A stretch of 45,556 nucleotides of DNA from Candidatus Troglogloeales bacterium (lineage in GTDB: Bacteria; Nitrospirota; Nitrospiria; SBBL01): NCBI GenBank assembly GCA_005239745.1, contig SBBL01000099.1:1-45556 (forward strand), read 5' to 3'. Below, piece by piece: positions 1 through 45,556 of this stretch. A program made the translations under genes and the position numbers. Numbering within the stretch: the stretch's first letter is position 1; each line of letters begins with the position of its first letter. The notes below the pieces were generated by a model, which saw nothing but the letters and a program-made list of their open reading frames with translations, was not told the origin of the DNA and searched no databases.

Positions 1-40
1 CTCCCGCCCCCTTTATGCAAACACCCTAGCTTGAGTTTTA

Positions 41-104
41 TACCGTAATGTCTTGACAGGGCTTACTCATCAATTTGTTGCGCACCCATTACCGGAATGT
101 CCTG
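41..104. promoter_or_regulatory. Direct repeat pair upstream of gspD
   Basis: A 15-bp motif TACCGTAATGTCTTG (41-55) recurs as TACCGGAATGTCCTG (90-104), 13 of 15 identical, about 49 bp apart, upstream of the secretion operon. A perfect TTGACA (53-58) overlaps the first copy, but I see no good -10 at 16-18 bp from it. A paired regulator site is possible and is inference; the repeat itself is seen. Confidence 0.3.
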
Positions 105-173
105 TATCTTGCCTATTCCCCTGTGTTACCCTGCGCCGCCCGAAGGGACATGCTACCTAAGGAGGATAGATAC

Positions 174-218
174 GTGATATGCTCCACGGCGTTGGGCTTT
201 AAGACAATGGACAAATGA
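174..218 (+). CDS. Possible 14-codon leader ORF before gspD
   Basis: A GTG start at 174 follows a strong Shine-Dalgarno AAGGAGG (159-165, 8-nt spacing) and runs 14 codons to a TGA at 216-218. That stop overlaps an in-frame ATG (215) of the gspD frame and lies 17 nt before the preferred gspD ATG at 236. The peptide (VICSTALGFKTMDK) resembles nothing I know. It could couple or gate gspD translation, be the tail of a decayed gene, or be chance. The strong ribosome-binding site is the only reason to list it. Confidence 0.25.
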   Translation: MICSTALGFKTMDK

Positions 219-235
219 CTTATGAAGGAGACATA

Positions 236-1822
236 ATGAGAAGCTATGAAAGATTTGTGAAACGGCGGGCTATTCTAAGAGCAGGGCTGGGGGTCGTTTT
301 CTTTACCCTTAGCCTTACCGCCGCCGGCGGGCAGACCCTTACCCCCACTATTCCCACTATTCCTCAGACCGTACCGACTGTCTCTATGACGGTCGAGCCC
401 CTCGTGGAGCGACAGGTTACGTTAGACTTCAACAATGTTGACATTCCCATACTGATCAAGTTCATCAGTGAACTGACGGGGAAAAACTTCATTATTGACG
501 AGAACGTACGCGGAAAGGTCACGATCTTCTCTCCTAAAAAAATATTGGCCGGTCAAGCCTACGACGTCTTGCTGTCGGTATTGGAGATGAAGGGGTTTTC
601 CGTGGTGGTGGATGGAAATGTCCATAAGGTACTCCCTTCTCCGGAAGCCATCCAAGATAGTACCATTCATATGTATCCGCTGGAGCATGTCGAGGCGGAA
701 AAAATGGCCAAGCTGTTACTGGGGATGGCAACGCCCGCACAAAGGCCGCGTGGGCGTATGAATCTACCGATTCCCGGCGCCATCACCGGTGCCGTGCGTA
801 TCGTGCCCGATCGTGAGACCAACTCACTTTTGATCACCGCAAGTGACCACGATTTTAATGTCCTTAAGGACCTTATTAAAAAACTGGATAAACGCAAGCG
901 ACAGGTCTACGTGGAAGCGGTGATCATGGAGATGGGAGAAGAAAAGACCCGGCAGTTGGGTGGCGATCTGTCGGCCATCGCAGGGTATCACTCGGAAAAA
1001 CTGGGCGCCCTGCTGCTAGGGGGGCTGAATGCGAATCCTCCTAGCATTGCGGAAATAAACGCAGCACAGGCCGGCTTGCCGGCTGGCGTCCGTTTTCCCA
1101 AAGGGCAGATCACGGAGGTCTTGAAAGCATTGCAATCGGATAATGATGTGAATGTTCTCTCTACGCCACAACTTTTGGCAGGCGATGGCGAAAAGGCGGA
1201 AATCGTGGTTGCGCAGAATGTTCCTTTTCCAGGAAGCCAGACAACGTCAACGGGCGGAAACATACAGACGACGATCGAAAGAAAAGACGTGGGCATCACC
1301 CTTAAGCTGACGCCAACGGTCTTGAAGGATGATCTCGTCAAACTGGATATTTATCAAGAGGCCTCCAGTTTGACGCCCACACCACAGACCGTAGGGAATA
1401 ATGTGGTGATTGGGCCAACGACGAATAAGCGTTCGGCCACGACGATCGTTACCGTGCCTGACGGACAAACGGTCGTCATCGGCGGCTTAATTCGCGATGA
1501 TGTTGTCGAAGGGGAGAAAAAAATCCCGCTACTTGGAGATATCCCCCTCCTGGGCTGGCTATTTAAGACCAAAACGCACGAGGTAAGAAAGACAAACATG
1601 CTCATCTTTATCACCCCACACGTGGTAAAAGATTCAGAGGGTCTAGGCCAAATAGCGACAGAAAAGGTTGACGGGGCGGAAGACTTCATGGCGGAATATC
1701 AGCCCAAGGGGGCAAAACAGCGCCTCGATTTAATGAAAGAATCGATTACAGTCCCGGATCAGGCCACGACTTCCGGATCAGATCAGATCACCGTTCCGGC
1801 GACTGTCCCCGACCAGAAATGA
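236..1822 (+). CDS. gspD: Secretin GspD/PilQ-like, outer-membrane channel
   Basis: Outer-membrane secretin forming the exit ring of a type II secretion or type IV pilus-like machine. I place the start at ATG 236 because AAGGAG lies 5 nt upstream; an ATG seven codons earlier has no such site. A basic, hydrophobic N-terminus (KRRAILRAGLGVVFFTLSL) acts as signal sequence. Two periplasmic N-type domains follow (about residues 60-130 and 140-220; the second holds VRIVPDRETNSLLI), then the secretin domain (about 225-465) with VLSTPQLLAGDGEKA near 306, VPDGQTVVIGGLIRDD near 406 and the closing FITPHVVKD. At 528 residues it is shorter than the usual 600-700 for GspD, so it has fewer N domains. The C-terminal tail is Thr/Pro/Asp-rich. 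The stop overlaps the gspE start (ATGA), so the genes are translationally coupled. Confidence 0.93.
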   Translation: MRSYERFVKRRAILRAGLGVVFFTLSLTAAGGQTLTPTIPTIPQTVPTVSMTVEPLVERQVTLDFNNVDIPILIKFISELTGKNFIIDENVRGKVTIFSPKKILAGQAYDVLLSVLEMKGFSVVVDGNVHKVLPSPEAIQDSTIHMYPLEHVEAEKMAKLLLGMATPAQRPRGRMNLPIPGAITGAVRIVPDRETNSLLITASDHDFNVLKDLIKKLDKRKRQVYVEAVIMEMGEEKTRQLGGDLSAIAGYHSEKLGALLLGGLNANPPSIAEINAAQAGLPAGVRFPKGQITEVLKALQSDNDVNVLSTPQLLAGDGEKAEIVVAQNVPFPGSQTTSTGGNIQTTIERKDVGITLKLTPTVLKDDLVKLDIYQEASSLTPTPQTVGNNVVIGPTTNKRSATTIVTVPDGQTVVIGGLIRDDVVEGEKKIPLLGDIPLLGWLFKTKTHEVRKTNMLIFITPHVVKDSEGLGQIATEKVDGAEDFMAEYQPKGAKQRLDLMKESITVPDQATTSGSDQITVPATVPDQK

Positions 1823-3537
1823 TGACACGCAAGCAACGACCCCTGATTGGACAGCTTTTTATTGAAGGGTGTGGGTTAACCACTGACGCCCTTGACGAAG
1901 CGCTACTGGCACAGAAAGACGCTCCGCTCAATGGGAATGGGTCGAGAATCGGTGACCTACTTATAAGTGCAGGTAAGCTTACAGAGCGGCAGGTGCTTGA
2001 ATCTCTTTGCCTACAATGGGAGGTACCGTTTTCTGCACAACTTAACTTGAAGGAAGTGGACGCCACCCTCACCGAAAAAGTGCCCATTGCCTTTGCAAAA
2101 CGGAATCTGGTTCTCCCTCTTTGTCAGAACGCGCAGTTTGTGCAGATCGCAACGAACAATCCTCTCAACCTAGCCATTTTGGATGATCTGCGCCTTCTGC
2201 TGGGACGGGGGATTGAAGTCGTTGCCGCGCCTTCCGATGAGATTTTACGGGGCATTCACGCGCTATACGAAAGGGCGGCCGACAGCGCCGAGAAGACGAT
2301 CCTAGATATTGAGGGCGATAACATGGCAGCCCTTGCCACCATCGAACAAGAGGACTTGCTCGACGCCAATAGCGAGGCACCGATGATCCGGCTCGTCAAC
2401 TCCATCCTTTTTCAGGCGGTCTCCCGCCGGGCGTCCGATATTCACATCGAACCGTTTGAGAGAGAGCTTGTGGTCCGCTACCGGATTGACGGCCTTCTAT
2501 ATCTCCTCCTGACGGTTCCCAAACGGTTTCAGTCGGCCTTTCTCTCCCGTGTAAAAATCATGGCCGGCATGGACATTGCCGAAAAACGGCTTCCGCAGGA
2601 TGGCCGGATCGGGCTTCGGGTCGGCGGTCGCGAAATTGATATTCGGGTCGCGGATATCCCAACGGCCCACGGTGAGCGGTTGGTACTGCGCATTCTTGAT
2701 AAATCCACCAAACTTTTTGAATTGCCGGAGATCGGATTTCAACCGGAAGACCTGGCCGCGATTAACCGGCTGATTTCGTTGGCACACGGTATTTTGCTGG
2801 TGACGGGGCCGACGGGAAGTGGAAAGACGACTACCCTCTACGCCTGTTTGAACAAAATCAACTCCATCGAAAAAAATATCATTACGATTGAGGACCCCAT
2901 TGAGTACCAATTGCACGGTGTCGGGCAAATTCAGGTAAACCCCAAAATTGACTTAAGTTTTGCCAACGGTCTTCGCTCGATCCTACGGCAAGACCCCGAT
3001 GTGATTATGGTCGGTGAGATCCGCGACGTGGAGACGGCCGAGATTGCCATTCACGCCTCTTTAACCGGGCACATGGTGTTTTCGACCTTGCACACCAACG
3101 ACTCAGCCGGTGCCATTACGCGATTATTGGATATGGGGATTGAGCCCTTTCTGGTGACGTCCTCCATCGTCGGCATTATTGCGCAACGTTTGGTGCGCCT
3201 CATTTGCAAAAACTGCACGGCGCCCCATTCCATGCCGCCGCACGAAATTAAAAAATTATCCGCCACACTGCCCAAAGACACCGTCTTTTACAAAGGGCAA
3301 GGTTGCGATGCCTGTATGCACACGGGCTACTTTGGTCGCTCCAGCATCTATGAAATCCTACACCTAGACGACGACATCCGGAAGATGGTGCTAAATAAGG
3401 TAGATGCGGGTCAAATTAAGGCAAAAGCGATTGCAAAAGGCATGAAGGCGCTGCGAGAAGAAGGCGCCCGTCGCGTTGCAGCCGGCCTCACCACGGCAGA
3501 AGAAGTATTGCGCGTGACGCAAGATGAGATCGTTTGA
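1819..3537 (+). CDS. gspE: Secretion/pilus assembly ATPase GspE
   Basis: Cytoplasmic hexameric ATPase powering a type II secretion or type IV pilus system. An N-terminal MshEN/GspE_N domain (about 1-150) precedes the motor. The Walker A GPTGSGKTTT sits near residue 330, the Walker B DPDVIMVGEIRD near 393, and the His box STLHTNDSAGA near 421. A zinc-binding tetracysteine (CKNC near 463, CDAC near 496) precedes GYFGRSSIYEIL, as in GspE and PilB. The length of 572 is normal. It overlaps gspD by 4 bp and meets gspF in a TGATG junction, so the three form one operon. GspE versus PilB cannot be settled because no pseudopilin or pilin genes are in the window. Confidence 0.95.
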   Translation: MMTRKQRPLIGQLFIEGCGLTTDALDEALLAQKDAPLNGNGSRIGDLLISAGKLTERQVLESLCLQWEVPFSAQLNLKEVDATLTEKVPIAFAKRNLVLPLCQNAQFVQIATNNPLNLAILDDLRLLLGRGIEVVAAPSDEILRGIHALYERAADSAEKTILDIEGDNMAALATIEQEDLLDANSEAPMIRLVNSILFQAVSRRASDIHIEPFERELVVRYRIDGLLYLLLTVPKRFQSAFLSRVKIMAGMDIAEKRLPQDGRIGLRVGGREIDIRVADIPTAHGERLVLRILDKSTKLFELPEIGFQPEDLAAINRLISLAHGILLVTGPTGSGKTTTLYACLNKINSIEKNIITIEDPIEYQLHGVGQIQVNPKIDLSFANGLRSILRQDPDVIMVGEIRDVETAEIAIHASLTGHMVFSTLHTNDSAGAITRLLDMGIEPFLVTSSIVGIIAQRLVRLICKNCTAPHSMPPHEIKKLSATLPKDTVFYKGQGCDACMHTGYFGRSSIYEILHLDDDIRKMVLNKVDAGQIKAKAIAKGMKALREEGARRVAAGLTTAEEVLRVTQDEIV

Positions 3538-4754
3538 TGGCCGTCTACGCCTACAAAGGACTCGATGCGACCGGACGGGAAATATCTGGAGTGGTGGATG
3601 CCGATGCCCCACGTCTTGCCCGGATAAAACTTAAAAAAGAAGGCATCTTTCCTACCCAAGTTTCCGTCCCTAAAGAAGCGGAAACCGTCCTGTCTCGTCC
3701 GGTCACGTCGTTCTTTGATCGTGTCACCTTAATGGAGACGGCGCTCTCCACCCGGCAATGGGCCACGTTACTAAAAGCGGGAATACCCCTCGTTGAAGCC
3801 CTGACTGCCCTGATACAGCAATCGGATAAAGTCATTGTCCAGAAGCTTTGGACCCATGTGCGGGAAGGGGTGCAAGAGGGGCTGTCGGTTGCAGAGGCAT
3901 TGGGCCGCCACCCGGAGGTCTTCTCCTCCCTCTATTGTCAGATGGTGCGGGCCGGAGAGGCCAGCGGAACACTGGATCACGTCCTTTTACAGCTTGCCGA
4001 CTATTATGAGAATCGCGTGCGTCTCCGCAGAAAATTGACCTCCATCCTTGCCTACCCCATTCTGATGACGGTGGCGAGCTTGGCGATTCTTCTCTTTCTC
4101 ATCTCGTTTGTTGTACCGAGGGTCACCGTTGTTTTTTCAGATATGGGCAAGGCACTGCCGATGCCCACGGTCATCCTCTTGGCCGTTAGCGACCTCCTTC
4201 GAAATTATAGTGTGGCACTGATAGTCATCGCCGTTATCGTAGGGATTGCCTTGCAGCAGTGGCTGAAGACGGAAACGGGAACAGCCTGGTACGACCGGAT
4301 CATTCTAAAAGTCCCGCTCGTCGGCCCCGTGGTGAAGATGATGGCCGTTTCCCGTTTTACCTCGACACTTGCGACGCTGCTCCACAGCGGCGTGCGACTA
4401 CTACCGGCCTTGGAGATGGTGGGGCAGGTCGTGGGTAACAAGGTGTTAGAGGGAGCTATCCAAGATGCCAGGGAGAATATTCGAGAGGGAGAAAGTATTG
4501 CGGAGCCGATGAAACGCAGCGGAGTCTTTCCGCCGCTGGTGACCCACATGGTAGCCATCGGGGAGCGGGGGGGCACCCTGGAAGAGATGCTGCGGCGGGT
4601 ATCGGAGTTGTACAATAGCCGCGCGGAGGAAACGATTACCGGCCTCACGTCACTGCTTACACCCCTGCTTACCTTAGGCATGGGGGGGGTGGTCCTTTTT
4701 ATTGTGCTTGCGATCCTCTTGCCTATCTTTGAAATCAGCCAAATCGTGGGTTAA
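3537..4754 (+). CDS. gspF: Inner-membrane platform protein GspF/PilC
   Basis: Polytopic inner-membrane platform that couples the ATPase to pilin or pseudopilin assembly. Two tandem T2SSF domains are visible (about 60-180 and 265-385). Hydrophobic segments lie near residues 170-190 (TVASLAILLFLISFVVP), 215-235 and 370-400. The N-terminal MAVYAYKGLDATGREISGVV is typical of the family, and the length of 405 is normal. The ATG at 3537 shares one base with the gspE stop (TGATG). A TTG one codon earlier is open but unnecessary. No gspG/H/I/J/K or pilA follows; the operon ends here and is followed by intergenic repeats. Confidence 0.94.
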   Translation: MAVYAYKGLDATGREISGVVDADAPRLARIKLKKEGIFPTQVSVPKEAETVLSRPVTSFFDRVTLMETALSTRQWATLLKAGIPLVEALTALIQQSDKVIVQKLWTHVREGVQEGLSVAEALGRHPEVFSSLYCQMVRAGEASGTLDHVLLQLADYYENRVRLRRKLTSILAYPILMTVASLAILLFLISFVVPRVTVVFSDMGKALPMPTVILLAVSDLLRNYSVALIVIAVIVGIALQQWLKTETGTAWYDRIILKVPLVGPVVKMMAVSRFTSTLATLLHSGVRLLPALEMVGQVVGNKVLEGAIQDARENIREGESIAEPMKRSGVFPPLVTHMVAIGERGGTLEEMLRRVSELYNSRAEETITGLTSLLTPLLTLGMGGVVLFIVLAILLPIFEISQIVG

Positions 4755-4844
4755 ATGACCATTTCGCGCATTCGATTTGCCACCGGTCCTACACGTATAT
4801 GCTTACTATTGCTCAAAAGTTAGCGAGAGCGTTTTTGGGGAGGA

Positions 4845-4870
4845 ATCCCCTCCTTAGTTAAGGAGGGGAA
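4845..4870. repeat. 22-bp near-perfect palindrome after gspF
   Basis: CCCCTCCTTA and TAAGGAGGGG (4847-4868) are 10-bp inverted arms around GT. It lies 90 bp downstream of gspF, so it may fold as a terminator-like hairpin, although no T-run follows. The same CCTTAA-AAGGAGGGG core appears at the ends of the repeats at 13318 and 37537 in this window, so it is more likely a member of a dispersed repeat family. Confidence 0.6.
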
Positions 4871-4921
4871 GGGGTGGTTTGAAAGGTGATTTCGGCAAAC
4901 AAGGACTTGTGGGTGGGGTGA

Positions 4922-4938
4922 GGGTTTTTAGAGGTGTT
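4922..4938 (+). repeat. Solo terminus of the 178-bp repeat family
   Basis: GGTTTTTAGAGGTG matches the right terminal inverted repeat of the complete elements at 8782 and 11035, with no recognisable body beside it. It lies just upstream of the CDGSH gene. It is probably a decayed copy. Confidence 0.45.
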
Positions 4939-4962
4939 CTTTAGTATTCGAGAGGAGGATCT

Positions 4963-5199
4963 ATGTCAGAGCCAACGATTGCACAAAAGGCCCCTTACGT
5001 TAAGGAGATGGAGCCAGGGACGTACTACTGGTGCCGGTGTGGCAGGTCAAAAGATCAGCCCTTTTGCGACGGTTCTCACACCGGGACCGCGTTTTCGCCC
5101 GTTGTGTTCACCATTGACCAGAAAAAAAGGGTGGCTTGGTGTGGCTGTAAGCATAGCAAAATGCTGCCCCTTTGCGACGGTACCCATAAAACGCTCTGA
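4963..5199 (+). CDS. CDGSH-type iron-sulfur protein with two CDGSH motifs
   Basis: A 78-residue protein with two zinc-finger-CDGSH motifs. The first is CRCGRSKDQPFCDGSH (about 24-39) and the second is CGCKHSKMLPLCDGTH (about 59-74). Each fits C-X-C-X2-S-X3-P-X-C-D-G-(S/T)-H, which in the mitoNEET family binds a [2Fe-2S] cluster with three Cys and one His. It therefore probably carries two clusters in one chain, as in the tandem-motif bacterial forms. AGGAGG precedes the ATG at good spacing. The TGA overlaps the gpsA ATG (TGATG), so the two genes are co-translated. The function of bacterial members is poorly defined; redox or Fe-S handling is the family expectation. Confidence 0.9.
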   Translation: MSEPTIAQKAPYVKEMEPGTYYWCRCGRSKDQPFCDGSHTGTAFSPVVFTIDQKKRVAWCGCKHSKMLPLCDGTHKTL

Positions 5200-6173
5200 T
5201 GAAGATCAGCGTTATTGGGGGGGGAAGCTGGGGAACGGCGCTTGCGCGGCTCATATCTGAAAATGGGCACGCGGTGTCCCTCTGGGTATACGAGCCTGAT
5301 TGTGCACGGGCGATTCAAACAAAACGCATCAACCCCTACCTTCCAGATATTTTACTCCCCGCCTCCTTGAAGGCAACCGCCTGTATGGAAGAAGCACTTG
5401 CAGGGACCGTGTTTCTCCTCTTTGCAGTCCCCTCCCACGCGACACGGGCGGTGCTAACCCAGGCGTCTGCGTTTCTTTCCCCGGACATCCCTATCGTGAG
5501 CGCGACCAAAGGGATTGAAAAGAAAAGCCTGATGCTGATCGGACAAGTCATACTGGATGTCCTAGAGTATCACAACCCTCAATCAATCGCTTTTCTCTCC
5601 GGGCCCAGTTTCTCCAGAGAGGTAGCCCTCGGAATGCCTACCGCCGTGGTTATTGCGGCACAAGACCCGGCACTTGCAAAACAGGCGCAAGCAGTTCTTT
5701 CCCGTCCAACGTTTAGTGTCACCCAAACGCAGGATGTTTTAGGAGTACAGTTGGCCGGTGCCGTTAAAAATGTCATTGCCTTGGCGGTCGGGTGTGCAGA
5801 TGGCATGGGGTGGGGCAACAATGCCCGGGCACGTATCATCACCACTGGGTTATCTGAAATGGTTAGGCTGGGCGCCGCCATGGGGGCACAACCGGATACC
5901 TTTTATGGACTTGCGGGCGTTGGGGACCTCTGCCTGACGTGTGGAAGCGACTTATCTCGTAACCTACGTTCCGGTCGCCATCTTGCGGCCGGGGGGCCCT
6001 TGACAGCATTATCCAACATGACCGTGGAAGGGATAGAGAGCACCGCGCCCGTCTATGGTCTTGCTAAACGGGAAGGCGTACGGATGCCCATTGTTGAAGC
6101 GATGTACGACGTCTTAAATAACGGCGTGTCCGTCGCCGAGGCATTGGGAAAGGTGCTCAACGCCCCGCTGTAG
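5199..6173 (+). CDS. gpsA: Glycerol-3-phosphate dehydrogenase [NAD(P)+]
   Basis: Cytoplasmic enzyme reducing dihydroxyacetone phosphate to sn-glycerol-3-phosphate for phospholipid synthesis. It has the N-terminal Rossmann motif GGGSWGTALA (residues 7-16), the segment FLSGPSFSREVALGMPTAVV, a catalytic lysine in GAVKNVIALAVG (about 189), and NNARARIITTGLSEM and GLAGVGDLCLTC in the C-terminal substrate domain. Its 324 residues are typical. It starts inside the stop of the CDGSH gene. A small hairpin (AGCCC-TTCC-GGGCT, 6172-6185) lies on its stop codon. Confidence 0.97.
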   Translation: MKISVIGGGSWGTALARLISENGHAVSLWVYEPDCARAIQTKRINPYLPDILLPASLKATACMEEALAGTVFLLFAVPSHATRAVLTQASAFLSPDIPIVSATKGIEKKSLMLIGQVILDVLEYHNPQSIAFLSGPSFSREVALGMPTAVVIAAQDPALAKQAQAVLSRPTFSVTQTQDVLGVQLAGAVKNVIALAVGCADGMGWGNNARARIITTGLSEMVRLGAAMGAQPDTFYGLAGVGDLCLTCGSDLSRNLRSGRHLAAGGPLTALSNMTVEGIESTAPVYGLAKREGVRMPIVEAMYDVLNNGVSVAEALGKVLNAPL

Positions 6174-6250
6174 CCCTTCCGGGCTCCATGTCCACAGGCA
6201 ATAGCGGGTGTGCCATCGTTAACGCTTTATTTTGCGTTACGGAGAAAGGC

Positions 6251-7048
6251 GTGGCGTATCTGAAACAGGCGTTAACCATCGCGGCCTCCGATTCTGGCGG
6301 TGGGGCAGGCATTCAGGCCGATATTAAGGCCATGCAGGCCAGTGGCGTTTATGCCCTATCTGTGTTGGTCGCGATCACCGCCCAAAACACCAGAACCATT
6401 ACTAAGGTCTATCCTTTACCAAACGATATCATTGAGGCACAGATTGACGCTGTTTTTGATGATTTTGAGATCGGAGCCGTCAAGACCGGGTTGCTTCTCT
6501 CTGCCGAGATTGTAAGAGTGGTATCCGCTAAACTGCGGGAGTCGAAAATTAACCATTTAGTGGTAGACCCGGTGATGACTGCCAAGGCGGGGGGAGGATG
6601 CGAACTGCTCAAAACAGACGCCATCGAGAAGATGAAGCGTGACCTTTTCCCCTTAGCCCATTTGGTAACCCCAAACCTTCATGAGGCCGCACGGCTTACC
6701 GGTATGAACATTACAACTTTGGAAGATGTCAAGGAAGCGGCAAGGCATCTCCATCAGTTAGGGTGCGCGAACGTCCTAGTCAAAGGGGGCCATTTCCTGC
6801 AGCAACCCGCCCCTGATCTCCTGTACGACGGGGAGATATTTACCCTGTTTCAAGGGGAGTTTATTGACACCCCCCACACGCACGGGACCGGCTGCACCTA
6901 CGCCGCCGCAATTGCCGCCCATCTCGCTTTAGGCAAGGACCTCATTGCAGCGATCAGGGCCTCCAAGGACTATCTCACCGAGACCATCCGCCATGCCTTA
7001 ACGATAGGCCGAGGGCGAGGCCCTGTTCATCACTTCCCCAACGGGTAG
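6251..7048 (+). CDS. thiD: Hydroxymethylpyrimidine (phosphate) kinase ThiD
   Basis: Thiamine-pathway kinase that phosphorylates 4-amino-5-hydroxymethyl-2-methylpyrimidine and its monophosphate. The ribokinase-fold N-terminus KQALTIAASDSGGGAGIQAD is diagnostic. The substrate-pocket segment VVDPVMTAKAGG and the C-terminal anion-hole motif HGTGCTYAAA (about 213) are intact. I choose GTG 6251 because GGAG lies 6 nt before it and it gives the usual 265 residues. The longer frame from ATG 6188 adds a 21-residue tail that the family lacks. It sits between gpsA and a macro-domain gene; thiS and thiG are about 30 kb away in the window. Confidence 0.95.
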   Translation: MAYLKQALTIAASDSGGGAGIQADIKAMQASGVYALSVLVAITAQNTRTITKVYPLPNDIIEAQIDAVFDDFEIGAVKTGLLLSAEIVRVVSAKLRESKINHLVVDPVMTAKAGGGCELLKTDAIEKMKRDLFPLAHLVTPNLHEAARLTGMNITTLEDVKEAARHLHQLGCANVLVKGGHFLQQPAPDLLYDGEIFTLFQGEFIDTPHTHGTGCTYAAAIAAHLALGKDLIAAIRASKDYLTETIRHALTIGRGRGPVHHFPNG

Positions 7049-7057
7049 CAAAGCGCC

Positions 7058-7591
7058 ATGGAAACATTTCAAGAAAAGATAGCCATTGTGCATGGAGACA
7101 TTATTTTGCAAGCGGTGGATGCAATTGTGAACGCGGCCAACACGACACTCCTGGGTGGGGGTGGCGTAGACGGTGCCATTCACCAAGCGGCAGGCCCAGA
7201 CCTACTGGCAGAATGCCTTACCCTGGGTGGGTGTAAAACGGGCGAGGCCAAGATGACTAAGGGGTACCGACTGACGGCCCGATGGGTGATCCATACGGTT
7301 GGACCGGTCTGGGCCGGAGGCGTCCAGGGGGAAGATGCACTCCTGCAGAGCTGTTACCAAAACGTCCTAAAGTTGGCGGAAACACACCAAATCAAGAGCA
7401 TTGCCCTCCCCTCCATTTCAACCGGCGCTTATCAATTTCCCATTGAACGGGCCGCTCGGATTGCCGTCGGAGCCGTGCGGATGTTCCTGCCGATGATGCC
7501 GCAGATAAGGCAGGTGGTCTTTGTCCTTTTTTCACAATCGGATTATGATGTCTATAAACAGACCCTGGGAGGATTACAAATAGGTAATTAG
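7058..7591 (+). CDS. Macro-domain protein, MacroD/YmdB-like ADP-ribose hydrolase
   Basis: A single macro domain of 177 residues that binds ADP-ribose and, in the MacroD class, removes O-acetyl or protein-linked ADP-ribose. Seen are GDI near residue 13, [18 protein letters not shown] (about 25-42, the catalytic loop with the G-rich tract), and [15 protein letters not shown] (the second ribose-phosphate loop). This is the MacroD pattern, not that of ALC1 or Poa1. The last codons and stop (GGT AAT TAG) lie inside a 26-bp motif (7581-7606) repeated at 8362, so the original C-terminus was probably replaced by an insertion-element end. It lies 9 bp after thiD. Confidence 0.92.
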
Positions 7592-7606
7592 ACGGAAACG
7601 TAACCA
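7581..7606 (+). repeat. Insertion-element end motif, copy 1
   Basis: TAGGTAATTAG followed by GGAAACGTAACCA. Nearly the same motif lies in the same orientation at 8362-8387. It overlaps the macro gene stop and directly precedes the transposase fragment at 7627, as expected for a terminus of an IS1595-like element. Confidence 0.6.
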
Positions 7607-7626
7607 TGAGGTGTTAAACTACCCTT

Positions 7627-7767
7627 ATGGTTACTGTTCGAAAGAACGTTTTTGGGTGTGTGGTGTGCCGGCGTCTGCGTGACGCGATCTATCACGTTGC
7701 CGAACTGGAAGGCGGCAAACTCAGCGGCGAGATTGAAATCGACGAGTCTTACTTTGGGAGGAATTGA
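7627..7767 (+). pseudogene. IS1595-family (ISXO2-like) transposase fragment
   Basis: About 46 codons remain. RLRDAIYHVAELEGGKLSG leads into EIEIDESYFG, the first catalytic aspartate region that is highly characteristic of ISXO2/IS1595 DDE transposases. The frame ends at TGA (7765-7767) just after FGRN, so the remaining catalytic residues are lost. The stop overlaps the ATG of the Uma2 gene (7767), so the sequence joined to the fragment brought an unrelated gene into contact. I infer an insertion followed by deletion. The family assignment rests on the EIDESYFG motif and its upstream context. Confidence 0.8.
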
Positions 7768-8326
7768 TGTCTGTCCAAATTGAAAAACGAGTTTTCACTA
7801 CCGATGAATATCACCGTATTTCCGAAGCGGGCATTCTGTCGGAAGGGGATCGAGTAGAACTGATTGAAGGCGAGGTGGTTCGAATGAGTCCTATTGGAAA
7901 ATATCATGCGGCTTGTGTAAATCGTCTTAATGCAATCCTACATCGGAAAGTAGGTGGATTGGCAATAATAAGTGTCCAAAACCCCATTCGGATAGGCGAT
8001 TTTCGGAACCACAGCCGGATATCGTTTTGCTGAAACCGCGGGGTGATTTCTATGCGGAGGAGGCTCCAACCGTGGACGATGTGCTGTTGATCATTGAAGC
8101 GGCCGATACCTCTATTGAATATGATCGAAGCGTGAGGCTCCCGTTATACGCCAGGGGAGGTATTCCTGATGTTTGGCTTGTTAATTTAGAGGCAGGTCGA
8201 GTCGAAGTCTATTCACAACCGGTTCATGGAACATATCAAAACGTCCAATTTGCAAAGCGCGGCGAGTCCCTTTCATTAAAGGGGCTTCCCAATCTGTCGC
8301 TCCGTATCGAAGAAATCCTGGGGTGA
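7767..8326 (+). pseudogene. Uma2/DUF820 family endonuclease-like gene, frameshifted
   Basis: Two abutting frames make one Uma2 (PF05685) protein. The first (7767-8033) has FTTDEYHRISEAGILSEGDR, VELIEGEVVRMSPIG and the strand ISVQNPIRIGDF. The second (8027-8326) continues LLKPRGDFYAEEAPTVDDV, LLIIEAADTSIEYDR and YARGGIPDVWLVNL, all standard in PD-(D/E)XK-like Uma2 proteins. Adding one T to the TTTT at 8000-8003 restores the frame through a Ser-Glu-Pro-Gln-Pro-Asp-Ile stretch that contains the expected PD. It is therefore a one-base deletion in a homopolymer, either real decay or a sequencing/assembly error. The gene is flanked by direct repeats of an IS end and by two transposase fragments. 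Confidence 0.85.
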
Positions 8327-8361
8327 ATTTTTTATGAAATCCGCCAGCAAGCATATTGCCT

Positions 8362-8387
8362 TAGGTAATTAGTGGAAAACGTAACCA
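8362..8387 (+). repeat. Insertion-element end motif, copy 2
   Basis: TAGGTAATTAG-T-GGAAAACGTAACCA, the second copy of the motif at 7581 in the same orientation, 36 bp after the Uma2 stop. Together they bracket the transposase fragment and the Uma2 gene. Same orientation means they are not the two ends of one intact element. They fit two separate insertions, or one insertion followed by rearrangement. Confidence 0.55.
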
Positions 8388-8470
8388 AAATATATCGTGT
8401 GTTCTACTGGCTATTGCAACACTTGAAGGTGTGAAAAGGTCACGCGGTAAGGTGATGGTGGCGGAATGAG

Positions 8471-8614
8471 AGGAGGCGTCTCTATCCAAACGCCCAACAA
8501 CTGTTGATGACGGCTGACGGTGGCGACAGCAATGGATATCGCCGACACGCGTGGAAATTGGAACTACAAAAACTGGCGGATTCCACCACACTGATCATGA
8601 ACGGACATCTTTAA
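8471..8614 (+). pseudogene. ISAzo13-family transposase fragment
   Basis: A 47-codon stretch without a start. It contains YPNAQQLLMTADGGDSNGYR followed by RHAWKLELQKLAD, matching the ADGGGSNGxRxRLWKxELQxLAD signature of ISAzo13/Rhodopirellula-type DDE transposases (PF07592). The frame ends at TAA after LIMNGHL, where the family normally continues to a cysteine/histidine and PPG motif. The upstream 8400-8470 shows no family sequence I can recognise. It is a decayed remnant. Confidence 0.75.
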
Positions 8615-8781
8615 GGGGTCCTTTTTCACGGAGGAACACGCGTTATATAATACATATACTATGATACTATGCAAGCAAAATATCATCAGGCAAAATAGGG
8701 ATGAACAACCCGAAATATCCACTATTTCATCACAAGAACTTACAAAAAACTGGAGGTGGGCAAGGCAATGCGGCTACTTGA

Positions 8782-8958
8782 GGGCACCTCTAAAAACCGT
8801 AGCGAGCGGCCCAAGTGCAAGGCGCACGGAGCACAGGAACCGCAATGTACGCAGTGTACATGAGGATTCCGAGCACAGCGCAGCACCCCAAGAGCTTGCT
8901 CTTGGGGACCCCGCGCAACGCAGCAATTGGGTCACGCAGTAGGTTTTTAGAGGTGCCC
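8782..8958 (+). mobile_element. MITE-like element, complete copy A
   Basis: A 177-bp non-coding element bounded by perfect 17-bp terminal inverted repeats, GGGCACCTCTAAAAACC at the left and its reverse complement at the right. It is flanked by TTGA on both sides (8778-8781 and 8959-8962), a 4-bp target duplication. The interior carries a perfect 10-bp-arm hairpin CCCCAAGAGC-TT-GCTCTTGGGG (8886-8907). It has no transposase, so it must move in trans or be extinct. It matches the copy at 11035 in opposite orientation over its whole length. Confidence 0.85.
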
Positions 8959-9003
8959 TTGACAGAGATATTTACGCTCCCCTACCATACGGCGCCGGTG
9001 GAT

Positions 9004-9077
9004 TGGGGGATCGTCTAATGGCAGGACAGCAGACTCTGACTCTGCTTATCGAGGTTCGACCCCTCGTCCCCCAGCCA
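9004..9077 (+). tRNA. tRNA-Gln (anticodon CTG)
   Basis: The cloverleaf is complete. The acceptor TGGGGGA pairs with TCCCCCA (9067-9073). The anticodon stem GCAGA/TCTGC encloses the loop CTCTGAC, with CTG at 9036-9038. The T-loop is GGTTCGACCC. The discriminator is G and the CCA is encoded (9075-9077). It lies 48 bp upstream of mnmG. Confidence 0.96.
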
Positions 9078-9125
9078 GTTAGGCTGTGTTTTTCCTCTTA
9101 AGTTTGCCAATTTCTACGGAGCGAT

Positions 9126-11015
9126 ATGACAAAAAGTAGCATGGCGGACATCGTTGTAGTGGGCGCGGGTCATGCCGGATGCGAGGCGGCGCTTGCCGCC
9201 GCACGCATGGGCGCGCAGACCACCCTTTTTACCCTGAATATGAGCAACATCGGTCAGATGTCGTGCAATCCCGCGATCGGCGGCATTGCAAAAGGCCACA
9301 TGGTTCGGGAAATAGACGCCCTGGGTGGACAGATGGCACGCGCCATAGACGAGGCGGGGATACAATTTCGCATGTTAAACACCAGCAAAGGACCAGCCGT
9401 GCGCGCCATGCGCGCACAGGCTGACCGAGAACTCTACCGACAGGCAATGACGCATGCCCTACAACATCAGCCCCGTCTCACCGTGGTAGAGGCCCAAGTG
9501 GATGGACTCATCGTGGAGCAGCAGACCGTCCACGGTGTTATCCTGCAAGGAGGGGTTGAATACAGGGCTACGGCGGTTATCCTAACCACCGGGACGTTCC
9601 TGCGGGGCCTCATCCATATAGGTAAAAAAACCACCCCAGCGGGTAGAATCGGTGAAGACCGGTCAGAGGCCGCGTCCGAGGCCCTAGAACGCCTGGGGTT
9701 CCGGTTGGGACGCCTAAAGACCGGCACCCCACCTAGATTAGACGGTCGAACGATTGATTACAGCAGGCTCGAGCCGCAGCGTGGCGACCCCACACCGACA
9801 CCGTTTTCGTATGCCACAAAACAACTTTCCGTTGATCAGGTGCAGTGCTATCTCACCTATACAAATGAGTCCGTCCATAACGTCATCCGTGAACATCTCG
9901 ATGAATCGCCGCTCTATTCCGGGGTTATTACGGGCATTGGCCCGCGCTACTGTCCGTCTATCGAAGATAAGGTGGTAAAGTTTTCTAACCATCCTCGCCA
10001 TCAGGTTTTTTTAGAACCGGAAGGACGAACCACGCCGATTGTCTATCCAAACGGTATTTCAACGAGTTTGCCGGAAGAGACGCAACTGGAATTCATACAA
10101 AAGATCCCCGGGCTTGAAAATGTAACGATGGTCCGTCCGGGATATGCCATTGAGTATGATTACGTCCCGCCACAACAATTGCACCTGACCCTCGAGACGC
10201 GTGTCATCTCCGGCCTCTATTTCGCCGGTCAGATCAACGGAACGTCTGGATATGAAGAAGCCGCCGCACAAGGGCTGATAGCGGGAATTAACGCCACCTT
10301 GCGGTGGCGCGGCCTTTGTGGCAAAACGGAGACAGGTCCGCTGGTCTTAAGCCGGTCACAGGCCTACGTCGGTGTACTTATAGACGATCTGGTCACCTTA
10401 GGGACCGAAGAACCCTACCGGATGTTTACCTCCCGCGCCGAATACCGTTTGCTGTTACGCTACGATAACGCGGACCTGCGCCTGATGGAGATTGGACATA
10501 AAATTGGCCTGCTTTCTGACGAGATGTACGGGGCCTACCTTAAAAAAACCGAGAGCATCGCATCTGTTCGGGAGTGGCTCCACAATACACCAGTGCGCGC
10601 CATTGAAGGCAGAGATACGACGCTAGAGACCTACGACCCCTCATTAACGCTTATGCAATTACTCAAACGTTCAGAGGTTGACCCCAAGGGCGTGATCGGG
10701 CTTTGGCCGGGGGGTGAGGTGGACCCTGCCGTCGCGCAGGAGATTGAGATAGCGGTTCGGTACGGCGGATACATTGACCGTGAACTTGCACACGTGGAGA
10801 AGTTCAAGCGCATGGAGGCCAAGCACATACCGTCAAATATCAGCTACACGCGTGTACCAGGGCTTTCAAGGGAGGTGGTCGAGAAGCTGCATCGGGTACG
10901 GCCCACATCGCTCGGTCAGGCCGCTCGCATCCCCGGTGTCACCCCCGCCGCGATTTCTGTCTTGATGATTGAATTAGAACGCAAGTACCGGCTTCAGGCT
11001 GTTGGGCAACTCTAA
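9126..11015 (+). CDS. mnmG: tRNA uridine-5-carboxymethylaminomethyl modification enzyme MnmG
   Basis: FAD-dependent subunit that, with the GTPase MnmE, installs carboxymethylaminomethyl at wobble U34 of certain tRNAs. The N-terminal dinucleotide-binding motif is [19 protein letters not shown] (about 11-29). The MnmG signatures [35 protein letters not shown] and [18 protein letters not shown] (about 365) are intact. The C-terminal helical domain for MnmE/tRNA contact is present ([21 protein letters not shown]). Its 629 residues are standard. GGAG precedes the ATG by 4 nt. The usual partner rsmG is not adjacent; a repeat element follows instead. Confidence 0.98.
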
Positions 11016-11034
11016 AAGCTACCGAAAAATATCA

Positions 11035-11213
11035 GGACACCTCTAAAAACCTACTGCGTGACCCAATTGCTGCGTTGCGCGGGGTCCCCAAGAGCAAGCT
11101 CTTGGGGTGCTGCGCTGTGCTCGGAATCTTCATGTACACCACGTACATTGCGGTTCCTGTACGTAGTAGCCCTTGCACTTCAAGCCGCCTCATGACGGTT
11201 TTTAGAGGTGCCC
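11035..11213 (-). mobile_element. MITE-like element, complete copy B at the clpX stop codon
   Basis: A 179-bp element with termini GGACACCTCTAAAAACC and GGTTTTTAGAGGTGCCC, inverted relative to copy A and similar along its whole length, including the internal hairpin CCCCAAGAGC-AA-GCTCTTGGGG (11086-11107). ATCA flanks it on both sides (11031-11034 and 11214-11217). The right-hand duplicate contains TCA, the complement of the clpX stop TGA. The insertion thus landed on the last codon of clpX and the duplication left the stop intact. It fills nearly the whole mnmG-clpX convergent gap, so any former terminator has been split or replaced. Confidence 0.85.
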
Positions 11214-11214
11214 A

Positions 11215-12492
11215 TCAGGCGGATTTAACGTCTTTTCCCTGATGATAGATAAGAACAGGCTCGGCGGTACCGGAAATGAATGCCTCCGTCACAACACATT
11301 CCTTGATGTCTTCGATGGAGGGAAGGTTATACATCAACTCCAGCATGGCATTTTCAATAATCGCGCGTAATCCACGCGCCCCTGTTTTCTGAGACAGGGC
11401 CAGTTTGGCAATAGCCTCTATGGCACTGGGCATAAAGTTGAGCTTCACGTGTTCCAGGGAGAAAAGTTTCTCATACTGCTTCAAAAGCGCATTTCGCGGC
11501 TCTGTCAGTATCCGAATCAGGGCGGCTTCACTTAGATTGTTCAGCGTCGCAACCACCGGGAAACGACCGATAAACTCCGGTATTAAACCGTACTGAATCA
11601 AATCTTCCGCCTGCACCAGCGAAAGGATGTCTCCGGATCTTCGATGGACTTTTCTAACGTCGGCGCCAAAGCCAATGACCTTCTTGTTAATGCGTCGTTC
11701 GATGATCTTTTCAAGATCAATAAACGTTCCGCCACAAATGAAGAGGATGTCACTGGTATTGACCTGTATAAACTCCTGGTGCGGATGTTTCCGTCCACCT
11801 TGTGGAGGAACATTGGCAATGGTTCCTTCAACCAGTTTCAGCAGTGCCTGCTGGACCCCTTCACCAGAGACATCACGGGTGATAGACGGCGAATCACTCT
11901 TGCGCGCGATTTTATCAATTTCATCAATATAAACAACCCCTCGACACGCCTTCTCAACGTTGTAATCGGCCGCCTGTAATAGCTTGAGGATAATGTTTTC
12001 AACGTCCTCCCCCACATAGCCGGCCTCCGTAAGGGTCGTGGCATCGGCAATCGTGAAGGGCACATCTAAGATACGCGCCAACGTCTGCGCAAGCAGCGTC
12101 TTGCCGGTACCCGTTGGCCCAATCAGCAGAATATTTCCTTTCTGGAGTTCAATGCCGTCACCCGTGCGATGAGTGGCGGCACGCTTTTCGTTTTGGGCGT
12201 TTGAGGTAATTCGCTTGTAGTGGTTGTAAACGGAAACGGCGAGTACTTTTTTGGCCCGTTCCTGTTCGATCACGTACTGATCGAGGGTGGCCTTGATATC
12301 AACAGGTTTTGGGAGCGCGGGCATACGCTCCGGCTTGCCCCCTTCCCATTCCTCTGCAATGATGTCATTGCACAAGTCCACGCACTCATTGCAGATGTAA
12401 ACGGCCGGCCCCGCGATAAGTTTTTTGACCTCATCGCGATTTTTCCCGCAGAAAGAACACCGCAGGTACTCCACCTTCTCATGCTTTGGCAT
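11215..12492 (-). CDS. clpX: ATP-dependent Clp protease ATP-binding subunit ClpX
   Basis: AAA+ unfoldase that recognises substrates and feeds them to ClpP. The N-terminal C4 zinc domain uses Cys12, Cys15, Cys34 and Cys37. Walker A is GPTGTGKT (about 126-133), the pore loop is GYVG in [12 protein letters not shown], and Walker B is [11 protein letters not shown]. The segment [20 protein letters not shown] and the sensor region [11 protein letters not shown] are intact. Its 425 residues are the family norm. It is the last gene of tig-clpP-clpX. Its stop codon lies within the target duplication of a mobile repeat. The tig-clpP-clpX order agrees with many bacteria, but both gaps contain repeat sequence, which may weaken or alter co-transcription. 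Confidence 0.98.
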
Positions 12493-12514
12493 ACGGGAAC
12501 CTCCTTACCTTATT

Positions 12515-12647
12515 GGGTGCACCTCTAAAACCTACTGCGCGTCCAGAGGTGCCCTTAAGAATCTTCATATATTCAACGATATACTGTGTCTCCTGCGCCC
12601 CTCGCGCCTTGCATTCCGGCCGCTCGTGACGGCTTTTAGAGGCGCCC
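12515..12647. repeat. Degenerate MITE-like copy between clpX and clpP
   Basis: The left end GGGTGCACCTCTAAAACC and right end GGCTTTTAGAGGCGCCC are mutated versions of the 17-bp terminal repeats. The interior keeps the right-hand-half motifs (AAGAATCTTCATAT, GCCTTGCATTC, CGCTCGTGACGGC). A third terminus, AGAGGTGCCCTTA (12545-12557), lies inside, suggesting one copy inserted in or deleted into another. No clear target duplication remains. It occupies most of the 172-bp gap in the clp operon. Confidence 0.65.
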
Positions 12648-12664
12648 TCGGGCAAGCACCCACG

Positions 12665-13255
12665 CTATTTTCGGACCGGCGCATGTTCGATAACCTCATC
12701 CACAATACGGTAGTTCCTTGCCTCTTCTCCAGACATGAAGTAGTCTCGCTCGGTGTCCGCCCGCACTTTCTCAATCGGTTGCTGAGTGTGTTTTACTAGG
12801 ATCTCGTTGATGCGCTCTCTAATTTTTAATATTTCTCTTGCATGAATATCAATGTCTGTCGCCTGCCCTTGAAACCCACCTATAGGTTGGTGAATCATCA
12901 CACGTGCATTGGGCAGGGCAAACCGCTTGCCCTCGGTGCCGGCGGCAAGCAGTAAGGCACCCATGCTGGCCGCCTGTCCAACACAAATGGTTGAAACCGG
13001 CGCCTTAATGTATCGGATCGTGTCATAAACGGCAAGCCCAGACGTAACCATGCCACCTGGGGAGTTGATATAGAGATTAATGTCTTTTTCCGGATCTTCG
13101 GCCTCTAAAAAAAGTAGTTGTGCAATGACTAGGTTGGCAACGGCATCGTCTATCCCCGTTCCCAGAAAAACAATACGATCCTTCAACAGCCGAGAGTAAA
13201 TATCAAATGCCCGCTCCCCACGACTCGTCTGTTCGATGACCATTGGAACTAACAT
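12665..13255 (-). CDS. clpP: ATP-dependent Clp protease proteolytic subunit ClpP
   Basis: Self-compartmentalised serine protease working with ClpX. The catalytic serine lies in [14 protein letters not shown] (about residue 97), the histidine in [10 protein letters not shown] (about 122) and the aspartate in [12 protein letters not shown] (about 171). The N-terminus [20 protein letters not shown] and the active-site sheet [18 protein letters not shown] are canonical. The length of 196 is normal. It lies downstream of tig and upstream of clpX. A small inverted repeat GTGTAG-CA-CTACAC (13287-13300) lies 30-45 bp upstream and could be an operator or a weak hairpin. Confidence 0.98.
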
Positions 13256-13317
13256 ATTCCTTATTCTCCCGGTTGGCCTACTAATTGTGTAGCACTACAC
13301 CCGCTGAATTTCAACCG

Positions 13318-13358
13318 CCCCTAGCCCCGCAGCCGGCATTCCAGCCTCCTAGAACAAA
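13318..13358. repeat. Dispersed repeat family 2 (copy at tig-clpP gap)
   Basis: CCCCTAGCCCCGCAGCCGGC followed by a variable stretch ending in AAAGGGGGG. Almost the same 19 bp occurs at 37537, just before pstB, also followed by an AAGGAGGGG tail. The tail resembles half of the palindrome at 4847. Two copies in unrelated gaps mark it as a dispersed repeat, not a gene-specific signal. Confidence 0.55.
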
Positions 13359-13381
13359 GGGGGGTTATTCCTTCCTTCCCT

Positions 13382-13398
13382 GGCTTTTAGAGGTGCCC
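13382..13398. repeat. Solo MITE terminus abutting the tig stop codon
   Basis: GGCTTTTAGAGGTGCCC, 16 of 17 bases of the right terminal repeat, ends at the base next to the tig stop (TTA, 13399-13401). No matching left end is found within the gap; family-2 repeat sequence lies where the body should be. As at clpX, the element boundary coincides with a stop codon. Confidence 0.6.
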
Positions 13399-14694
13399 TT
13401 ATCCAGATACCGGCCCCACCCGTCCTGTGGACGGTTCAAAGCGGGCAAGCTCGTAAACCCGGTCAATCGCCTTCCTGACCCGCATTTGTTCTCGGTATTC
13501 GTCGCGTGCCGTCTTATCCTGATTAAACCGTTTGGTGACCTCACTTAGAGGTACACGGGCACGATTTGCAATATGGGACATCTCTAAGTCCCACTCTTGC
13601 TCGCTAACATGGACCCCTTCTCTCTCTGCAATGGCATGCAAGACCAGGCTCTTTGCAACACGCCGAACCGCTTCCGGCCTCACCAACTCGTACAACTGTG
13701 CTTGTTTTTCAGCATGAAAATCTGACACACCCATTTGATGCATCATATGGTGGATTTCTCTTTCCGTCCAAGAGGGCGGCGGGGTTACCGGATGTAAGTC
13801 AAGTAGGTCATTCAAGAGGCGGTCTTTTTGGAGTTGTACCTGTTTCTTTCTGGCCTCTTCTAATAATACCCCGCGGAGGTGTTCCCGAAGCGCCGAGAGT
13901 GTCTGAAATTTATTGTCTTTTGCAAAATCGTCATCCAATGCCGGTGCAATATGCGCCTTCACCTCTTGGATGACGATATCGTAGTGAACGGTATGACGCG
14001 GGCCGGTTGCCTCCCCTTGGCCGGAAGGCATGGGGACACTGACCTGTAGGTGTGCGCCACGCTGCTTGCCGAGTAGGGCCTCCTCGATTTCAGGGGGAAG
14101 CTTTCCTACTCCCACTTGAATCATCTCCCCCATCTGGCGACGCCCGGAGACGGGTGGGACGCTTTCCCGTATGGTGTAATCAATGACAAGATAGTTGGAA
14201 GGAGCAACCACATGGTCATCTGGGCAGACCTGCAATTGCCCCTGGGTTTCCTGCATAGTACGTAGAGCGGCGTCAATATCCGATTCGTCAATGGTGACTT
14301 CAGCCGACGATATCGGCAAACCTTGATACTGAAGCGGGCCAATGACGGGGACGACCTCTACCAATACGTGGAAGACCATTTTTTTATTTGGATCGGGCGG
14401 GGCAACCTCCGAGAAAACGGGAAGGGCTATCGGCTCGAGATGGGTGTTCGTGATGGCCTGCCTGTAAGCGCTTTTGAGAAGGTGTTCCACCACGTCTTCT
14501 TCTGCTGCCTTTTTAAATTTTGCCTGGATGAGCGCAAGCGGCACCTTCCCCGGACGAAATCCGGGCAATGACGCTCGTCTCTGAATGTCGGCGTAGGCAC
14601 GGTGAAACTCGGAAGACACTATGTCGGCAGGCACTTCCAACGTCAGCCGCCTCTGGCTAGACGAAACTTCCTGTACCGATACGGCTACCTCCAA
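13399..14694 (-). CDS. tig: Trigger factor, ribosome-associated chaperone
   Basis: Peptidyl-prolyl isomerase and chaperone that binds nascent chains at the ribosome exit. The ribosome-docking signature GFRPGKVP lies in the N-terminal domain, followed by an FKBP-like domain (about 150-240) and a helical C-terminal substrate cradle. I place the start at TTG 14694 because a strong GGAGG (complement of 14702-14706) lies 7 nt upstream and it gives MEVAVSVQEVSSSQRRLTLEVP, the normal family N-terminus. Upstream ATG 14721 lacks a Shine-Dalgarno and lies only about 20 nt from the expected transcription start. The protein is about 431 residues. It heads the tig-clpP-clpX group. Confidence 0.93.
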   Translation of the reverse strand: MEVAVSVQEVSSSQRRLTLEVPADIVSSEFHRAYADIQRRASLPGFRPGKVPLALIQAKFKKAAEEDVVEHLLKSAYRQAITNTHLEPIALPVFSEVAPPDPNKKMVFHVLVEVVPVIGPLQYQGLPISSAEVTIDESDIDAALRTMQETQGQLQVCPDDHVVAPSNYLVIDYTIRESVPPVSGRRQMGEMIQVGVGKLPPEIEEALLGKQRGAHLQVSVPMPSGQGEATGPRHTVHYDIVIQEVKAHIAPALDDDFAKDNKFQTLSALREHLRGVLLEEARKKQVQLQKDRLLNDLLDLHPVTPPPSWTEREIHHMMHQMGVSDFHAEKQAQLYELVRPEAVRRVAKSLVLHAIAEREGVHVSEQEWDLEMSHIANRARVPLSEVTKRFNQDKTARDEYREQMRVRKAIDRVYELARFEPSTGRVGPVSG

Positions 14695-14748
14695 CGAAAC
14701 CCCTCCGAAAGACAACTCCATACCCAATAGGGCATAAAAACCAGCGGC

Positions 14749-14778
14749 AGTCTAGCGACCCACCCACACGTGTGTCAA
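14749..14778 (-). promoter_or_regulatory. Sigma-70-type promoter of tig
   Basis: On the minus strand: TTGACA (complement of 14773-14778), an 18-bp spacer, then TAGACT (complement of 14749-14754). The -35 is perfect and the -10 matches 4 of 6. Transcription would begin near 14741, giving an untranslated leader of about 45 nt to the TTG start at 14694. Confidence 0.6.
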
Positions 14779-14797
14779 CGGGCGCCGCCAACCGGGC

Positions 14798-15045
14798 TAT
14801 AATAAAAAGGTGTGTAAAAGTTTAGAGAGGTGGCGTACGCTTTCGGGTTGAAGAGACCATTAAGTCCCGGTTCCGGGAGAAAGGACACGCCACCATAAGA
14901 GACGGGAACATAAAAGCGATTGAGGAAGCAAGAAGAAATTACGAGGGAACACTCGAAGGACCGCCTAGCCCGGCGTAAAAAACGCGCCGGGAGAACCGGG
15001 AGTTCAAGACCGATACCCCCCTTCGGAACTACGGCTTAACTGCCC
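14798..15045 (+). ncRNA. Structured locus between tig and dnaG, possible RNA or gene remnant
   Basis: TATAAT at 14798-14803 starts about 240 bp with strong local pairing. GGTGGCGT (14829-14836) pairs perfectly with ACGCCACC (14887-14894), enclosing TCCCGG-TT-CCGGGA (14865-14878). CGAG/CTCG (14942-14955) follows. CCCGGCG (14969-14975) pairs with CGCCGGG (14985-14991) around an A-rich loop. No proper -35 precedes the TATAAT. One frame (14823-14968) is open for 47 codons without a start and reads like a plausible hydrophilic peptide (IKAIEEARRNYEGTLEG), so a remnant of a coding gene or of an element-borne RNA is the alternative. I match it to no known RNA family (not 6S, tmRNA or SRP RNA by inspection). 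Confidence 0.35.
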
Positions 15046-15069
15046 TATTTGATATCTCAGTACGAAATT

Positions 15070-15099
15070 TTGACAGAAAGAGGTAGGTTCAGGTATGAT
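15070..15099 (+). promoter_or_regulatory. Sigma-70-type promoter of dnaG-rpoD
   Basis: TTGACA (15070-15075), an 18-bp spacer and TATGAT (15094-15099) match 11 of 12 consensus bases. Transcription would start near 15106. It lies inside the longest open frame of dnaG, so codons before about 15106 would not be in this transcript. Confidence 0.75.
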
Positions 15100-15159
15100 C
15101 CGAGGTTACCGTATTTACAGGCTGATGGCTTCTTAGGTGGCGATATCGAAAGGGTTGCC

Positions 15160-16962
15160 TTGAGCAGTCAGACACGATCAGATCCGTTCGTTACGTGTGT
15201 TCGTGATCGCACCGACTTTATCTCGGTTGTTTCCGACTATGTTGTCCTTAAGAAGGTCGGGCGCGACTATACGGGCTTGTGTCCTTTCCACGCGGAGAAA
15301 CGCCCTTCATTCACGGTTAGCTCTGAAAAACAGCTCTTTTATTGTTTTGGATGTGGGGCAGGCGGCGACCTTTTTGAGTTTATGGAGAAAATGGAAGGGC
15401 TTTCTTTCAAAGAGGCGTTGCATCATCTTGCCAAAAAGGTGGGGGTCCCCATCCCGGAATACCGTGAAGGGGGGGGCGTTGCGTCTGAAAACGTCGAGAT
15501 TTATAGGGTGAATGAAGAAGCGATGGGTTATTACCACCATGTCTTGTGCAAGCGTCCGGAGGCCGCCGTGGCACGTGCCTATTTGGCAGGGCGTGGAATT
15601 AGCGACGAGACCATTCGAGCCTTCTCCGTGGGGTTTGCCCTGCCAGAGCGTGACGGTCTTATCCGTGCACTTAAGGGGCGGTTTAATTCATCACAGCTAG
15701 AGGCGGCGGGTCTTCTGTGCAGGGGAAGACCCGGACAGACACCGTCTGATGATTACGACCGATTCAGAAATCGGGTCCTCTTCCCGATCCGAACATCGCA
15801 AAAAAAAGTGGTCGGGTTTGGTGGGCGCGTGATGGACAGTGCTTTGCCTAAATATCTCAATACCCCGGAAACGGCCGTGTTTAAGAAAGGTAGCCATCTT
15901 TTCGGCCTCGATCAGGGGGGTACGAGACGGGACGCTGTCATTATGGTGGAGGGCTACTTTGATGCCATTTCTGCGCGTCAGGCGGGGATACCCAATGTAG
16001 TGGCCACGCTTGGAACTGCATTAACGGAGGATCACCTTCAATTGGCACGGAGGGTATCCAATGAGATTATTCTTGTGTTTGATCCGGACGAGGCCGGTAC
16101 GCGGGCAGCCTTGCGCGCGGTTCCCCTGATCGCGAAATGTGGGATGCTTGCGAAGGTGGTTTCGCTCCCCTCAAAGCTCGACCCGGACTTGTTCATCAGA
16201 AAACAGGGCAAAGACGCCTTTATGGCATGCCTGAAGGGTGCAAATACGTTAATTGAGTTTGCCATTCGGACATTAGGAAAAGATGCACGTACGATTGAGG
16301 AGCGGCGACGGGTGATCCAGGAACTCATGCCCATGTTGCATCCACTGAAGAGCCCCGTTGAGAGGGGGCACTACGCCCGTGTTTTAGCGGATGTGCTGGG
16401 ACTTACGGAGCGCGACATCCGGGCAGAGTGGGGCCGGGCGCGCCAGGTTTCTTCGATCTCTCCGGTGGCTCCCGGTGGGCACTTGGCCATCGTGAAGCGT
16501 CCCGTTGATGAAGAAACCCTTGTTGGGTTGCTCATCCGAGGTGAAATCAACCTATCGGCTTGGGTGGGTCGCATTGTACCGGATGATTTTTCCGATCCTC
16601 ACCTGAGAGAAATTGTGTCCGTCTTTTGGAATACGGAAACAAAGGCATGGTCCCTTTCAGAGCAGAGGGGAACCCATACGGTCGGTTGGGAGGGAATCAG
16701 TGACACTGCCCGATTGTTAGTTACACGTCTTTCCGTTGCAGGTGTTGTTTATGACGATGCCGAACAGACAGGGAGTGATTGTCTCCGGTCGCTTTGTGTA
16801 AAGCGGCTTCAGCAGGAGAGCAGGGACGTTCAACGGAAACTCAAATCAGCGGAAGCGGCCGGCGATGCGCCGTCCGTTCGGGTGTTGCAACGGAAGTTTT
16901 TTGATATCAAAAAGGCGTTGAGTGGCTCTGTCCATCGCGCCGCAGTTAACCTGGGGGCATAG
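15160..16962 (+). CDS. dnaG: DNA primase DnaG
   Basis: Primase that makes RNA primers at replication forks. The CHC2 zinc domain is LCPFHAEKRPSFTVS (about 39-53) with FYCFGCGAGGD. The catalytic core and TOPRIM domain show VEGYFDAISARQAG (about 264) and ILVFDPDEAGTRAA, and a C-terminal DnaB-binding helical domain ends the chain. The frame is open from ATG 15049, but a near-consensus promoter sits at 15070-15099. I therefore choose TTG 15160, which gives about 600 residues starting just before RDRTDFISVVSDYVVLKK, the usual N-terminal position. A weak AAAGGG lies before it. The TAG is followed immediately by the rpoD ATG, so dnaG-rpoD is one operon. Confidence 0.95.
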   Translation: MSSQTRSDPFVTCVRDRTDFISVVSDYVVLKKVGRDYTGLCPFHAEKRPSFTVSSEKQLFYCFGCGAGGDLFEFMEKMEGLSFKEALHHLAKKVGVPIPEYREGGGVASENVEIYRVNEEAMGYYHHVLCKRPEAAVARAYLAGRGISDETIRAFSVGFALPERDGLIRALKGRFNSSQLEAAGLLCRGRPGQTPSDDYDRFRNRVLFPIRTSQKKVVGFGGRVMDSALPKYLNTPETAVFKKGSHLFGLDQGGTRRDAVIMVEGYFDAISARQAGIPNVVATLGTALTEDHLQLARRVSNEIILVFDPDEAGTRAALRAVPLIAKCGMLAKVVSLPSKLDPDLFIRKQGKDAFMACLKGANTLIEFAIRTLGKDARTIEERRRVIQELMPMLHPLKSPVERGHYARVLADVLGLTERDIRAEWGRARQVSSISPVAPGGHLAIVKRPVDEETLVGLLIRGEINLSAWVGRIVPDDFSDPHLREIVSVFWNTETKAWSLSEQRGTHTVGWEGISDTARLLVTRLSVAGVVYDDAEQTGSDCLRSLCVKRLQQESRDVQRKLKSAEAAGDAPSVRVLQRKFFDIKKALSGSVHRAAVNLGA

Positions 16963-18777
16963 ATGTCTACGGGAGGACAGGAGGAGGTCAAACAACTGAT
17001 CGCCACGGGGAAGGAGAAGGAATACCTTACACACGAGGACTTGGTGGCCACCCTTCCATCCGAGATGGTCTCCTCTGCACAGCTTGGCCATCTCATGTCC
17101 ATGTTTGGCGAGATGGATGTTGATGTGGTGAGCCAAGAGGGGGTAGCGCGTTCTCAGGACATCGCCGATGAGGATGAAGAGCGGCCAGGAGAGGATGGGG
17201 GAGAGGAAGAGGCGGTTGAAGCGGTCCCCTCCGAGAAGGAGATTGCGCGAGAAATTGATCTGACCCCGGGAGAGGCCAGCCGTGGAGATAATCCGGTGCG
17301 GCTTTATCTTCGGGAAATTGGTATTGTCCCGCTCTTGACCCGTGAAGAAGAGATCAAGATCGCGCAGGAGATCGAGCGTGAGAAGCGACAGGTTCTTGCT
17401 ATTGTGTTCGGTCTACCCACGGCGGTTCAGGAGATTTTTCGGATTGGAAAACAGCTTAAGGAGGGGAGCATATCCATCTTCGACGTCGTTGCGACATCGG
17501 AAGAGGACTTTGAAATCTCAGAGGAGGATCGGAATGGCATTACGGATAAAACGTTGCAACTCATTGGGCATGTTCGTGTGCGGTACCGCGCCTATTTGAA
17601 AGCGCGTGAGGGAGCCAAGCGCGCGTTGAACAGCACCAATAAAGATACCGTAAGAGCCGCCCATGACACCATTCATTCGGCCAAGATGAAATTGATTGAA
17701 AAGATAGAGCAGCTTGCGTTAAAGCCGGCCATCCTTGAAAATATTGTCCAAGGCCCTCGCACGCTGGCCGATTCGCTATCGGGTCCTGAGCATGATATCG
17801 CGTTCTGTCGAAGAAAATGCAACCTTCAACCCGATCAGTTGGCGGATTTCTTTTCAAAGACGAAAAAGGGAACAAAAGAGATGCGCACCGCCGGGCATCG
17901 TCTCGGTCTTTCCGAGCAGCAGATTCTTGATCTTGAAAAGACCTACAAAAAGGCGAAAGACAAGATTAAACAGGTTGAGTCAGCGGCGATGGTGTCGGCC
18001 GATGAATTGAAGCATGCCACCCGTCAGCTGTTTCATGCCGAGAACGCGGTTAAGACCGCCAAGAGCAAGTTGATTGAAGCTAATTTAAGATTGGTGGTCA
18101 GTATCGCCAAGAAGCACACTAATCGCGGCTTACAATTTTTGGATTTGATCCAGGAAGGCAATATTGGCCTGATGAAGGCGGTGGATAAATTTGAGTATCA
18201 GCGTGGGTACAAGTTCTCCACCTATGCCACGTGGTGGGTCAGGCAGGGCATTACCCGTGCCATTGCCGACCAAGCCAGGACAATCCGTATCCCCGTGCAC
18301 ATGATTGAGACGATCAATAAGTTGGTTCGGACGGCCCGGCAGATGGTACAGGAGATGGGGAGGGAACCGACTCCGGAAGAACTGAGCAAGCAGATGGATT
18401 TGCCGTTAGACAAGGTTCAGAAAACCTTGAAGGTGGCAAGAGAGCCGATCTCTCTGGAGACTCCCATTGGAGAGGAGGAAGATTCTCACTTGGGCGATTT
18501 CATAGAAGATAAGAATGCGATTTCACCCATAGAGGCGGCTATTCGTTACGACTTGCAGCGTCAGATTGATAGTGTGATGAGTGGATTGACTCAGCGTGAG
18601 GAGCAGGTGCTTAGAAAACGTTTTGGGATCGGGGAAGTAACCGACCATACGTTGGAAGAGGTGGGGCAAGAGTTTAGTGTGACCCGAGAGCGAATCCGGC
18701 AGATTGAATCTAAGGCCCTTCGCAAGCTCCGCAATCCGAGTCGCAGTCGGCGATTGCGTCATTTTGTGGAGGCATAA
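16963..18777 (+). CDS. rpoD: RNA polymerase primary sigma factor RpoD (sigma-70)
   Basis: Housekeeping sigma factor. Region 1.1 is at the N-terminus ([18 protein letters not shown]), followed by an acidic linker. Region 1.2 is [20 protein letters not shown], and a non-conserved domain follows. Regions 2.1-2.4 contain [19 protein letters not shown], the [19 protein letters not shown] segment and [17 protein letters not shown]. Region 3 is [11 protein letters not shown]-like, and region 4.2 is [20 protein letters not shown] with the helix-turn-helix. Its 604 residues are normal. It starts at the base after the dnaG stop. Tandem GC-rich hairpin repeats and a tRNA follow. Confidence 0.98.
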
Positions 18778-18780
18778 TGC

Positions 18781-18845
18781 AGCGGGCCCCCGAAAGTGGG
18801 CTTTTGGGGTGCAAAGCGGGGCCCCCGAAAGTGGGCTTTTGGGGT
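18781..18845 (+). repeat. Two tandem 30-35 bp hairpin units after rpoD
   Basis: Two near-identical units (18781-18810 and 18811-18845) each contain GCCCCCGAAAG-TG-GGCTTTTGGGGT. In each, CCCCGAAAG can pair with CTTTTGGGG. A third, diverged unit lies beyond the tRNA at 18929-18970. The CCCC-AAAGC/GCTTTTGGGG core is the same theme as the palindrome inside the helicase gene (22026) and the hairpin after rlmN (28172). They may end rpoD transcription, but repeat copying is the simpler account. Confidence 0.65.
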
Positions 18846-18852
18846 GCAAAGC

Positions 18853-18925
18853 GGGCCCATAGCTCAGCGGTTAGAGCCGCCGGCTCATAATCGGTTGGTC
18901 CCAGGTTCGAATCCTGGTGGGCCCA
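18853..18925 (+). tRNA. tRNA with anticodon CAT (Ile2 or Met)
   Basis: The acceptor GGGCCCA pairs with TGGGCCC (18918-18924, ends flexible), with discriminator A. D-arm AGCTCAGCGGTTAGAGC. The anticodon stem GCCGG/TCGGT (with G-T pairs) encloses CTCATAA, with CAT at 18886-18888. T-arm CCAGGTTCGAATCCTGG. A following ACCCA is not an exact CCA. The D-arm and TTGGTC variable region resemble tRNA-Ile2 (lysidine-modified, reads AUA) more than initiator tRNA. Elongator Met cannot be excluded by eye. It is flanked by GC hairpin repeats on both sides. Confidence 0.92.
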
Positions 18926-18928
18926 CCC

Positions 18929-18970
18929 AAGCGGGATCCCTAAAAGCGGGCTTTTGGGGTACAAAGCGGG
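18929..18970 (+). repeat. Third copy of the GC hairpin unit, after the tRNA
   Basis: AAGCGGGATCCCTAAAAGC leading to GGGCTTTTGGGGTACAAAGCGGG, a diverged copy of the two units at 18781-18845. It lies between the CAT tRNA and the zinc-ribbon gene. Confidence 0.55.
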
Positions 18971-18995
18971 ATGCAAAAATGAAGGTGTGTGATCA

Positions 18996-19775
18996 ATGCT
19001 GGAAGGCGTAGAAGAAACGGCAGTTCCCCATCTCTCTTTGTTGGAGGGGGAGCATGCCAGACAGCAGATTGCCATTTTGATACAGATTCAACAATTAGAT
19101 GAACAGCTTGCAAGTTTAGACGCGCACCAGAAGCGCCATGAGCAACTGGTGGCGGCAGCGGCCGTGCAGCACGAAGCCGCGTTATTGTCCCTAGCTTCGG
19201 CTCGGTCGTCTCTTAATAAGATCAATAAAGAATGGAAGGCACTGGAGCAGGCGCTGTCGTTAAGTGAAGAGCGTGTGCGTAAGCTCAAAGATTGTCAGAC
19301 GGACTTGAAAACCAATAAGGAATATCAAGCGCGCCTGGCAGAGATTGAGGCGGCCAAAGCAGACGGTGGGAAGATAGAAGAATCCATCTTAGTACTGATG
19401 GAAAAAGCGGAACCACTTAAAAAGGCGGTTGCGGAACAGGAAGCCATTGCCCGTGTCGAGGGCGAGAAGCTACAAGGGGTGAAGGCTGAAATAGAGACCG
19501 AGCGCGTGCAACGCGCTGGAGTGAGGGAGACGTTTGTTGTCGAGCGTGATGCGCTGTTTGCAAAGGTTGCTCCTACCATCCTCAAAGAGTACCGTCGGTT
19601 GATGACCCGGCCCAATCGGCCGGCCATTGCACGGCTTCTTGGCAATGTCTGCGCCGGTTGCCGTTTTAGCCTGCCGCCCCAATTTGTTGTGGTGGCCAAG
19701 GCGCGAGAAAAGATTCTAAGGTGTACCTACTGTGAATGTTTTCTCTACGCTACGGTGGAGCCCTCTCCATCGTGA
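18996..19775 (+). CDS. Coiled-coil C4 zinc-ribbon protein (zf-RING_7/CT398-like)
   Basis: A 259-residue protein. The first about 190 residues form a long helical hairpin rich in Ala, Glu, Lys and Leu (for example KADGGKIEESILVLMEKAE). The C-terminal zinc ribbon uses CAGC (about 215) and CTYC (about 245), in NVCAGCRFSLPPQF and ILRCTYCECFLY. This is the layout of the PF02591 family, whose crystallised member is CT398 of Chlamydia, where links to sigma-54 and type III secretion were proposed. The role here is unknown. Its TGA overlaps the GTG start of the RNase HI gene (GTGA), so the two are coupled, a common neighbourhood for this family. Confidence 0.88.
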   Translation: MLEGVEETAVPHLSLLEGEHARQQIAILIQIQQLDEQLASLDAHQKRHEQLVAAAAVQHEAALLSLASARSSLNKINKEWKALEQALSLSEERVRKLKDCQTDLKTNKEYQARLAEIEAAKADGGKIEESILVLMEKAEPLKKAVAEQEAIARVEGEKLQGVKAEIETERVQRAGVRETFVVERDALFAKVAPTILKEYRRLMTRPNRPAIARLLGNVCAGCRFSLPPQFVVVAKAREKILRCTYCECFLYATVEPSPS

Positions 19776-20191
19776 CAGGACCGCTTGTTATCTATGCGGA
19801 TGGCGCGTCGCGCGGGAATCCGGGCGATAGTGGGATTGGGGTTGTTATCCGTGAGCCTGGGGGTCGTGTGGTTACCACCCTCTCTGAGTCTATTGGACAC
19901 GCAACTAACAACATGGCTGAATATATGGCGCTGGTGCGCGGGCTGGAGGAGGCATTGTTGTTACAGCCCAGTGCGGTATCCGTGTATGTTGATTCTGAGT
20001 TGGTGGCCCGTCAGATATCGGGGGTCTACAAGGTCAAGAACCCCCATCTACACGCTCTTGTAGAACGGGTGAGACGGCTGTGCAGGCAAATTCCGTCTGT
20101 TTCTATTGAACACATTCCGCGCGAGAAAAACCGTGAGGCAGACAAGCTGGCGAGGGCTGGAAGCCGTAAAGCACCGGCGGAAATTTTGTAG
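19772..20191 (+). CDS. Ribonuclease HI family protein
   Basis: Cleaves RNA in RNA-DNA hybrids (R-loops, primers). I take GTG 19772, overlapping the preceding stop, because the RNase H fold begins at once with VIYADGASRGNPGDSG. Catalytic carboxylates are Asp10 (YADGA), Glu50 (NMAEYMAL), Asp74 (VYVDSEL) and Asp124 (READKLA). The protein is 139 residues. The short form with NNMAEYMALVRGL is the bacterial/archaeal RNase HI type seen next to zinc-ribbon genes, not the E. coli RnhA subtype with its basic protrusion. Confidence 0.93.
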   Translation: MTGPLVIYADGASRGNPGDSGIGVVIREPGGRVVTTLSESIGHATNNMAEYMALVRGLEEALLLQPSAVSVYVDSELVARQISGVYKVKNPHLHALVERVRRLCRQIPSVSIEHIPREKNREADKLARAGSRKAPAEIL

Positions 20192-20218
20192 TAGGGGCGT
20201 ATTGCAATACGCCCCTAC
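20191..20218. repeat. 28-bp perfect palindrome
   Basis: GTAGGGGCGTATTG followed directly by its exact reverse complement (14+14 bp). It lies immediately after the RNase HI stop and 16 bp before the RNase P RNA. It can fold into a strong hairpin and may end the upstream transcript. No U-tract follows. Palindromes of this GTAGGGGCG type are found dispersed in many bacterial genomes (recalled, not checked). Confidence 0.75.
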
Positions 20219-20233
20219 TGAAGTCTTTTATAA

Positions 20234-20620
20234 GTGCTGGAGCGGGACAGGTGGCTGCTCCCTGTTAATACAGGGGGAGGAAAGTCCGAGCTCCGCAGGG
20301 CAAGGTGGTCGCTAACGGCGACTGGGGGTGACCCTAAGGAAAGTGCCACAGAAAATAGACCGCCTGACGGTGTTGTCAGGTAAGGGTGAAACGGCGAGGT
20401 AAGAGCTCACCGCTCCGGCGGTGACGTCGGAGGCACGGCAAACCCCACCTGGAGCAAGATCGAATAGGGGGACGTAAAGGGGAGTAATCCTCTTGATAGA
20501 GTGGCCCGCTCAATGTCCCCGGGTCAGATCGCTAGAGCCGTATGGCAACATCCGGTCGAGAGAAATGGTCGCCACTGGAAGTTACCGGAACAGAACTCGG
20601 CTTATGGCCCACTCCAGCAC
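20234..20620 (+). ncRNA. rnpB: RNase P RNA (type A)
   Basis: Catalytic RNA that removes tRNA 5' leaders. The outer helix is clear: GTGCTGGAG at 20234 pairs with CTCCAGCAC ending at 20620. The near-universal GAGGAAAGTCCGAGCTC lies at 20277, followed by GGTGAAACGGCGAGGTAAGAGCTCACCG, the ACGGCAAACCCC-type J-region and the 3' core CAGAACTCGGCTTATGG. The size of about 387 nt fits bacterial type A. It overlaps the first 40 codons of the longest helicase frame, which are therefore not protein-coding. Confidence 0.95.
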
Positions 20621-20626
20621 CACCTA

Positions 20627-23530
20627 ATGGATACGCCTCTTCTCTCTGCCCAGCAAAGGGCATCGGTTGAACACGCGGCCGGGCCGCTGTTGATTGTCGC
20701 CGGCGCGGGCACGGGCAAGACACTTGTGATTGCCCACCGTATTGCGCATCTGATCGCCTCCAAACGGGCAAAACCCCATGAAATTTTGGCGCTTACCTTC
20801 ACGGAATCTGCTGCCACAGAAATGGAAGAGCGGGTAGATCGGCTGGTTCCCTACGGCTATACCGACGTCGCCCTTTCCACCTTCCATGCTTTTGGCGATC
20901 GCATCTTGCGGGAGAATGGGATTCGCTTAGGGCTGACACCGGACTTTCGGGTGCTCTCCCGAGCCGAACAGGCACTCTTTGTAAGATGTCACCTCTTTGA
21001 ATTTCCTCTATCGTCACTTCGACCGCTGGGAGACCCCACCAAACACATTGATGCGCTCTTAAGTGTCATCTCTCGGCTCAAAGACGAAGACATCTCCCCC
21101 GCAGCCTATCTCACCTACGTTCAACAAGAACGTGAAACGCCTTCGCTACTCCCTGATGAACTATCCCTTCATGACGAGGTGGCCCGGACGTATGAGACCT
21201 ACCAGTCCCTGTTGATACAAAACGGATGCATTGATTTTGGCGATCAGGTCTATCTGACGTTGCAACTGCTACGGACCTACCCTTCCATACTTAATCGGTA
21301 CCAAACACGGTTTCAGTATATCCTGGTAGACGAGTTCCAAGACACGAATCATGCCCAGTTCCAGCTCATCCATCTATTGGCTGCCCGCCACGGTTCCATC
21401 ACGGTCGTTGGCGATGATGATCAGAGCATCTACAAGTTTCGGGGTGCGGCGATTTCCAACATTATTTCGTTTCGTGAGCACTATAAAGATGCAGCCTGTG
21501 CCATTTTGACTGAAAACTATCGGTCAACGCAGCCGATTCTCGATGCGGCTTATCGGCTCATTCAATACAACAATCCAGATAGGCTGGAGGTGCGCGAACA
21601 AATTGATAAACGCCTGATTGCACGGTCTCCCGACGTCTTCTCTTCTCCGGTACAACACTGGTACTTCGACACGGTGTTGGAGGAGGCCGGTGCCATTGCT
21701 GAAATGATTTTTGGCGAGGTTCAATCGGGAGCGGCGTACCATCAGTTTGCCCTGTTGGTGCGCGCCAACAACCATGCCGACGACTATCTACGGGCACTCA
21801 ACATGAAGGGAATTCCTTATCGTTTCAGCGGCATGCGAGGGCTATACAACACGCCGGAAGTGCGTGTGCTGATTGCCTTTATGCGGGCAACGGTGGATCG
21901 TCACAACAGCGGCAGTTTATATGCCCTGGCCGCTTCCCCCCTATATGCCTTCCCGCCCGATACCCTGTTGGACTGTATGACCCAGGCACGTAGAACCCAC
22001 GGAAGCCTCTATGATGTGCTCTGTAGGGTACCCCAAAAGCAAGCTTTTGGGGTACCCTCGCCCAATGAGGCCATGACACCGGAGGCCGTTGCGACGACTG
22101 AAAAACTGCTCCGGGACCTCGCGCATGCGCAAATGCGGGCATCAGAGGTTCCAGCCGGCGTGGTGTTATATGAATTTATCAAAGCGGCGGGTTTTCTCAG
22201 GCAAGATGTGACTGCATCCCCTGAAGAGACACGACGGCACGAAGCGCGACTCCAAAACATTGCAAAGTTTTTCAAGGAAATAAAGCGTTTTGAACAATGG
22301 ACGCCCACACCGATGCTACACGATGTGATTGCCTATCTCGATCTCATACAGGCCTCAGGCGAAGATCCTCCGTCTGCAGAGGCGACCGATGACACCGATG
22401 CGGTGTCGGTCTTAACGGTTCACAAGGCCAAAGGATTGGAGTTTGATACGGTCTTTATGGTGGGTCTCGTGGATGGCAACTTCCCTAGCCGGAACCGTGG
22501 TGAGGCCATTGAAATCCCGGATGCCCTGGTTCAGGAAGCGCTTCCCACGGGTAATATCCATCTTCAGGAAGAGAGGCGGCTTTTTTACGTTGGCATGACC
22601 CGTGCTCGCTGTAAGCTCTATCTAACCGCAGCGCGCGATCTGGGCGGAAGGCGCCCTCGTAAAATCAGTCCATTCGTGCTGGAAGCGCTTGGCCTACCGA
22701 TTCAGGTCATCCCGCCTAAGCGCACCTCTCCACAGGTGGCGATCATACACCGTGGAGAAATGGAACCAACGGCCGCCCCTTCTACACCTACTCTCCAAGG
22801 GCCGCTGGGCCTGACGTATTACCAGATTGATGATTATCTGACGTGCCCTTTGAAGTATAAGTATAGCCATATCCTGAAAGTTCCCATCTACCAACACCAT
22901 ACCGTTGTATACGGAAACGCTATCCATCAGGCGGTAGCTGGCTACCTCAGTACCAAAAACGCCGAGCACGCTATTTCACTGGATGAGGTGATTGCCATCT
23001 TTGATCGTGCATGGCACAGCGAAGGTTTTATCAGCCGCGAGCATGAAGAGCAGCGTTTGGAGGCGGGGCATCTAGCCCTACAAAGATTTTACCATGCGGA
23101 AGCACGGAACGAACGGAAACCGACCCATATAGAAAAGCCCTTTTCTTTTTTCTTTGAAGAAAACCGCATTGGCGGGCGATGGGACCGCATTGACGAGGAG
23201 GCAGAGGGCGGCATCGTGATTGATTACAAAACCTCCGCCATTTTAGACCAGAAAACGGCGGATCAAAAAACCAAAGAAAGTCGACAACTTACACTATACG
23301 CGTGGGCCTACTTAGAACAATTCGGGACGTTACCCGCCAGGGTTTCCCTCTACTTCATTGATTCCGGCATCATCGGGCAGGGTACCCGAACGATGAAGCA
23401 TATCGAAGCGTTTAAGGACGAAGTGCGCGAGGTTGCTAGGCATATCCGAGACAAAGACTTCTCCGCCCGTCCCACGTACATGGCCTGTCGGTACTGTGCT
23501 TATCAAGACATCTGTTCTTATGCCGCTTAG
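20627..23530 (+). CDS. UvrD/PcrA-type helicase fused to a RecB-family Fe-S nuclease
   Basis: A single 967-residue helicase-nuclease. The superfamily 1A helicase has Walker A GAGTGKT (about 26), motif Ia ALTFTESAATEM, motif II VDEFQD (about 234), motif III GDDDQSIYKFRGA, motif IV ILTENYRST, motif V TVHKAKGLEFD and motif VI VGMTRARCKLYL (about 655). A C-terminal PD-(D/E)XK domain starts at LTYYQIDDYLTCPLKYKY and has the catalytic IDYKTS (about 866). Its Fe-S cysteines are Cys740 and the CX2CX5C in CRYCAYQDIC (about 954-963), as in AddB and Cas4. ATG 20627 is taken as start because the upstream frame is RNase P RNA. AddA/AdnA-like end processing is inferred. A 32-bp palindrome lies in the coding region. 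Confidence 0.92.
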   Translation: MDTPLLSAQQRASVEHAAGPLLIVAGAGTGKTLVIAHRIAHLIASKRAKPHEILALTFTESAATEMEERVDRLVPYGYTDVALSTFHAFGDRILRENGIRLGLTPDFRVLSRAEQALFVRCHLFEFPLSSLRPLGDPTKHIDALLSVISRLKDEDISPAAYLTYVQQERETPSLLPDELSLHDEVARTYETYQSLLIQNGCIDFGDQVYLTLQLLRTYPSILNRYQTRFQYILVDEFQDTNHAQFQLIHLLAARHGSITVVGDDDQSIYKFRGAAISNIISFREHYKDAACAILTENYRSTQPILDAAYRLIQYNNPDRLEVREQIDKRLIARSPDVFSSPVQHWYFDTVLEEAGAIAEMIFGEVQSGAAYHQFALLVRANNHADDYLRALNMKGIPYRFSGMRGLYNTPEVRVLIAFMRATVDRHNSGSLYALAASPLYAFPPDTLLDCMTQARRTHGSLYDVLCRVPQKQAFGVPSPNEAMTPEAVATTEKLLRDLAHAQMRASEVPAGVVLYEFIKAAGFLRQDVTASPEETRRHEARLQNIAKFFKEIKRFEQWTPTPMLHDVIAYLDLIQASGEDPPSAEATDDTDAVSVLTVHKAKGLEFDTVFMVGLVDGNFPSRNRGEAIEIPDALVQEALPTGNIHLQEERRLFYVGMTRARCKLYLTAARDLGGRRPRKISPFVLEALGLPIQVIPPKRTSPQVAIIHRGEMEPTAAPSTPTLQGPLGLTYYQIDDYLTCPLKYKYSHILKVPIYQHHTVVYGNAIHQAVAGYLSTKNAEHAISLDEVIAIFDRAWHSEGFISREHEEQRLEAGHLALQRFYHAEARNERKPTHIEKPFSFFFEENRIGGRWDRIDEEAEGGIVIDYKTSAILDQKTADQKTKESRQLTLYAWAYLEQFGTLPARVSLYFIDSGIIGQGTRTMKHIEAFKDEVREVARHIRDKDFSARPTYMACRYCAYQDICSYAA
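22026..22057. repeat. 32-bp perfect palindrome inside the helicase gene
   Basis: GGGTACCCCAAAAGC-AA-GCTTTTGGGGTACCC: 15-bp perfect arms around AA. It adds codons reading RVPQKQAFGVPS in the loop between helicase motifs, without stop in this frame. The core is shared with hairpins at 18781, 18929, 28172 and the interior of the MITE-like elements. I take it as an in-frame insertion of a mobile palindromic unit. Confidence 0.8.
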
Positions 23531-23567
23531 AAATGCGGTCCTCCCGAAATTAGAATGTCACGGCCAA

Positions 23568-23597
23568 TTGACAATATTTATCCTATTACAGTAAAGT
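23568..23597 (+). promoter_or_regulatory. Promoter of the AbrB/MazF-type toxin-antitoxin pair
   Basis: TTGACA (23568-23573), an 18-bp spacer and TAAAGT (23592-23597; 4 of 6 to consensus). The -10 lies inside the inverted repeat at 23586-23610, as expected for an autorepressed operon. Confidence 0.5.
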
Positions 23598-23610
23598 ATC
23601 CTTACTGTAA
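23586..23610 (+). promoter_or_regulatory. Operator-like inverted repeat upstream of the AbrB gene
   Basis: TTACAGTAA (23586-23594) and TTACTGTAA (23602-23610) are exact reverse complements separated by 7 bp, 22 bp before the ATG at 23631. They overlap the likely -10. Each arm is itself nearly palindromic (TTAC-GTAA). The placement fits autoregulation by the AbrB-type antitoxin. Confidence 0.65.
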
Positions 23611-23630
23611 AGAATGGAAGGAGGTTTGCT

Positions 23631-23855
23631 ATGCAAATAAGTCGGCTTTCCCAAAAGGGCCAGGTAACACTTCCCAGGAAGATTCGTGAAATCATTGGGG
23701 CCAAGGCGGGTGACCTTATTGTCTATGAGCCGGGCGAGGGGGAGGTGACCCTTCGGCGTATTGAGCCGTTTGATGCCGCATTTTATGTGGCACTATCCGG
23801 CACGGTAGATGAGTGGAGCGCGGAAGAGGATGAAAAAGCCTTCCGGAATTTATGA
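23631..23855 (+). CDS. AbrB/SpoVT/MazE-type antitoxin
   Basis: A 74-residue protein. The N-terminal swapped-hairpin AbrB fold is ISRLSQKGQVTLPRKIREI followed by IGAKAGDLIVYEPGEGEVTL. The acidic C-terminal tail (SGTVDEWSAEEDEKAFRNL) is of the kind that binds and blocks the toxin. GGAAGGAGG precedes the ATG. The gene overlaps the following PemK-type gene by 26 bp, typical of toxin-antitoxin operons. A perfect inverted repeat covers the promoter, so autorepression is likely. Confidence 0.88.
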   Translation: MQISRLSQKGQVTLPRKIREIIGAKAGDLIVYEPGEGEVTLRRIEPFDAAFYVALSGTVDEWSAEEDEKAFRNL

Positions 23856-24204
23856 GTCGTGGGACATCGTGGTTGTCCCCTTTCCCTTTACCGAAAAACT
23901 GGGAGAGAAAAGGAGACCGGCCCTGGTTATAAGCCAGCGGTTGTTCAATAAAAACGGTCATGCGGTCTTGGCGATGATTACGACGCGGTCGCATATCCCG
24001 TGGCCGGGCGACACCTTTATTCAAACCGGCACATCCACGGGACTTCCATCTGCATGTCTTGTCCGCTTGAAGCTCTTTACCCTGGACAACCGCTTAATCC
24101 TCAAGAAGATTGGAACGCTTTCTCTGTCCGATCGGCAAAAGGTTGCGGCCTCTTTTTACCGTTACCTGCCCTTTGAAAAAGAAGCGATGTATCCCCCTCC
24201 TTAG
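23830..24204 (+). CDS. MazF/PemK-type toxin
   Basis: A type II toxin, in most studied cases a sequence-specific mRNA interferase. The PemK fold shows WDIVVVPFPFTEKLGEKRRPALVIS, the family's central strand with the conserved RPALV, then AMITTRSHIPWPGDTFI and SACLVRLKLFTLDN. I use ATG 23830 (GGAAGAGG directly before). It gives a protein of 124 residues starting MKKPSGIYESWD. The longer frame from 23809 lies deep inside the antitoxin gene. The overlap with the AbrB gene indicates coupling. RNA cleavage is the family expectation, not shown here. Confidence 0.87.
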   Translation: MKKPSGIYESWDIVVVPFPFTEKLGEKRRPALVISQRLFNKNGHAVLAMITTRSHIPWPGDTFIQTGTSTGLPSACLVRLKLFTLDNRLILKKIGTLSLSDRQKVAASFYRYLPFEKEAMYPPP

Positions 24205-24570
24205 ACTCTCTGTCGGTGACATCTACGTCTTTTGCATTGATAATTTAGTGACCCTATCTTGTCCACAGCGACCAACGGGAGATGTCCATTCGCTGCGACC
24301 CCTATGCTCACCTTATGCGTGGCTTAAGAATCCTTATGTACACCACCGTACATTGCGGTTTCTGCGCGTAGTAGCCCTTGCACTTCGGCAGCTCGTGACG
24401 GTTTTTAGAGGAACAGATGTTTTTGGACGGACGGGCAGTTGCACGGGAGAAGCAGATCGGTTACAACTTACGGATGGCGGTATAAAAAAAGAAACGATCA
24501 GCCTAAGTATAGACTACTACATTTATGAGAGATCACGCCGGCGTTCAAGGCGTGCTTTATGGAGGTAGTC
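24205..24570. other. Gap between the toxin gene and the PCP-reductase-like gene
   Basis: It contains a decayed half copy of the MITE-like repeat (24325-24411) and, just before the next gene, a small hairpin CACGCC (24534-24539)/GGCGTG (24549-24554) directly upstream of the ribosome-binding site. I see no gene in the rest. Confidence 0.6.
24325..24411 (-). repeat. Decayed half copy of the MITE-like element
   Basis: It aligns with the right half of the copy at 11035: TTAAGAATCCTTATGTACAC, TACATTGCGG, GTAGTAGCCCTTGCACTTC, GTGACGGTTTTTAGAGG. The terminal GTGCCC is lost (AACAG instead), and no left half is found. Confidence 0.65.
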
Positions 24571-25557
24571 ATGCCACATCACAGTGATGTCGCCATCACC
24601 TGGACCCCAGACGCGGAAGAACGTTTGAAGCGGGCGCCGTTTTTTCTACGCGGGATGGTGAGACGGCTCTCCGAAAAAAAGGCCCGTGAGATGGGGATTG
24701 CGGTGATTACGGAGGCCGTACTCAACAGTTTCAAAGAAAGGATGATGGGCCCCATGATGGGGGCAGGCGCCGGGGTTGCGCATACGACGGCGGGGGTTGA
24801 AGCAAAGCCGTTGGCCTGGACCCGCGAGGCAACGGACCGGCTTGAAACGGTTCCCGCCTTTATGCGGGGCATGATTAAGCAAATTGCCGAAGAAGTGGCA
24901 CTGGAGCGTGGGCATTTAGAGGTTGACCTGGCACTGCTTTTCAAGGCCGAGGCCCTCGGAGACACCACGCAAAAGGAGATCCTTCCAGAGATCCCGTGGA
25001 CGGATGCGGCACTGGTTAGGCTGGATCAGAAGATGGCGCTTTCTCCTGAGATTGCGAAAGATTTTGTGCGAGAGATGCTGAAGAATGACGCCGAAGACCT
25101 CGCGCGGGAGCGTGGGATCACACGCATTGACCTAGCGGCGCTCACCTCCATTTGGGACGCGCCGCGGAGTGATATTGCCTGGACGGATGAGGCGTACAAA
25201 CGGCTGATGACGTCTCCGGACTTTGTCCGCAGCGGCATTAAAAAGGCGGCGGAGCGGCGGGCGCGTAAATCCGGAGTCAAGGAAATTACCTCGGAACTGC
25301 TGACAAAGTATCGCAATGAGGCCATGATGAAGGCCATGAAGCGCCTACGCACGTTCGGGTATAGCGAGATGACGTTTGATGCCTTCGGCGACGCTACGGA
25401 GAAGATCGGTCGCTTAAAGGACAACCCGGAAGCCGCCTCCAGGCTAACCGACATTAAAGACTATATGGAAAAGCGCGGAAAAGTCGGCCTCATTGATGAT
25501 GAAATGCTTGACCGCATGAAAAACTACCTAAAAGATTCCTCCAAAAAACAGATGTAA
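24571..25557 (+). CDS. Protein with four PCP-reductase-like (PF08369) domains
   Basis: A 328-residue soluble protein built from repeats of about 45 residues that resemble the C-terminal domain of light-independent protochlorophyllide reductase subunit B. Units begin ITWTPDAEERLKRAPFFLRG (about 9), LAWTREATDRLETVPAFMRG (about 80), IPWTDAALVRLDQKM (about 145) and IAWTDEAYKRLMTSPDFVRS (about 205). Each continues through a helix into a short basic ARE(R/K)G-like turn and then IT or ID. There are no chlorophyll genes nearby. GGAGG 5 nt before ATG 24571 fixes the start; a frame from 24559 is longer but lacks it. The third unit is the most diverged. The function is unknown. Confidence 0.85.
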   Translation: MPHHSDVAITWTPDAEERLKRAPFFLRGMVRRLSEKKAREMGIAVITEAVLNSFKERMMGPMMGAGAGVAHTTAGVEAKPLAWTREATDRLETVPAFMRGMIKQIAEEVALERGHLEVDLALLFKAEALGDTTQKEILPEIPWTDAALVRLDQKMALSPEIAKDFVREMLKNDAEDLARERGITRIDLAALTSIWDAPRSDIAWTDEAYKRLMTSPDFVRSGIKKAAERRARKSGVKEITSELLTKYRNEAMMKAMKRLRTFGYSEMTFDAFGDATEKIGRLKDNPEAASRLTDIKDYMEKRGKVGLIDDEMLDRMKNYLKDSSKKQM

Positions 25558-25639
25558 GCTCCCCTCTACTTTCTACCCGCTCAGATCGGCATGGACGGAC
25601 GAGAAAAAGCAACGACGATACGTATCATGGGAAACGGGC

Positions 25640-26992
25640 ATGTCGATTTTTCGAGAGTATGATATCCGCGGGGTTTATGGCGACGGGTTGACCGAACCGA
25701 TGGCCTCTGCCATCGGAGCCGCCTTTGGCACGCTCGTTGTGCGGGCCGGGGGGAGTACGGTCTCCCTAGGACGGGATGTCCGTTTAAGCGGGCCCGCCTT
25801 ACATAAGGCGCTATTGTCCGGCATCCTCTCCACCGGACTAGATGTTTTGGATATCGGTCTATGCCCGACTCCTGCCCTTTATTTTTCCCTCTTTCATAAA
25901 AGGGTAGACGGTGGGGTAATGATCACGGCCAGCCATAATCCCAGCCGGTACAACGGATTTAAGCTCTCTCTGGGCAGGCACAGTCTTTTTGGAGATGACA
26001 TTCAACAGATACAGGCAATGGTTGCGCGAGAAGATTTCATCCGCCGTCCCCCCGGAAGACACCACCTAGAAAAGGACTTTCTAACAGACTACCTGAATTA
26101 TTTCACAACACACTTCAAGTCATTCCACGGTAAGAAGGTGGTCATGGATTGCGGGAATGCGGCCGGCGCACTCATTGCCCCGAAGATCTTTGAACGGCTC
26201 GGTTGTGAGGTCGTCCCCTTATATTGTGAGCCGGATGGGCGCTTCCCCAATCATCACCCGGACCCTACCGTTGCAGAGAACATGGCCGACCTGATCGCCC
26301 ACGTCCGATCGTTCGGGGCCGACGCCGGCATTGCCTTCGACGGAGATGCCGATCGCCTCGGAGTGGTAGATGAAACGGGAACGATCATTGGTGGGGATAT
26401 GCTTACCCTCTTCTTCGCCATAGATATCTTATTATCTCACCCGGAGGCAAAAATCCTTTCTGAAGTAAAGGCGTCTGATATTTTTTACGATGAGGTCAGC
26501 CGACGCGGCGGACAGGCCATCATGTCAAAAACAGGACATTCACTGATGAAGGCCAAGATGCGGGAGACCGGGGCGTTGCTGGCTGGAGAGATGAGTGGCC
26601 ACCTCTTTTTTGCAGATCGCCACTTTGGGTACGACGACGCAATCTATGCCGGATGCCGACTGCTTGAAATCCTCTCCCGTAGCCATAAGCCGCTTTCTTC
26701 TTATTTCAAAGCGCTGCCGAAACGCGTGTCAACCCCGGAAATACGGGTTGACTGTTCGGACACACACAAGTTTAAGGTGGTCGAGCGGTGCCGCGACCAT
26801 TTTTCAAAACAATTTAAGACCATTGATATTGACGGTGTCCGCATTTTATTCGACGGAGGATGGGGACTCATTCGCGCTTCCAACACCCAACCCGCGCTCG
26901 TGTTGCGCTTCGAGGCCGATACCCCTGACCTCCTTGATATGATTGAAAAATCCATTAGGACATTTTTAAATCAGGTCATGTACACGTTATAG
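25640..26992 (+). CDS. Phosphomannomutase/phosphoglucomutase
   Basis: An alpha-D-phosphohexomutase that interconverts the 1- and 6-phosphates of mannose or glucose, feeding nucleotide-sugar and polysaccharide synthesis. The active-site phosphoserine lies in TASHNPSRYNGFKL (about 94), the metal-binding loop is DGDADRLGVV (about 234), the sugar-specificity loop is GEMSGHLFF (about 316), and the phosphate loop is RASNTQPALVLRFEA near the end. A length of 450 and the GEMSGH sequence fit the AlgC/ManB group. It could supply substrate to the SLBB/Wzz polysaccharide genes about 7 kb on. It is followed after 7 bp by rlmN. Confidence 0.95.
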   Translation: MSIFREYDIRGVYGDGLTEPMASAIGAAFGTLVVRAGGSTVSLGRDVRLSGPALHKALLSGILSTGLDVLDIGLCPTPALYFSLFHKRVDGGVMITASHNPSRYNGFKLSLGRHSLFGDDIQQIQAMVAREDFIRRPPGRHHLEKDFLTDYLNYFTTHFKSFHGKKVVMDCGNAAGALIAPKIFERLGCEVVPLYCEPDGRFPNHHPDPTVAENMADLIAHVRSFGADAGIAFDGDADRLGVVDETGTIIGGDMLTLFFAIDILLSHPEAKILSEVKASDIFYDEVSRRGGQAIMSKTGHSLMKAKMRETGALLAGEMSGHLFFADRHFGYDDAIYAGCRLLEILSRSHKPLSSYFKALPKRVSTPEIRVDCSDTHKFKVVERCRDHFSKQFKTIDIDGVRILFDGGWGLIRASNTQPALVLRFEADTPDLLDMIEKSIRTFLNQVMYTL

Positions 26993-26999
26993 GAAGCGA

Positions 27000-28148
27000 G
27001 TGATCCCCCAACAACTTACCCCTACCGAAAAAATAAACATCCTCACCTTCTCGCTTCCTAAGCTTACGGCGTGGGTCGGTACGCTCGGGTGGAAGCCCTA
27101 TCGCGCCAAGCAACTCGCTACATGGCTTTACGCGAAAGGAGCACAGTCCTTTGACGAGATGACTGACCTATCAAAAGTCGCCCGCGAAACGCTGGCGGCG
27201 CTGGCAACCATTTGGCCGTTACAGATTGTGTCCCAACAGAAATCGCTAGACGGTACCGAGAAATTTCTCTTACAACTTTCCGATGGCAAGCGGATAGAAT
27301 CGGTGCTGATTCCGGAAGAGGACCGTTTGACGCTCTGCGTCTCTTCCCAGGTCGGGTGCACCCTCGACTGTAGCTTTTGCCTAACGGCACAACAGAAGCT
27401 ACAACGCAATTTAAGCGCCCATGAAATCGTCGGTCAGGTCCTTACCGTCCAACGCGTGCTATTTGATCGCATCAACGGAGAGGGAACGCGGTGTCGGCCC
27501 TCTCAGCCCGCCACGTACCCCGGAATAACGAACGTCGTCCTTATGGGGATGGGGGAACCGCTTGCGAATCTGACACAGGTGACAGAGGCGCTGCTCCAGA
27601 TGACCGCGCCGCTTGGATTAGGGTTTTCTCCCCGCCGCATTACGGTCTCAACGGCCGGGCTCGTCCCTCAGATGAGAGAGTTCTTGAACGGCCCCACACG
27701 GGCAAACCTTTCCGTATCGTTAAACGCCACCACCAATCGTGTGAGAGACGCGATCATGCCGACCGTCAATCGGCTCTATCCGCTGGATCAGTTGCTTGCT
27801 GCCTGTAAAGAGGCCCCCTTGCCCAAACGCCGAAACATCACTTTTGAGTACGTTCTGCTCTCCGGCATCAACGACACCCCGGAAGATGCAGTCCGTTTAA
27901 CGCGTCTCGTGGCACCTATTCGGTGTAAGGTCAATCTGATTCCCTTTAACGAATTTCAGTCGTCCCCCTACCGCCGCCCATCCGATGCTACTATTTTTAA
28001 GTTTCAGGAAGTCCTCCTCCGTGCAAAGATAACCGCCACACGAAGAAAGAGCCGCGGAAGGGATATCTTGGCCGCCTGCGGTCAGCTTAGCAGCTTGGCA
28101 TTTCACAACCCACCTATATCCGTTGAACACAACGCGTATGACACATAG
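27000..28148 (+). CDS. rlmN: Dual-specificity RNA methyltransferase RlmN
   Basis: Radical-SAM enzyme methylating C2 of A2503 in 23S rRNA and A37 of some tRNAs. The 4Fe-4S cluster motif is CX3CX2C in CTLDCSFC (about 120-127). VVLMGMGEPLANL is the SAM-binding strand, and the sequence RRITVSTAGLVPQM follows. The catalytic C-terminal cysteine lies in ILAACGQL (about 360). The N-terminal KPYRAKQLATWLY domain is present. It starts at GTG 27000, 7 bp after the mutase stop, with GGAAG before it. The length of 382 is at the upper normal range. A 10-bp hairpin (CCCCAAAACA/TGTTTTGGGG, 28172-28200) follows and may end the transcript. Confidence 0.95.
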   Translation: MIPQQLTPTEKINILTFSLPKLTAWVGTLGWKPYRAKQLATWLYAKGAQSFDEMTDLSKVARETLAALATIWPLQIVSQQKSLDGTEKFLLQLSDGKRIESVLIPEEDRLTLCVSSQVGCTLDCSFCLTAQQKLQRNLSAHEIVGQVLTVQRVLFDRINGEGTRCRPSQPATYPGITNVVLMGMGEPLANLTQVTEALLQMTAPLGLGFSPRRITVSTAGLVPQMREFLNGPTRANLSVSLNATTNRVRDAIMPTVNRLYPLDQLLAACKEAPLPKRRNITFEYVLLSGINDTPEDAVRLTRLVAPIRCKVNLIPFNEFQSSPYRRPSDATIFKFQEVLLRAKITATRRKSRGRDILAACGQLSSLAFHNPPISVEHNAYDT

Positions 28149-28171
28149 GGTACAGCAGCTCGCACCGGGGC

Positions 28172-28234
28172 CCCCAAAACAATGTTTAAATGTTTTGGGG
28201 TGGGCAGCCGTTTGGCCGCGCAGTAGGTTTTTTT
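28172..28234. repeat. Palindrome and MITE remnant after rlmN
   Basis: CCCCAAAACA (28172-28181) and TGTTTTGGGG (28191-28200) are exact inverted arms with a 9-nt loop. GCGCAGTAGGTTTTTTT (28218-28234) matches the inner side of the right terminal repeat of the MITE-like family but has lost AGAGGTGCCC. The T-run could also serve as a terminator tail. Confidence 0.5.
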
Positions 28235-28300
28235 GACTTTCGGTAACGCAATCGCTAGAATGGGGCCAAGTGAAGGTTCTAAAATAGAATTCTAAGTTAG

Positions 28301-29509
28301 ATGATGACATATTCTCCTTCTCGGCTTGATACCTATCGGCAGTGTCCGCAAAAATTCAAATTTCACTATATTGACCACCTTTCTTCCCCCACTGAAGGCA
28401 TTGAATCTTTCATGGGATCGCGTGTCCATGAAACGTTGGAGCGGCTCTATTGTGGCCTCCGTTATAATAAAGTGCTTTCGCTTCCGGAGGTATTGGCCGA
28501 TTACAAACAGAGATGGGAGTCGGAATGGCATGATCACGTCCAGATTATCCGGGAAGGGTTAACTCCGGACGATTACCTGTATGTGGGTGAGCAGTGCTTA
28601 ACGGATTACTATCATCGGTATGCCCCCTTTAATCAGAGCCGCACCTTAGGGGTTGAATATCCACTCCGGTTTAGTCTGGATCCTTCCGGCAAATATGTGA
28701 TGCAGGGCAATGTTGACCGTCTGAGTCAGCCCAAAGAGGATGTGATTTGGATCCATGATTATAAGGCAAAAGGGTTTCTGCCTACCCAGGATACCGTAGA
28801 CGCGGACCGACAATTGGCCTACTATCAGATGGGGGTGCAACAGCTCTGGCCGCAAACCAAAGAGGTCGTCCTCGTCTGGCATTATCTTATATTTGACCGG
28901 GAATTCCACTCTTCTAGAACCCAGGCATCGTTGGAGGCGTTGCGGCAGGAAACAATTGCTCTCATCCAGGAAATCGAATCGGCAACGACCTTTCCACCCA
29001 AACAAAGTAGCCTATGTGATTGGTGCGAGTATCGCAACATTTGTCCTCTCTTTCGGCACCTCTATGAAACCAGTACCCTGCCCAAATCTACCTATGAAAA
29101 GGAAGAGGGCGTAGCCCTCGTCAATCGGCTGGCGGCCCTACAGGCCGAAGAGGTTTCGTTGGGAATCGAAATGGACAAGGTAAAGGAAGCGCTGTGCGCG
29201 TACGCGGCACAGAAGGGGGTGGAAACCGTTTTCTCAAAAACGCACAAGGCGCGTATCCGTACGTATGACAACACCCAATTCCCCGGACGAAACGACAACG
29301 GGCGGCAGGCATTGGAAACGCTGTTAAAAAGGGAAGGGAAATGGGAAGAAGTGTCTTCGCTCAATACGGTTGCACTCTCTAAAGCACTTCAAAACGGAGC
29401 ATGGGGTTTGGAGCTGTCCTCCGAGGTACAAAAACATGGGACGCCTCACAAAAGTTTATGGGTAAAGGTCTTTCCCCTCGATGAAGGCGCAAAAGAACAC
29501 CGGTTTTAG
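28301..29509 (+). CDS. RecB-family PD-(D/E)XK Fe-S nuclease (Cas4/AddB-like)
   Basis: A stand-alone nuclease of 402 residues. The N-terminal motif YSPSRLDTYRQCPQKFKF carries the first cluster cysteine (about 15). The GSRVHETLERLY helix and the catalytic core WIHDYKAKG (about 152, the D-X-K pair) and QLAYYQMGVQ follow. The C-terminal CDWCEYRNIC (about 240-249) supplies CX2CX5C. Beyond it a 120-residue helical tail with coiled-coil character contains AALQAEEVSLGIEMDKVKEAL. The overall plan is the one in the C-terminus of the helicase at 20627, so the two may share a role in DNA-end or repair processing. No cas genes are near. Its end merges into the tRNA-Lys repeat region. Confidence 0.88.
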   Translation: MMTYSPSRLDTYRQCPQKFKFHYIDHLSSPTEGIESFMGSRVHETLERLYCGLRYNKVLSLPEVLADYKQRWESEWHDHVQIIREGLTPDDYLYVGEQCLTDYYHRYAPFNQSRTLGVEYPLRFSLDPSGKYVMQGNVDRLSQPKEDVIWIHDYKAKGFLPTQDTVDADRQLAYYQMGVQQLWPQTKEVVLVWHYLIFDREFHSSRTQASLEALRQETIALIQEIESATTFPPKQSSLCDWCEYRNICPLFRHLYETSTLPKSTYEKEEGVALVNRLAALQAEEVSLGIEMDKVKEALCAYAAQKGVETVFSKTHKARIRTYDNTQFPGRNDNGRQALETLLKREGKWEEVSSLNTVALSKALQNGAWGLELSSEVQKHGTPHKSLWVKVFPLDEGAKEHRF

Positions 29510-29601
29510 GGCCGCTAGCTCAGTTGGTAGGGGGAATGAGGAACCGGTACACTGGATCATGTACAGAACACCGGTTTTAGGGCCGCTAGCTCAGTTGGTA
29601 G
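29494..29601 (+). repeat. 37-bp direct repeat with truncated tRNA-Lys copy
   Basis: The sequence from AGAACACCGGTTTTAG through GGGCCGCTAGCTCAGTTGGTAG occurs twice, at 29494-29530 and 29565-29601, with a 34-bp spacer. The first copy holds the nuclease stop and only the 5' 22 bases of tRNA-Lys; the second runs on into the full tRNA. It is a local duplication or a recombination scar at a tRNA. Confidence 0.85.
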
Positions 29602-29652
29602 AGCACCGCCCTTTTAAGGCGTGTGTCCCGGGTTCGAGTCCCGGGCGGCTCA
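29580..29652 (+). tRNA. tRNA-Lys (anticodon TTT)
   Basis: The acceptor GGGCCGC pairs with GCGGCTC (29645-29651; one G-T), with discriminator A and no encoded CCA. D-arm GCTCAGTTGGTAGAGC. The anticodon stem CCGCC/GGCGT encloses CTTTTAA, with TTT at 29613-29615. T-arm CCGGGTTCGAGTCCCGG. A truncated 5' copy lies 71 bp upstream. Confidence 0.97.
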
Positions 29653-29964
29653 CGGGTGTCGTGCGCGGTCGGCCAGGATTATGTCGCTTGCCTTCTCACT
29701 GATCATGTAAACGGACGTCACGATGAAAAAGCCTGGAATCTCCGGAAAGACGGAGGCGTCAACGACCCTCAGGTTTTCGGTCCCGTGCACATGAAAATCG
29801 CCCTCTACCACCGCCATTGGGTCGTCCTTTGTCCCGATCTTACAGGTACAGGAAGCATGGTGTCCCCAGGCATTGTCCTTAATGAATTTCCGAAGGTCAT
29901 TTTTCGACGTCATCTTTCCTCCGGGTAAAACCTCCCGTACCACAATCCCCTGAGTGCGATCCAT
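29650..29964 (-). pseudogene. C-terminal remnant of a GMC-family oxidoreductase
   Basis: About 104 codons remain of a choline-dehydrogenase-like FAD enzyme. Its last third includes DRTQGIVVREVLPGG, the active-site segment NAWGHHASCTCKIGTKDDPM, the FAD-binding strand NLRVVDASVFPEIP and the tail SEKASDIILADR. The upstream two thirds, including the GxGxxG domain, are absent. The homology stops at 29964, two bases before a terminus of the MITE-like repeat (29967), and the reading frame beyond it is repeat sequence. The gene was truncated at the repeat. The 3' end meets tRNA-Lys. It is presumably non-functional. Confidence 0.8.
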
Positions 29965-29966
29965 AA

Positions 29967-30034
29967 GGACACCTCTAAAAACCTGCCGCTCTCGGCCCAA
30001 GTGCAAGGGCTACTGCGCACAGGAACCGGAATAT
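29967..30034 (+). repeat. Left-half copy of the MITE-like element
   Basis: It begins GGACACCTCTAAAAACC, then CTCGGCCCAAGTGCAAGGGC and CACAGGAACCGGAAT, matching the left half of the complete elements. The right half is missing, and no target duplication is visible. It abuts the GMC remnant. Confidence 0.65.
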
Positions 30035-30045
30035 ATCTTTAGCCT

Positions 30046-30444
30046 ATGATAGTAAGGCGCAGGAAGAATGCATCACTCGGTCATTTTATGGTAGGCTGGG
30101 GAGCACATAGGGGTGTCAGGTGGGAGATGGCAGGAAAAGACGGCAACGGGCATACCTCTGAACGTTCTGAACGGCATGGGTTGTCTGCCGATGTAGACGT
30201 TAATCTATCGGATAGCGTAGAGGGCAAGGCATACACTGCACACGCGATAAACGTTAGTGCGGGGGGATGCTGTCTAAAAACCGACGCCCCTTTAGAAAAA
30301 TCTCAAGTCATTCAACTAAGACTGAGGCTTACTGCGACGGACGCGGCCCTTCCCGTCAGTGCGGAAGTTTGCTGGGTGGATACCCTAGCGGGTAATCGCG
30401 GATATCTCGTCGGCCTCCGATTTATTGATGAGGAACCTCTTTAA
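30046..30444 (+). CDS. PilZ-domain protein
   Basis: A 132-residue protein with one PilZ domain, the family that binds the second messenger c-di-GMP. The arginine-rich motif is RSERHGL (around residues 39-45; the RxxxR spacing is approximate). The second motif, [12 protein letters not shown] (about 66), has Asn in place of the consensus Asp of (D/N)xSxx[25 protein letters not shown] closes the barrel. The true start is unsure: ATG 30046 lacks a Shine-Dalgarno and the first about 27 residues are unrelated to PilZ. Its TAA overlaps the ribBA ATG (TAATG), so they are translated together. It could sense c-di-GMP for the polysaccharide genes nearby, which is inference. Confidence 0.78.
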
Positions 30445-31652
30445 TGTCTTCCACAGACCGGCAGATTGAGGATGCCGTTGCAGATATTCGGGCGGGACGG
30501 ATGGTCGTCCTCAGTGATGACGAGGACAGAGAAAACGAAAGTGATCTCGTTATGGCTGCAGAGGCGGTGTCACCGGAGGCCATCAATTTTATGGCCAAAT
30601 ATGGAAGGGGACTGATCTGTCTGTCGTTGACGGAGCAGCGGTGCGAACAGTTACGACTCCCGCAGATGGCTTTGGACAATACCTCTCCCTTTGGAACAGC
30701 CTTTACCCTGTCCATTGATGCCAGTCACGGCATTACAACGGGGATCAGTGCCAATGACCGCGCAGTTACTATCCGGACGGCCATTGCAAAAGAAACGGTG
30801 CCTGCAGATCTCGCGCGACCCGGGCACGTGTTCCCTATCCGCGCCCAAACAGGCGGTGTCTTAAAACGTGCCGGACAAACGGAAGGGTCCCTCGACCTTG
30901 CCCGTATGGCAGGGCTCGTCCCTGCCGGAGTTCTTTGCGAGATTATGAATGACGACGGGACAATGGCACGGGGTCACGATATTGAGGCGTTTACCAAAAA
31001 GCATCACCTGAAGTGGATCACGATTCGAGACCTCATTCAGTACCGGATGAAGCGAGAGTGTCTGGTACAGCGCGTGGCCGATGCCGACCTTCCGACGCAT
31101 TCTGGCACCTTTCGAGCGATTGCCTACCAAAACAAGCTGAGCGACCAGCTTCATATTGCCCTTATCAAGGGAGAGAGTAGACCGGATACGCCTGTCCTGG
31201 TACGTGTGCATTCAGGTTGCATTACGGGCGATGTTTTTGGCTCCATACGCTGTGATTGTGGAGAACAATTACATACGGCAATGCTTAAAATAGAGCAAGC
31301 AGGTGAGGGGGTATTGCTCTATCTTAACCAAGAAGGCCGCGGTATCGGCCTGTTAAACAAATTAAAGGCGTATAAGTTACAGGACGCCGGCAGCGATACC
31401 GTGCAGGCAAATCTTTCCTTGGGGTTCAAGGCCGACTTAAGAGACTATGGCATTGGCGCACAAATTTTGGTTGATTTAGGCCTACGCAAAATTAGATTAA
31501 TGACCAACAATCCGCGGAAGATCATTGGAATTGAGGGCTACGGGCTAGAAGTTGTCGAACGCATCCCCATTGAAACCGTACCGCGGGAGAAGAATATCCA
31601 CTACCTTCGCACCAAAAAAGATAAGATGGGACATCTTTTGAATCGGGTGTGA
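30444..31652 (+). CDS. ribBA: Bifunctional riboflavin-synthesis enzyme RibBA
   Basis: The N-terminal half is 3,4-dihydroxy-2-butanone-4-phosphate synthase, with the [16 protein letters not shown] active site and [14 protein letters not shown]. The C-terminal half is GTP cyclohydrolase II, with the zinc cysteines in [20 protein letters not shown], then [17 protein letters not shown] and [24 protein letters not shown]. Both active sites look intact over 402 residues. It converts ribulose-5-phosphate and GTP into the two precursors of riboflavin. It is fused by an overlapping stop/start to the PilZ gene and followed by cmk. No ribH/E/D nearby. Confidence 0.97.
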
Positions 31653-31673
31653 AGGGTATGCGCGGTCAACCTC

Positions 31674-32300
31674 TTGAATCAAAAACCTATTATCACGATA
31701 GACGGGCCCGCGGGTGCAGGCAAGAGCAGTGTGGCTTCTGCACTTGCAAAACGTCTCGGATTTACCGTCCTTCACTCCGGACTTCTTTACCGGACCGTGG
31801 CGTGGCAGGTTGTGCAACAGTCCATTGATCCTATGGATCGGGAGGCCGTTGAGGCGCTTTGCCCATCGCTACCGCTTGAAACGCCGGAAACAACGGCCGC
31901 TCTGCACACAACAGAGGTTGATCATATCGCATCCATTATTTCTACCTATCTTGGCGTACGGGCTAATCTGCTTTCCGTTCAACGTGCGCTTGCTGGTAAT
32001 GGAGGAGTCGTCGCGGAAGGGCGCGACATGGGAACGGTTGTTTTCCCTGCGGCCGATCTGAAATTTTATTTAGACGCATCGCCAACGGTACGCGCACAGC
32101 GGCGTCTTCAGCAGGGACGAGGAACCCGAGAAAGGGCAGAAGTCGAAGCGGCTATGGTAAACCGCGACAACCGAGATCATTGCCGAGCAATAGCGCCACT
32201 TACCGCAGCACACGACGCTATTATCATAGACTCCACCCGTCTAACCCTAGAGACTGTGGTAGAGACCCTACTCAAAGAAATCAATCGGAAAATTTATTGA
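31674..32300 (+). CDS. cmk: Cytidylate kinase
   Basis: Phosphorylates CMP and dCMP for nucleotide supply. The P-loop GPAGAGKSSVASALAKRLG (about 11-29) and the HSGLLYRTVAW motif are at the N-terminus. The CMP-binding segment LRKNGGVVAEGRDMGTVVFP-like (here NGGVVAEGRDMGTVVFP, about 107) and the LID-region DASPTVRAQRRLQQ follow. A length of 208 is slightly short, as the C-terminus is trimmed. The TTG start at 31674 has no obvious Shine-Dalgarno, so expression may depend on ribBA translation upstream. The promoter of the next gene begins at its last codons. Confidence 0.93.
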   Translation: MNQKPIITIDGPAGAGKSSVASALAKRLGFTVLHSGLLYRTVAWQVVQQSIDPMDREAVEALCPSLPLETPETTAALHTTEVDHIASIISTYLGVRANLLSVQRALAGNGGVVAEGRDMGTVVFPAADLKFYLDASPTVRAQRRLQQGRGTRERAEVEAAMVNRDNRDHCRAIAPLTAAHDAIIIDSTRLTLETVVETLLKEINRKIY

Positions 32301-32326
32301 CTCTTTGCATTGGCTTCTCGTATAAT
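32297..32326 (+). promoter_or_regulatory. Sigma-70-type promoter of the SLBB/Wzz operon
   Basis: TTGACT (32297-32302), an 18-bp spacer and a perfect TATAAT (32321-32326), overlapping the end of cmk. Transcription would start near 32333, leaving about 80 nt before the ATG at 32413. Confidence 0.75.
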
Positions 32327-32412
32327 ACCACCCTCGATGTTGTTATTCGTGGTCGGCCCCGGTTCCTTCCTCGTTTCAGTTAAACTCTTAAACCTATATT
32401 TCGGAGAGATTT

Positions 32413-35337
32413 ATGGTCAGGGTCGCAAGGGGTTTAAGTATACTCCTGTTTTTATCGTTGATAGTCTCGATTTGTCCAACCCTGTCCTTTGCGCAGGGAA
32501 GAACATCCACAAACGCTCTTTTACCGCCTTGTCCGGTTTTACCACCGGCCGTGACGGAGCCATGTGAAGAGGCCCCTTCTCTGACACCACCAACCCAAAC
32601 ATCACCGGGTCCGACCATGGAAGCGCCCGCCCCTCTCCCTTTGAAAAGGGCTAAGACGGAAAAAATTGAAGAACCCGATACGGAAAAACTCGAAGAACCG
32701 GACAGTGTGCTGCCGGCAGACTTTCGCAGAGGGTTAGTAAGGTTTGGGCAGGTGTTTTTTGAGCCGGCAAGGCGAAGGATTCTTGAACTGGAGCGCCGTG
32801 TCATCAGCGGGGAAACGTCGCTGCCTACGGTGCAGCAACGCGACGCCATTTCCGGGTTCGTTGGACCGCTTGAGATGGTAAGCTCGTCCGTGTATGCGAC
32901 CATCCCCAACCGTTACGTGTTATCTCCAGGGGATAGCGTACAGATTAGCTATTGGGGCACAATGCTTGACCTTCAACGGGTAAAATTAGTCGTTGATGAA
33001 AAAGGAGAGGTCATTATTCCACAGGGTGGAGTAATGGTTGTGCGTGGGATGACATTAGATCAGTTCCAAAAGGCCGTGAAGGAAGAGCTACGCCGGGTTA
33101 CCGTGGAAGACCTGGAATTGATTGCCACACTAGACCAGCTAAAAAGCATACAAATATTTGTAACGGGAGAGGCGTTTAGGCCGGGCAGCTACGCCGTCAG
33201 CGCAGCCACAACCCTGTTTAATGCCCTTTATGCGGCGGGGGGGCCGTCTGACCGAGGATCGCTTCGGGACATCCGCCTGTTGCGTAATCAACTGGAAACC
33301 AGGGTGGATATGTACGACTACCTCCTACGTGGCGATAGTGAAGCCGACTTCCCCCTCAGGCCCGGTGACACCATTTTTATTCCGGTTGCCACACGGACGG
33401 TTGCTATACGAGGCGAGGTCGTTCGCCCCGGGATCTATGACCTTAGGGAGAACGAAAACATAGAGGCCTTGATTGCACTTGCCGGTGGTATCAAAACGAC
33501 GGGTATCCTGCAGCAGGTACAAATCATTTCGCTTACTCCCAATAAAGAGAGGAAGATTTTAGAGGTAGAACTGCCCGATGCCGGTATCATTCCAAACGTG
33601 CCGTTATACAATGGCGACGTGGTAACGGTTCAGGCCATCCTCCCCATTATTGAAAATCAGGTTCTGTTGCAGGGCAAGGTAGAGCGGCCAGGGGTTTATG
33701 CGCTCAAGCCGGGGATGCAGGTGTCGGACTTGTTCAGCGACATCAACCGGCCGCTGGGAGAGGCCTATTTGGAGCGGGCTGATCTTATTCGCCTAAATGC
33801 CGATAAACGAACAACCACACTCATTCCCGTTGCCCTCGGCAAGGCACTTGAAAAGGACCCCGCCTATAATATTCCGCTGGCCTCGATGGACAGGCTGGTC
33901 GTCTATTCAAAATGGGAGATTGCCTTCCATCCGGAACGTGAGGTGACCGTGGCGGGGTCGGTGCAGCGGCCGGGCAAATACCCGCGGTCCGACAAGATGA
34001 CCCTACGTGACCTCCTTGTTGTGGCAGGCGGCGTCCTGCCAGAGACCCACCTGTTGCGCGCAGACCTTTCACGCTACGACTTTGCACGCGAGATCACCAC
34101 CCTCATACCGGTCAATCTGCACAAACTGCTCAACGGGGACGATACCGAAAATATCTTGCTTGCCGACCGGGACGCCCTCCGTGTCTATTCTGAAAAAGAG
34201 GCGCAGTTTATCCCAGAACATACGGTTACCCTCACAGGGTCGGTGCAGCGGCCGGGGATCTATCCGCGTTCGAAGGGGATGCGGCTGTATGACCTATTTT
34301 CAGCCGCGGGCGGGCCACTTCCCAGCGCCCACGATACCATTGAAATTGTGCGCGCCAGAACCCAAGGGGCGTTGACACTACTTACTGCGAACCTCACGGG
34401 CATCTTGAAGCGGGACCCGGCCTCTGACCTCCTTATCGAGGATGAAGACGTGGTCATGGTGCGCAGGAAGACGGAGTTTTTTGATAAGCCGTTGTTTGTC
34501 ACGCTGAACGGGGAGGTCGCTCGCCCAGGAACGTACCCGCTTCGCACCCGCGATGCGCGTTTTAGCGACATCCTTAAGATGGCCGGTGGTTTTACACCGC
34601 TGGCGTACCCGAAAGGAACGGTTTTTACAAGGAAAAGGGAGTATCTGTCCTCACCTGAGCAGACCGGGGACCTTTCCTTTGCCAACAGCCTTATCAACAT
34701 TATCAACGATTCCGATTACGAACGGCAGTTGGCGAGAAGCGCCTATCTTACGCGCAAGGAAAAAGAGGAAAAGGCCCAGGTATCGGGGTTGACGGGAACG
34801 GACCTTTTTTCGAAGACGTCCACTATTGCGTCAAACGTTGGCGAGACCACAAGACAATTTGTAAGCGCCGTTGAAGACCAGCCAGCGGTGGTCAGCCGGT
34901 CACGCAAGTTTGGTGAACATGAGCTGCAGACAACAGGGAGGCTCATTGTTGACATAGAAGGTAGCGATCCCTCTTTGAGAGACGGAGACGTCATTACCGT
35001 CCCCCTCAGGCCCACGACGGTGGACGTGGTGGGGGCAGTGATCCGGCCCACCACCATTGCCTATCGGAGCGGTAAGGCGGAGGTCTACATTGACTTGGCC
35101 GGCGGATATGCAGAGGATGCCAACACGGAAAAGGTCCTGGTGCTTGGGGTAGATGGTTCTATGCGCCAGGCCAATGAGGTCAAACGTATCCATCCCGGAG
35201 ACGTGATCTACGTGCCCCCTAAGGTGATTACGCTGGAGGTTGTGGATACAACGGACAAAATTATTGACGCTGTTAAATATGCGCTCACCACCATTGCCAG
35301 CGTGATCGCCTTTGTTGCCTTAATCGGAACGCTCTAG
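32413..35337 (+). CDS. Large SLBB-domain polysaccharide export protein
   Basis: A 974-residue exported protein. The signal peptide (MVRVARGLSILLFLSLIVS...SFAQG) is followed by a low-complexity Pro/Thr linker. A Poly_export (Wza-like) domain around residue 165-240 (NRYVLSPGDSVQISYWG) begins the structured part. SLBB repeats follow, with the recurring G-X3-RPG motif near 247, 333, 417, 511, 604, 695 and 870 (the last has RPTT instead of RPG). A C-terminal hydrophobic segment (ALTTIASVIAFVALIG) may anchor it. Wza itself has two SLBB units; this is much longer. Wzz follows 19 bp later, so the pair suggests polysaccharide export with length control. GGAGAG precedes the ATG. Confidence 0.87.
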   Translation: MVRVARGLSILLFLSLIVSICPTLSFAQGRTSTNALLPPCPVLPPAVTEPCEEAPSLTPPTQTSPGPTMEAPAPLPLKRAKTEKIEEPDTEKLEEPDSVLPADFRRGLVRFGQVFFEPARRRILELERRVISGETSLPTVQQRDAISGFVGPLEMVSSSVYATIPNRYVLSPGDSVQISYWGTMLDLQRVKLVVDEKGEVIIPQGGVMVVRGMTLDQFQKAVKEELRRVTVEDLELIATLDQLKSIQIFVTGEAFRPGSYAVSAATTLFNALYAAGGPSDRGSLRDIRLLRNQLETRVDMYDYLLRGDSEADFPLRPGDTIFIPVATRTVAIRGEVVRPGIYDLRENENIEALIALAGGIKTTGILQQVQIISLTPNKERKILEVELPDAGIIPNVPLYNGDVVTVQAILPIIENQVLLQGKVERPGVYALKPGMQVSDLFSDINRPLGEAYLERADLIRLNADKRTTTLIPVALGKALEKDPAYNIPLASMDRLVVYSKWEIAFHPEREVTVAGSVQRPGKYPRSDKMTLRDLLVVAGGVLPETHLLRADLSRYDFAREITTLIPVNLHKLLNGDDTENILLADRDALRVYSEKEAQFIPEHTVTLTGSVQRPGIYPRSKGMRLYDLFSAAGGPLPSAHDTIEIVRARTQGALTLLTANLTGILKRDPASDLLIEDEDVVMVRRKTEFFDKPLFVTLNGEVARPGTYPLRTRDARFSDILKMAGGFTPLAYPKGTVFTRKREYLSSPEQTGDLSFANSLINIINDSDYERQLARSAYLTRKEKEEKAQVSGLTGTDLFSKTSTIASNVGETTRQFVSAVEDQPAVVSRSRKFGEHELQTTGRLIVDIEGSDPSLRDGDVITVPLRPTTVDVVGAVIRPTTIAYRSGKAEVYIDLAGGYAEDANTEKVLVLGVDGSMRQANEVKRIHPGDVIYVPPKVITLEVVDTTDKIIDAVKYALTTIASVIAFVALIGTL

Positions 35338-35356
35338 GGCACCCTCCCAGGAAACG

Positions 35357-36508
35357 ATGGATGACGATGAGATAAATCTGCTTGATTATTGGCGTGTTCT
35401 GGTTAAGCGGAGGCGCCTGATGGTCAAGATCGTCGTCGGGGCCTTTGTTGCCTCTGTCGTGATTAGCTTGGCCTTGCCCAAGGTCTATACGGCCGAGACG
35501 GTCATCCTCGCCGCACAAAGCGAAAACAGGATTTTAAGTTCGCTAACAATGGGTATGGAGACAGGTCCCAGCGCCCCTTCCTTCTTTTTTGGACAAAATG
35601 AAGTGGCCAAACGTTGGGAGGCCATATTGAGGAGTCGGTCTGTTCTTGACGTTATTCTCAAACTGTTTGGTCTGGTAGAGGTTTTTGAGGCAGAGACGCA
35701 GGAAGATGCCCGCAAGTCACTCGAGGACATGGTGGATATTAAAACATCCAAAAATGATACCCTCTCCATTGCTGTGACCGATGAAGAGCCGAAGCGGGCG
35801 GCGGATATTGCCAATGCGCTGGTTCAGGCGCTGGACACTTTTAACAAAAAGACCGTGATGACGTCTGGGGGACGGGCACGGGAGTTTATAGAAAAGCGGC
35901 TTGCCGAGGTCAAGAAAGACCTGGCCCGAGAAGAAGAGGCCTTGCGCGCCTTTAAGGAACAGAATAAGTCGCTTGAGGTGACCGCACAGGCCGGATCCAT
36001 TGCGGCGGCGGTTGGGGCCGTTCAGGGCCAGTTGATGGCGAAGGAAGTAGAACTTGAAACGCTCCTTTCGTACGCCACATCCCACAATCCACGGGTTGAC
36101 CTGATCAGGAACGAGGTCGCCGGGCTGCAAAGAAGTCTACGTGAGTTAGAGTCCGGAAGGCGTGGAGACCGTGTCGGCGGGACGGTGTTTGTCCCGCTCG
36201 AGGAAGTCCCCGGTCTGTCACTACAGTACGCGCGACTCGTCCGTAACGCAGCCATCCAGGGAACGTTATACGAGGTTCTGGCCAAGCAGTATGAGATAGC
36301 CCGTATTCAGGAGGCACAGGATACACCGACGATACGTATTATCGATCATGCGGTTGTCCCAGAAAAAAAATCCGGGCCACGGCGAGCGCTAATCGTCCTG
36401 CTTGCGACGTTTACTGCCGGGTTCTTTGCTGTTTTTACGGCCTTTTTCCTGGAATGGCTTGAGAGGACCAAACAGCCGTTGGCCCAAGCGTCTCCCCAAG
36501 CGTCTTAA
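35357..36508 (+). CDS. Wzz/GumC-type chain-length determinant protein
   Basis: A polysaccharide co-polymerase of the inner membrane. The N-terminal cytoplasmic Wzz motif DDEINLLDYWRVLVKRR precedes transmembrane helix 1 (about 25-45, KIVVGAFVASVVISLALP). The periplasmic region contains a long helical coiled coil (about 165-265, AEVKKDLAREEEALRAFKEQ). Transmembrane helix 2 is near 345-370 (ALIVLLATFTAGFFAVFTAF), preceded by the Pro-rich KKSGPRR loop. At 383 residues it is the plain Wzz form without a tyrosine-kinase domain. It follows the SLBB exporter, then thiS. The glycosyltransferases and polymerase of the pathway lie outside the window. Confidence 0.9.
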   Translation: MDDDEINLLDYWRVLVKRRRLMVKIVVGAFVASVVISLALPKVYTAETVILAAQSENRILSSLTMGMETGPSAPSFFFGQNEVAKRWEAILRSRSVLDVILKLFGLVEVFEAETQEDARKSLEDMVDIKTSKNDTLSIAVTDEEPKRAADIANALVQALDTFNKKTVMTSGGRAREFIEKRLAEVKKDLAREEEALRAFKEQNKSLEVTAQAGSIAAAVGAVQGQLMAKEVELETLLSYATSHNPRVDLIRNEVAGLQRSLRELESGRRGDRVGGTVFVPLEEVPGLSLQYARLVRNAAIQGTLYEVLAKQYEIARIQEAQDTPTIRIIDHAVVPEKKSGPRRALIVLLATFTAGFFAVFTAFFLEWLERTKQPLAQASPQAS

Positions 36509-36514
36509 TGATGA

Positions 36515-36730
36515 ATGATGGCGATACGAATTACGCTAAACGGTGAAACACGGGAAGTTATCGCGGGAATCAGCCTACAGGCGCTCCTTACGCAATTAAA
36601 TATCGCCAGTCGGCGGATTGCCGTAGAACATAATCTACAGATCGTTGATCCGGAACGGTTCGATCAGGTACCCATAAAGGCCGGTGACCGTATTGAGATT
36701 ATCGGTTTCGTCGGAGGCGGGAGATGGTAG
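36515..36730 (+). CDS. thiS: Sulfur-carrier protein ThiS, C-terminus extended past Gly-Gly
   Basis: A ubiquitin-fold carrier that donates sulfur to thiazole synthesis with ThiG. The fold is clear: [25 protein letters not shown], then [20 protein letters not shown] and [14 protein letters not shown]. ThiS normally ends in Gly-Gly, whose carboxyl is adenylated then thiolated. Here the chain reads GGG then Arg-Trp before the stop. The extra codons overlap the thiG start (36724), so they may be a translation artefact of overlap, but the encoded product would need trimming, unless Gly-Arg-Trp is tolerated. Length 71. It shares an overlap with thiG and lies 6 bp after the Wzz gene. Confidence 0.85.
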
Positions 36731-37533
36731 AAGGGAATGGGGAAAGAGAGGGAGGGGTAGATCAACCGCTTACGATCCATGGCGTTGTTCTATCCTCCCG
36801 CCTGATCGTTGGAACAGGCAAGTATGTTTCTTTTGAAGCCACGCAGAAAGCCGTGGAAGCAAGCGGGGCTGATTGTGTAACGGTTGCCGTACGGAGGGTG
36901 AATATTCTGGATCGCCATTCTGAAAATCTGTTGGATTATCTTGACCCAAAACGCTACCGCATTCTTCCCAATACGGCAGGCTGTTATACGGCAGAGGAGG
37001 CCATCCGGACGGCACGTCTAGCGCGTGCAGCGGGGATTTCCGATTGGGTCAAACTAGAGGTTATTGGCGACCCGAAAACGTTATTCCCGGACAATGAGGC
37101 CCTACTTACGGCTACCCGTACGTTAGTTAAGGAAGGTTTTGTCGTCTTTCCGTATACGAATGACGATCCCGTGATGGCCAAGAAACTTGAGGATGCAGGG
37201 GCCGCAGTTGTCATGCCGCTGGCGGCCCCCATTGGTTCCGGCCTAGGCGTCCGAAACCCCTATAACATCCGTATTATGATGGAAACCGTCTCTGTCCCTA
37301 TCATCTTAGACGCGGGGGTGGGTACCGCTTCCGATGCGACCATCGCCATGGAGTTGGGGTGTAGCGGCGTTTTGATGAACACCGCCATTGCCGAAGCCAG
37401 ATTTCCATTTCAAATGGCCAAAGCTATGAACTATGCCGTTCGCGCCGGACGCTTAGCCTACCTTGCCGGCCGCATGCCCAAACGGCTCTATGCAACAGCC
37501 AGCAGCCCTCTTGAGGGAATACTAACCGGATGA
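36724..37533 (+). CDS. thiG: Thiazole synthase ThiG
   Basis: A TIM-barrel enzyme making the thiazole phosphate moiety of thiamine from 1-deoxyxylulose-5-phosphate, a glycine- or tyrosine-derived imine and ThiS-thiocarboxylate. The Schiff-base lysine lies in [16 protein letters not shown] (about 109). Phosphate-loop and substrate motifs [17 protein letters not shown] and [18 protein letters not shown] are intact, with [10 protein letters not shown] following. Its length of 269 includes about 12 extra residues at the N-terminus. It overlaps thiS by 7 bp. With thiD at 6251 the window carries parts of the thiamine pathway; thiC, thiE, thiF and thiH/O are not here. Confidence 0.97.
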
Positions 37534-37536
37534 AAT

Positions 37537-37584
37537 CCCTAGCCCCGCAGCCGGCGCTCCGGCCCCCTTAACCAAGGAGGGGAG
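37537..37584. repeat. Dispersed repeat family 2 (copy before pstB)
   Basis: CCCTAGCCCCGCAGCCGGC followed by TCC-GGCCCCCTTA-ACC-AAGGAGGGG, matching the copy at 13318. The terminal AAGGAGGGG is also the ribosome-binding region for pstB, so the repeat probably supplied that signal. Confidence 0.55.
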
Positions 37585-37593
37585 GAATAAGCA

Positions 37594-38343
37594 ATGGATT
37601 GCGCGTTTCACATCGAAGGCTTCTCTGCCTTTTATGGCACGAACCAGGTGCTTAAAAATATTCGGGTCAAGATTCCAGAGAAGTCCATCACCGCCGTGAT
37701 CGGTCCGTCGGGATGCGGAAAGAGCACCTTTATCCGCTGCCTCAACCGCATGAACGATCTGGTACCTACCTTCAGGGTTGAAGGGGAAGCGCTCTACAAG
37801 GGAACTCCGATTTATGATATGGATGCGATAGACATTCGGCAAAAAATTGGGATGGTTTTTCAAAAACCCAATCCTTTTCCAAAAAGCATCTATGAAAATG
37901 TTGCCTACGGACCTAAAATTCACGGGATGAGGCGAAAGGCCGCGCTAGATGAGACCGTTGAAGCAAGTTTAAGGCAGGCTGCCTTGTGGGATGAGGTAGC
38001 GGACCGTTTGGAACAATCGGCACTAACCCTCTCCGGGGGGCAACAACAAAGGCTCTGTATTGCACGGGCACTAGCCGTTTCGCCCGACGTCCTGCTCCTT
38101 GATGAGCCTACTTCCGCAATTGATCCAATAGGGACCGCGCGTATAGAGGAACTATTAAATGAGTTAAAAACTAATTATACGGTTGTTATGGTTACCCACA
38201 ACATGCAGCAGGCCGCTCGTATTTCAGACCGTACGGGATTTTTTCTGATGGGGGAGCTGATTGAGTACAACAAAACGTCAATACTGTTTACCAATCCTGC
38301 GGACCCACGGACGGAGAACTATATCACCGGGCGGTTTGGATAA
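37594..38343 (+). CDS. pstB: Phosphate ABC transporter ATP-binding protein PstB
   Basis: ATPase of the high-affinity phosphate importer. Walker [14 protein letters not shown] (about 37), the Q-loop [12 protein letters not shown], signature [15 protein letters not shown] and Walker [14 protein letters not shown] are intact. The [11 protein letters not shown] and [11 protein letters not shown] motifs mark PstB among ABC proteins. Length 249. It stands alone: pstS, pstC, pstA and phoU are not adjacent, though pstB usually sits in that operon. Its Shine-Dalgarno is part of a dispersed repeat. A hairpin follows at once and converges with the minus-strand gene at 38388. Confidence 0.95.
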
Positions 38344-38366
38344 AAAGGAGGGGATTCCCCCCTTTA
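38344..38366. terminator. Hairpin between pstB and the convergent gene
   Basis: AAAGGAGGGG (38344-38353) pairs with CCCCCCTTT (38357-38365) through nine pairs with one bulged A, around the loop ATT. It lies directly after the pstB TAA and 22 bp from the stop of the minus-strand gene, so a bidirectional terminator fits. No long T-run follows. Confidence 0.55.
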
Positions 38367-38387
38367 AGGGCATCCCCGTCTTCCTGC

Positions 38388-38993
38388 TTAAGAACACGCA
38401 AAAAGCGCTGCTTCGGCTTCGTTTGCGTAACGCTCGGCGGCTTGCAAATACGGCCTCGCGTGGCGCCAACCCACATCGGCCTGCTTATAACCCGCCCAAA
38501 CTAACTGCACATCGAGCTTCGCAAGCCACGGCCCCGCGCACTGAAAGCCCTTATGCTGCTTCATTTGAAAGGCCTTCTCCCAAAGATCGTCCCGTATCTT
38601 CATGCTTCCTGGAATAACTGCAGTGCGTGTAGTCATCACCGGTGACCGGGCTTCCAGTTGCTCAATAATAACAACAGCCTCATGGGTAGCCGCTCTAACA
38701 ACAGATACATCCCCGCCAACGGTATGTTCATCCAAGGCGAACCAAAGCCATGCACCGGCCTTTGTCAGATGGTAGTTCGACGGAGGTATCCCAGCCTCGG
38801 CCAAGTGCTCAATACGCCTCTCCAAATACTTAATCTGGTTCAATTCGCCAACAATCGGCTGAACAGCCCCCACAGACATATCCTCCGGCCCATCCGCCTC
38901 TACCGCGAAAGCGCTATCCATGTTCGTATGGTAACAGGCCAAAACAAGTAAGAAGAAACCGGCAAAAAAACTAAGGCGTCTCTGCAATAACAT
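38388..38993 (-). CDS. Exported small protein of unknown function
   Basis: 201 residues with an N-terminal signal sequence (LSFFAGFFLLVLACYHTN). The VLAC could be a weak lipoprotein cleavage site; otherwise cleavage at AFA is possible. The mature part holds a helical repeat, NQIKYLERRIEHLAEAGI then YHLTKAGAWLWFALDE, echoing the (Y/H)xLxKAQxWLDFAxxEY motif of the periplasmic helical region of some OmpA-family proteins, although no OmpA domain is present. The C-terminus continues as helices. It is convergent to pstB. I name no function; cell-envelope association is suggested by the signal and the motif. Confidence 0.6.
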   Translation of the reverse strand: MLLQRRLSFFAGFFLLVLACYHTNMDSAFAVEADGPEDMSVGAVQPIVGELNQIKYLERRIEHLAEAGIPPSNYHLTKAGAWLWFALDEHTVGGDVSVVRAATHEAVVIIEQLEARSPVMTTRTAVIPGSMKIRDDLWEKAFQMKQHKGFQCAGPWLAKLDVQLVWAGYKQADVGWRHARPYLQAAERYANEAEAALFACS

Positions 38994-39018
38994 TCTGCTT
39001 ATACTCCTAACAACATTA

Positions 39019-39083
39019 GGGAACCTCTAAAAACCTACTGCGCGTACAACCTACTGCGAGCTGCTGTGCTCTGAATCCCCGTG
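39019..39083 (+). repeat. Decayed MITE-like copy between the two minus-strand envelope genes
   Basis: GGGAACCTCTAAAAACCTAC starts like the 17-bp terminal repeat, with CTACTGCG twice and the CTGCTGTGCTCTGAATC interior of the family. No right end remains. The region continues to the stop of the giant gene at 39118 without a gene. Confidence 0.6.
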
Positions 39084-39117
39084 CCCCTCTCCCGCAAAGC
39101 GGACGAGGGTAGCCTTG

Positions 39118-42100
39118 CTAGTTGATGGCCGTCAGGCGATCACTGAACAAATCTTCATCAAACTTGAGGCGGACCCTAAAATAAGTGCCCTTATCTGTGT
39201 AATCTTGTCCGGTTAAATCGTCGTCTGAAAAACCAAGTAAGTTATAGCCACCCGAAAGCCATACATTACTGTCCGCCAGATAGCCTACTTCCGCCCCCAA
39301 ACCGTACTGGTGGGTATCCCCCTCAAATAGGTCTCTGGCAATAAGACCTATATCCCACCGATCTTTCATGTCGTACGTTAGACGACCACTAATAAGATTT
39401 GCATTGTTCTTTGAATAGAGGTCATTGGACGTCTCTTTCACCCATTTGGTTGCATAACGACCCGAGACTTGTAGCCGATGTGATGGCTGGTAGTGAAGAT
39501 GCATAGACAGAATATGAACGCTGCGGCGAAGCGTCAACCCTGCAACAGTGCTGTCCGCTTCCCTCTTGAATTCATACTTGCCGAGCGCATTCCAGACATC
39601 CGTATCCGTGTCGCGATAGGCAAGTCCCGCCTGCAACCGCTCCCCCCGCTTACTCCCGGCATCTTTGCTATCCGCAACAAAAAAGGTATTTTTTGCCAGA
39701 AACGTCCAATCACGATCCAGTTTGCGCGCCAAACCCACGCTACCCAGGAAGTTGCTGCCTGCCCGGCCCCAGCGCCGCTCAACACGAGCGGTCCCTTTCC
39801 ACAGCGGCATCGGGGTGTATTCAAGACCAATGGCCACGGCCGTCCCGTCGGCCCCTCCCCCACCCGTTGGGCTGCTCGAATCAAGTGTTTTCGTCCGCTC
39901 GTAACTTGTATTCATCCGGAGCCCCTCTGCAAGATGCCACAGATTGCGCAGGCCAATGGCCGCGTCCGTCTCTCGGCCGGAAAATGCATCCCGCGCGCGA
40001 TACTCCGTAAAGAGGTGCCCGTCTCGCATATAATTAGTGTCCACCCCAAAGAGCGTCACATGCTGGGTTTGGCTGGGGGTTAAGACATACCGCCCACCTA
40101 TACTGGAGACAAACTCATGCCTCGCATAAACTCTCCCACGGCTTGCAAACTGATAGTCCCCACCTACGGCAATGGCCTTCAGGCATTCTGTTTGTGCCCC
40201 ACCCCTTGTAAAGCTTCCATGTGTAAAACAACGCGAGAAATGGTCGGTATCCTGTTCATACTCACCAAAAACGTTCAATTGGGGAAGCGTAGGGATTTGG
40301 GCCCCAACTTTTATGCGCAGGCTGGTATTGCTAAACTCACCCACGGAACTAACCGTACTTGCCGGCGTGGGTGTCTCTTTGGAATGGCGAACGCCCGTTT
40401 CAATGCGGACATTGTTGTCAAAATGTTTCTCCACGGAGGCGGATAGCCCGGTCCTTTCCCCACCGGTACGCACGTCCCTACTTTGCAAGCCTTCTACGCG
40501 TAGCGTGTTTCGTGGAGTCATCTTATAGGTCAACTGTAAGCCGGACTCCATCCTTCCCTGGGCAAGCCCGGAGGACGGATTGACAAAGTCGGCGTCGGTC
40601 CTGCCGGAATGGAGCCTCGCCTGCAGCCTCTCTCCCTGGTGCCTAAGCTCCGTGCGCACCCCGGAACCGGAACCCACGCTGGATTTGTGGCTAGACGCCC
40701 CTTCACCAATCAGGTAGGTCTTCTCCCCCAGCCGGAACGATATATTCCCACTCCGCAACTGGTAGTCGTCCTGCGGATTATTCTCATCCACCGAGGAGAA
40801 CCCCAGCTCTACCCGATCCGTCACTTTTAATTGCCCATCAAGGCCGGCCACCCAAAAATCTTTCCCCCCTTGATCGGCCTCATAGGTTACCCGGATAACG
40901 ACGGGGTTGAGATTTTCATCAACGCTTGGGATCGGACGACGGAATAGGAGGGAGCGACTAAACTCATCAAAGGTATAATCATTAAACCGGACCATGCGTT
41001 GTGTCTTCAGGGTAACACTGGGCTGGTTACGGTCATAGGTAACAATCTCCACCTGTTCGCTATTGGGTGCAGGGATGGCCGCTGGGTCACTTAAGAAGTA
41101 AGGGCCGGAGATCCCCTTGCCGGGGATAAGGTCTATCACGTGTCTAAGGCTGTCTCTGCTGGCAAAGGCGTTGAGGTTAAACTGCCCGTTCTCCCCATGC
41201 ACCCTTACTCCCGTTAAATTACGATTATACCGACCGAGGTTTTTGACTTCTCCACTCGATTGCGTTGTAAAGTCGCCGTACATCGCATAGGAGCGGTTTT
41301 TGTCTACCCGGATGTAGAACCGCTGCGTTGACTGGGCATCATACTCACGGATAGAGGAATCGCCGTAGACCGGGTAAAACTCATCCGGCTGAATATCCCT
41401 AAAGAGCCGTTCTCTCGTCTCTTTGTCAGAGTCATAGCCCATCGTCAGGAGCGCATTTCCCCTAATTTTTCCTTTCAGGAAGAGGGCGGCACGTCCACCC
41501 GCAACAGACCTGTCATCGTCGGATCCGGAGGTTAGATGCCTAAGCTCATCCTCAAACCCGTCTGCTTTGTGCGCCGGGACAAGGTCACGACTATCAAAAT
41601 TATTGAAGTTAACCGTCCCTTCAATAATGCCTACCGCCACCATCGGCCGCACATCAGGGATAAACGATACCCGTGCCTCCGACCGAATCGTTCCGGACAA
41701 TGCCCTCACCACTCCTTCACCAGGGACTTGCGGTGCCAGCAGTAAATACTCGGAACGCCCCCCCTCTATAAAGACTTGGACATTTGGCTCAACCGAGTCT
41801 ACATCTTCCACCTGTAAGCGACCCAGGCTTGCCTCAAGGGTAACGGGCGTTCGCACAGTGACGGGTACGCCATTTGCGTCCATTAAACGAACAATCACTT
41901 CAGCCGGCGCATGACCATCGGCCGGAACCGACTCCGGGGCTTCGATCACAATGCGACCCAACTGCCCCGGTGCGATCACTCGAATCGCCTGGCTACCAAC
42001 GATCTTCTCTCCATCACTCTGACTGACCTCAAGAAGATTTTCACCCGCCTTCAGGTCTACCCCGATATACTCCAAGACCGCAATGTGTTCCTGTTCCGAG

Positions 42101-45100
42101 GCAATACGCTTGCCAACGCGTGTGACGGGAATTTCGTCTCCATTGAGGGTTAACCGGAACGGAAATTCAGAACTCCCCTTTACCCGAACCTGTGTCTGAC
42201 TGACCGGCAGGATATCTTTATCTCGTAGGTTGATAAAACCGACCTCAGATGTCAGGCCGGCCATGATCTCCTCAAGGGACGGGGTGAATGTGGGGGCCTC
42301 CCGGATCGGTTGCTTGGGCAGAAGTGAGTTGCGATCCGTTAGAGTCTCATGTACAGGCTCCGGCACGACGGACTCGAAACGGCTCGACCGTGTCCCTTCA
42401 CCTAAAACACCACTTGCGGGCAATGACTTTGGATCGGCCGGGACCGGACGGTCTACCTCCGTTGGCATTTTCGCAGAAAGCCCACGATCCGTCTCTGCAA
42501 CAAAGACCTCTCCACCGTCACGACGTCGTTTGACTTCCTTCACAACCCCTTCACCGCACGACCCTTCGGCAAAATTGGCCTTGTTAATTTGTCCGTCCTT
42601 TAGATCAACAAACTGGCTACCCGCATCAAGCGCGTTCCGATGAGACAGATCAATCAGCTCTGACCCACGCGGCATGGAAGTATAGTCAAGTTTCAAGACA
42701 TGCGTTTTTGAACGTATGCCATAGAAGCTATATTTCCCCTCACTATCTGATATCGCCGATGTCCCGTCTTCCAAAAAGACCCTTACCCCGGGGATGCCAA
42801 GCTCGCTAGGTTCTTGACGACGGTTCCGGTTACAGTCCAGAAAGACCTTACCGACAATGTAGCCCTCGCTGCTAAAAACCCCTCCTTGTACTTTTACAAC
42901 TGCCTGTGCCCGATTCGACTCGGTCACCCCACTGAACGCCTGTGCTTTATTGGTGCCATCGCCTTGCAGCGCCCCCGGCCCCACACCTACCCGATAAGTC
43001 AGGGTGACCGTCTCGCCGTTGGCAATGGAACCCAGCGAGAACGAAAGCTTAGGCCCTGCACCACCCGTCGGGTCAGCAATCGCAACACCATTTCGACGGG
43101 CCGTCCCGGTCTGGTACGTAAACCCGGCCGGCAGGACGTCGTCCACATGCAGCAGCGTCAGTGGAGTCGCGACCCCCGTATCATTTTTTACAGCAACGGT
43201 GTAGTCAATCAAATCCGCGATCTCCGCCACGGTACGAGAGGCCTTTTTATCAATAAACAAACCGCTAGCCGGTATCGGATCGAGAGGTACATCCAGAAAA
43301 ACCGGCCCCGTCGCCTCGGTAACCGCAAACTCACCTCCGTATGACCCGGAAGGGTCTATCCGCCTACCTGCAGGAAGCTCCCCAATCGGTACGGTTGAGG
43401 GAAAGCGGTGGCCGTTGGGCGCAATAATAACGAGTTTATACCGGCTTGCCTCAACCAGCGGGAACTCGAATAGCCCGTCCACCCCGGTAACCACCGTACT
43501 GGGCGCCGGAACGATACTCCCGTCGGCAAGACTCTTCTTTACTATCGCCGGCTGACCCGCAAGCCCGCCATTGCCGGCACCTGTCACGTCAATCAGCGTA
43601 ACGGTTACCCCAGGAATCGGTGCGTTGGTCTTGCTGTCGAAAACGATACCGGCTGGATCAATGAGAACCTCCGCCTCAACGCCCGTCGTCTCACACCCCT
43701 GCAGCTTTGCAAGGATTTTATCGTTTTTCACGAGCTGCATCTTCTTGTCGCCTGGCTTGGGGACGGCAGAGTCTTCCGTCTCAACAAACGGTAGTATCCG
43801 GAAAAGCCCTGTGTTGGGGCCGGACTCGGTGGCCACAAACTCTTCCGTGTCACCGGTCAGCTTAGACGTTAGGATAATGACGCCATCCCTGATGGTCGTG
43901 TTCCCCGCATCTATCTGCGTTGGAGAGACATTGCACCCAAGGGCATCCGTCTGCAAGAAAAGCGGATTTCCAAGCCTTGTATGGGTAATAGGCACCTTAT
44001 AGTCGGGGGTATAGTACTTAAGTACCGGGTCGCCAATCTTAACAAGGGTATTAATGGCCGTATCCGTCACATCCTCACCGCTTGGCCCCTTGGTTGTACT
44101 GGTCGCCTTTAGTTCCATACTAAAAGGTCCCCCGCTACCTTTGAGGGGAAGGGTCACCTTGATATAGACGGTAAATGACTCCCCCGGCGCCAATAGTCCG
44201 GTATCCGGTTTGCCGTTTCCATCGGTATCAAATAGCTCTATCAGCTCGCCACCGCCACCGTCCCTAAAGAGGCGGAACGTTGTCCCTGGAGGAAAACTCT
44301 GCTTCCCTTGCTCGATGTCAAACGTGTTAGAAGTATTCCCCTCGTTCGTAAAGACATTATCAAAATGGATGGTTCTGCCAACCGTTGCAGACAAGATGGT
44401 GTCGCCCTTCGCCTTGCCATCAACAGGATCCAGACTAAATTCCCCCCCTACCCGCTTGAGCACCTGGAAATCGGCCGTATTGCTAAGAAATCCTCCGAGA
44501 CTATCATAGGCATACTCAGCCGTGTTCAAAAGGACTCTCGGACCAACACCCCCGTCCACGGTAACGCGGAAAGTGATAGTCCCCGTAGAGGATACACCGG
44601 ACGATGGGACAGAGAAAATCATGACTGTAAGGGTCTGGGTCCCCGCATTGAAGTCGTAGGAGAGGGTGTCCGGCGTATTCCCCTGCTCATCTCCTGCCGC
44701 ATCCGTTAGCACGGTGCCCCCGGAAAGACTCCACCGACCACTACCTGGGACGTAGTTCATCCCGGCCGGGATGCTATCAGTAATCTTAAAATCACGGGCC
44801 GGTCTTGCCCCGACATTCTTATAAGTCAGGGTATAGGTGTGTGGGCCAGATCCCGGTAGGCCGGAAGAGGATGAAACGGCCTTGGTCACATTGATAATGG
44901 CACCCTCCGTAACCTGTACCGTGTCCGTGTTTTTCACCCTCATAGAACGGTCAAAGGTCTCGGCCAATACCTCCACGATCCCCACGTCTCCGGCAACGGC
45001 AGTCGAAGGTACTGTGCCAGAGACAACAAAGTTAAACGTTGCACCGGATGCCAATCCGGTAACGGTGGTAATAGCGGCGGCCCCAGCATCGGCCACGCCA

Positions 45101-45549
45101 TCCCCGTTCACATCTGGGAAAATACCTAAGTTGGAAAAATTAAACTGATCGCCAGTCCCTTGTGCCAAGGAAAGAGAGATCGTATCCTCGCCATTTCCCG
45201 TGTTAATCAGGATGTGCGGGAAGGAGACAGACCCACCGGGTGCAACCGATTTGGTCTGGTTGGCCGTTAAGATAAGCGCTCTGACCTGAAGCACGGTCGT
45301 CTTAAATACATTAGAGCGCAGCTCGTGCCTTTGCCCGGCAGAGGTGTAGGTCATTGTAGAGATGTTTTGGATAGTTATGCCGGCAGGCGGCGCGGCAGCG
45401 TACAGCGGCCCCCCCAACGGACCAAACACAAGTACGCCGGCAAGCCCCAGGGCCGCCCATCGTTGGCCCCCCGGCCACAATCGGAGTCCCGACCTGCACC
45501 CCCGACTGCAGTCGGCTCCCCGACTTTTTCGAAGAAACCCCCTACCCAT
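39118..45549 (-). CDS. Giant DUF11/SdrD-like surface protein with C-terminal beta-barrel
   Basis: 2143 residues. An N-terminal hydrophobic segment (LALAGVLVF-like, here ALGLAGVLVFGPLGGPLYAAA) acts as signal sequence. DUF11/conserved-repeat units start near 218 (VTKAVSSSSGLPGSG) and 765 (FIDKKASRTVAEIADL). A SdrD B-like Ca-binding unit starts near 894 (GYIVGKVFLDCNRNRRQEPSELG, abbreviated). A Big-1-like unit lies near 1196 (GRIVIEAPESVPADG). From about 1290 to the end there is an amphipathic outer-membrane barrel-like region with alternating strands (YGDSSIREYDAQSTQRFYI). No terminal Phe is seen. It resembles large secreted or adhesin-like envelope proteins. The start ATG 45549 lies 8 bases from the window edge; an upstream start is not excluded. 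Confidence 0.8.
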   Translation of the reverse strand: MGRGFLRKSRGADCSRGCRSGLRLWPGGQRWAALGLAGVLVFGPLGGPLYAAAPPAGITIQNISTMTYTSAGQRHELRSNVFKTTVLQVRALILTANQTKSVAPGGSVSFPHILINTGNGEDTISLSLAQGTGDQFNFSNLGIFPDVNGDGVADAGAAAITTVTGLASGATFNFVVSGTVPSTAVAGDVGIVEVLAETFDRSMRVKNTDTVQVTEGAIINVTKAVSSSSGLPGSGPHTYTLTYKNVGARPARDFKITDSIPAGMNYVPGSGRWSLSGGTVLTDAAGDEQGNTPDTLSYDFNAGTQTLTVMIFSVPSSGVSSTGTITFRVTVDGGVGPRVLLNTAEYAYDSLGGFLSNTADFQVLKRVGGEFSLDPVDGKAKGDTILSATVGRTIHFDNVFTNEGNTSNTFDIEQGKQSFPPGTTFRLFRDGGGGELIELFDTDGNGKPDTGLLAPGESFTVYIKVTLPLKGSGGPFSMELKATSTTKGPSGEDVTDTAINTLVKIGDPVLKYYTPDYKVPITHTRLGNPLFLQTDALGCNVSPTQIDAGNTTIRDGVIILTSKLTGDTEEFVATESGPNTGLFRILPFVETEDSAVPKPGDKKMQLVKNDKILAKLQGCETTGVEAEVLIDPAGIVFDSKTNAPIPGVTVTLIDVTGAGNGGLAGQPAIVKKSLADGSIVPAPSTVVTGVDGLFEFPLVEASRYKLVIIAPNGHRFPSTVPIGELPAGRRIDPSGSYGGEFAVTEATGPVFLDVPLDPIPASGLFIDKKASRTVAEIADLIDYTVAVKNDTGVATPLTLLHVDDVLPAGFTYQTGTARRNGVAIADPTGGAGPKLSFSLGSIANGETVTLTYRVGVGPGALQGDGTNKAQAFSGVTESNRAQAVVKVQGGVFSSEGYIVGKVFLDCNRNRRQEPSELGIPGVRVFLEDGTSAISDSEGKYSFYGIRSKTHVLKLDYTSMPRGSELIDLSHRNALDAGSQFVDLKDGQINKANFAEGSCGEGVVKEVKRRRDGGEVFVAETDRGLSAKMPTEVDRPVPADPKSLPASGVLGEGTRSSRFESVVPEPVHETLTDRNSLLPKQPIREAPTFTPSLEEIMAGLTSEVGFINLRDKDILPVSQTQVRVKGSSEFPFRLTLNGDEIPVTRVGKRIASEQEHIAVLEYIGVDLKAGENLLEVSQSDGEKIVGSQAIRVIAPGQLGRIVIEAPESVPADGHAPAEVIVRLMDANGVPVTVRTPVTLEASLGRLQVEDVDSVEPNVQVFIEGGRSEYLLLAPQVPGEGVVRALSGTIRSEARVSFIPDVRPMVAVGIIEGTVNFNNFDSRDLVPAHKADGFEDELRHLTSGSDDDRSVAGGRAALFLKGKIRGNALLTMGYDSDKETRERLFRDIQPDEFYPVYGDSSIREYDAQSTQRFYIRVDKNRSYAMYGDFTTQSSGEVKNLGRYNRNLTGVRVHGENGQFNLNAFASRDSLRHVIDLIPGKGISGPYFLSDPAAIPAPNSEQVEIVTYDRNQPSVTLKTQRMVRFNDYTFDEFSRSLLFRRPIPSVDENLNPVVIRVTYEADQGGKDFWVAGLDGQLKVTDRVELGFSSVDENNPQDDYQLRSGNISFRLGEKTYLIGEGASSHKSSVGSGSGVRTELRHQGERLQARLHSGRTDADFVNPSSGLAQGRMESGLQLTYKMTPRNTLRVEGLQSRDVRTGGERTGLSASVEKHFDNNVRIETGVRHSKETPTPASTVSSVGEFSNTSLRIKVGAQIPTLPQLNVFGEYEQDTDHFSRCFTHGSFTRGGAQTECLKAIAVGGDYQFASRGRVYARHEFVSSIGGRYVLTPSQTQHVTLFGVDTNYMRDGHLFTEYRARDAFSGRETDAAIGLRNLWHLAEGLRMNTSYERTKTLDSSSPTGGGGADGTAVAIGLEYTPMPLWKGTARVERRWGRAGSNFLGSVGLARKLDRDWTFLAKNTFFVADSKDAGSKRGERLQAGLAYRDTDTDVWNALGKYEFKREADSTVAGLTLRRSVHILSMHLHYQPSHRLQVSGRYATKWVKETSNDLYSKNNANLISGRLTYDMKDRWDIGLIARDLFEGDTHQYGLGAEVGYLADSNVWLSGGYNLLGFSDDDLTGQDYTDKGTYFRVRLKFDEDLFSDRLTAIN

Positions 45550-45556
45550 ACAGCCC

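Follow-up and report, generated by a model that had tools for sequence, protein, structure and literature searches.

MITEs are usually seen as decayed copies of a single IS that die out with it, and IS5-group elements are expected to duplicate a 4-bp target, YTAR. The enterobacterial ERIC/IRU and YPAL repeats resemble the element described here: they are short, lie between genes and form imperfect palindromes that include a long hairpin, but they are flanked by TA rather than 4-bp duplications (PMC2759123). A minisatellite MITE of P. gingivalis resembles it in carrying extra internal repeat modules within its body (PMC4596501), but belongs to another organism; both likenesses are of descriptions, not of sequences. 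The best non-tRNA Rfam match of the region is sX9 (RF02228), by description an sRNA of Xanthomonas, which ranks with the most prevalent of the annotated bacterial sRNAs (PMC9029176).

The window is the whole stretch of DNA analysed, 45,556 nucleotides that form contig C60 of a draft genome (1.63 Mb, 145 contigs, 94% complete), whose organism we take to be a member of the Nitrospirota, order Troglogloeales. The initial annotation had placed here a complete MITE-like element with perfect 17-bp inverted ends and TTGA on both flanks, and we read each of these features directly from the letters (Table 1, copy 1); the ends are GGGCACCTCTAAAAACC and its exact inverted counterpart. A second complete copy that it had reported, opposite in orientation and flanked by ATCA, is present with one mismatch in its end at 11035 (GGACACC). 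Insertion of copy 2 did not disturb the end of the clpX reading frame, since its target duplication includes the stop codon of that gene. The 177 bp previously called the body are correct as a length but comprise the whole element, ends included. Likewise, copy 1 is complete, but 177 bp is not the base form, which is 142 bp, and the 10-bp hairpin noted earlier (palindrome CCCCAAGAGC-TT-GCTCTTGGGG) lies in a 35-bp module carried by a minority of copies. Allowing up to three mismatches, we found 11 termini in the window where shuffles predict 0.16, so the repeat is not a product of chance.

Table 1. Positions in the window of the MITE copies, their parts and their remnants.
Feature	Position	Strand	Remark
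Left target-site duplication TTGA, copy 1	8778..8781	.	Read directly
MITE copy 1, complete, 177 bp	8782..8958	+	
Left terminal inverted repeat, copy 1	8782..8798	+	GGGCACCTCTAAAAACC
Left arm against Rfam RF02228 (sX9)	8787..8861	-	37.4 bits (gathering 44), E 1.5e-4
Hairpin module A, 35 nt	8880..8914	+	Missing from 142-bp base form
Right terminal inverted repeat, copy 1	8942..8958	-	
Right target-site duplication TTGA, copy 1	8959..8962	.	
Left target-site duplication ATCA, copy 2	11031..11034	.	
MITE copy 2, complete, 179 bp, inverted	11035..11213	-	With module A
Right target-site duplication ATCA, copy 2	11214..11217	.	Includes clpX stop codon (TGA, minus strand, 11215-11217)
MITE copy 3, degenerate full-length, 131 bp	12517..12647	-	Between clpX and next ORF
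Decayed-copy terminus	13382..13398	-	
Decayed-copy terminus	4923..4939	-	
Module B within MITE right-arm remnant	28171..28205	+	
Left terminus and left-arm remnant	29967..29983	+	
Right-arm terminus (inverted) and short remnant	39019..39035	+	

A genome-wide scan that allowed two mismatches at most matched the terminus 210 times (reversed control, 0), and right-end copies numbered about 96. Stretches taken around termini yielded 54 complete copies with both ends. Exact 4-bp flank duplications were found in 37 of these and duplications of at least 5 bp in none, while random re-pairing of flanks gave a mean of 2.4 and a maximum of 8 exact 4-bp matches. The 37 duplications comprise 23 distinct sequences, which have the length of IS5-group duplications and are AT-rich, although not strictly YTAR. 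Complete copies are 106–220 bp long, with neither a transposase ORF inside nor space for one. Gene context was judged from ORFs rather than annotation: an ORF of at least 150 codons spans 2 of the 54 copies, compared to 50% of positions drawn at random from those stretches. Several assembly contigs terminate inside copies, consistent with a high-copy repeat. The following marks of a MITE are present: short length without a transposase ORF, inverted ends, fixed-length duplications of varied sequence, many dispersed copies and, in the relatives G051 and G048, an autonomous partner with matching ends. The MITE-like nature and movement in trans with a 4-bp duplication, as suggested from the first two copies, are supported across the genome. 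The findings named at that time as speaking against it (copies lacking inverted ends or duplications, or flanks shared through one larger segmental duplication) did not appear in this census.

The initial annotation saw no parent transposase in the window and left its family open. We likewise find none there, and assign the family to IS5 from G051, a relative of the same class. In G051, a 1300-bp element (L156 1501–2800), which starts with the exact terminus, finishes with GGTTATTAGAGGTGCCC and has TGGA on either flank, encodes an intact 355-aa transposase with the Pfam domains DUF772 and DDE_Tnp_1, which scores 256 bits against the NCBIfam IS5 model NF033581 (cut-off 140). IS5 relatives on plasmids, annotated IS1168/IS1169, are 49–50% identical. 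Related full elements occur in G048, where the duplication is TATA, and in G051, and G001 (Candidatus Troglogloeales MAG Bin_24_1, of the same order) retains transposase fragments only, one of them beside a degenerate terminus. The window's own genome, as assembled, yielded no parent-type transposase, an absence that is not proof because the assembly, 94% complete, is interrupted at these repeats. The sole DDE_Tnp_1 gene found there, in C63, was rejected as the parent, having no matching ends and looking like another IS family. Of note, an IMG/VR contig listed as viral holds the same end pair about 1.3 kb apart (L279:6626-7921) and is likely another full IS of the parent type.

Like the MITE, the G051 IS, of the NF033581 type, has the same 17-bp ends and a 4-bp duplication; unlike it, the MITE in the window lacks a transposase, and the two have no sequence in common beyond the ends. 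The MITE body is not a leftover of the parent IS. We conclude that the feature is very probably an IS5-type MITE (probability about 0.93). Because it encodes no protein and has IS5-family ends and 4-bp duplications, it must have been mobilised by a transposase from another source. We propose that an IS5-type transposase like that of G051 would bind the 17-bp ends and excise or copy the element, which would then be joined to staggered, AT-rich 4-bp targets, mostly intergenic.

Most complete copies are 141–145 bp, around the 142-bp base form, and larger forms with modules fall at 177–179, 184–187 and 206–220 bp. Module A (35 nt, ...CCCCAAGAGCTTGCTCTTGGGG...; 18 genome matches) is an added hairpin at either of two positions, and module B (~40 nt; 31 matches) one at a third position. 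In every context read, module B lies in a MITE or MITE remnant; the same holds for module A, bar one tandem pair of module-A-like hairpins without a recognisable MITE in C133 (L153, genome position about 9770), apparently at the start of an uppS-like gene. One MITE in C91:400-6900 (L124, about 6250–6330) carries several tandem module-A hairpins, as if the module were able to multiply inside the element. Some copies (C13, C81) have a quite different apical hairpin.

The element is predicted to fold at −80 to −90 kcal/mol, 8–9 standard deviations below shuffles (base class, −80 kcal/mol, z −9.4). Across 34 base-class copies, a 46-pair structure has standard pairs in 95% of cells, with 94 cells changed on both sides; none of 500 shuffles reached this count and slid controls gave at most 7. 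Since kinship among copies inflates such counts, we take the covariation as supporting the fold without proving it. At one non-pairing position, 20 copies have A.G and 11 have G.A, an alternation that simple arm-by-arm correction would not produce; a few subfamilies could explain it. The fold may be kept as an RNA function, as a DNA cruciform or through arm-to-arm correction.

Kin of the ~110-nt body were found in Gamma- and Betaproteobacteria (Comamonas, Rhodanobacter, Marinobacterium) and in two MAGs. These cross-phylum bodies are 109–110 nt long with invariant edge motifs. In the 20 bodies compared, GT..CGAGC at one edge, GCG.AG at the other and the inner segments around TGAGGAT..CGAGCACCGC are near-invariant and the stems covary, while the ends are not conserved. 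The ends scored far above shuffled flanks at the 15 of 20 loci that were parsed correctly; at the other five the edge of the body had been misplaced, and these are left out of the comparison. Related copies have 4-bp duplications in Marinobacterium (TCTA, TCCA) and Rhodanobacter (TTAC). In a single MAG, G061, bodies sit within at least seven different inverted-end types (among the ends are AGAACCTGTCTTCAAAGC, TAGAACCTATCTCAAAAC, GGAACCTCTGATTAACC, GGAAGCTGTTTTCAAATC, GTAGCCGTTTCAAAAGC, GAGCCCGTGAATT, GGGCACCTCGAAAAACC and the window's own GGGCACCTCTAAAAACC), and mean identity is 79% for bodies and 44% for ends, a few mis-parsed bodies included. A search of G061 for the G051-type transposase and for PF01609 gave no match, that is, no donor of the alternative ends. 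One G061 copy (C172, L309) combines the window's exact ends with a long extra segment, with hairpins of its own, in the body after GAGGAT.

These comparisons show the body as a predicted folded, covarying core of ~110 nt, related to sX9, that occurs in other bacteria within different inverted ends. Our tentative preference, at slightly under even odds, is that this core is an independent, long-lived parasite that crosses phyla by swapping its ends to suit different IS5-like transposases, and that sX9 is at least partly an arm of this transposon. The folded core would be the persisting unit and would acquire new ends matching whichever IS5-like transposase is resident, and the additional hairpins, modules A and B among them, would be accretions tolerated within the fold. 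We infer both that the core gains by exchanging its ends and how the exchange occurs. One body with many ends, even in a single genome, suggests a route by which MITE parasites may outlive their transposases and cross phyla.

The same observations could instead describe a plain MITE. In that case the fold would be a by-product of the near-palindrome, maintained through template switching from one arm to the other, and the bodies in other phyla would stem from horizontal spread during which the ends drifted gradually. The arms are indeed long imperfect palindromes, and the G061 ends, which resemble one another, fall into a graded series. Correction between arms should, however, erase mismatches, yet conserved unpaired segments are kept across phyla and the A.G/G.A position alternates among the 34 copies; moreover, the divergence of body and ends is uncoupled within the G061 genome. 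On balance, we regard it as possible but doubtful.

Relation to sX9 raises a further alternative, in which the body is a functional sX9-like regulatory small RNA gene, mobile by chance, whose copies are kept for regulation. The left arm of copy 1 aligns over all 76 positions of the sX9 model, which amounts to about half of the body. No copy in the window or its genome reaches the gathering score (Table 1), three G061 copies do, and Comamonas and Yersinia matches score 40.9 and 40.0 bits. Both the standing of sX9 as a widely annotated sRNA and the covariation of the structure favour a gene of this kind. Against it are the roughly 100 copies, many of them truncated, the hairpin insertions at several places, and the lack of promoter-like sites inside the two copies examined (copies 1 and 2), and we consider it unlikely. 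A role as an intrinsic terminator was not supported either, with 0 of 5 terminator-like sites lying within these two copies. Two Xanthomonas plasmids carry incomplete sX9 copies that have no paired ends, and these speak neither for nor against an origin of sX9 itself in a MITE. The papers we found treat sX9 as an sRNA and not as a piece of a transposon; our search covered the few open-access papers naming it, and we claim no priority for the connection. A text search of papers for the terminus sequence gave no match. If the preferred reading of a parasitic core holds, some annotated sX9 counts may be transposon arms, which is a question for annotation practice.

REP/BIME-type repeats, which a tyrosine (Y1) transposase mobilises, are likewise short, palindromic, intergenic and high in copy number. 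Y1 single-strand transposition is characterised neither by long inverted ends nor by exact 4-bp duplications, and the element has both, together with a matching IS that encodes a DDE transposase; the defining features of REP/BIME repeats, a Y1 transposase partner and no target duplication, are absent, and we think this origin very improbable. A larger segmental duplication carrying the flanks along with the element has next to no chance of being correct, given 23 different duplications among 37 copies, flanks that differ between copies and no observation in its support.

In E. coli, a related core, linked through a Yersinia intermediate, was found in 5395 of 5426 genomes at about 5 copies per genome, the best matches having no annotated feature. 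The presence of a related core in nearly all E. coli genomes makes the question whether annotated sX9 counts include transposon arms testable in a laboratory organism. One such core in E. coli S10 is an unannotated 138-bp stretch between qseG and qseE (L312:1477-1614) with outer inverted repeats CCTATCCCA/TGGGATAGG. RSA, an E. coli repeat of ~152 bp, is a possible match for these relatives. Their identification as BoxC repeats was dropped, as about 5 copies per genome compares poorly with the 22–32 of BoxC (PMC2267715).

Two further observations concern the surroundings of the element in the window. A promoter-like site, TTGACA-18-TACCAT (8959–8988, by consensus match only), starts within the TTGA duplication on the right of copy 1 and stops roughly 15 bases short of tRNA-Gln (9004); copy 1 seems to have inserted directly against this putative tRNA-Gln promoter. 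At 39118–45549, a 2143-aa ORF probably encodes a large surface protein, its domains being DUF11, SdrD_B and invasin-like.
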